Part shown: one piece after another, positions 1 through 31,883 of the stretch
Numbering within the stretch: position 1 is the stretch's first letter
Layout: each line of letters starts with the position of its first letter
Source of the DNA: a virus
IMG/VR virus record: IMGVR_UViG_3300010370_000146
Span: 1-31,883 of that record
Reading direction: 5' to 3' (one strand)
Length of the DNA: 31,883 nucleotides
Made by a program: the position numbers and the translations under genes
The notes under the pieces: model-generated
Databases searched by the model: none
Seen by the model: only the letters and a program-made list of their open reading frames with translations
Told to the model about the DNA's origin: nothing

Positions 1-167
1 CCATTCCGGCCTCGGGGCTGTGGAAAACCGACCCGCCGGGGGCACCGGGGTGCCCGCTCGGCCGGGGGCTGTGGACAACTTGCGTCGTCCCACCTCGCCC
101 GACGATGACGCACGGTAGCAGGGGTATGCACGCGAGATGGTGCAGATGGGCAGGTCAGGGCGGCGAT
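1..167. other. Left-end noncoding region
   Basis: No convincing gene lies here; the nearest gene ends at 168. The stretch contains two direct copies of GGGGCTGTGGA, each forming a DnaA-box-like element on the minus strand: TTTTCCACA at 19-27 and TTGTCCACA at 70-78. The second matches the actinobacterial DnaA-box form. A short inverted repeat lies between them at 40-55. The region follows the last gene of the leftward early operon, so it may hold its terminator, an origin-related site or the cohesive-end side of the genome. The function is inferred. Confidence 0.5.
40..55 (-). terminator. Possible terminator hairpin after the early operon
   Basis: GGGCACC and GGTGCCC are perfect inverted copies separated by two bases. 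Read on the minus strand the hairpin is followed about ten bases later by TTTT. It lies 110 bases past the last leftward gene. The stem is short and the T tract is not immediate, so this is only a candidate. Confidence 0.3.
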
Positions 168-635
168 TCATGCTGCGGTACTCGGTACGCGGGTCTGCCA
201 GCGGTAGGCGCGCAGGTAGCACGAGTCGCACATGCCTTGCCTCGAGGGCCTGCCGTCGGGAACGTTGCGACAGCCGGGGTCGCCCCACTCGAGGTGACCG
301 TCGAGTCCTGCGCCACCGGAGCACCTCGGGCTGGTGCCGGGGGTGGGGGCAAGGCTGTCGACGATGGTGAGTGCGTCGCCCAGCATGACGGCGACGTCTG
401 CAAGGATGCGGCCGAGGTTGGTGACGGCAGCAGGGGTGCCGATGCCGGTGCGTGCGGCGACGGCGTTGCCGACCGGGTCTGGCACCCCTGGCGCTCGACC
501 ACTCCCTGTGGTGCCTCGGCTGTAGCCGTCGGGGGTGATGGCGGCAGCGTGGGCGAGGGCGGCGGGCAGTCGGCGGCGCAGCTCGGCGGCGATGGTGGTG
601 ATCGCCTGGGCTTGTGCGTTGATGCGTCGGGTCAT
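168..635 (-). CDS. Hypothetical protein with C-terminal Cys cluster
   Basis: This 155-residue protein is the last gene of the leftward early operon, nine bases after the primase-helicase gene. Its N-terminal half is alanine-rich and predicted helical. The C-terminal third holds a Cys-rich stretch: CSGG near residue 107, then GCRN, then a CDSC pair in MCDSCYLRAYR. The spacing suggests a small zinc-binding fold of the sort common in actinophage accessory proteins. No family is recognised. A GGAGAA sequence lies just before the ATG. Codon use matches the neighbours, and the opposite-strand reading frames across this stretch look like GC-driven shadows. Confidence 0.7.
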   Translation of the reverse strand: MTRRINAQAQAITTIAAELRRRLPAALAHAAAITPDGYSRGTTGSGRAPGVPDPVGNAVAARTGIGTPAAVTNLGRILADVAVMLGDALTIVDSLAPTPGTSPRCSGGAGLDGHLEWGDPGCRNVPDGRPSRQGMCDSCYLRAYRWQTRVPSTAA

Positions 636-643
636 GGGTTCTC

Positions 644-2902
644 CTAGTCGAAGTAGTCGTCGAGTCCGTCGGTGTTGAGCGCGCCCCGTTCGACCGGGGC
701 GCGCTCGATCTTGAATGTTTCGTCTGACCTGCTGCGTTGAGCGCGCCCCGCCCCACCCTCATAGGGGGTGGGGCGCGGTGGGGCGCGGTCAACTCCGCTC
801 TGCACCGCGCCCCGGGGCGCGGTCGGGGCGCGGTCGGGGCGCGGTCGATTGTCGAACGCTGGCAGGACCGGCGAGTCGTCGTCGACCATCCGGTAGGGGG
901 TGTCGCTGTAGTGCTTGAGTACGCCTCGACTGCCGGGCTCGACGAGCACGTAGCCTTCGTCAACGAGTGTTTGGATGGCGTCCCTGATGTGATCGGTCTT
1001 GCCACCGACAGCGTTCGTGATGGTTCGCCCGGACGCCCCGGGGCAGGTCTCGAGGAACCGGCTGATGGAGTCCATGAGCGACGTGTAGCGGGGTGTTTCG
1101 CCCTTGGCGAGGGCTGCCTGTATCTCGGTCAGGTGGAACCGGAACCCGAGACCGGTGGCGCCGACGGGGGTGATGTCAACCTCGCAGGCGGTTGAGCCCT
1201 TGGGCCGGTTCCCGAGCCGATCCTTGGCGACGGTAAGGCGCATGCGGCCCGGCTTGCCCTGTGCGAAGGCTTGGGTCTGTGTCGCCCGGTAGGCGGCGCC
1301 GGTGACGGCTGCAGTCTTGCGCTGGCTGCCGATCGCCCCGATCGGCGCCTCAGGGTTCTTGGGGACGTGGTCGATCAGGATGACGGCGGGTCGGCTGGCC
1401 CAGCGGGCGATGTCCTTGGCGAGACGGAACCAAGCGGCGACCTCGGGGTCGACGTTGCCGTCGACACCGCCGGCGGCCATTGCCTCACCGGTGGAGTCGA
1501 TGATGACGCACCCGTAGGGATGGCCGGCGGCGTCGGCGAGGGCGAGGGTGGCGAGCACGCTGCCGAGCCCGGTGCCGGGATTGCGGTAGTCGACGAGGGC
1601 GAGCTGCGCAGGTCGCAGGCCCAGGTCGAGCAGGCGTGTGGCGATCCCGTCGGGGTTGTCCTCCCAGTCGACGATCATTGCCATCTCGCCCTGGTTCATG
1701 ACGTCGACGGCTGCGGCGAGGGCGAGCCAGCTCTTGCCGTCACCGGACTGCCCGAACAGCTGGTTGACGCGACCTCGATAGAACAGCGGTATCGAGTCCT
1801 CGACGGGCAGCACGGTCGGCTGTTCACGTTGACGTGCACCGCTGGCGATCTCGGCGGCGATCGGCACTAGGTCGACCCGATCCCAGTCGCCTGCAAGGTC
1901 GCCGTCGTCGGGCACGGTGATGACTGCTTTCGGCCCGCTGCTGCCGGGCGGGGTGAGGTTGATCTGCTCGAGGCGTGCGTGCCGTGCGCAGGCCGAGCGG
2001 TCGCCGTTGTGGCGTGTGGCGGCGATGTACCCGAACGCCGAGTAGGCGTACTGGCCGGCGCTGGTCGCCGCCTCGGGCCGCATGAGCGGGCTGAGGCTGG
2101 CGTCGGTGGAGAAGATCACGAACGGCCCGTCGGGTTCGTGGAGCACGGCGCTGGTGCCGTCGCGCACTTCCTTGCCGGGGCGTGTCCAGTGCGAGTCGTC
2201 GCCGCGCTGGTGGCTGAACTTCCAGCCGTCGCCGGCGAGGAGGCTGTGCCAGTCGGTGCGCCGGTTCACCCATTCGGCGATCGAGTCGTCGGGGTCGTCG
2301 AGGATGTTGCGCCGGTCGGGTGCCGGGCGTGGTTCGGGGCGGGGTTCGTCGACGAGCAGGCGCAGCAGCCAGGCGGGTGCGGCGGCAGGCTGCATCTCCC
2401 ACGGTGCACGGCCGGTCACCCACTGGTACGGGAGGCCGGTGCGGGGGTGGATGGTGGGGGCGACGACGATCTGACCGCCGTCACCCCGTATGTCGAGGCC
2501 GGCGCCGAGTCGGGTGTTGGCATTGTTGCGCACCTCGATCCCGGTGCCGTACACGAGGTGTCGCCCGCCTGAGCCGGTGCGGGCCTCGACGGTGATAGGC
2601 AGCGGCCCGTGCTCGGCCTCGAGGGCGGCGAGGCTGGCTGCGCCCTGCTTGCCGTCGGCGACGTCGACGTCGAGGGCGAACAGCCCCTGCCCCATTGCGA
2701 TGCCGATGCCGTGATCGCGGTACAGCTGCGTCCACCAGCTCGTGATGATCTCGGTGTCGGTGGTGGCGGCCTTCTGCCAGGCGGCGATGTTCGGGTGTTT
2801 GCCGCCCGGCTTGATCGGCACGACACGCAGCCCGCACGTCGCATACCGCAGCGCCCACTCGAGCAGGGTCGGCTGCGGCTCGGTGCTGTCAACTGGCATC
2901 AT
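644..2902 (-). CDS. Bifunctional primase-polymerase / RepA-like helicase
   Basis: This is the likely replication protein, priming DNA and unwinding it in the host cytoplasm. The N-terminus (about 12-185) matches the prim-pol (archaeo-eukaryotic primase) family: the DVDVADG acidic motif at 78-84, GSGGRHLVYG near 110-119 with the conserved His, and a GLDIRGDGG strand. The central domain (about 370-600) is RecA-like of the AAA_25/RepA type, with Walker A GQSGDGKS at 384-391 and a Walker B strand CVIIDS at 465-470. A winged-helix-like segment follows. The last 60 residues are low-complexity RAP/RGA repeats encoded by iteron-like DNA. At 752 residues it is typical for such fusions. The start is ATGATG: the first ATG overlaps the upstream stop by four bases, the second by one. 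Confidence 0.92.
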   Translation of the reverse strand: MMPVDSTEPQPTLLEWALRYATCGLRVVPIKPGGKHPNIAAWQKAATTDTEIITSWWTQLYRDHGIGIAMGQGLFALDVDVADGKQGAASLAALEAEHGPLPITVEARTGSGGRHLVYGTGIEVRNNANTRLGAGLDIRGDGGQIVVAPTIHPRTGLPYQWVTGRAPWEMQPAAAPAWLLRLLVDEPRPEPRPAPDRRNILDDPDDSIAEWVNRRTDWHSLLAGDGWKFSHQRGDDSHWTRPGKEVRDGTSAVLHEPDGPFVIFSTDASLSPLMRPEAATSAGQYAYSAFGYIAATRHNGDRSACARHARLEQINLTPPGSSGPKAVITVPDDGDLAGDWDRVDLVPIAAEIASGARQREQPTVLPVEDSIPLFYRGRVNQLFGQSGDGKSWLALAAAVDVMNQGEMAMIVDWEDNPDGIATRLLDLGLRPAQLALVDYRNPGTGLGSVLATLALADAAGHPYGCVIIDSTGEAMAAGGVDGNVDPEVAAWFRLAKDIARWASRPAVILIDHVPKNPEAPIGAIGSQRKTAAVTGAAYRATQTQAFAQGKPGRMRLTVAKDRLGNRPKGSTACEVDITPVGATGLGFRFHLTEIQAALAKGETPRYTSLMDSISRFLETCPGASGRTITNAVGGKTDHIRDAIQTLVDEGYVLVEPGSRGVLKHYSDTPYRMVDDDSPVLPAFDNRPRPDRAPTAPRGAVQSGVDRAPPRPTPYEGGAGRAQRSRSDETFKIERAPVERGALNTDGLDDYFD
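677..846. repeat. GC-rich iteron-like array in the 3' end of the primase-helicase gene
   Basis: GGGGCGCGGT occurs five times on the plus strand, at 770, 780, 814, 825 and 836. The last three are tandem 11-base units with a C between them. An inverted copy at 804-813 abuts the third copy, giving a perfect 20-base palindrome at 804-823. A separate perfect 12-base inverted repeat with a six-base loop lies at 677-688 and 695-706. The 10 to 11 base spacing resembles iterons bound by replication initiators, and origins are often placed inside initiator genes. Origin function is inferred. Confidence 0.55.
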
Positions 2903-3240
2903 GCGAGCCCCGAGATATCCACTTGGTTCAAGATCTCAGCGTCATATCCGAAGGTGTGCACCGGGTGTCTGTCGCACGAATACGCAGCAATGACCCAGTT
3001 GCCTCCGCTGATTCCCACCGGCCAGAGCCATTGCGCATTCGGCCGACATTGCTTGCACGTCGAAGCGATGGGCGCTACTTGTAGCGCAAGAGCAAGCAAG
3101 CGCATTGCCGACTCATCGCTCCTGTCTGTTCCTCGATAGAACTTGTTGAGCACGTTGGAGATGGCAAGACATAAGACCTGCCACTCTTCTGACGACGTGA
3201 CATCGCCAAGATCGTCGTGTCGTACCTGTCGTTCGCCCAT
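2899..3240 (-). CDS. Hypothetical protein, 113 residues
   Basis: The start ATG at 3240 overlaps the upstream stop in a TGATG junction, and the stop overlaps the primase-helicase start, so the gene is translationally coupled on both sides. The protein is soluble and mixed alpha/beta, with an acidic N-terminus and a CKQC pair near residue 64 and another Cys near residue 91. This could be a small metal site. GC content is visibly lower than in the flanking genes, which suggests recent acquisition. No family is recognised. Position between replication genes hints at a DNA-metabolism role, but nothing in the sequence proves it. Confidence 0.65.
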   Translation of the reverse strand: MGERQVRHDDLGDVTSSEEWQVLCLAISNVLNKFYRGTDRSDESAMRLLALALQVAPIASTCKQCRPNAQWLWPVGISGGNWVIAAYSCDRHPVHTFGYDAEILNQVDISGLA

Positions 3241-3527
3241 CACGCCCCCCTTCTCCACCAGCGTCGCTTGGGCTGGGCGATGAGTGTCCCGACGAGCTGC
3301 TCGAAGGTTTCGTCGACGGGGTCGGGCCCGCAGATGCCGCACACCTCGTCGATGTCGCAGTCGCATTCGACGGGTTCCCATTCACCGCACCAGTCGTCGC
3401 TGTCGGTGACCGGCCACAGGATGTCGTCGGTGCTCGGGCGCGGTCGTGGTGCGTGGCGGCGGCATTGCCCGTTGTCGTCGTCGAGCTCGGCCCAGTAGGC
3501 GCAGGTGTCACAGGACTGTTCGGTCAT
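3240..3527 (-). CDS. Small Cys-rich hypothetical protein
   Basis: The protein has 95 residues with an N-terminal CDTCAYW motif, a QCRRHAPRP segment and WCGEWEP. These three elements resemble a recurrent small phage and environmental family with four Cys that probably bind a metal. A second cluster, ECDCDIDEVCGICG, lies near residues 54-67, and the protein ends in basic KRRWWRRG. The ATG at 3527 is preceded by GGAACCG, a weak ribosome site. The downstream gene starts within the stop codon. The function is unknown; nucleic-acid or iron-sulfur binding are both possible. Confidence 0.7.
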   Translation of the reverse strand: MTEQSCDTCAYWAELDDDNGQCRRHAPRPRPSTDDILWPVTDSDDWCGEWEPVECDCDIDEVCGICGPDPVDETFEQLVGTLIAQPKRRWWRRGA

Positions 3528-3547
3528 CGGTTCCCCTTCCGGTAGGT

Positions 3548-3595
3548 GTGCCCGCCGCCGACCGGCTTCCCGATCGACGGTGCGGCGGCGGGCAC
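3548..3595 (-). terminator. Long hairpin between the SSB-like and Cys-rich genes
   Basis: GTGCCCGCCGCC at 3548-3559 and its perfect inverted copy at 3584-3595 enclose a 24-base loop in which ACCG and CGGT can extend the stem. It fills most of the 78-base gap between two leftward genes. No T tract follows on the minus strand, so it may be a non-canonical terminator or an mRNA-stabilising or attenuating structure. Confidence 0.45.
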
Positions 3596-3605
3596 GATCT
3601 GTTGC

Positions 3606-4058
3606 TCAGGCGAAGTCGTCGTCGAGGTCGACGGCGGGCTTGGCGGGGCGCTCGGCCTTGGCCCTGAACTGCTTGGGTGGGTTGCCCTTGCGGCCGTTCT
3701 TGAGCACGACAGGTTCACCGTCCTCGATGCGCTTGATGGTGAGCACCGGGCTGTCGGCCCAGCGCAGGCCTGCGGCCTTGACTGCGTCGTTCATGGCCTT
3801 GAACAGGCGTGACGCCTTGCCGGCGTAGATCGTGCGGGCGCCGTCGTCGCTGTCGTCGTCCCGATCGTCAGTGGCGAACGTCATCACGTACTCGAGCTTG
3901 GGGCTCCCGTCGTCCCATGTTTCGGGCTCGCCACTGACGTAGTTGGTTGCCTGGCGTTCGTCTGCGCTGACGAAGCGACCCTTGAAGGTGTCGCCCACGT
4001 TGGTGAAGGCGACCCACTTGCCGCGGGGCTTGCTTGCGCTGTCGAGGTCAATGGGCAT
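3606..4058 (-). CDS. Putative single-strand DNA-binding protein
   Basis: The 150-residue protein starts with a segment (about 12-70) rich in short beta-like stretches, including VGDTFKGRFVSADER, which fits an OB-type fold. It ends with a basic, Pro-rich linker and an acidic tail, DLDDDFA. A terminal acidic-aromatic tail is the hallmark of bacterial SSB and phage T7 gp2.5-like proteins, where it recruits replication partners. It sits between the RecB-like exonuclease and the primase-helicase, as such proteins often do. Sequence identity to classic SSB is not obvious, so the call is inferred from architecture and context. AGGAGA precedes the ATG. Confidence 0.5.
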   Translation of the reverse strand: MPIDLDSASKPRGKWVAFTNVGDTFKGRFVSADERQATNYVSGEPETWDDGSPKLEYVMTFATDDRDDDSDDGARTIYAGKASRLFKAMNDAVKAAGLRWADSPVLTIKRIEDGEPVVLKNGRKGNPPKQFRAKAERPAKPAVDLDDDFA

Positions 4059-4115
4059 GTCTGGTTCTCCTGTGTTGTCTGATGTGTGTGCTGTGTGCTG
4101 TGTATTGAGTGCCGC

Positions 4116-5723
4116 TCAGGCGGCGGTGTCGAGACGCAGGCGTGCGTGGCCGGTGTCGTCGAAGGTGACCGGCACCGGCTCGCCCTGTTGGGCGCGCTCG
4201 ACGATGCCGGTGAGTGCTTGTGCCTCGGTCTTGCTGAGGCTGGCGAACGCTGCGCCGAGGGCGGTCGCAGGGAACTGTGCGATGTCGCTGTCGAGTGCTG
4301 CGGCAACGACGAGGCGCAGGTAGTCCTCGTCGCCGTCGAGGTGTTCGTCGAGCCAGCGGGCGCAGGTCACCATGCAGCCGATGACGGCAGCCGAGCGTTC
4401 GGTGTGCTGTTTGTCGACGACGACTGCGCGCCCGTTCGCCTCGGCGTCACGCAACCAGCCCGACACGAGCTGGCGTACCGGTGTCTCGAGGGTCTGCACC
4501 GAGGTGCGCAGGCTGTCGGTCGCAGCCTTGGACAGTTTCCTGCCGTCGGCGGGGCGTCGCCAGTCGGGCCGTGCGACCGGTGCAGGCGCTGCCTGCTCGG
4601 GTGCCGGGGTGCGGGTGATGTCGGCGTCGGTGAACGGGAGTGCGAGGTCACGTTCGGCGTCGTCGCACAGGCGTGCGATCACGGCGAGCTCGGCGGCGGT
4701 GTGCTCGAGGGACTGCTTGAGGGTCGGCATGCCTGCCGGCCAGTGCAGTTTCAGCCAGTCACGGCCGCCGTCGGCGGCGCTGATGCGCCGGATGCGTTCG
4801 ACGAGGGTGTCCCTGCCCGGCGCCGCACCTTCACCGCCGTGTTGCGGTGTTGACGCCTGGGGCGCAGGTGCGGTGTCACGCACGGAAGGTGATGCGCTAG
4901 CCGGGGCAGGGACGAACGGTGTGGCGATGTCTTTGCGCTTGCGCCACTCGCGTGCCCACACCGAGTGCTGCAAGGCGACCCAGCCGGCGCGCAGGTCGAC
5001 GGTGTAGAGGTCGCAGCGGCCCTGCCCGACGGGCAGGTGGATGACGATGCCGAGGTCGGTGTCGACCTTGCTGTCGACGCACAGCGGTGAGCGCAGCCCG
5101 TCGTGGTAGCGGGTGCCTGCGGCGTAGATGGCGAGCTGCACGCTGATCGACCGCCACGAGTAGTCGAGGTTCTGGCCGGTCTTCAGATCTGCGATGACGA
5201 CACGCCCGTCGGGCAGGCGCCACAGGCGGTCGAGGGTGCCGCCGATCTGGTAGTCGTCGAGCACGACGAACTGTTCGACGGCGAGCACCTCGAACGGTTC
5301 GACGGTGCGCCGGTAGGCGTCGATGTCGGCCTTGAACTGTTCGGGTACGAACGCCGGTGCGTTGCCGAGGTCGTACTGTTCGGTGAGGCCGTGCAGGGCG
5401 GTGCCGAGGTTTGCTGCGCTCGAGGCGGCTGCGGCTTCCTTCGCTTGGTCGCACAGGGCTTGCACCGTGTTGCGCCGTTCGGCAGGTATGTCGCCGTTCG
5501 GGTCGAGGTTGCTGGCGACGAGGGCGAGGAGGTCAGGTCTGCGTGCGAGCCCGGCGGCGGTCATGCGTTGCGCCCACGCTGTCAGCGAGCCCTCGTCGTC
5601 AAGTGTTTTGGCGACGGTGGTGGCGCGTGTGTAGCCGACAGGCTTGCCGCCGTCGGGCGGGATGATGAGCGGGCGCCCCCAACGGTCACGCTGCGGTTCC
5701 CACGTCGAGTCGAGATTCGTCAT
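4116..5723 (-). CDS. RecB/Cas4-like PD-(D/E)XK exonuclease
   Basis: The protein has 535 residues. The first 290 carry the motifs of the PD-(D/E)XK nuclease superfamily in Cas4/RecB order: GTALHGLTE with His111, an acidic Glu150, GGTLDRL with Asp165, IADLKTG with Asp179 and Lys181, and the QLAIYA helix with Gln196. Such phage enzymes process double-stranded DNA ends for recombination or replication. The rest, after a Pro/Ala-rich linker at about 310-345, is helical and unrecognised, and may be a partner-binding domain. The ATG overlaps the methyltransferase stop in ATGA. The next gene, SSB-like, fits a recombination module. No RecT-type annealing protein is visible nearby. Confidence 0.82.
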   Translation of the reverse strand: MTNLDSTWEPQRDRWGRPLIIPPDGGKPVGYTRATTVAKTLDDEGSLTAWAQRMTAAGLARRPDLLALVASNLDPNGDIPAERRNTVQALCDQAKEAAAASSAANLGTALHGLTEQYDLGNAPAFVPEQFKADIDAYRRTVEPFEVLAVEQFVVLDDYQIGGTLDRLWRLPDGRVVIADLKTGQNLDYSWRSISVQLAIYAAGTRYHDGLRSPLCVDSKVDTDLGIVIHLPVGQGRCDLYTVDLRAGWVALQHSVWAREWRKRKDIATPFVPAPASASPSVRDTAPAPQASTPQHGGEGAAPGRDTLVERIRRISAADGGRDWLKLHWPAGMPTLKQSLEHTAAELAVIARLCDDAERDLALPFTDADITRTPAPEQAAPAPVARPDWRRPADGRKLSKAATDSLRTSVQTLETPVRQLVSGWLRDAEANGRAVVVDKQHTERSAAVIGCMVTCARWLDEHLDGDEDYLRLVVAAALDSDIAQFPATALGAAFASLSKTEAQALTGIVERAQQGEPVPVTFDDTGHARLRLDTAA

Positions 5724-7192
5724 GCTGCTGTTCCCCCTTCGCCGAACAGCGACAGCTGTACGGCCTGTTCCTGCGCCCACTGGAGGCGTCCTTCGATGAT
5801 CGGCAGATAGTCGGCGGTCATCTCGATGCCGATCGCTGCGAACCCTTCGAGCCGTGCGGCGACGAGGGTTGTGCCCGAACCTGCGAACGGGTCGAGCACG
5901 GTGCCGTTCGGAGGGGTGACGAGACGCACGAGCCAGCGCATCAGGTCGACCGGTTTCACCGTCGGGTGGAAGTTCGTTGTTGCTGCGCTGGTGCGCCCAT
6001 CGCGACGTTCCCAAGACCCGCCACTCGGCCTGTCGTCTCCGATGTCTCTTTTAGTGACCGGCAGCGCCCCGAGGCCCATGTCGCGCTCGCCACGATCCGG
6101 TTTCGGGCAGTAGAAGAACCGCCCCCACTCGGGATGCGCGTCGGCGATCGCTTCGTCAATCACGACGTTCGCAGGCCAGCGGCCCCCGCTGCGTTCAGCA
6201 CCATGAACCGTCTGGCCCGACGTGCTGCGTCCTGCATTGTCGTGTCCGAGGCACTTGCCAGCGTCGTCACGGTTGTCGCAACGAGTGCCGCCACCCTCGT
6301 TCCCCACCCGACACTCGTCGATGTTGAGCGCCCCGGTGCCGTGCTCGAGCACGTTCGCAGCGACCGTCCCCACGAGCGGCTTGCGGGCGACGACGATCGG
6401 CTCATGCGCCGGTTTGAGGGCGGTGCCCCACCCGTGCCACTGCTTGGCGGCGTCGGTAGCGGGTGCGGTGACGGTGACCTCAACGCTGCTGCTGTCGCCA
6501 CCGTAGACAGGCCCGGCGAACGCGTGACCGGCAGGCACTGACGCAATGCCGACCACTTCACGCTTGGCCCAGTTCTCGCCCGGTTGGCCCTTCTTGCCGT
6601 TCAAGTCCCACAACAGGCGGCGAATGTCTGCGGGTACGTCGTCGACGTTGACACCGAGCACGTCGAGCAATGTCGGCACCTGGTCGAGCGTCGGCACCGC
6701 CGGCTGGCTCTTGCTCGATGTCCAATGGCCGGCCATGCCGTTCGTCCCGAACGCGGCGTCGATGTCCTTGTTGGTGATGCCAGCAGCGTCACGGGCTGAC
6801 CGAACCCACGCGGTCACCTTGTAGATGTCGTTGAGGTCGTGGCGCTGCTTGTCGATTGCCTTTGACACGTCTAGCGACTTCGGGAACCCTGACCCGTACA
6901 GCCAGTTGATGCTGTCCCGGATCTCGAACCCGGCGTCCTCGATCGCGCACGCCATCCGGTGATAGGTGCGTGTCCCACCGAACGCCAACAGGTGCCCGCC
7001 GGGCTTCAGTGCCCGCAGGCACTCGTACCAAAGCATCACGTTGTACGCGATGCCCGAGGCATCCCACTGCTTGCCCATGAACCCGAGCTCGTAGGGCGGG
7101 TCGGTGACGATGCTGTCGACGCTGGCGTCGGGGATGATGGGCAGCACGTCGAGGCACGAGCCGTGGTGCAGGGTGAGCGGTGTCGCAGGCAT
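5720..7192 (-). CDS. Beta-class DNA methyltransferase (N4-cytosine or N6-adenine)
   Basis: This 490-residue enzyme has DPPY at 31-34 (motif IV, target-base amino group) and DPFAGSGTT at 434-442 (motif I, AdoMet binding). This IV-before-I order marks the beta class. Between them, about 140-230 contains a helical segment (VTAWVRSARDAAGITNKDID) that reads like an inserted helix-turn-helix, followed by a target-recognition region. The DPPY form fits N6-adenine or N4-cytosine modification, which the sequence cannot separate. No restriction partner is present, so protection from host restriction or regulation is likely. TGATG coupling to the WhiB-like gene upstream and ATGA coupling downstream show a polycistron. 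Confidence 0.9.
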   Translation of the reverse strand: MPATPLTLHHGSCLDVLPIIPDASVDSIVTDPPYELGFMGKQWDASGIAYNVMLWYECLRALKPGGHLLAFGGTRTYHRMACAIEDAGFEIRDSINWLYGSGFPKSLDVSKAIDKQRHDLNDIYKVTAWVRSARDAAGITNKDIDAAFGTNGMAGHWTSSKSQPAVPTLDQVPTLLDVLGVNVDDVPADIRRLLWDLNGKKGQPGENWAKREVVGIASVPAGHAFAGPVYGGDSSSVEVTVTAPATDAAKQWHGWGTALKPAHEPIVVARKPLVGTVAANVLEHGTGALNIDECRVGNEGGGTRCDNRDDAGKCLGHDNAGRSTSGQTVHGAERSGGRWPANVVIDEAIADAHPEWGRFFYCPKPDRGERDMGLGALPVTKRDIGDDRPSGGSWERRDGRTSAATTNFHPTVKPVDLMRWLVRLVTPPNGTVLDPFAGSGTTLVAARLEGFAAIGIEMTADYLPIIEGRLQWAQEQAVQLSLFGEGGTAA

Positions 7193-7641
7193 CACGCCAC
7201 CTGCCCTGTCCTGCGTCCCGAGACCGGGATGCCCATCTGTCTGCGTTGGTCGTGCCGCTCGAACTTCGTCATGCCGGCGACGACGTGCGCCGGGCACGGG
7301 TCGGCCTGATGACCGAGCACCCAGGTGCGGCACTGCTCGAGCACCGGGCACGCAGCACAGATCCGCTTGGCGACAAGCACCTCGGGCTTGCGCTCCACGT
7401 TGCGCCTGGCATGCCAGAAGTTCGGGATCTCCATCCGGTCGGCGAGGCCCCGGCAGGCGGCCTTGCGTACCCACTCGCCGACCGGTAGGCCGTCGACGCG
7501 CGGCAGGCGCAGCACGTCCTCGTCGATGTCAGGGTTGCGCCGGTAGCGGACGAACGTGTTGTAGTAGTCGCGCTCGGCCGCCGAGCAGTCGTCGCAGCGA
7601 CACTTGTGCTTGAGGTATGCCTGACGGGTGCCGTGTTTCAC
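7192..7641 (-). CDS. WhiB-like iron-sulfur regulator with N-terminal Cys module
   Basis: The WhiB family binds a 4Fe-4S cluster and partners with the primary sigma factor to redirect transcription; it is confined to actinobacteria and their phages. The four cluster ligands are visible as Cys63, Cys95, Cys98 and Cys104 (C...CAACPVLEQC). The usual GVWGG turn is replaced by HVVAGMTKFER at about 119-129, as in some phage members. The first 35 residues carry CRCDDC (Cys14, 16, 19) and basic residues, a separate module seen in small actinophage proteins and unusual in front of WhiB. The GTG at 7641 overlaps the RusA stop as GTGA; upstream in-frame codons would extend into that gene. Confidence 0.85.
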   Translation of the reverse strand: MKHGTRQAYLKHKCRCDDCSAAERDYYNTFVRYRRNPDIDEDVLRLPRVDGLPVGEWVRKAACRGLADRMEIPNFWHARRNVERKPEVLVAKRICAACPVLEQCRTWVLGHQADPCPAHVVAGMTKFERHDQRRQMGIPVSGRRTGQVA

Positions 7642-8090
7642 GACCAGTCCCCCGTGCACGGGCGCACCGCGATCTCGGCGCCGCACCAGGTGCCGCCGAC
7701 CTCGACCTTCTCGGCGGTGATGCGCACGATGCGGCTGTCGTCACGGATCAGCCCACCGGCGACGAGTGAGTCACCGACGGCGCGCACCAGTTTGTCGAGG
7801 TCGGGCTTGGTTGCCGCCCACGCCCAGCCGGTGCGGCGGGTGTCGGCGTTGCGCGAGCCGGGCATCGGCAGACGGAACGTGATCGACACCTCGAGCGGCC
7901 CGTCGAGCGGCCCGTCGTCGGGCACCATGTCGGCGGCAGCGTCGGCGACCAGCCCACGCCAGGTTGCGAACGCCTTGCGGCTGGTGCTGGTGCCTGCGGG
8001 GATCAGCGCCGGCTTGCCGCCACGGCTGACCGCCGTGTGCGACCCTTGCGGCATCGGCAGGCCCTCGACCTCGAACGTGATCTCGGTCAT
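7638..8090 (-). CDS. rusA: RusA-type Holliday junction resolvase
   Basis: RusA enzymes are small dimeric endonucleases that cut four-way DNA junctions during phage recombination and replication or before packaging. This 150-residue protein has the expected length. Its catalytic acidic residues are in KPDLDKLVRAVGDSL (Asp97, Asp99) and the following IRDDSRI (Asp117/118). The N-terminal strand EVEGLPMPQGSH also fits the family. The ATG at 8090 overlaps the stop of the previous gene (ATGA). It lies among the recombination and modification genes, consistent with a role in resolving intermediates made by the exonuclease/SSB module. Confidence 0.9.
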   Translation of the reverse strand: MTEITFEVEGLPMPQGSHTAVSRGGKPALIPAGTSTSRKAFATWRGLVADAAADMVPDDGPLDGPLEVSITFRLPMPGSRNADTRRTGWAWAATKPDLDKLVRAVGDSLVAGGLIRDDSRIVRITAEKVEVGGTWCGAEIAVRPCTGDWS

Positions 8091-8296
8091 GCTGCTGCCG
8101 CCTGCTCGATCGTGTCGATGATCTCGTCGGCCTGCTCGAGGTCGAACACGAACTCGACGCCGAGCACCTGGTCGGTCTCGGGGTGCGTGAACCCGATGCA
8201 GAACACCATCACCTGAGTCACACCTGACTCGTGCATGAGCGCCCCACGCTTCGCCTCGAAGGTGCGCATCTCCAGCCACTGCCGGGAGGCGGTCAC
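8087..8296 (-). CDS. Small hypothetical protein, 69 residues
   Basis: The GTG at 8296 overlaps the stop of the C5 methyltransferase C-terminal frame (GTGA), which makes it a better start than the upstream ATG at 8335. The sequence has an N-terminal helix, two hydrophobic strands (QVMVFCIGF and GVEFVFDL) and an acidic C-terminal helix ending in four Ala. It looks like a compact soluble alpha/beta protein. No family is recognised. Its coupling on both sides indicates that it is co-translated with the resolvase. Confidence 0.7.
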   Translation of the reverse strand: MTASRQWLEMRTFEAKRGALMHESGVTQVMVFCIGFTHPETDQVLGVEFVFDLEQADEIIDTIEQAAAA

Positions 8297-8865
8297 AGGT
8301 CTGCCTCCACTGCGGCCATATGTCGGCCGATCCATGCTGCGACCGGCGAGGCGACGCCGTTGCCGATCATCCGGTAGCGGGCGCTGTCGGAGATGCTGAT
8401 CGTGTTGCCGTCAGCATCAACGCCGAGGGCGGTGTGTGCGTCGGGCCATCCCTGCAGGCGTTCGCATTCGAGCGGTGTGAGACGGCGTACTGCGGCGGTG
8501 GCGCAGCCGTCTGCGCCACCGCCTTCGGTGCGTAGCGTCGGCGTCGCATGTTCGGACGGTTGGATGTCAATGCCTTGCGTGTGGCCGAACGCAAGCACGG
8601 TTGCATTTCCTTGTCCCGGTTTGCCGCCACCCTGCCCGAGCGTGCCCATTGTCTCAGTCATGCTGATCTCGTTCCGCTGGTTCTCGGCGATCGCCAGCAC
8701 GGTCGCCCGTGTGTCGCCTTGGTCGAACTGGTTGAGGGTTGGTGCTGGCCCCCCTCCACCCATGTCTCGTCGTCGGTGTTTGACTGCGCCCGCTTGGACT
8801 TCACGAACACCGGCACAAGGTTTTGGCATTCGTCGCCTGCAGGCCCACCGGTGCCTTTCGCCCAT
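8293..8865 (-). CDS. C5 cytosine methyltransferase, C-terminal part (frameshifted)
   Basis: The genuine coding portion runs from about 8756 to 8293. It encodes the end of the target-recognition region (PAPTLNQFDQGDTRATV) and the conserved C-terminal motifs IX and X: RRLTPLECERLQGWPD and RYRMIGNGVASPVAAWI. These belong to the N-terminal half encoded at 9025-9828, which is in the same frame; a 300-base middle segment lies in another frame. The residues encoded between 8757 and 8865 do not resemble the family and are probably read out of frame. If the breaks are real this piece is not translated as part of an enzyme. If they are sequencing errors it completes a protein of about 511 residues. Confidence 0.7.
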   Translation of the reverse strand: MGERHRWACRRRMPKPCAGVREVQAGAVKHRRRDMGGGGPAPTLNQFDQGDTRATVLAIAENQRNEISMTETMGTLGQGGGKPGQGNATVLAFGHTQGIDIQPSEHATPTLRTEGGGADGCATAAVRRLTPLECERLQGWPDAHTALGVDADGNTISISDSARYRMIGNGVASPVAAWIGRHMAAVEADL

Positions 8866-9122
8866 TTGCTGGTCACGGCGTTCACCACTCCTGACAGGTA
8901 TGAGGAGTCCGGTGTAGGCGTCCTGCCCGTTGTACGAGCCTGGATGCCCCCCCCGCTGATCGTGCCGACGATGTCGGCTGTCGGGTCGTTCACGACAGTC
9001 ACCAAGTGTTCGCCGGGTTCTGTCCTAAAGCCACCCCGGTTCCCGCCCGAGTTGAGCGTTGCCGCAGGCGATGAGATGACCTGCCTGTGCCTGGTTGTCG
9101 TCTGCGCTGCAGGTGCCGACAC
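8658..9122 (-). pseudogene. C5 methyltransferase middle segment in the displaced frame
   Basis: Between roughly 9064 and 8756 this frame encodes TLNSGGNRGGFRTEPGEHLV, a WAKGTGGPAGDECQNLVPV stretch and NTDDETWVEGG. All of these belong in the variable target-recognition region of phage C5 methyltransferases and continue logically from the N-terminal part. The residues before and after this span in the same frame look like noise. The second switch falls on a run of six C (8749-8754 on the plus strand): one more base there would rejoin the final frame. The first switch, at about 9058-9072, needs one base fewer. Confidence 0.65.
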
Positions 9123-9828
9123 CGGTTGAGGTGAGCGCGGCGACGTGTGTGTGTGTGTGTTCCTCGGTCAGGCTGCTGCTTGTGTCAGCGCGTCGTGCAG
9201 CACCTGCGGCAGCTGTCTTCCGCGCCGTTCGGCGCGTCGCAAAATCCCTTGGCAGGCTTTCTGCGACAGGTAGTAGCGGGTCGGGACATCGTTCGGCGGC
9301 TGCAGGATCGAAGCAAGCGATGACGAACACGCGCCGTCGTCGCTGGGGCACTCCGAAATATTGTGCGTCCAGGACAGCCCATTCGATTGCCACCGCCCCT
9401 GCTTCTGCCAGCGAATCGAGGACGGCAGCGAAGTCGTGCCCACGATTGCTGCTGAGGGCTCCGACGACGTTCTCCCAGATTGCCCATCGGGGGTAAACAG
9501 ATCGAGTTGCATCACGCATCTCCTTGATGATTCGGATCGCCTCGAAGAAGAGGCCAGAGCGGTTGCCGTCCAACCCGGCACGCTTGCCGGCGACGGACAG
9601 GTCTTGGCAGGGTGAGCCGAACGTGATGCAGGTGACGGGTGCGAGCTCGTTGCCGTTGACGGTGGACACGTCGCCGTACTTCGGCACGGTCGGCCAGTGA
9701 TACCTGAGCACCTGCTGGCACTTGTCGTCCCATTCGACCTGCCAGGCGCATTCCCACCCGGCGGCTTCCATGCCGAGGTCGAACCCGCCGACGCCGGCGA
9801 ACAGGGAACCGAACGTCAGGTCAGACAT
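9025..9828 (-). CDS. C5 cytosine DNA methyltransferase, N-terminal catalytic part
   Basis: C5 methyltransferases transfer a methyl group from AdoMet to cytosine. Motifs appear in order: motif I FGSLFAGVGGFDLG, motif IV FGSPCQDLSVAG with the catalytic Cys, motif VI IWENV, and motif VIII QRRRRVFVIA. The frame then ends after HLIACGNAQLGREPGWL, just as the target-recognition domain begins. That domain continues in another frame, and motifs IX-X follow at 8293-8756. The gene carries a (GT)8 run at 9145-9160 encoding His-Thr repeats. Together with the six-base homopolymer downstream, this could make it phase-variable, or the breaks could be assembly errors. The start overlaps the preceding small gene by eight bases. 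Confidence 0.85.
   Translation of the reverse strand: MSDLTFGSLFAGVGGFDLGMEAAGWECAWQVEWDDKCQQVLRYHWPTVPKYGDVSTVNGNELAPVTCITFGSPCQDLSVAGKRAGLDGNRSGLFFEAIRIIKEMRDATRSVYPRWAIWENVVGALSSNRGHDFAAVLDSLAEAGAVAIEWAVLDAQYFGVPQRRRRVFVIACFDPAAAERCPDPLLPVAESLPRDFATRRTARKTAAAGAARRADTSSSLTEEHTHTHVAALTSTGVGTCSADDNQAQAGHLIACGNAQLGREPGWL
9145..9160. repeat. (GT)8 dinucleotide repeat in the methyltransferase gene
   Basis: Eight perfect GT units lie inside the C5 methyltransferase coding sequence and encode alternating His and Thr. Slippage by one unit would change the frame. It is the only such short dinucleotide tract I noticed in the window. Confidence 0.9.
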
Positions 9829-10012
9829 TGCTCGCCAGCCGTTGCCAGTAGTCGCGTTCCTGCTCGAGGGCCGACAGGCGGTCGACGAGGCCGTCGATGT
9901 GGCGTGCGGCAGCGATGACCTGGCGGCGCTCCTCGTCGCTCATGCCGGCGATACCGGTGAGCGGATGCGCTAACAGGCGCAGGCCGAAGGCGTGGTTGTC
10001 GTCAGCGGCCAC
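9821..10012 (-). CDS. Small hypothetical protein, coiled-coil type
   Basis: The protein has 63 residues with a GTG start that overlaps the upstream 49-codon gene by 11 bases. The C-terminal half, from MSDEERRQVIAAARHID to DRLSALEQERDYWQRLA, has leucines and charged residues at helical heptad positions and is probably a short coiled coil. The methyltransferase starts within its last codons. No function is recognised. Confidence 0.65.
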   Translation of the reverse strand: MAADDNHAFGLRLLAHPLTGIAGMSDEERRQVIAAARHIDGLVDRLSALEQERDYWQRLASNV

Positions 10013-10151
10013 GGCGGGCCTCCACCTGATCGACGGCCTGCTCGAGGTCGTCGACGCTGACGTGGGTTACGCCGTCACGTCGAAATGCGGCGATGACGGT
10101 GCGCAGCATCGCGATGACGTGCGACGGGTTCTTGTCCCGTTCCCTGCTCAT
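10002..10151 (-). CDS. Small hypothetical protein, 49 residues
   Basis: The ATG at 10151 follows directly on the previous stop (TGAATGA junction), and the stop overlaps the next gene. The product begins MSRERDKNPSHVIAM and ends AVDQVEARRGR. It is charged, predicted mostly helical, with a central basic AAFRRDGVTHVSVDD segment that could be a small helix-strand-helix. Tight coupling on both sides and consistent codon use support translation, although it is too short for a family assignment. Confidence 0.6.
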   Translation of the reverse strand: MSRERDKNPSHVIAMLRTVIAAFRRDGVTHVSVDDLEQAVDQVEARRGR

Positions 10152-10547
10152 TCAGTTCCCCCCTCGGAAGGTGTTGATGGCGGTGAGCACCGGCACCATC
10201 CCGACGACGGTCGTCGCGGCGATGCCGAGTGCAAGTTCGGTGCGGGCAGCGCGCGCGGTTGCCGTGCATCGCGCTGCCCGCCGCTCGCTCGACGCAGGGG
10301 TGGGCTGCGGAGCGGGCGACAGGTGGAACTCGGGTGCACTGTCGGGCAGTGCGAGGATGCGCTCGAGGTGTGCCTCGGCCCGGCGCACCGCAGCGAGCAC
10401 CTGCAGCGCCCGTTCGGTGCTGCCGCAGACGGCAGCGAGTTGGCGCTCGCGCAGCGACAGCGGCCCCCCGGCCTGCAGGCTGTGGTGCACGTCGGTGGCG
10501 ATGTCCCACTCGGCGTCGGTGAAGGCGAGGTCGGTGGCGAGCCTCAT
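10152..10547 (-). CDS. Hypothetical protein with C-terminal membrane segment
   Basis: This is a 131-residue protein whose ATG overlaps the upstream stop (ATGA). The first 70 residues are helical and charged (DLAFTDAEWDIATDVHHSL, then SLRERQLAAVCGSTERAL). A Pro/Ser/Arg-rich linker follows. Residues from about 105 form a hydrophobic stretch, LALGIAATTVVGMVPVLTA, long enough for one transmembrane helix near the C-terminus. It could be a tail-anchored membrane protein. In an early operon such proteins sometimes modify host functions or block superinfection, but nothing specific is recognised. Confidence 0.65.
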   Translation of the reverse strand: MRLATDLAFTDAEWDIATDVHHSLQAGGPLSLRERQLAAVCGSTERALQVLAAVRRAEAHLERILALPDSAPEFHLSPAPQPTPASSERRAARCTATARAARTELALGIAATTVVGMVPVLTAINTFRGGN

Positions 10548-10867
10548 GCCATCACCCGTGCGGTGAACTCGAACCAGTGACCGACACCGGCCTTGGTGGT
10601 GACGTAGTGCCTCGAGGCATCGTGGCCGACGGTGTCGGCGATCGCCTTCACCCGTGCCACGTGGTTGCAGGTGTCGCCCCCGGCGAGCAGCAGCTCGCGG
10701 TGCGAGATGATCGCAGCGAGTGTCGCCATGCAGACGAGTGCGTCATCGGTGTCGGCAGGGATCGCGAACGCCCCGCCGATCGACGGGTGCATCTGTGCAC
10801 GCACCTGTGGGTAGCGCGGGTCGTCGGCGAACAGGGCGAGCGCCGCGTGCGGGTCGACGGCCTGCAT
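10544..10867 (-). CDS. Hypothetical protein, 107 residues
   Basis: The ATG at 10867 overlaps the stop of the preceding gene by one base (TGATG), which fixes the start and rejects a longer frame beginning at 11044. The protein is soluble, with an N-terminal helix DPHAALALFADDPRYPQV, a central MATLAAIISHRELLLAGG helix pair, and a C-terminal strand pair ending in HWFEFTARVMA. It has several His and two Cys but no recognisable metal motif. No family is recognised. Confidence 0.65.
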   Translation of the reverse strand: MQAVDPHAALALFADDPRYPQVRAQMHPSIGGAFAIPADTDDALVCMATLAAIISHRELLLAGGDTCNHVARVKAIADTVGHDASRHYVTTKAGVGHWFEFTARVMA

Positions 10868-11052
10868 CACGCCACGGCCTTGAGGTGCCGGCGCTCGACA
10901 AGCTCGGTGACGACAGCGCGCGCACCGGTCGTGCCGTGATCGGCGACGTAGGCGTCGACGGTGCCGGTTCGGTCGCACAGGTGGTACGGCTGGTGCGGGG
11001 TCGGGGTCGTGAACGCCTCGCAGCACCAACGGGCGCAGCGCCACCGGTTCAT
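10867..11052 (-). CDS. Small Cys-rich hypothetical protein
   Basis: This protein has 61 residues, with ATGA coupling to the excisionase-like gene upstream and TGATG coupling downstream. The N-terminus has RCARWCC followed by a later LCDRTG, giving four Cys that could bind zinc. The C-terminal half (VDAYVADHGTTGARAVVTELVERRHLKAV) is a plausible small helix-turn-helix-like helix set. A DNA-binding accessory role is possible from position alone; no family is identified. Confidence 0.6.
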   Translation of the reverse strand: MNRWRCARWCCEAFTTPTPHQPYHLCDRTGTVDAYVADHGTTGARAVVTELVERRHLKAVA

Positions 11053-11252
11053 GCGGCTGCCCCGTCGTGCAGGCGGTCGACCTCGGCGCTCGACACGAAG
11101 TGCTGGCCGCCGATCGAGAAGATGCGCAGGCCGTTCGCCTCGGCGAAGGCCCGCCCCCGCTGGATCAGCGTGCGACGGCTTGGTGCAGGGCGCCCGGAGT
11201 CGAGGAGCTGCAGACCGAGATCGTGCAGGTGGAGGAACTTCGGCTTGTCCAT
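11049..11252 (-). CDS. Excisionase / Cro-like small DNA-binding protein
   Basis: This is the first gene of the leftward early operon. Starting at the ATG at 11252 it has 67 residues. PSRRTLIQRGRAFAEANGLR followed by FSIGGQHFVSSAEVDRL matches the MerR-like winged helix-turn-helix of phage excisionases: a helix, a turn, then a wing ending in a short recognition of the type xVxxxEVDRL. It may direct prophage excision or repress early promoters. The promoter just upstream places the transcript start at or within a base of this ATG, which argues against the longer ATG at 11288 and for a leaderless mRNA. It is divergent from the plus-strand repressor. Confidence 0.7.
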   Translation of the reverse strand: MDKPKFLHLHDLGLQLLDSGRPAPSRRTLIQRGRAFAEANGLRIFSIGGQHFVSSAEVDRLHDGAAA

Positions 11253-11259
11253 GCCGGGC

Positions 11260-11288
11260 AGTATGCCAACCTGTGCACAGGTATGCAA
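11260..11288 (-). promoter_or_regulatory. Leftward early promoter (leaderless)
   Basis: On the minus strand, TTGCAT (11288-11283) and CATACT (11265-11260) are separated by exactly 17 bases, matching the SigA-type layout. The predicted start falls at about 11253-11252, on the ATG of the excisionase-like gene, so the mRNA would have no leader. A 14-base palindrome occupies the spacer. Confidence 0.65.
11269..11282. promoter_or_regulatory. Palindromic operator candidate
   Basis: ACCTGTGCACAGGT is a perfect 14-base palindrome inside the spacer of the leftward early promoter. A bound repressor would block RNA polymerase. A further CACAGG lies at 11315-11320 within the opposing promoter. The likely ligand is the plus-strand HTH protein encoded next to it. 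Confidence 0.65.
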
Positions 11289-11294
11289 GTCATT

Positions 11295-11307
11295 GCAAGA
11301 TTCTTGC
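11295..11307. promoter_or_regulatory. Second inverted-repeat operator candidate
   Basis: GCAAGATTCTTGC is an inverted repeat of two 6-base arms around one base. It overlaps the -35 element of the repressor promoter, a position suited to autorepression or to binding by the excisionase/Cro-like protein. A TTATCCACA sequence at 11309-11317, identical to a DnaA box, adjoins it. Confidence 0.5.
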
Positions 11308-11333
11308 CGTTATCCACAGGCGAGCACTACGCT
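11304..11333 (+). promoter_or_regulatory. Repressor promoter (leaderless)
   Basis: TTGCCG at 11304-11309 and TACGCT at 11328-11333 are spaced by 18 bases. The predicted start lies at about 11340-11341, the GTG of the repressor gene, and there is no ribosome site. This fits a leaderless transcript, common for actinophage repressors. Confidence 0.55.
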
Positions 11334-11340
11334 ACACAAG

Positions 11341-11634
11341 GTGGAAAACTGGGGCGAGAGCGTGCACAGGCGGCGTATTGCTGCAGGTCTGTCGATGGAG
11401 CGGCTTGCCGCCCTCGCAGGCGTCTCGCGCATGACGATCGCAGCGGTCGAGACCGGCGAGGCTTGTCGGGACAACACGAAACGCCTGATCGAGGCGGCCC
11501 TGGACGCTACGACCCCGGTGTCGCTGTCTGATGAGGTGGCAGGGCTGCGGCGAGACGTAGCAGAAGTGCGCGAACTTCTGCGAGCTCTGCTCGAGCGACT
11601 GCCACCTGAGCCGCCAGCTCAACCTCCGGTGTGA
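11341..11634 (+). CDS. Putative immunity repressor (XRE-type HTH)
   Basis: This is the only plus-strand gene in the window. Read from the GTG at 11341 it gives 97 residues. The helix-turn-helix region is MERLAALAGVSRMTIAAVETG (about 19-39), with the classical XRE A-x(3)-G-V-S-x(2)-T pattern. The C-terminal 40 residues (SDEVAGLRRDVAEVRELLRALLERL) form a probable coiled coil for dimerisation. The open frame extends far upstream but lacks protein-like character there, and the promoter places the start at the GTG. It is divergent from the early operon and convergent with the integrase, the standard place for a lysogeny repressor. Immunity function is inferred. Confidence 0.8.
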   Translation: MENWGESVHRRRIAAGLSMERLAALAGVSRMTIAAVETGEACRDNTKRLIEAALDATTPVSLSDEVAGLRRDVAEVRELLRALLERLPPEPPAQPPV

Positions 11635-11817
11635 CCTCGTCGTCCGTCATGACACCAAACAGATGTTCGGGCTGGGACAGGGTTAGGCCCTGAGCCCCCC
11701 CCCCCCGAACATCTCGGCGGGCAGGAACCTCGCGAACAACGGACTGGCCTGCATGAAGCACCCCCTCGTGCTGAACGAAAACTAGCCACGCCCGCAAACG
11801 TCGTCTAGTGGCGGTGC
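11635..11817. other. Intergenic region between repressor and integrase
   Basis: The stretch of 183 bases holds the inverted repeat described above and no supported gene. A minus-strand frame beginning at 11650 overlaps the repressor gene in antisense; it is treated as a shadow of the repressor coding sequence. Confidence 0.5.
11661..11714. terminator. Inverted repeat with C12 tract between convergent repressor and integrase genes
   Basis: AGATGTTCGGG at 11661-11671 and its perfect inverted copy at 11704-11714 enclose a 32-base loop that itself contains a small CAGGG/CCCTG hairpin at 11678-11692. The loop side includes a run of 12 C at 11695-11706. It sits between the 3' ends of two convergent genes, so a bidirectional terminator is the likeliest role. 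There is no T tract. Confidence 0.45.
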
Positions 11818-12876
11818 TTACCCCTCGAGCAGGTGCCCGTAGATGTCCAGCGTGGTGCTGGTGCGCGCATGCCCGGCGAGGCGTGACACCCTGACCGGGT
11901 TCTCGCCGGCCTCGAGCAGGCTCGACACGAACGCATGCCGCAGCTCGTGCAGGTGCGCCGTCACCCCTGCCGCCCTGCACGCCTTCGCCCACCGTGCCTG
12001 CGCCCAATCGGGCCGGTGCGGGGCGTCACCCGTCAGCGAGAACACGAACGCATCGGGCATCACCGCCTCGATCGTCAGCCGCTCGGCCTGCGCAGCCTTC
12101 CAGCGGGCGAGCGCCTGCACCGTCTCGGGCGGCAACGGGATCGTGCGGCGGCCCTTCGCTGCCGTCTTGGTGTCCTTGACGACGACACCGCTCGCCGGCG
12201 TGTACGACACGGCTCGACGGATCGTCAACCTGGTGCCCCTGTCGCCGGTGGTGATGTCGCCCCACTTGATGCCGACCGCCTCGCCACGGCGCACACCTGT
12301 CGTCGCGATCACGTAGACGAGCGCAGCGAAACAGGGGTCGTTGACGACGGCGAGCACCTTCGGCACCGTGTCCTGCGCCGGCAGCACGATCTCGGGCGCA
12401 GGCGGCTTGGGCGGTGCGACGTCGCGTAGCGGGTTGCTGCGCACGATGCCGAGCCTGATCCCGCGCGAGTACGCCGACGAGATCACCTCGTGCGCCCGCT
12501 TCACCATGTGGGCCGTCCAACCGTCGCGCTCCAGCTGCTGCCACCAGCGCGCCGCGTGCAACGGTGCGACATTCGCCGCCTGGCGGTGCGTGATCGAATC
12601 AGGCAGGCGTGCCAGCGTGCGCCTCGTCTCGGCCGCATAGGTGGCGCTGAACCTCGAGTGCTCAAGATTGAGCCGCACCAGGTCACCGATAGTCATGCCC
12701 GCAACCTGCTCGGGCTGGCGCATCGACGGGCCGAGCTCGTCGGTGAGCGAAAGTCGCAGCGCGGCCTCAGCGTTTTTCGCAGCTGCCTTGGTCGGCTGCG
12801 GTGCCGACCTGCGCCTCGCGCCGTTGTGCTGGACGCTCGCACGCCACTTGCCGCTCGGAAGTTTCTCCACCGCCAC
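11818..12876 (-). CDS. int: Tyrosine-family phage integrase
   Basis: The enzyme recombines the phage attP with a host attB. The 352-residue protein has an N-terminal arm-binding strand set (1-45), a SAM-like core-binding domain (about 60-150) and a catalytic domain (about 165-352). The catalytic residues are visible: Arg196 in TTGVRRGEA, His310 and Arg313 in LHELRHAFVSS, His336 in LAGHARTSTT, and nucleophile Tyr346 in LDIYGHLLEG. The chain ends five residues after YG, a short but complete tail. A GTG start at 12876 overlaps the innermost arm-type repeat, which suggests that integrase binding could limit its own expression. The attP lies directly upstream. Confidence 0.95.
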   Translation of the reverse strand: MAVEKLPSGKWRASVQHNGARRRSAPQPTKAAAKNAEAALRLSLTDELGPSMRQPEQVAGMTIGDLVRLNLEHSRFSATYAAETRRTLARLPDSITHRQAANVAPLHAARWWQQLERDGWTAHMVKRAHEVISSAYSRGIRLGIVRSNPLRDVAPPKPPAPEIVLPAQDTVPKVLAVVNDPCFAALVYVIATTGVRRGEAVGIKWGDITTGDRGTRLTIRRAVSYTPASGVVVKDTKTAAKGRRTIPLPPETVQALARWKAAQAERLTIEAVMPDAFVFSLTGDAPHRPDWAQARWAKACRAAGVTAHLHELRHAFVSSLLEAGENPVRVSRLAGHARTSTTLDIYGHLLEG

Positions 12877-12915
12877 AGGGCACGACGTTAGCCCTGTCTG
12901 CCCTGTTCTGCCCTG
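12875..12915. repeat. Left-arm integrase binding sites of attP
   Basis: GCCCTG occurs at 12891, 12900 and 12910, each preceded by T or A and spaced 9-10 bases. An inverted copy (CAGGGCA-type) occurs at 12876-12882, overlapping the integrase start. The layout mirrors the right arm and fits arm-type sites bound by the integrase N-terminal domain. Confidence 0.6.
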
Positions 12916-12933
12916 ACAGGCCCCCGAAACGGC

Positions 12934-12963
12934 GGTCAGCGGGGGCTCGCACCCCCGCTGACC
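12934..12963. terminator. Perfect 12-base hairpin between integrase and attP core
   Basis: GGTCAGCGGGGG and its perfect inverted copy flank the loop CTCGCA. On the plus strand, a T-rich CTGTTTTCT follows, so it can act as a plus-strand terminator. On the minus strand it lies just after the tRNA-Val 3' fragment, so it might equally be a copy of a host tRNA terminator. A protein-binding role in recombination is also possible. Confidence 0.5.
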
Positions 12964-12976
12964 TGCTGTTTTCTAG

Positions 12977-13018
12977 TGGGCGATACCGGGCTCGAACCGA
13001 TGACCTCCACGGTGTGAA
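12977..13018 (-). other. attP: attP core: tRNA-Val(CAC) 3' half
   Basis: Read on the minus strand this matches the 3' half of a tRNA-Val: anticodon loop TTCACAC (anticodon CAC), variable AGGTC, a five-pair T stem ATCGG/CCGGT around TTCGAGC, and acceptor strand ATCGCCC plus discriminator A. No D arm or 5' acceptor strand follows, and pairing of the anticodon stem fails on the 5' side, so identity ends at the anticodon loop. Phages that integrate into tRNA genes carry such a fragment to restore the gene. It lies 100 bases from the integrase start. Confidence 0.85.
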
Positions 13019-13156
13019 TGCGCTTTTTTGATGTCGTGGCGTGCAAAACCGCAGGTAAACGTGCGTGCATCTGCGGGCACAGGGCAGCACTTGCCCTGCC
13101 GCTGCCCTGCCGCTGCCCTGTTTGCTACCGAACGATCAAGCGTGCAGCGGGCACCC
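13019..13156. other. Right arm region of attP without a gene
   Basis: This gap between the attP core and the nearest cargo gene contains the right-arm repeat cluster at 13080-13120 and no supported coding sequence. Confidence 0.5.
13080..13120. repeat. Right-arm integrase binding sites of attP
   Basis: GCCCTG occurs at 13093, 13104 and 13115 with exact 11-base spacing, each preceded by T. An inverted copy (CAGGGCA) occurs at 13080-13086. Inverted-then-three-direct is the same order as on the other side of the core, and the spacing is close to one helical turn. Confidence 0.6.
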
Positions 13157-13348
13157 TTACGCCTGTTTGCGCCGTCGGTACATCGCCTGCTGGTGCTCGT
13201 TGTATGCCTGACGACAGGCGTCGTCAATCGGCTCGCCGTTGCGCTGGTGCCGACGAAACGCTGCGTAGGTGCCGCAGGGTTTTGGTGTGCGCGCAGGACC
13301 GCCTCGCAGGCGATCTCGGTACTCGGCGAACCTTGACGGCTCGGTCAC
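13157..13348 (-). CDS. Small hypothetical protein next to attP
   Basis: The protein has 63 residues, with a GTG at 13348 overlapping the upstream stop (GTGA). The central segment PCGTYAAFRRHQRNGEPID followed by DACRQAYNEHQQ resembles a small module recurring in actinophages, with one Cys on each side of a basic helix. It is highly basic at the C-terminus (YRRRKQA) and may bind nucleic acid. It is the last gene before attP, so after integration it would sit at the prophage boundary. Confidence 0.7.
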   Translation of the reverse strand: MTEPSRFAEYRDRLRGGPARTPKPCGTYAAFRRHQRNGEPIDDACRQAYNEHQQAMYRRRKQA

Positions 13349-13596
13349 TTGACGAGCCTGAGGTGCGGCCCCGCATTGCGACGATCTTGCTCACAGACCT
13401 CGCAGTCAAGTTCACTGCCCATCTCTGCCCTCCAGAATGCCCTGTCGTCGTCGTTCACCAGCAGCCAGCGACCTCGCTGGGTCTGGTGGGTCTTGGCCTT
13501 CGGGCGAGCGTTCAGGCAGGCCGTAAGTTCGCGACCTGCGTGGGCGACACAGGTGCAGCCGCCTTGGTCTTGGTTGATCCACAGCACGGCGCTCAT
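13345..13596 (-). CDS. Hypothetical protein of the attP-side operon
   Basis: This is an 83-residue protein. The ATG at 13596 overlaps the upstream stop and has GGAGGTGA seven bases before it, a better arrangement than the GTG one codon earlier. The sequence has CTCVAHAG near residue 15, a central LVNDDDRAFWRAEMG helix and LDCEVCEQD near residue 66. Two CxC/CxxC pairs suggest metal binding. No family is recognised. It is coupled on both sides. Confidence 0.7.
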   Translation of the reverse strand: MSAVLWINQDQGGCTCVAHAGRELTACLNARPKAKTHQTQRGRWLLVNDDDRAFWRAEMGSELDCEVCEQDRRNAGPHLRLVK

Positions 13597-13841
13597 CACT
13601 TCACCTCCAGCAGGCCGAGAACCTCTGCGGGGCCGAACGACCCGTCGGGCAGGATGTCAAGGGCAAGCACTTCGCCCTTCTTGTAGGGCGCTGGCGGGTT
13701 CACCAGCTTGACCTCAACCATCTTGCCGTTGTAGGTGCGCAGCACCTTGGCCTCGCACTCGACCGTGCCGTCAATGCGGCCCCAGTAGCCGTTGACGATC
13801 GGGAAGTTCGCAATGCGAACAGTGACTGTGTTGGCGGCCAT
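13596..13841 (-). CDS. Hypothetical beta-rich protein of the attP-side operon
   Basis: From the ATG at 13841 this is an 81-residue protein; GGGAGG lies five bases upstream. An alternative leaderless start at the ATG at 13892 would add 17 residues and coincides with the predicted transcript start. The product is beta-rich (TVTVRIANFPIVNGYWGRI, CEAKVLRTYNGKMVEVKLV) and ends GPAEVLGLLEVK, resembling a small barrel or KOW/SH3-like fold. The function is unknown. It is the first gene behind a near-consensus promoter and would be expressed in both lysogenic and lytic states unless repressed. Confidence 0.7.
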   Translation of the reverse strand: MAANTVTVRIANFPIVNGYWGRIDGTVECEAKVLRTYNGKMVEVKLVNPPAPYKKGEVLALDILPDGSFGPAEVLGLLEVK

Positions 13842-13898
13842 GACGGCCTCCCTTCCGGCCTTGCGGCCTGTAGTGGTTGCGCTTGCTGCCATGTCTGT

Positions 13899-13927
13899 AT
13901 CTAACCACATTTCGCACATGACGTCAA
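13899..13927 (-). promoter_or_regulatory. Near-consensus promoter for the attP-side operon
   Basis: On the minus strand, TTGACG (13927-13922) and TTAGAT (13904-13899) are separated by exactly 17 bases. It is the best SigA-type promoter visible in the window. The expected start is at about 13892, on an ATG, allowing a leaderless transcript. No palindromic operator is seen over it. Confidence 0.75.
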
Positions 13928-14028
13928 CCACTACAGCAACATTTCTCGGAAAATCTTTTCAGGCAACGCCCTAAAGAAGTGTGTTCGCCGGTGCGCAGTC
14001 GGGACACAATGTCGTCGTCGTCAGCCAC
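13924..14028 (-). CDS. Possible 34-residue protein
   Basis: The GTG at 14028 overlaps the stop of the upstream gene by eight bases and is preceded by GGAGG at seven bases, an excellent ribosome site. The product begins MADDDDIVSRLRTG, a start typical of small actinophage proteins, and ends in a Cys cluster (KCCCSG). Its stop overlaps the -35 box of the next promoter. It could be a real small protein or the truncated remnant of a longer gene cut when the promoter was acquired. Confidence 0.4.
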   Translation of the reverse strand: MADDDDIVSRLRTGEHTSLGRCLKRFSEKCCCSG

Positions 14029-14515
14029 CTTTCTGCCTCCATTCTCCGGTCAACTCAAGCGTGGCGGTAAAGCCGTCGGTGCCGTGTCGTGTCCAACCGA
14101 TGATGTAGGCGTCGGCGATCTTGCCGTCCCATTCGATGCGCGCCAGCGAGTCAAACGCCGGCGGTTCTCCGGTGCCGACCACTTCGGCCGTTGTGGTGAC
14201 AACACCGGGCACAGCAACGTCGCCGGGTGGCAACGTGCGGCCGGTTAGCGGTTCGTCGCACCGTGCGCAACGCGTCTCCATCTCGTCGATCATGTCGTTG
14301 CAGTCATCACACCAGTACTCGCCGACCTTCACCCGTCGGAGGGTCTGCCAAGTGTTCTCGTGCCCGTTCGGGCATCGACCAACCCAGTCGGGATCTTGCG
14401 TCTCAAACATCGTCCCGACCATCTGCACCGGCTTGTCAACGCTGATCCGCGTGACGGTGCCCGTAGCGCCCGGCCAAGTGACCGATGCTTGCTTTGGAGT
14501 CATGAAACTCGGCAT
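14021..14515 (-). CDS. Zinc-ribbon hypothetical protein
   Basis: This 164-residue protein has GAGGGGG six bases before the ATG. Cys pairs are visible as RCPNGH (about 47), WCDDC (about 68-72) and RCARC (about 82-85), consistent with a zinc ribbon or rubredoxin-like knuckle. The C-terminal half is beta-rich (RIEWDGKIADAYIIGW, FTATLELTGEW). GC content and codon choice look lower than in the virion genes, a sign of acquisition. It sits between the late-operon terminator and the cargo promoter. I see no clear promoter, only a direct ACACATTCG repeat upstream. The function is unknown. Confidence 0.7.
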   Translation of the reverse strand: MPSFMTPKQASVTWPGATGTVTRISVDKPVQMVGTMFETQDPDWVGRCPNGHENTWQTLRRVKVGEYWCDDCNDMIDEMETRCARCDEPLTGRTLPPGDVAVPGVVTTTAEVVGTGEPPAFDSLARIEWDGKIADAYIIGWTRHGTDGFTATLELTGEWRQKGG

Positions 14516-14673
14516 CGCGTTCCCCCTCAGGTCTGCGTTGGTCGCACGTTACCGCACCGAATGTGTTCGAATGTGTCAGAGATGTGTCACGCCGACCTCC
14601 CCGAAAAGCAGTGCACGCCCCCACCCTTGCGGGCGGGGGCGTGCGTAGTCGCTGGAGGGGGAGCAGCGACGAT
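14516..14673. other. Intergenic region with late-operon terminator
   Basis: This stretch contains the strong hairpin at 14613-14644 and, closer to the downstream gene, two direct ACACATTCG copies at about 14555-14575. No supported gene lies in it. Confidence 0.5.
14613..14644 (-). terminator. Late-operon terminator
   Basis: A 14-base stem with one A-C mismatch and the tetraloop TTGC is followed on the minus strand by CTTTTC. It lies 30 bases after the last late gene. This is the clearest intrinsic terminator in the window and separates the 17-kb late operon from the lysogeny genes. Confidence 0.75.
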
Positions 14674-14940
14674 CTAGCAGAGTTGCTCGAGCGGGATGCG
14701 GGCGCCGTCGTTCAGCTCGACGACTTCGCGCACCATGCCGAGCGGGACCGCTAACACGTGGTCGACAGCGTCATCGGAGGCCGAGGCTGCGAGCACGATG
14801 TGGTTCGGCTTGGCGCCGACGATGACGTAGCCGATGGAGTCGACGACATACGGTTCGGCGTCGATCTCCTCGATGGCCTGCCAGCCGTCGCCGCAGGAGT
14901 GTGCGTCGTGCCAGCGGACACGGACGAGCTTGCCCTTCAT
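14674..14940 (-). CDS. Hypothetical protein at the end of the late operon
   Basis: This is an 88-residue protein, start overlapping the stop of the 29-codon gene upstream. It is beta-rich: KLVRVRWHDAHSCGDGW, a strand pair VVDSIGYVIVGAKPNHIVL, then LGMVREVVELNDG. The pattern of a conserved WHDAHS near the N-terminus followed by a small barrel is seen in short phage proteins coded after the lysis genes. No function is recognised. A terminator follows directly. Confidence 0.75.
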   Translation of the reverse strand: MKGKLVRVRWHDAHSCGDGWQAIEEIDAEPYVVDSIGYVIVGAKPNHIVLAASASDDAVDHVLAVPLGMVREVVELNDGARIPLEQLC

Positions 14941-15026
14941 CGGCAGTACCACCAGAACAGGTAGCCGACGGCAACGGTGCCGCCGACGCACCAGCCGACG
15001 ACGAACGCAAGCGGCAGCCTGTTCAT
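14937..15026 (-). CDS. 29-residue membrane protein
   Basis: The ATG at 15026 overlaps the phosphoesterase stop (ATGA), and its own stop overlaps the next start (ATGA). The product begins MNRLPLAFVVGW and continues through a hydrophobic VGGTVAVGYLFWWY run, giving one transmembrane helix with a basic N-terminus. Such mini-proteins are easily missed. It may help in lysis or be a membrane-associated accessory; this is inferred from position. Confidence 0.6.
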   Translation of the reverse strand: MNRLPLAFVVGWCVGGTVAVGYLFWWYCR

Positions 15027-16177
15027 TGCGACCCCCTGTACTCACGGCCGCGCCAGCGGGCCCAGCCGTCTCGTATTGCGATCTGTTCGTAGGTGAACCG
15101 GCCGTCGCCCGGTTCGTACTCGACGACGGCGAGACCTTGCTGCCAGTCCTCGTGCCTGACGACGGGTCGGCCGTCGAGGTCGATGCCGCCCTTCGTCGAG
15201 GGGACGGCACCGTCGGTGCGGGCGAGACAGCCGGGGCTGGCAGCCATGATCGTTTTCGGGCCGTCGTGATCCTCGCGTGTCCGTTCGGCGTACTCGATGC
15301 GGTGGATGTGACCGTAGATGACTGACGTCTTCTCGGTGCCGAGGTACTTGTGGGCGGTCGAGCCGCCGCTGGCGACCTTGTCGCCGTGCACCACGCGCAG
15401 CCGTTCGTTGATCCAGTGCGAGCGGGCCGGGTAGCCAGGCAGGTACTCAATGTCGTGGTCGTCGAACCGGCACAGGTGCGGCAGCGACATCACCGGCCAC
15501 GACTCGGGCTGGTTGCCCTGCCTGAGCCCGAACGCTGCGGCAGCGTTGTCGAGCAGATAGTTCGGCAGGCGTTCCTCGTGGTTGCCGGCGAGCCAGACGA
15601 CACGGCAGTGGGGGCCGACAGCGGCCCGGACCTCGGCGGCGAGGATGGCGAGCCGGTCGATGGTTGCCTGTGTCGTGCGGGCGTAGGCGGGCGAGAGCCG
15701 GTACTTGCCGAGCTCGGGGAAGTCCGCGTTGTCGCCGACCATGACGACGAGCGCCGGGCGTGCCTGGCGGCAGACGGCGAGCGCGATGGCGATCGCAGCC
15801 TCGTCGTGTGTCGGCTCGAGCAGCTCGCCGTGCGACCGGTAGTAGCCGACCTGCATGTCGGGCAGGATGACGGCACGTTCCCAGCCGTCGACGACCTCGG
15901 GTCGCACCTTCGACGGCGGCACCTTGACCGGTGTCGCAGGCTGGACGACCGGCCACTGCGGCCCGTCTGCCCACTTCGGCGACAGGGTGATGCCGGTCAT
16001 GTCGACCGTGTGGGCCTCGCCGTCGGCGTCCTTGTAGAACCCCTGCCAGACGTTGACCCTGTCGACCTTGCCGACGTCGTCGACGTCGATGCCGTTGCGC
16101 TCGAGCAGGTCGGCGATCCGGCCGAGCCGGTCGCGCGAGGTGACGGCGCGTGCTGCTATCTCGTCAGCGAGGCTCAC
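15023..16177 (-). CDS. Calcineurin-like metallophosphoesterase
   Basis: The 384-residue protein has a GTG start at 16177. The dimetal phosphoesterase motifs appear in order: LPDMQVGYY (about 105), VMVGDNAD (about 145), WLAGNHEE (about 198), LRVVHGDK and IYGHIHRIE. The N-terminal 100 residues contain a helical segment (RDRLGRIADLLERNGIDVDDV) that may bind DNA or act as a linker domain. Similar proteins are frequent in actinophages next to the lysis cassette; the substrate (phosphodiester, nucleotide or DNA) is not known. The start lies inside the previous small gene, overlapping by 14 bases. Confidence 0.9.
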   Translation of the reverse strand: MSLADEIAARAVTSRDRLGRIADLLERNGIDVDDVGKVDRVNVWQGFYKDADGEAHTVDMTGITLSPKWADGPQWPVVQPATPVKVPPSKVRPEVVDGWERAVILPDMQVGYYRSHGELLEPTHDEAAIAIALAVCRQARPALVVMVGDNADFPELGKYRLSPAYARTTQATIDRLAILAAEVRAAVGPHCRVVWLAGNHEERLPNYLLDNAAAAFGLRQGNQPESWPVMSLPHLCRFDDHDIEYLPGYPARSHWINERLRVVHGDKVASGGSTAHKYLGTEKTSVIYGHIHRIEYAERTREDHDGPKTIMAASPGCLARTDGAVPSTKGGIDLDGRPVVRHEDWQQGLAVVEYEPGDGRFTYEQIAIRDGWARWRGREYRGSQ

Positions 16178-16421
16178 AGGAACAGACCCCCCGCCGGTGC
16201 CGGCGCAGGCTGTCGTCGCCGACCTTGTGCCCGAGGGCGCGCAGGGTGCGCCCGATCACGACGGTGGTGATTGTCGGGTCGGCGAGCGCAGTGCGCAGGT
16301 CGGCGATGTCGGCGTCGGTGAGTGTTTGCATCATGGTGGCGACGCCACACTTGGAGCCGACACGGTGCGAGTCCTGCGCAGCCTTGATGGCGTCGAGCAG
16401 GCCGCCCGGCTTGGCGCTCAG
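16164..16421 (-). CDS. RHRRG-motif small protein with apparent CTG start
   Basis: The 85-codon frame begins at CTG (16421-16419), which overlaps the stop of the holin-like gene as CTGA, exactly like the ATGA and GTGA junctions elsewhere. The first ATG (at codon 30) would remove a region that looks genuine: AKPGGLLDAIKAAQ and HRVGSKCGVATMM. The rest, ADIADLRTALADPTITTVVI then GRTLRALGHKVGDDSLRRHRRG and CSC, resembles a recurrent actinophage family with a putative helix-turn-helix and a terminal RHRRGxCxC motif. A DNA-binding role, perhaps linked to packaging or integration, is inferred. The stop lies 14 bases into the phosphoesterase gene. Confidence 0.7.
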   Translation of the reverse strand: MSAKPGGLLDAIKAAQDSHRVGSKCGVATMMQTLTDADIADLRTALADPTITTVVIGRTLRALGHKVGDDSLRRHRRGVCSCEPR

Positions 16422-16633
16422 ATGTCACCGCCGGTGTCGGTGCCCGCAGCCTGCTCGAGCATCGCCTGGATGGTGCGCAGGGCGGCCGCCCCGCCGGCGA
16501 TCATGGCCGACACGAGCACCGCCTTCGCCCCGCGCAGGTCGCCCGGTATCTGGCCGAGGCTGGCACCGGCGGCGAACGCACGGATGAATGACAGCCCGAT
16601 GTTCGCGAGCTTGGCCTTGAGCTTGCTGGTCAT
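16418..16633 (-). CDS. Putative holin
   Basis: This is a 71-residue protein with two hydrophobic stretches (SFIRAFAAGASLGQI and KAVLVSAMIAGGAAALRTI) joined by a DLRGAK turn. The pattern of a basic N-terminus, FIRAF, then DL-AK-A followed by a second hydrophobic helix, matches small r1t-type actinophage holins. Holins form membrane holes that let the endolysin reach the cell wall. It follows the endolysin and a coiled-coil membrane protein, an expected lysis cassette. AGGGGGAAAC precedes the ATG. Confidence 0.7.
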   Translation of the reverse strand: MTSKLKAKLANIGLSFIRAFAAGASLGQIPGDLRGAKAVLVSAMIAGGAAALRTIQAMLEQAAGTDTGGDI

Positions 16634-16647
16634 GTTTCCCCCTGTGT

Positions 16648-16938
16648 TCAGGCGACGTCGGCGTTGCCGCCGGTGATGTGTCTCGGGTGCACGATCACGC
16701 TGCTGGTGTGGTGCGGCCCGTTGATGTGGTCGTCGAGCCGGGCGGCGACGTCACGCACGCCTTCGTGTGTCATCTCGACCTTGGTCTCGACGCGTGCGAG
16801 TGCCTCGCCGACGCTGCCGTGCTGCTTGCGGTTCTCGCGGCGCAGTTTGACGACGTTGCCGATCATGGTGAGAACGGCAGCGGTGATCGTTGCGCCGGCT
16901 GCGATGACGGCGACGAGCACGTCGGTGCCGGCGGTCAC
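16648..16938 (-). CDS. Holin-like membrane protein with coiled coil (DUF2746-type)
   Basis: The GTG at 16938 overlaps the endolysin stop (GTGA). The 96-residue product has a single N-terminal transmembrane helix (VLVAVIAAGATITAAVLTMI), then a charged coiled coil (KLRRENRKQHGSVGEALARV, continuing to AARLDDHI), then a His-rich tail. The architecture fits actinophage lysis-cassette membrane proteins of the DUF2746 sort. It may be a holin, an antiholin or a pinholin partner of the next gene. Confidence 0.7.
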   Translation of the reverse strand: MTAGTDVLVAVIAAGATITAAVLTMIGNVVKLRRENRKQHGSVGEALARVETKVEMTHEGVRDVAARLDDHINGPHHTSSVIVHPRHITGGNADVA

Positions 16939-17663
16939 GAGAGCGCCGCCCAGGTTGCGGGGCCGACGATCCCGTCGACCGGCAGGCCGTTGGCGAGCTG
17001 GAACGCCTTGACGCACGCCTCGGTGCGCGGGCCGAACCTGCCGTCGCTGCGACCGGGGTCGTGCCCGTGTGCGCGCAGGAGGTCTTGCAGGCGTGCGACT
17101 GCTGCCCCTTCGTCGCCACGCTTCAGTGTCGGTGTCGGCAGGTCGCCGGGCAGGGTGATCTGCTTGAGCGGGTGATGCCTGTGCGGGCTGTATGCGGAGC
17201 GCCCGCCGGGGATGTCGACCGGCTGGATGTGCCACGGTTCGCTGTTCACCTTCGAGAACTCACGCAGCCCGAACTCGGCGACCGCACCGGCCATCCACTT
17301 GAGGTTCCCGACCATGTCGGCGGCGAGCACCCCACCGGCCGGTGTTGTCGGCTCGTGATACGACAGGCCCGGCGGTGCGGCGTGTGCCGTGTGCGGCTTC
17401 AGCCTGTACCGCTTGCCCTCGAACCGGCAGCAGCCACCGACGAGCACCGGATCGTGACGGCGCAGGAACAAGGCACGCTGCGAGGCGGTGCTGCGCCCGG
17501 CGCCGCCGATGCCGAGCGACACGCCCGCCCTGCGGGCAGTCTGCATCATCGCAAACGTGCGACGACGAAACTCGGGGTCCATCATTGCGACGCCCGGCTT
17601 GGCGGCGATCTGCTCGAGCGTGAGGCGTGCGCCGGCGTAGCCCCACGGGTACAGGTCTGTCAT
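16935..17663 (-). CDS. Endolysin: peptidase M15-type domain plus peptidoglycan-binding domain
   Basis: The 242-residue enzyme is the likely cell-wall hydrolase for lysis. The N-terminal catalytic domain has the zinc ligands of the VanY/M15 D-Ala-D-Ala peptidase family: His103 in LSYHEPTTPAGG, Asp116 in LAADMVGNLKW and His145 in SEPWHIQP. The C-terminal domain (about 178-242, LKRGDEGAAVARLQDLL through GPATWAALS) is a peptidoglycan-binding PG_binding_1 repeat. No signal peptide is present, so it needs a holin. The following membrane gene overlaps its stop. Confidence 0.9.
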   Translation of the reverse strand: MTDLYPWGYAGARLTLEQIAAKPGVAMMDPEFRRRTFAMMQTARRAGVSLGIGGAGRSTASQRALFLRRHDPVLVGGCCRFEGKRYRLKPHTAHAAPPGLSYHEPTTPAGGVLAADMVGNLKWMAGAVAEFGLREFSKVNSEPWHIQPVDIPGGRSAYSPHRHHPLKQITLPGDLPTPTLKRGDEGAAVARLQDLLRAHGHDPGRSDGRFGPRTEACVKAFQLANGLPVDGIVGPATWAALS

Positions 17664-17715
17664 CTGGAACCCCTACACGGTGAGGCGTGCGACGTTGAGG
17701 TTGGCTGCAGCCATT

Positions 17716-18363
17716 TCAGACCCCGATCCTGAATAGCTGGACACGTGCGGTGATGTTGATCGCCGAGCCGGTCTGCTGCGAACAGAACAGCTGCACCTTG
17801 TCGCCATCATTGAACGCCCAAAAACCTGCGTTTCCCGTCACGTGCGGCGTGCCGCCCAGCGTTGACGTCGAGCCCGTTGACGAGTCGCCGTCGATGTTGC
17901 CGTAGTTGCCTGATGTCGGGATGATCGCTAGGCGCGTGTAGGACGAGGTACCAGGCGACGTTGCCCACCAGATCGTGAACGACACGCCGTAGAGGCCGCC
18001 AAGCCCGGTGGGGATGACAATGTCGGTGGACGACGCCGTGAAGAACCCGTCAGAGTCGTAGTTCTCGGCGTCGAAGGTGACGCCCTGCCGGCCGACGCCG
18101 GTCGGGATGCTCTGGTTCGCGTTGCGCAGCACCGTGCAGCCGACACGTCCGGCCGGGACGGCAGCAAGCCCCGTCGGCACCCAGGCAGTGCCGCTGTAGA
18201 CGAAATACCGGTTCAGCGTCGTGTCGAAGCACATCTGGCCCGTCACAGCGGTGATGCTCGAGCGTTCTGCGGTAGTCACCTGCATAACACTGGCATCACG
18301 CACCGCGTTGCCCCACGACGCAGTCACCGGGTTCCCGCCGGCCACATTCTCGATGCGCGCCAT
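17716..18363 (-). CDS. Jelly-roll tail protein, copy 2
   Basis: This 215-residue protein is paralogous to the adjacent gene. It shares an N-terminal anchor (ENVAGGNPVTASWGNAVRDA), a YxYSGTAWV segment and a C-terminal beta-sandwich with GGLYGVSFTIW near the middle and INITARVQLFRIGV at the end. This is the topology of C1q/TNF-like or receptor-binding tail domains. A distal-tail or fibre tip role is inferred from its location after the hub protein. The two genes are separated by a single base. Confidence 0.75.
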   Translation of the reverse strand: MARIENVAGGNPVTASWGNAVRDASVMQVTTAERSSITAVTGQMCFDTTLNRYFVYSGTAWVPTGLAAVPAGRVGCTVLRNANQSIPTGVGRQGVTFDAENYDSDGFFTASSTDIVIPTGLGGLYGVSFTIWWATSPGTSSYTRLAIIPTSGNYGNIDGDSSTGSTSTLGGTPHVTGNAGFWAFNDGDKVQLFCSQQTGSAINITARVQLFRIGV

Positions 18364-18364
18364 G

Positions 18365-19009
18365 TCAGACCCCGATCCGGTACACGTGAGCGATGGCGCT
18401 GGTGAGGTTGAGCGACCCGCCCGACGACTGGATCGTCGAGAAGGTCAGCGTGTCACCAGCCGACAGGGGCAGTGCGATCGACATGCCCGAGGTCTTGATG
18501 TTGCCGGACTGTGTCGGCGTGTTGTTCGCCGCAAGCACCGAGCCGGAGTACCCGTAGTTGGTGCCCGAGACGTTCGCAAGGATCGACACGCCAATCGTGG
18601 TCGCAACGCCGCCGGTATCGAAGGTGACCGAGCAGGCGACCGAATAGAGCCCGCCGAGGTTCGCCGGGATCGTCACGGTGCTCGACGACACGGCGATGAA
18701 GCCGTCGGTGTCGACATCCTCGACCGTGAAGGTAATCGTTGAGTTCGAGACGTTGCCGACGGCTGTGTTGCCGGTCTTGCGGATCGTGCAGCCGGTGCGG
18801 CCCGAGGTCGTGCCCTGACCGACCCTCACCCAAGCCGTGTCCGAATAGACGAGCAGGCGGTCGGTGTCGGTCTCGTAGATGAGCATGCCCTCGGCCGGTG
18901 TTCCCGGCCGTGCGCCCGACGTCGTGGTCTGCACGCCTTGGTCGCGGATCGCGTTGCCCCATGTCGGGTCGATCGTCGCGCCAGCCGTGACGTTGCTGAT
19001 GAGTGCCAA
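18365..19009 (-). CDS. Jelly-roll tail protein, copy 1
   Basis: The 214-residue protein begins ISNVTAGATIDPTWGNAIRD, similar to copy 2, and ends LNLTSAIAHVYRIGV. Between them lies LLVYSDTAWV (about 53), a beta-rich region with GGLYSVACSVTFD and a serine/threonine-rich C-terminal half. Like copy 2 it probably forms a trimeric beta-sandwich at the tail tip and contacts the host surface. Sequence identity between the copies is modest except at the N-terminus and the last strands. Confidence 0.75.
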   Translation of the reverse strand: MALISNVTAGATIDPTWGNAIRDQGVQTTTSGARPGTPAEGMLIYETDTDRLLVYSDTAWVRVGQGTTSGRTGCTIRKTGNTAVGNVSNSTITFTVEDVDTDGFIAVSSSTVTIPANLGGLYSVACSVTFDTGGVATTIGVSILANVSGTNYGYSGSVLAANNTPTQSGNIKTSGMSIALPLSAGDTLTFSTIQSSGGSLNLTSAIAHVYRIGV

Positions 19010-19019
19010 GCGTTACCCC

Positions 19020-20300
19020 CTAGGCGAAGAACGTGACGGTGTCCCACAGGCCCGAGTCCCAGCCGCCCCACGTGCCCTTGTAGGGGGTGGCCGACGTGAA
19101 CCCGAACTGCACAGACCAGCCGCCCTCGAGCGTCATGTTGTGCGAGATGCCCGAGACGAATACGTCACGGGTGATCGTGATCCCCGATGGTGTTGCGACG
19201 CTGGCGACGCAGTAGTCACCGAACCGGGAGTCGAGCACGAGCGGCCAGTAGGTGCTCGGCGACGACGCCGGCATGACGACCAGCGACGCGACCCGGTATT
19301 CGGGGTCGGCGAACCGGAGGATGTCGAGGTCGGCGAGCACCTTCGCCTGGGCGTCGGTCTCCGACACCAGGTCGGTGCGCGACAGCGACCGCCGCCCGTA
19401 CAGGCTGATCGAGTCGGCATCGGTCGATTCCTGTGCCGTGCCGCCCGTCCGTGTCGCAGTCGCATCGTTGTAGATGAGCGTGTCGTCGTAGGTGAGCACC
19501 GGGTCGAGGAACTTGACCTGCCCGGCCCCGCTGCCGAACGTGATCTGCGCGGTGCTGGCCCTGCTCGAGCGCGCACCGGTCGGGTAGTAGCCGTCCTGGA
19601 ACGTGAGGTCGCCGTCCTGGTCGGCGAACACGACACCGCCGTCGGACTCGGCAGCCTTCTGCACCATGTCGAGTGCGTTGTCGCCGAGGCTTGTTGCCTG
19701 ACAGGTGACGATTGCGCCGGTGTTGATGTCGGTGCCGAACGCCCAGCCTGACGAGTTGAGGATGCGCGAGATGCGTGCACCGGCCAGCTCGCCAGCGCCG
19801 ACCGGCGCGACCAGTGCGGCGAGGTCGATGACGGCGAGGTCGGCGAGCACGTCGGTGCAGGTGATCGTCGTCACGCAATCCTTGCCCTGCGCCGGGTAGT
19901 CGTCACGCCACGAGTTGATGCGCCCGTAGAACACGCCGTAGGTGACGCTGTTCCAGGTGGCCCGGATACGGATCGGGACCTTGGGCACGACCTTGGTGAC
20001 ACCGCTCGACGTGTACGGGCCCGACGTGTTCGCCGGCGTGAACCGGGCGTCCTTGTTCGACAGCACCACCGTCGCCGTGCCGACCGGGAACGTGTCCGTG
20101 TCACGGTTGCGCTCACGGCTGGTCGACAGCGCGCGCACGTAATCCGACACGTCGGTCCACACCACGTCACGACCCGACCACTTCGCCGACGACCACGTGC
20201 CTGTCGCCCACGTCGAGCTGCCCGACGACACCGTCGAGAACCCGATCTCGACCGTCAGCGTCGGATACTGGCCCGACCGCCCGTGCGGCGTGATGCTCAC
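19020..20300 (-). CDS. Minor tail / tail-hub protein
   Basis: This is a 426-residue protein; the GTG at 20300 overlaps the tape-measure stop (GTGA). It starts with a beta-rich WATGTWSSAKWSGRDVVWTD segment and has VSDYVRALSTSRERNRDTD near residue 55, a form seen in actinophage minor tail proteins, and a central ITCTDVLADLAVIDLAALV segment. Context (directly after tape measure and before jelly-roll proteins) supports a baseplate hub or distal-tail role. No catalytic motif is visible. Confidence 0.75.
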   Translation of the reverse strand: MSITPHGRSGQYPTLTVEIGFSTVSSGSSTWATGTWSSAKWSGRDVVWTDVSDYVRALSTSRERNRDTDTFPVGTATVVLSNKDARFTPANTSGPYTSSGVTKVVPKVPIRIRATWNSVTYGVFYGRINSWRDDYPAQGKDCVTTITCTDVLADLAVIDLAALVAPVGAGELAGARISRILNSSGWAFGTDINTGAIVTCQATSLGDNALDMVQKAAESDGGVVFADQDGDLTFQDGYYPTGARSSRASTAQITFGSGAGQVKFLDPVLTYDDTLIYNDATATRTGGTAQESTDADSISLYGRRSLSRTDLVSETDAQAKVLADLDILRFADPEYRVASLVVMPASSPSTYWPLVLDSRFGDYCVASVATPSGITITRDVFVSGISHNMTLEGGWSVQFGFTSATPYKGTWGGWDSGLWDTVTFFA

Positions 20301-22360
20301 GCCGCGACCCCAGCGAGCCTGCCGTTGACCCGCACCCACGACTTGAGAGCCGACACGACAGCGTTACCGAACGCGTACGGGTCGGTCCCCGTCGGGGCGG
20401 TGACGTTCACCGTGATGCTGCTGCCGCCGGCACCGTTCGGGATGATGGTCCCTGACGCACCGGGCACGAAAACCTCAGGGCCGCGTTCACCGACGACGTA
20501 GGCGCTGCCGGCCATCACCGGCCCGCCCTTCGCCCGACCGGGCAGCTTGACGCCCTCAAGGTTGATCGACCCGATCATGTCCGACGACGTCGACCCGCCG
20601 GTGAGCAGGAACACCTGGTCAATGATGCGCTGCAGTGCGACCCACAGCGGCGAGCCCGGCTCGACGGTCTTCTGGACGTTGCGTGCCCACTCGTTGATGA
20701 ACCGTGACTGGGCAACCTTCTGCTGGGCCTCGGTCAGCTTGTCGAAACCAGGCACCGACTCGGCAGCAACGGCGGCGCCGTTGGCGAGCGCCAGCACGTA
20801 CTCGTTCTGCGCCTTGAGCGAGTCCTTCGACTTGTCGCCGGTCTTCTCGACCTGCTCGCGGTACTCCTTGAGTTTCTCCGCAATGTTCTCGACCGCCTGG
20901 TCCTTGTTGACCAAGCCCTCGAGATAGGCGAACGCCGAGTCGTACGCAGTGATCGTGCGCCTTGCCCAACGCTCAGACTCCTGCGCGGCGATCTCCTGCT
21001 CGCGTACCCAGTCCCGCAGCGCGCCGCTTGCGTTGATGATCGGCTTCTCAACCTCGCCGGCTGCGTCGGTCAACCCTTCGATGCCCTTGGTGCCGTACTG
21101 AATCTCGCGCGGGAGGCGCGCCGCATACTCGACGATTGCCTGCAGTGAGATAGCGGCTTTCCGACCCTCTGGCGTCATGCCCTCCAAGACATCCGTAAAA
21201 AGAACGCCTTGATTATTGAGGGCGTACAGCAGTTTCTCGGTGTCGGATGCGGCGAGGCCCATGTTGCGAATCGCTGCCTCGTAGGGGGCACGCGTCTCTG
21301 CGCTGCTCTGATTGTCGTCGACGGCTTTCTGGGCAGCCTCGATCAGCACTGCCGTCGCGTCGGCAGTGAGGCCGAGGTCCCTGACCGCCTTGCGGTACTC
21401 CTCGGTGTAGTCGATCGCCTTCTCGGCGGAGTCGCCAGCACTCGATGTGCTCATCGCAAGCGCCCCGATGGCACCCACCGCTGCGGCGATGATGCCGATC
21501 GGCGACGCAGCCGCAGCAGCGTTCATCGCGATGATGGCAGTGCGGATCGCCATGAAACCCTTGACCGCTGCGTAGGCGACACCGGTGAAGGCCACGACCT
21601 GCACAAGGAACTGTTGCGTGCCGCTGCTCAGGCTGTTGAACCAGCCGAACAGGCTGTTCGCGACGTTCGCCAGTTGCAGCATCACCGGCAGCAGGGCACG
21701 GCCGATCGCTTCCTTGGTGTTCTCGTACTGGATCTGCAGGGCCTTCATCTGGCCGGTCTGGCTGTTGGCAGCCTCGGCAGCCTGCCCGCCGAACATCGCG
21801 TTGAGCTGCGCCTGCACGTCGGCGAACGACGCAGTGTCACCCGACGTCGTCTTCACCTGGATGCCGAGGTCCTTGAGGCCCCGCATCTGGCCGCCCATCG
21901 CCTTGACGAGCGCGACCGACACGTCCTGGAGGCTCTTGCCCGAGCCGGCCGAGACATCGAGGGCGAGCTGCAGCAGGCTCTGCGCCTGTGCCGTGTCCTT
22001 CGTGGCGCGCACCAGCGTCTCGAACGCAGGGCGCAGCTCGTCGTCGAGTACCGCATACTGCGACTCGGTCGCCGAGATGTAGTCCTCGACGGCAGCGATC
22101 TGCGCGCGTGTTGCGCCCGTGACGTTCTCGAGCGTCTTGGCGAGGCGTTCCTGCGCGCGCTGGTCCTCTAGGGCGGCGTCGGCAGCCTGCTTCGCGAACG
22201 AGATGAGGGCACCACCGGCGAACACGCCGGCGAGGGTGGAGCCGAGCTGGCCGATCCGGTTCTCGAAGGCGTCGAGGCCAGACTCGGCCTCCTTGGTTGC
22301 CTTCTTCATGCCCTTGGCGTCGCCGACGATGCGGACGACGAGGTCGCGATACTGGCTCAT
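20297..22360 (-). CDS. Tape measure protein
   Basis: The 687-residue protein is long, helical and Ala/Gln-rich. An N-terminal coiled coil (KGMKKATKEAESGLDAFENR) is followed by a region with hydrophobic helices (AVKGFMAIRTAIIAMNAAAA and IGIIAAAVGAIGALAMS at about 265-310) that could insert in the host membrane. The C-terminus has GRAKGGPVMAGSAYVVGERG, a motif common in tape measures. Tape measures set tail length; 687 residues predicts about 100 nm. It follows the chaperone genes, as in other siphophages. Confidence 0.92.
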   Translation of the reverse strand: MSQYRDLVVRIVGDAKGMKKATKEAESGLDAFENRIGQLGSTLAGVFAGGALISFAKQAADAALEDQRAQERLAKTLENVTGATRAQIAAVEDYISATESQYAVLDDELRPAFETLVRATKDTAQAQSLLQLALDVSAGSGKSLQDVSVALVKAMGGQMRGLKDLGIQVKTTSGDTASFADVQAQLNAMFGGQAAEAANSQTGQMKALQIQYENTKEAIGRALLPVMLQLANVANSLFGWFNSLSSGTQQFLVQVVAFTGVAYAAVKGFMAIRTAIIAMNAAAAASPIGIIAAAVGAIGALAMSTSSAGDSAEKAIDYTEEYRKAVRDLGLTADATAVLIEAAQKAVDDNQSSAETRAPYEAAIRNMGLAASDTEKLLYALNNQGVLFTDVLEGMTPEGRKAAISLQAIVEYAARLPREIQYGTKGIEGLTDAAGEVEKPIINASGALRDWVREQEIAAQESERWARRTITAYDSAFAYLEGLVNKDQAVENIAEKLKEYREQVEKTGDKSKDSLKAQNEYVLALANGAAVAAESVPGFDKLTEAQQKVAQSRFINEWARNVQKTVEPGSPLWVALQRIIDQVFLLTGGSTSSDMIGSINLEGVKLPGRAKGGPVMAGSAYVVGERGPEVFVPGASGTIIPNGAGGSSITVNVTAPTGTDPYAFGNAVVSALKSWVRVNGRLAGVAA

Positions 22361-22367
22361 GTCTCCC

Positions 22368-22502
22368 CTATCGCTGGGCGTGCGTCGTCAGGTAGTGCTC
22401 GATGGCGAGCACCTCGGTGAGCGTCAGGTCGCCGACATCACCGGGCCTGACGCCGAAGGTTGTCCACAGCACCGGCCACCACTGCAGCAGCCGATGCCTC
22501 AC
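22368..22502 (-). CDS. Second tail assembly chaperone frame
   Basis: The GTG at 22502 overlaps the stop of the upstream chaperone gene (GTGA) in the -1 frame, giving 44 residues (RHRLLQWWPVLWTTFGVRPG, then DLTLTEVLAIEHYL). It occupies the position of the T domain in lambda G/GT systems, between chaperone G and tape measure, and may be made by -1 frameshifting or by re-initiation. No perfect slippery heptamer is visible in the last codons of the upstream gene, so re-initiation is at least as likely. Confidence 0.6.
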   Translation of the reverse strand: MRHRLLQWWPVLWTTFGVRPGDVGDLTLTEVLAIEHYLTTHAQR

Positions 22503-22819
22503 GCTTCCGGGTCGTAACCCTCGGGCGTGTGGAACGGCTGCTCGGCGACCGACGCCCAGTCGGTGCCGACAAGGTCGCCGAAGGTGATGCCGTTCACCCA
22601 GTCGTCGAGCTTGCACTCGGGGTGCGTGCGTTTCCACACCACCCACGCGTTGACGGCCATGACCTCGAGCAGGTCGGGGTCGGTGAACTGGGCGAGCGCC
22701 TTCTTGGCGATGTTGCGCTCGGCGAGCGTGAACGACAGCAGGTCGATCTCGATCTCGTGCGCCTCGGTCTCGCCGGGCGGTGTGAGCTGCAGCGTGACCG
22801 CTGCCGGTTTGTCTGACAT
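22499..22819 (-). CDS. Tail assembly chaperone (G-like)
   Basis: This is an acidic 106-residue protein. Its N-terminus has a beta-like VTLQLTPPGETEAHEIEIDL, then helices LAERNIAKKALAQF and LLEVMAVNAWVVWKRTHP, ending LVGTDWASVAEQPFHTPEGY. Size, position before the tape measure and the -1 overlap with the next frame match the tail assembly chaperones that bind the tape measure during assembly. Confidence 0.75.
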   Translation of the reverse strand: MSDKPAAVTLQLTPPGETEAHEIEIDLLSFTLAERNIAKKALAQFTDPDLLEVMAVNAWVVWKRTHPECKLDDWVNGITFGDLVGTDWASVAEQPFHTPEGYDPEA

Positions 22820-22841
22820 GACGACTCCCCTCGTCGTTCGG

Positions 22842-23525
22842 TCATGCCGCCTTGCGGCGTGACCAGATGTTCTCGATCTTGGCGATGTAGAGCTCGACGG
22901 CCTTGTCCCTGTTGCGCCTGATGGCGGGGAACAGGAAGTAGCCGGCGCGTGTCCCGTTGCCCCGCCACGGCCGAAACGTGTTCCAGCCCTTCACGACACC
23001 GGTCACCCTGACGGCCTCGCCGCCGACTGCCCTTGTCTTTTTCTTGATCGTCGATGCGCCGCCGTAGCGATCACGCGTGATCGTCTGGTTCTCGACCCGA
23101 CGGATGACGGCGTCGATGTCCTCGTCGTTGCGGACGATCGTGTTGCGGCCGCCGGTCGACTTACGCAGCCGGCGCCGGTTCTGGTAGGCGCCGAACTCGG
23201 TGCCCATCCCGACCGCCCTCGGGCCGCGCTTGTCGCCCACGTCAACAAGCTGCGGCAGACGGATGCCGACATAGCTGGCGGCCTTCGTCTCGAGCAGGTT
23301 GCCTGCGACAATCCGTTCGCGTTTCTGCCGCGACGGGTTGGCGCTGGTGCCCGCAAGGCCCTGCGCTGCGGCGACGATCATGCCGGCGATGCGCTTGTTC
23401 TCGGCGCCGAGCTCCTTGAGCAGGGCCCGGTCGCCGAGATTCTTGAGCGTCTCGCGCATCTCCTTCGCCCCGTCGACACGCAGCGAGACGGCGTTCGACG
23501 TTGTCGAGCGCGCCCTCGGCGGCAT
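22842..23525 (-). CDS. HK97 gp10-like head-tail or tail completion protein
   Basis: The 227-residue basic protein begins MPPRARSTTSNAVSLRVDGA, then KEMRETLKNLGDRALLKELG, a typical gp10-family start in which a strand is followed by helices. The middle has VGIRLPQLVDVGDKRGPRAV then EFGAYQNRRRLRKSTGGRN, and the end FRPWRGNGTRAGYFLFPAIR matches the ...YFFLPALR tail of the family. It probably completes the head-tail joint or tail terminator. It lies between the tail-tube genes and the chaperones. Confidence 0.75.
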   Translation of the reverse strand: MPPRARSTTSNAVSLRVDGAKEMRETLKNLGDRALLKELGAENKRIAGMIVAAAQGLAGTSANPSRQKRERIVAGNLLETKAASYVGIRLPQLVDVGDKRGPRAVGMGTEFGAYQNRRRLRKSTGGRNTIVRNDEDIDAVIRRVENQTITRDRYGGASTIKKKTRAVGGEAVRVTGVVKGWNTFRPWRGNGTRAGYFLFPAIRRNRDKAVELYIAKIENIWSRRKAA

Positions 23526-23528
23526 CGG

Positions 23529-23945
23529 CTAGTTCGTGCCCCAGGTGACAGCGCCGCTGATCTGCAGCGAAGCCGTCCAGGTGACGAGGTCGGCGACCGA
23601 CGACGACACCTCGTAGGAGGTGACGAAGCACTCGCCCGACACCTTCGGCGTCGACGCTGCGGTGCCGGCCGGGCTGTATTCGAACGTGCTCGAGGTGCTG
23701 AGACCGAGCAGGCCGGTCAGCTGTGTGTTCAGCGTGGTGTCCCACTTGCCGGACACGGTGATCGTGTCACCGTTGCGGAGACCGCCGATGAACGTCTTGG
23801 ACGTCGCACCGAAGGTCGTGGTCTCCAGCATGTCGGTGGTATTGGCGAGACCGCCGACAGAATCCACATAGGTGCTGATATCGGTCAGCGACCCTGCGGC
23901 GTTGTCGAGCTTGAAGGCCGAGGCGCGCGCGGCTACGAAGGGCAT
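23529..23945 (-). CDS. Tail-tube-like protein, small copy
   Basis: The 138-residue protein starts MPFVAARASAFKLDNAAGSL and has SVGGLANTTDMLETTTFG, TSKTFIGGLRNGDTITVSG and a C-terminal VTWTASLQISGAVTW. This is the beta-sandwich signature of siphophage tail-tube subunits (the DMxExTxxGxTSKxFIxGL segment is shared with the larger adjacent gene). It may be a second tube subunit, a tail-tip adaptor or an Ig-like decorated tube partner. Confidence 0.75.
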   Translation of the reverse strand: MPFVAARASAFKLDNAAGSLTDISTYVDSVGGLANTTDMLETTTFGATSKTFIGGLRNGDTITVSGKWDTTLNTQLTGLLGLSTSSTFEYSPAGTAASTPKVSGECFVTSYEVSSSVADLVTWTASLQISGAVTWGTN

Positions 23946-23957
23946 GGTGTGTTGCTC

Positions 23958-24680
23958 CTAGTAACGAGCCAGGCTGACCTGGCAGGTGAATGACGGGGTG
24001 GTGCCGCCCACGGTGAAGGCGACCCGCACGTAGCGGTTCACGGTTCCGGTGGCGGTGATGACCTCGGAACCGATGGCCGAGGCGGTCGTGAACGACGCCA
24101 GGGTCGTCCAGGTCGAGTTGTTCGTGCTGTGCTGCACGACCGCCGCAAGCGTCGGCGTGGTGCCCGACACGGCGGTGATGTGCAGGTGGGCGACCGCACC
24201 GCTGGCGCTCGACGTCGTGTTGTCCTGCGCTGTCGAGTTGCTGGTCGTCGACACCGCTGCGAGATCGGTGATGCTCGTGCCGAGCGCCGGTGCGGTGCCG
24301 GCGCCGAACGCCATGCTGAACCCGACAGCATCGGAGACCTGCGAGGTCGGCTCGTAGGTGACGATCTTGGACGGCATGAGCCAGACGCTGTTGCCGGCGG
24401 CGAACCCGTCGGGGGCGACCGACGTGGCGACCGTTGCGCCCGAGGTAAGCGTGGTCGTGATGTCGTCGAGGAGGGAACCGGCGCCGGTCGTCGAGTCGAA
24501 CAGGCCGTCGACGTTCAGCGACCACTCGGTGAGGCCGGGGATGAACGCCTTGGACGTGTCGCCGAGCGTGGACACCTCGATCATGTCGCGTGTCGCCGAC
24601 GGGGCGACCGATCGCAGGTAGGCGTGGAGCGCGATGTCGCCCCACAGGATGCGCGTCTGCTGCGCGTTGATGAAGGGCAC
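23958..24680 (-). CDS. Major tail protein, larger copy
   Basis: The 240-residue protein has MPFINAQQTRILWGDIALHA, then a DMIEVSTLGDTSKAFIPGL motif followed by SLNVDGLFD, placing it in the tail-tube family. The second half is Ser/Thr-rich and ends in an apparent domain TVNRYVRVAFTVGGTTPSF, typical of a C-terminal surface domain added to tail subunits. It is the larger of the two tube-like genes and probably the main tube subunit. AGGAGCAAC precedes the ATG. Confidence 0.8.
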   Translation of the reverse strand: MPFINAQQTRILWGDIALHAYLRSVAPSATRDMIEVSTLGDTSKAFIPGLTEWSLNVDGLFDSTTGAGSLLDDITTTLTSGATVATSVAPDGFAAGNSVWLMPSKIVTYEPTSQVSDAVGFSMAFGAGTAPALGTSITDLAAVSTTSNSTAQDNTTSSASGAVAHLHITAVSGTTPTLAAVVQHSTNNSTWTTLASFTTASAIGSEVITATGTVNRYVRVAFTVGGTTPSFTCQVSLARY

Positions 24681-24690
24681 TGGTTGCTCC

Positions 24691-25098
24691 TCAGGCGTAG
24701 AGGGTGATCGAGAACTCGATGGCGAGGTGCGGGGTGTTGTTCACCTCGAGGGACTGCAGGCCCGATGCGGTCTCGACGCGCACGGCGCCACAGATGCCGC
24801 CGAGCGTCGGGTCGGCCTCGACGGCGGTCTTGAACGACCCGCTGCCGTGCCCCTGTGCCCAGCCCTCGAGCCGGGTCTGTGCAGTGCGGTCGTCAGCACG
24901 TCCCGAGATGAGCGTCACCGAGAACCGGTACTCGTCGGCACCGCGCGAGAACGTCGAGTCGTAGTCGATGCCACGCAGCTCAACGATCGCTGCCGGTGCG
25001 ACCGGTGCGTCGGGGATCTGTTCGTACACGCGCACGCCTGCCAGGGCGCCGATCGCTGTTGCCAGCCCGGTGCGCAGATCGGAGATGCTGGTCGGCAT
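24691..25098 (-). CDS. Tail terminator / minor head-tail protein
   Basis: The ATG at 25098 overlaps the connector stop (TGATG), giving 135 residues. It begins MPTSISDLRTGLATAIGALA, then GVRVYEQIPDAPVAPAAIVEL, and has a central RFSVTLISGRADDRTAQTRL strand-helix. This arrangement of a helix, a strand with VYxxxP and a later strand pair matches siphophage tail terminator or gpU-like neck proteins. A role at the end of the tail tube is inferred from order. Confidence 0.7.
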   Translation of the reverse strand: MPTSISDLRTGLATAIGALAGVRVYEQIPDAPVAPAAIVELRGIDYDSTFSRGADEYRFSVTLISGRADDRTAQTRLEGWAQGHGSGSFKTAVEADPTLGGICGAVRVETASGLQSLEVNNTPHLAIEFSITLYA

Positions 25099-25694
25099 CA
25101 GGCGACCGTGACGACGGTGTAGGGGCCGATGAGCGCCTCGATGTCGGGGTCGAGGTTGCGCACCATGATCGCCCCGAGGTCGCCGAAGCCGGCGACGCCG
25201 AGCGGGCTGTCGAACCTGCGGAACTGGCGCATGACGAGCAGCCGAGTCGCCTCGGCGATCGGCTCGGGCACCGACGGCCAGCCCCACTTGGCGGTCACCT
25301 CGACAAGCGCCTGGCCGACGCTCGAGCGCGGGAATCCGCGCCCGGTGCCACGCAGCAGGTTGATCGGCAGGCTGCGCGCAAGGGCGTTGAGCGGCTCGAG
25401 CTGGTAGTCGGTGCCGACGGTCAGGGTTGTCTCGAACGTGCCGTCGCCGTCGTCGTCGACCTTGACGACGAGACTGGTCGTCGTCGAGATGTCGTCGGTC
25501 ATCACCGTGTCGGTCTGCTGGGCGGTGTAGGTGCGCGCCGTGGCGGCGGCGTCGGCGTAGAACCTGCGGCCGCACCGGTTGTCGATGCGGCGCGAGGCGG
25601 TCGTGATGAGCGACGTCAGCAGGGTGTCGTCAACGCTGTCGGTGATCCGCAGCGCCGCCTTGACATCGGCGAGGGTGGCGTAGGTCGTCGGCAC
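25098..25694 (-). CDS. Head-tail connector (gp6-like)
   Basis: The 198-residue protein begins TTYATLADVKAALRITDSVD, then LLTSLITTASRRIDNRCGRR, the helical start of the HK97 gp6/gp15-type connector family. It has YQLEPLNALARSLPINLL and a C-terminal helix EPIAEATRLLVMRQFRRFD. Connectors form a ring between portal and tail. It is followed directly by the terminator gene. Confidence 0.85.
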   Translation of the reverse strand: MPTTYATLADVKAALRITDSVDDTLLTSLITTASRRIDNRCGRRFYADAAATARTYTAQQTDTVMTDDISTTTSLVVKVDDDGDGTFETTLTVGTDYQLEPLNALARSLPINLLRGTGRGFPRSSVGQALVEVTAKWGWPSVPEPIAEATRLLVMRQFRRFDSPLGVAGFGDLGAIMVRNLDPDIEALIGPYTVVTVA

Positions 25695-25701
25695 TGTGCC
25701 C

Positions 25702-25923
25702 TCACTCGCTCGGGGTAATGCGCCGTGCGCGTGGCGCCGGCTTGGTTGCCGTCTCGGCGACCGGGTTCACGACGGCGGTCTCGACCTCGTCGAGTGCCTC
25801 GGCGTAGCGGTTCGAGATCAGGTCGGCAGCGACATGGTCGGCGACGTCGATCGTGCCCCCCTTGCGGGGCCACGGCCGCCCGTCGATCGGCCCGTCGATG
25901 TCGATGAGCATGCGAACTTTCAT
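25702..25923 (-). CDS. Small head protein
   Basis: This is a 73-residue protein beginning MKVRMLIDIDGPIDGRPWPR, then GGTIDVADHVAADLISNRYA, with a low-complexity Ala/Pro/Arg tail. This short strand-rich form recurs between capsid and connector genes of actinophages and may be an adaptor or a head accessory protein. AGGGGG lies four bases before the ATG. It is downstream of the hairpin that follows the capsid gene. Confidence 0.7.
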   Translation of the reverse strand: MKVRMLIDIDGPIDGRPWPRKGGTIDVADHVAADLISNRYAEALDEVETAVVNPVAETATKPAPRARRITPSE

Positions 25924-25942
25924 CAGTCCCCCTGCGGGTCAG

Positions 25943-25974
25943 GCGGGGGCGGGCACCGAAGCGCCCGTCCCCGC
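25943..25974 (-). terminator. Hairpin after the capsid gene
   Basis: A 14-base stem with one mismatch and one G-U pair closes on the loop TTCG in the minus-strand RNA, a very stable tetraloop arrangement. It lies just after the capsid stop and before the next head gene. No T tract follows. It may attenuate downstream transcription or protect the capsid mRNA from decay. Confidence 0.5.
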
Positions 25975-25987
25975 TTGCGTCCCGTCG

Positions 25988-27181
25988 TCAGCTCGCGCCG
26001 CCGACGAAGTGCTTGACAGCACCGGTCTGGTCGATGAGGTCGCCGTCGGTGCGCAGCGTCACGCGGAAGGTGCGGACGCTGTAGTCGAAGGCGAAGTCGT
26101 CGGACACGGCGACGTCGATCCCGTTGACCTCACGGATGAAGTACGACGGGATGTGGCCGAAGATCACCGACTTGGCCGACAGCGCAGGGTTCGCCATCGA
26201 GTCGTTGATCTGCACCGGGAAGCCGAGGAGGCTGTCGACGTTGCCGTTGAGGCCGGGCTCGAACAGGTAGCGGTTCTGGCTGTCCTTCAGCTTGCGGGCT
26301 GCGGCCATCGCCGTGCTGTTCATCATCCAGGCGACGCCCGGCTGTGCCGTGTAGGCGGCACCGACGGAGTAACGCAGGTCGATGAGGTTGTCGGCGGTGA
26401 ACGCACCGGTGACGCCGGTGCCGCCGGTCACGCCGGCGGTGGAGCGGGTCACGATGCCCCACGGCTGGCTCGAGCCTGAGCCGGTCGTGTTGTGGCCGCG
26501 GGTGGCGACGCCGATGGCGATACCGGCCTGGCGGGCGAGGAAGCCTGCCACGTCGACGCTGGCGTCGTTCGCGAGCTCGTTGGAGAGCTGCACGAGCACG
26601 ACGTACTTGTAGGCGCCGAGGGTGGTGGTCGACAGCGTCGGGTCCGACGCCGATGCCTGCGAGCCCTCGCCGACGATGGAGGCCGTCGAGAACGCGGTGG
26701 ACTTCGGCACGGCGAGGCTCTCGCCGGCTGCGGTGGTCAGCACGGTGGCGAGGTTGCGCACCACGTTGGCCTGCACGAGGTGCTCGACGATGCGGTCATA
26801 GACCGACGTCGGGACCATTGTCGCGCTGGACTTGGTGATGGTGCGCTTCTCGAACCGGGCCGAGCGGATGTCGCCGGTGAGGAGGCGGCGCACGAGCATG
26901 TCGTCGTGGTCGACCTCGGGCTGTGCCGGGCCGCCGAGGTCGGCGGGCACGCCTGCGCGTGCGCGAGACTCGGCGATCGCCTGGTTGCGGGCCTCGAGCT
27001 CGGTGATCTCCTTGATGCGGGCGTCCTTGGCGTCGAGGTCGGCGTTGATGCGCGCGAACGTCTCGGACTCCTCGGCGGTCAGGTCACGCTTGTCGGCGGC
27101 GGCAGCGTCGAGGAGGCCCTTGGCCTGCTCCCATGCGCGTGCGCGCTCCTCCGACAGCACTTCGATGAACTTGTGGTTCAT
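25988..27181 (-). CDS. Major capsid protein (HK97 fold)
   Basis: The 397-residue protein has a helical, charged N-terminal delta domain (about 1-105; RDLTAEESETFARINADLDA, then ELEARNQAIAESRA) removed by the maturation protease, and a mature domain with typical HK97 segments: VPTSVYDRIVEHLVQANVVR, ESLAVPKST, ELANDASVDVAGFL, WMMNSTAMAAARKLKDSQNR and LLGFPVQINDSM. It self-assembles into the head shell. AGGAGCAACACCACC precedes the ATG, a strong ribosome site. Confidence 0.97.
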   Translation of the reverse strand: MNHKFIEVLSEERARAWEQAKGLLDAAAADKRDLTAEESETFARINADLDAKDARIKEITELEARNQAIAESRARAGVPADLGGPAQPEVDHDDMLVRRLLTGDIRSARFEKRTITKSSATMVPTSVYDRIVEHLVQANVVRNLATVLTTAAGESLAVPKSTAFSTASIVGEGSQASASDPTLSTTTLGAYKYVVLVQLSNELANDASVDVAGFLARQAGIAIGVATRGHNTTGSGSSQPWGIVTRSTAGVTGGTGVTGAFTADNLIDLRYSVGAAYTAQPGVAWMMNSTAMAAARKLKDSQNRYLFEPGLNGNVDSLLGFPVQINDSMANPALSAKSVIFGHIPSYFIREVNGIDVAVSDDFAFDYSVRTFRVTLRTDGDLIDQTGAVKHFVGGAS

Positions 27182-27316
27182 GGTGGTGTTGCTCCTAAAT
27201 GGAATGGGGGGTTGTGTTGTGGGTGCGCAGGTGGTGGCAGGGGCCGTGGTGCGTCGCCGTCGCGACGTCCGAGGGCCTGCTCCGGGCTGGCGGGGTGCCG
27301 CTGGTGCGGCGTGCTG
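27182..27316. other. Intergenic gap before the capsid gene
   Basis: The gap of 135 bases holds the capsid ribosome site AGGAGCAAC and a small inverted repeat CGTCGC/GCGACG around GACG. I see no gene and no clear promoter. Confidence 0.5.
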
Positions 27317-28618
27317 CTACGCCTTGCGGGCGTAGAGATCGGTGAACCGGCGTGCGAGAACCACCGGGATGCCGGCAGGGTCTGGCTCGACGGTCGCAGC
27401 GTTCGATGTCTCGGGCTCGTCGGCCGAGCGCACCGCAGCAGACGTGGCTGCGTATGCGGGGAAGCCGGTGACGACCGACACCTCGTGAAGGATGAGCTCG
27501 CGCAGCTCGCGTGTCTGGCCGTCGTCCGACCAGGCGTCGCCGCCACGCGGCACCGAGAACCCGAACGACATCGAGTGGACGTCGCCGCGGCGCATGAGCA
27601 CCGCCAGGTCGCGCCCGACGGTCGTGTCGGGCAGGTCGGCCTCGACCTTGAGGCCGCGTGCGTCCTCGACAAGGCGCAGGGTGCCGGCACGGGTCGAGCC
27701 GAGCACGTCGTCGGTGTTGTGGTTGCGGAACATGCGGACCTCGCGACCCGACTGCAGCGACCGCTTGAAGGCGCCGGTGCGGATCGTCTCGGTGAACGGC
27801 AGCGGTTCCGACGGGGAGTCGAACACGGCGGCGTACCCGGTGAACGTCATGCCGCCCGAGTCGGCGTCGCGCACCTCGATCTGGCCGACCGACACGGTGC
27901 GGAACTCGACGTCACGACCGTTGACCTTGCGGTGCTCAACCTCGAGGGCGCCGTAGCGCACTGCGGTGTCGCCGCTGCCGGCAGGGGCAGGCTCGGCGGC
28001 GACGAGTGATGCGGGGATGACCCACCGCTTGCAGATGCCGTTCGGGTCGATGTCGCCCGACACGATCTCGCACGCCCGTGCGCCGTCGTAGAAGGCGCAG
28101 CTGCTGCACACCAGGCCCTCGCCGGCGAACGGTGACTCGGCGACATAGTGGGCGCCGTCGGGGCCGGTGCCCTGGTCGTACTGGCCGAACAGCTCGACGA
28201 GGTGCTCGTCGTGCTGGTACTGCAGGTTCTGGCGTGGCGTGAACACCTCGAGATCGAGGTCGCGCTGTTCGGGCATGGTGTCGTTCTCCTGCAGGGCGCG
28301 GTCGTTGCCGGCGCTCTCGGTGATGATCGCTAGAGCCCACCGGCGGCCCGGCTCGCCGCCCCACAGGGCCCATGCGATGCGCCCTGCCGATGGGTAACCC
28401 TCGTCGCCCGGTGACCAGCCAGTCCCCTGCTTGTCGACCTCGTGACGGGCGAAGTAGGACGACATGCGCTTCACGGTGTCGAGCGACAGTGCTCGCCTGT
28501 TCACGATGTCGCGTGCTCGGGCGACGCCGACAGCGGTGCCGCCTCGGTTGTGTTCGGCCCGCCAGTCGAGACCCCGCTGGGCCTCAACGACCATCGCGTC
28601 GGTCGGCGTGAACGCCAT
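27317..28618 (-). CDS. Head-maturation protease fused to N-terminal and Cys-cluster domains
   Basis: The protein has 433 residues. The C-terminal 180 residues form an HK97-type prohead protease: FTGYAAVFDSPSEPLPFTET, MFRNHNTDDVLG with His300, and VHSMSFGFSVP with the nucleophile region (Ser349/351). Upstream lies a Cys-rich module, CSSCAFYDGARACEIV to ICKRW (Cys171, 174, 183, 196), found as a high-potential-iron-sulfur-like module in some phages. Residues 1-110 hold an ARARDIVNRRALSLDTVKRM segment of another known phage module. The fusion of all three is unusual. The start overlaps the portal stop by one base. The capsid gene follows after a 135-base gap. Confidence 0.85.
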   Translation of the reverse strand: MAFTPTDAMVVEAQRGLDWRAEHNRGGTAVGVARARDIVNRRALSLDTVKRMSSYFARHEVDKQGTGWSPGDEGYPSAGRIAWALWGGEPGRRWALAIITESAGNDRALQENDTMPEQRDLDLEVFTPRQNLQYQHDEHLVELFGQYDQGTGPDGAHYVAESPFAGEGLVCSSCAFYDGARACEIVSGDIDPNGICKRWVIPASLVAAEPAPAGSGDTAVRYGALEVEHRKVNGRDVEFRTVSVGQIEVRDADSGGMTFTGYAAVFDSPSEPLPFTETIRTGAFKRSLQSGREVRMFRNHNTDDVLGSTRAGTLRLVEDARGLKVEADLPDTTVGRDLAVLMRRGDVHSMSFGFSVPRGGDAWSDDGQTRELRELILHEVSVVTGFPAYAATSAAVRSADEPETSNAATVEPDPAGIPVVLARRFTDLYARKA

Positions 28619-29799
28619 CAGGCGGGCGGCTCGGGGTCGAGGCCCAGCGGGGGCGGGTCGATACCGGGGCCTGCCATCGGTGCGCCGGGCAGGGCGAGCA
28701 CGAACTCGTCGCCGCCGTCGTACGGCTCGAGGCCCTCGCCGGCACGGCACTCGTTCGGTGTCTTGATGCCTGTCATCACCGCCAGCTGGTAGGCGCGCAG
28801 GCGTGACAGGGTGTCGGCACGCAGGAACCCGTCGACGTCGAACACGGCGTACTGAGGGCGTGCGAGCAGCGACGAGAACGCCTCCTCGAGGCGCTTAATC
28901 CAGGGCAGCAGCGTGTATGTGACGAAGTGCTGGCCAGCGGCCTCGGCATTCGTGTAGGTCTGGCTGTCGCCTTTGGCGCCGATCAGGTAGGACGGCACAC
29001 GGTAGATGCGGGCGATCTGGTTGATCTGGAACTCGCGCGATGCCTGCAGTTCCATGTCTGATGCCGACGTCGTGACCGGCCGCCACTTCATGCCACGGGT
29101 CAGCACAGCGGGCAGGCGCTTGCGGTTGTGCATGTTGAACCAGGTCTCGCGCAGCACCTTGGCCTGATCCGGTGTCAGGTCTGAGTCGGTCTCGAGCACC
29201 GACGACGGGGTGCCGCCCTCGCCGTAGAACTGGGCGAGGTGGCGTTCCATCGCTAGGGCGAGGCCGATCGTGGTTTTCTGCTCCTCGATCGGGCTGATGC
29301 CCTTGAGTGCCTGCGGCGGTGTCCACCAGCGGATGTGCAGGATGTTGTCGGCGGCGACAGGCGTGCCCGACACGGTGTAGGTGCGGGCCGACTGCAGACC
29401 GTTGCCGGTCACCTGCACGTTGTTCGGGTGAATCGGGGTGAGCGTCAGCGCCTCACCGTTCGGTGCACGATCGACGAATATGTACGCGTTGCCGTGCAGC
29501 GCGAGGCTCGACACGGTCTGGTGCACCAGCTCGTACGACGTGACCGTCGGCGACGGCACCGAGAGCAGCCGTGGCATCGGCAGGCGTTCGGTACGGTCAC
29601 CGACCCTGCGCACCACACGCAGCGGCAGCGACGCCACCGAGTCGGCGATCAGGCCGACGCAGGCCATGACCGCAGCAACCTGCAGGGCGCTCGCCTCGTT
29701 GACCTGCTCGCCCGACCAGTTGCTGCCGCCGAGACCGAAGCCGCTGTTCTGCAGCGGGGTGAACTGGCGCTCCTCGCGCCGGCGCACGATCAGGCTCAC
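28618..29799 (-). CDS. Portal protein (HK97 family)
   Basis: The 393-residue protein starts at a GTG overlapping the small membrane-gene stop (GTGA). Family segments are plain: ASALQVAAVMACVGLIADSV, LHGNAYIFVDRAPNGE, PPQALKGISPIEEQ and FQINQIARIYRVPSYLIG. The C-terminus is Pro-rich. Portals form the dodecameric DNA channel at the head vertex. It sits after the terminase and before the protease, the standard order. Confidence 0.95.
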   Translation of the reverse strand: MSLIVRRREERQFTPLQNSGFGLGGSNWSGEQVNEASALQVAAVMACVGLIADSVASLPLRVVRRVGDRTERLPMPRLLSVPSPTVTSYELVHQTVSSLALHGNAYIFVDRAPNGEALTLTPIHPNNVQVTGNGLQSARTYTVSGTPVAADNILHIRWWTPPQALKGISPIEEQKTTIGLALAMERHLAQFYGEGGTPSSVLETDSDLTPDQAKVLRETWFNMHNRKRLPAVLTRGMKWRPVTTSASDMELQASREFQINQIARIYRVPSYLIGAKGDSQTYTNAEAAGQHFVTYTLLPWIKRLEEAFSSLLARPQYAVFDVDGFLRADTLSRLRAYQLAVMTGIKTPNECRAGEGLEPYDGGDEFVLALPGAPMAGPGIDPPPLGLDPEPPA

Positions 29800-29942
29800 T
29801 GGCGACCCCCGAGATAGCCGGCGCCGACACAGGCGAGCCCGGCGGCGATCAGGCCGGCCGACAGGTTGATCGTGAACACGCCGACACAGATGGCGGCAGC
29901 GCCGAGCACCTCGAGCGCAGTGGTGATGTGGTCGCGCATCAT
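29796..29942 (-). CDS. 48-residue membrane protein between terminase and portal
   Basis: The ATG at 29942 overlaps the terminase stop (ATGA), and its stop overlaps the portal start (GTGA), which is strong evidence for translation. It has a hydrophobic LEVLGAAAICVGVFTINLSA stretch and a second LIAAGLACVGAGYL stretch, so two transmembrane helices. Its role is unknown; other siphophages have no gene at this point or a small accessory one. Confidence 0.65.
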   Translation of the reverse strand: MMRDHITTALEVLGAAAICVGVFTINLSAGLIAAGLACVGAGYLGGRQ

Positions 29943-31417
29943 GTGCTCCAGACGTCGACGATCTGCGGGGCACGGCGGGGCGTGCGTGAACGGGATGCTG
30001 CGAGGGCGAACGTGACGGCGACCAGCGGGCTGATGTCGCCGTCGCTGCTGCGGCGATCCCACGCCCACGCCTCGCCGAGCGGGCGCACCGTCGCAGCGGT
30101 AACGGCGTCGTCGAGCGAACGCTGGCGCGGGTAGCAGATACGGCCCTCGGTGACAGCGTCGTGGAAGGCGCCGCACGCCTGAGCGATGTCACGCGAGGTG
30201 AGCGGGACGGTCTCGATGCCGAGCTCGGCGAACTCGGCCGACAGTGCACCGGCGGCTGCGCCGTGATCGAGCACCCAGGCTGCGTCGGGGTACTTCCTGG
30301 CGATCTCGCCGACACGGGCGCCGACCCAGCCGAGACCGACACCGGGCCGGTGCTCGAGCACGGTCACATACCGGCGGCCTTCGTGCGTTGCACAGGCTGC
30401 GAGCGCAGCCGACCGGCGGTCGGGGCTGACGTCGACAGCGAACGCGATCGGGTCGTCAGGCCGGGCGTCGGTGTAGTTCGCCGACCATTGCGAGTCGGAG
30501 AACACACGGGCCCGGTTGACGAGCGGTTCCGGTTCCCAGATGCCGAGCCGCTCACGCATGAACTGGTCGCGTGGCATCGACTCGTACTCGGCCTCGACGA
30601 ACTCGTGCGAGATACGCACACCCAGCGCCGGGTTCGCCCGCTCCCACGCCGACCGGTCACCCGAGTCGATCGTGTCACGGTTCGACACGACACGGTCGCC
30701 GTCGAGTGTGACGTCCTCGGCGGTGTGCTCGACATAGGCGAGACGCCCGCCCGCACCCGACAGTGCACGCCGGCGCAGCCTCCACAACTGCGACGACGAC
30801 CCGAACCCTGCCGAACCGGTGTAGATCACCTGCGGGTTCCAGTAGGTCGACAGCGTCGGCAGCGCAGCACCGATGTGGTCGGCCTCGAGATACATGGCCT
30901 CGTCGAAATAGACCGATGCAGCACCGGCGAAACCTCGGCCGGCGCCACCCGAACGGGCGAGGAACTTGAGCCGTGCGCCCGACTTCAGCTCGATGCCCTG
31001 CTCGCCGTTCGCATACCTGATGCGGGCGACGAGACGCTTCAGGTCGGGGCAGCCCTCGACAAGGTGCGCCATGCGCAGGAAATGCTCGTTAGCGGTCTTG
31101 AACTCGTGAGCGGTATGGATCTGCAGCTGCTCGCCGAGCACGAACAGGCCGCCGAGCTGGCGCACCTGCAGCTCGGCACCCTTGCCGTTCTGACGGGGCA
31201 TAATGTGCGCCGCCTCGAACGCAGCCCACGAACCGTCGGCACGTTCGCCCATCCAGGCACGGATTGTGTTCCGCTGCGACTCGTCGAGAACCAGACCGGC
31301 TGCCTCAGCCAGCTCGATGCTCGCCTCCGCGGCGTCGAGGCTGACCGCGCCGCTCGGCAGGTTCTGGATTGACGGCAGCGAGACGTGCTGCACGCTTGCT
31401 CGCGAGCCTGTCGACAA
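29939..31417 (-). CDS. Terminase large subunit
   Basis: This packaging ATPase/nuclease has IMPRQNGKGAELQVRQL (Walker A), VYFDEAMYLEADHI (Walker B), SAGFGSSSQLWR (coupling region), and a nuclease domain with FAVDVSPDRRSAALAAC and VLDHGAAAGALSAEF. It drives DNA into the prohead and cuts it. There is no ATG start: a TTG at 31417 follows GAGGAG by four bases and gives 492 residues; a GTG at 31393 would give 484. Either overlaps the small terminase gene by 89 to 113 bases. Confidence 0.93.
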   Translation of the reverse strand: MSTGSRASVQHVSLPSIQNLPSGAVSLDAAEASIELAEAAGLVLDESQRNTIRAWMGERADGSWAAFEAAHIMPRQNGKGAELQVRQLGGLFVLGEQLQIHTAHEFKTANEHFLRMAHLVEGCPDLKRLVARIRYANGEQGIELKSGARLKFLARSGGAGRGFAGAASVYFDEAMYLEADHIGAALPTLSTYWNPQVIYTGSAGFGSSSQLWRLRRRALSGAGGRLAYVEHTAEDVTLDGDRVVSNRDTIDSGDRSAWERANPALGVRISHEFVEAEYESMPRDQFMRERLGIWEPEPLVNRARVFSDSQWSANYTDARPDDPIAFAVDVSPDRRSAALAACATHEGRRYVTVLEHRPGVGLGWVGARVGEIARKYPDAAWVLDHGAAAGALSAEFAELGIETVPLTSRDIAQACGAFHDAVTEGRICYPRQRSLDDAVTAATVRPLGEAWAWDRRSSDGDISPLVAVTFALAASRSRTPRRAPQIVDVWST

Positions 31418-31601
31418 GTGACTCCTCGGGTGCTGCCTCGCCCTCGATGGCAGCGATCTCGGCGACCGTTGCCCGCAGCTCGCGCGCAATCGACGCCACG
31501 TTCGACGGGTCTGCGGTCGACGCCGCCGCACGCAGCAGCAGCTCGTTCTCGCGCAACACCTCAAGCCGTGACGGTGGTGCCGGCTTCTTCTTCGCGGCCA
31601 T
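31305..31601 (-). CDS. Terminase small subunit (putative)
   Basis: The 98-residue basic protein begins MAAKKKPAPPSRLEVLREN and has a helical core (LLRAAASTADPSNVASIARE, LRATVAEIAAIEGEA) and a basic tail ERRGQPRRRGG. This size, charge and position between HNH and large terminase match small terminase subunits, which recognise the packaging site. The start overlaps the HNH stop (TGATG). The assignment is by position and composition. Confidence 0.65.
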   Translation of the reverse strand: MAAKKKPAPPSRLEVLRENELLLRAAASTADPSNVASIARELRATVAEIAAIEGEAAPEESLVDRLASKRAARLAAVNPEPAERRGQPRRRGGEHRAG

Positions 31602-31858
31602 CACAGACCCCACGGATTCACGACGAGCGGCGACTTCGCGTTCCGGTCGAGGTTGCACGGCTTGCACGCCGCACGCAGGTTCTCGACGTCAAGCGGATGA
31701 CCGCCACGCGACAGCGGGATGATGTGATCGACCTCGGTGGCGAACCCGGTGCACACCGACGGCGTGCGGATCTCGCACACGCCGCCAGCCCGCTCAAGCA
31801 CCTGGGCCCGAACCCTGCGCCACGGCCTCGCCGACAGCCGCTGATGGTGTTGGCTCAT
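31601..31858 (-). CDS. HNH endonuclease
   Basis: The 85-residue protein has GVCEIRTPSVCTGFATEVDH, IIPLSRGGHPLDVENLRAAC and KPCNLDRN, the HNH fold with a zinc-binding Cys pair (CxxC pairs at about 32-42 and 67-70) and the catalytic HI/N residues. Small HNH nucleases next to terminases are often needed for cos cleavage. The ATG at 31858 gives the MSQHHQ start; a GTG two codons upstream (31864) is an alternative. It lies at the right end of the genome, only 25 bases from the edge. Confidence 0.9.
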   Translation of the reverse strand: MSQHHQRLSARPWRRVRAQVLERAGGVCEIRTPSVCTGFATEVDHIIPLSRGGHPLDVENLRAACKPCNLDRNAKSPLVVNPWGL

Positions 31859-31883
31859 GCACACCTAGAGAGATGCGGACAAC

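Follow-up and report, generated by a model that had tools for sequence, protein, structure and literature searches.

The closest described counterparts of the locus reported here are Ltp, which belongs to a lysogenic-conversion module located after the lysis genes in Streptococcus thermophilus phages (PMC3952083), and Sbash 30/31, defence genes that are expressed in lysogens from a promoter of their own (PMC6426596, PMC6426606). Our locus is a cargo region of small genes in a 31,883-nucleotide viral sequence (IMG/VR record IMGVR_UViG_3300010370_000146; "the window" denotes this whole stretch). It resembles the Ltp-type modules in its position at the late end of the genome beside the attachment site, its own promoter, its variability and its lower GC content, and sister phages carry a lipoprotein there; however, the payload in the window is unrelated in sequence. 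Phages with the prophage-expressed defence genes Sbash 30/31 (PMC6426596) and CarolAnn 43/44 (PMC6426606) are temperate phages of actinobacteria, as the window phage appears to be, but the window operon has neither a DUF4747/RexA-like nor a membrane partner and gave no PADLOC match. On balance, we favor the reading that the region is an accessory (moron) operon complete in itself, occupying the lysogenic-conversion slot of a temperate actinobacterial phage; it would probably be an add-on that is expressed during dormancy of the phage in its host. Superinfection exclusion is a common benefit of such genes.

The IMG/VR record is linear, and nearly all genes of the window lie on the minus strand. 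Read from right to left, this strand carries terL, portal, protease, capsid and tail genes, an endolysin, a phosphoesterase and an 88-aa gene, beyond which follow, in order, the cargo region, attP, a tyrosine integrase and replication genes. An HNH endonuclease gene (31601 to 31780, minus strand) adjoins terL at the end of the window, as is found in many HK97-type packaging modules. ARAGORN reported a tRNA-Ala(TGC) at 27294 to 27374 on the plus strand, opposite the head genes and sharing bases with the end of the protease gene; this call may be a false positive. The minus-strand ORFs at 8293 to 8865 and 9025 to 9828 match successive parts of the C5-methyltransferase phrog_116 (205 to 400, then 409 to 492) and may represent one split, interrupted or frameshifted gene. 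Divergent from the early operon, which opens with a 67-aa gene (11049 to 11252), is the gene for a small XRE-family (HTH_3) protein that is the probable immunity repressor (11341 to 11634, plus strand), and the presumed early promoter contains a perfect palindrome, ACCTGTGCACAGGT (11269 to 11282), as a candidate operator. A run of approximately 10 C residues near 11697 to 11707, between int and the repressor gene, carries a risk of slippage or assembly error.

The first-pass annotation had placed the small genes between a late terminator and attP, and both boundaries were recovered. A terminator scan located a G+C-rich 14-bp stem with a T-rich tail at 14613 to 14644 (minus strand), and from sequence reading a hairpin occupies the equivalent place, 3' of a 77-aa gene, in L009, L055 and L065. 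The attP core (12976 to 13018, minus strand) comprises 43 bp identical to the 3' ends of tRNA-Val(CAC) in actinobacterial metagenome-assembled genomes, which include Acidimicrobiales and Ilumatobacteraceae; the putative host is an actinobacterium near these groups. The tyrosine integrase gene (11818 to 12876, minus strand), identified by profile matches, adjoins attP. Copies of TGCCCTG are clustered on either side of the core, with 7 of the 17 copies in the window inside 12876 to 13120, where approximately 5 would be expected across the whole window, and these are probable integrase arm-type sites. Given the tRNA-Val match of attP, the TGCCCTG repeats, and the XRE protein with its palindrome, the window phage is probably temperate; its attP is intact, and the phage is not integrated. 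A strong hairpin between int and attP (12934 to 12963), detected as a plus-strand terminator, is probably used from both sides. It lies past attP, such that integration parts it from the operon, and the scan found no terminator-like site directly past 13157 and no cassette-specific terminator beside the last gene. At the other end of the region, three copies of (C)GAATGTGT / AGATGTGTC, nearly in tandem and 10 to 12 bp apart, immediately precede the 164-aa gene (14556 to 14590); these are possible regulator sites, although the motif is at chance level window-wide.

Among the three to five small genes originally proposed, those encoding proteins of 164, 98 or 81, 83, and 63 aa were retained on codon usage or homology, while the 34-residue candidate (13924 to 14028) was rejected, with a codon usage score of −0.40 bits per codon and an overlap with the promoter. 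The 164-aa protein (14021 to 14515, minus strand) contains the Cys groups CPNGH, CDDC and CARC with beta-rich flanks, and its gene stands outside the three-gene operon. The first operon gene (13596 to 13892, minus strand) encodes a beta-rich protein of 98 aa when read from the leaderless ATG at 13892, which fits the promoter best and is the most likely start; an alternative ATG at 13841, preceded by a strong Shine-Dalgarno sequence (GGAAGGGAGG), would give 81 aa. Its codon signal is strong (0.66 bits per codon), with little in the 17-codon extension. The second gene (13345 to 13596, minus strand) encodes an 83-aa Cys-containing protein (CTC, C, CEVC), and the third (13157 to 13348, minus strand) a 63-aa single-domain CGT...RRH...GEP...C protein. 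The ATG of the 83-aa gene (13594 to 13596) overlaps the stop codon of the first gene, and the GTG of the 63-aa gene (13346 to 13348) overlaps that of the second, supporting a single transcript. Codon usage supports the 164-, 98/81- and 83-aa genes; the 63-aa gene has a weak codon score and is supported by homology, with 72, 57 and 48% identity to proteins in IMG/VR loci and relatives in 55 phage records. The lower GC content that had been claimed was borne out, as the region is the lowest in the window (61.8% versus 67.4%; rank 6 of 1,527 windows).

The 164-, 98/81- and 83-aa proteins are orphans, without relatives in phages, IMG/VR or 385 to 395 genomes of the putative host class, where the IMG/VR protein scans used exact peptide seeds that reach close relatives only, and they gave no usable match in Pfam, PHROGs, NCBIfam or PADLOC. 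L084 and L085, candidate relatives in genomes for the 164-aa protein and the 81-aa form, were rejected because they run antisense to MsrA and a transposase; the weak class-genome match of the 164-aa protein is the one antisense to MsrA. L086 was unconvincing. Structure prediction, which the first-pass annotation had suggested for the products, was performed for the 81-aa form and the 164-aa protein, and the single-sequence models were of low confidence (mean pLDDT, 48 and 56, respectively). By eye, no signal peptide or membrane segment was evident in the three operon proteins, and Rfam gave no match across 11200 to 14700.

The operon was said to be driven by the best promoter in the window, near consensus and with 17-base spacing. 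A relaxed −35/17/−10 scan indeed returned the cargo promoter (13890 to 13927, minus strand; TTGACG-17-TTAGAT-6-ATG) as its sole match in the whole window, and the spacing and the −35 hexamer (TTGACG, 13922 to 13927; 5 of 6 consensus positions) agree with that description. The −10 hexamer (TTAGAT, 13899 to 13904) does not, matching TATAAT at 3 of 6 positions; a strict sigma-70 scan found no promoter in 11000 to 17000, and the actinobacterial TANNNT pattern accommodates neither TTAGAT nor TAGATA. The assignment is supported by conservation rather than by consensus score. The start codon (13890 to 13892) follows 6 nt after the −10 hexamer, and the distance from TTGAC to ATG is exactly 35 nt; with this spacing, transcription would start at or beside the start codon, and the mRNA is probably leaderless. 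Leaderless genes are common in Actinobacteria (PMC3160421, PMC3898074).

The palindrome of the early promoter was not found at the cargo promoter, and its absence would allow cargo expression in a lysogen. CTGTAGTGGTTG forms a perfect inverted repeat of 12 bp, with one arm overlapping the −35 hexamer (13925 to 13936, minus strand) and the other inside the opening codons of the 98-aa ORF (13868 to 13879, plus strand). Such repeats are expected at approximately 0.4 per window in simulated sequence, and approximately 6 occur in the real window, so that a regulatory site here is suggestive, at modest significance. The motif CGRAATGTG, considered as a shared operator, is at chance level in the window. 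Matches to TTGAC-18-TTAGATAC-4-ATG in IMG/VR were close to the chance estimate (23), and the pattern is not diagnostic alone. TTGACR-17-TTAGATAC was encountered twice among 390 genomes from the putative host class, so a promoter with exactly this sequence is not common in the host.

The domain of the 63-aa protein, CGT-x5-RRHxRxGEPx[CD]xxC, occurs by itself, joined to a WhiB core in L066, and joined to an HTH in Gordonia phage Bradissa gp62. The protein matches the C-terminal segment of the phage WhiB-like regulators phrog_12112 (E, 6e-5) and phrog_22267 (E, 1e-4) but lacks the four-Cys Fe-S core of the WhiB family, having two Cys residues and no PF02467 match. A separate WhiB-like gene is present in the window phage (7192 to 7641, minus strand), and by eye the N-terminal HGT...H...CxxC of its product resembles the 63-aa finger. 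Assignment to the GATA-type zinc fingers was rejected, as the best match to PF00320 (E, 0.015) came from relatives only, and GATA chains in the PDB were matched by a wide profile (E, 0.024 to 0.65) and not by a trimmed one; the GATA likeness is only a lead. The 63-aa protein is probably a regulator, and a regulatory DNA-binding role appears to be the most economical reading of its domain.

A protein sequence search identified relatives of the 63-aa protein in five IMG/VR loci; the promoter geometry of their operons was noticed afterwards. In four of the five (L062, L063, L064 and L065, the last two forming a pair), the operon of the relative starts with TTGACA or TTGACG, followed after 17 nt by a −10-like hexamer that ends in AT and, 6 nt further on, by ATG, so that the geometry is shared with three other IMG/VR phage lineages, at differing genomic positions. 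As a null, 577 kb of related loci with 15,774 ATGs contained 51 distinct TTGACR sequences located 34 to 36 nt ahead of an ATG. Searching IMG/VR with GTGGTTAGATACNGACATG gave matches only in the L064 and L065 contigs, already known by protein homology. Spacer likeness is significant between the window and L063 (12 of 17 positions; p, about 0.001) and weak in other pairs. The L062 unit lies backwards, on the opposite strand, between terL and portal, and that of L063 is flanked by opposite-strand genes; neither relative adjoins attP or int. L064 and L065 both carry the unit in the equivalent slot, after a 77-aa gene and a hairpin as in the window. The beta-rich and Cys-containing proteins of L065 could not be aligned with those of the window and are therefore positional analogues, not homologues. 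Partner genes vary between loci in size, sequence and number. Separately, a promoter block, ATTCCCTCTTGAC...GTAACGGAACTRTG, occurs three times ahead of successive small genes in L065 (3990 to 5070) and in L064, the third copy with a degenerate −10/start part, and the conserved spacer of these blocks hints at a shared operator.

The sister phages L009, L010 and L055 share the arrangement phosphoesterase, 77-aa gene, hairpin, slot, tRNA-like attP and int, and in each the slot holds unrelated genes on the opposite strand. These include a 159-aa lipoprotein in L055 (7573 to 8052, minus strand) and L010 (5923 to 6402, minus strand) and a 157-aa membrane-anchored protein in L009 (7618 to 8091, minus strand), all of which are good candidates for superinfection-exclusion proteins. 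The 88-aa gene of the window, just before the terminator, shares 52 to 53% identity with the 77-aa gene of L009 and L055; thus, the slot has a conserved frame but variable content.

The moron reading accordingly draws on accessory genes that lie between conserved phage genes and differ in close relatives, a promoter of their own recognized by sequence and conservation, and a base composition unlike the rest of the phage. The class is supported because the slot varies in sisters, relatives occur elsewhere or reversed, the promoter is free of the palindrome, and GC content is low. The further proposal of exclusion or defence genes drew no positive support: no convincing match to a defence or exclusion family was obtained in PADLOC, Pfam or NCBIfam, where a new system would be missed, and since the 164-aa protein and the first two operon proteins are orphans, no benefit can be read from them. 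Under the moron reading, RNA polymerase would start at TTGACG-17-TTAGAT and yield a leaderless mRNA from which the three small proteins are translated in a coupled manner. Recombination of attP with tRNA-Val(CAC) by the integrase would place the operon at the prophage end opposite int, where it would be transcribed toward the attR junction, and a promoter without the early palindrome could run in the lysogen while the lytic genes stay off. The first two proteins would constitute an interchangeable payload and the CGT finger the recurrent part, most likely a DNA-binding protein that tunes either the cassette or a gene of the host, with the inverted repeat across the promoter as a possible target. 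Zinc and DNA binding by the 63-aa protein, as well as a benefit to the host, are what we infer.

The main rival is early lytic use, because Arthrobacter phages have their CGT relatives in the neighborhood of replication genes. The operon would then be expressed soon after infection, for example for takeover of host transcription by the finger protein, and its adjacency to attP would mark no more than the late/early boundary. The relative in phage Sakai lies in a same-strand small-gene array upstream of exonuclease, AAA-ATPase and SSB genes and that in Rizwana is close to RusA, while in L064 and L065 the cassette runs into early-type genes, including one for a DGQHR-like protein. Nevertheless, the cargo promoter has no early operator-like palindrome, the L062 and L063 relatives lie on the strand opposite their neighbors, and the sister phages hold lipoprotein or membrane genes in the slot, which together make early lytic use a less likely though serious contender.

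A toxin-antitoxin-like addiction or defence module with an autoregulated promoter, in which the finger protein would be both antitoxin and repressor, is improbable. The overlapping start and stop codons, the leaderless promoter, the inverted repeat spanning it and the variable partners would suit such a module, and leaderless mRNAs are overrepresented among toxin-antitoxin pairs of M. tuberculosis (32 of 37; PMC3898074). However, no toxin, antitoxin or defence family was matched in Pfam, NCBIfam or PADLOC, and the partner genes are unlike one another in size, sequence and number across loci.

Two explanations are very unlikely. Genes for recombination directionality factors are frequently near attP, and the small, presumably DNA-binding protein encoded approximately 140 bp from the attP core could be such an accessory of the integration module, but its relatives in L062 and L063 are away from attP and int, and the product of the 67-aa gene at 11049 to 11252 suits the role just as well in size and position. 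If the ORFs were decaying or had arisen by chance and served no function, this would account for the orphan sequences, the weak codon score of the 63-aa gene and the Asp in place of one finger Cys, but not for the conserved promoter, the coupled starts, the strong codon signal of the first gene or the identical C-to-D change in the Sakai and Rizwana proteins.

Beyond the moron reading, we tentatively propose a portable actinophage cassette, in which a fixed 38-nt leaderless promoter-plus-start and a CGT finger would enclose swapped payloads, move as a unit across lineages and insertion points, and be autoregulated through the finger. To our knowledge, no such portable expression cassette has been described earlier. 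The small finger domain, fused elsewhere to WhiB or HTH regulators, is a testable putative DNA-binding protein of phages. If the cassette is recurrent, TTGACR-17-TNNNAT-6-ATG with a short gene and the gene for a CGT finger behind it would be a simple handle, one that would find lysogenic-conversion genes in uncultured actinobacterial phages where homology of the payload fails.
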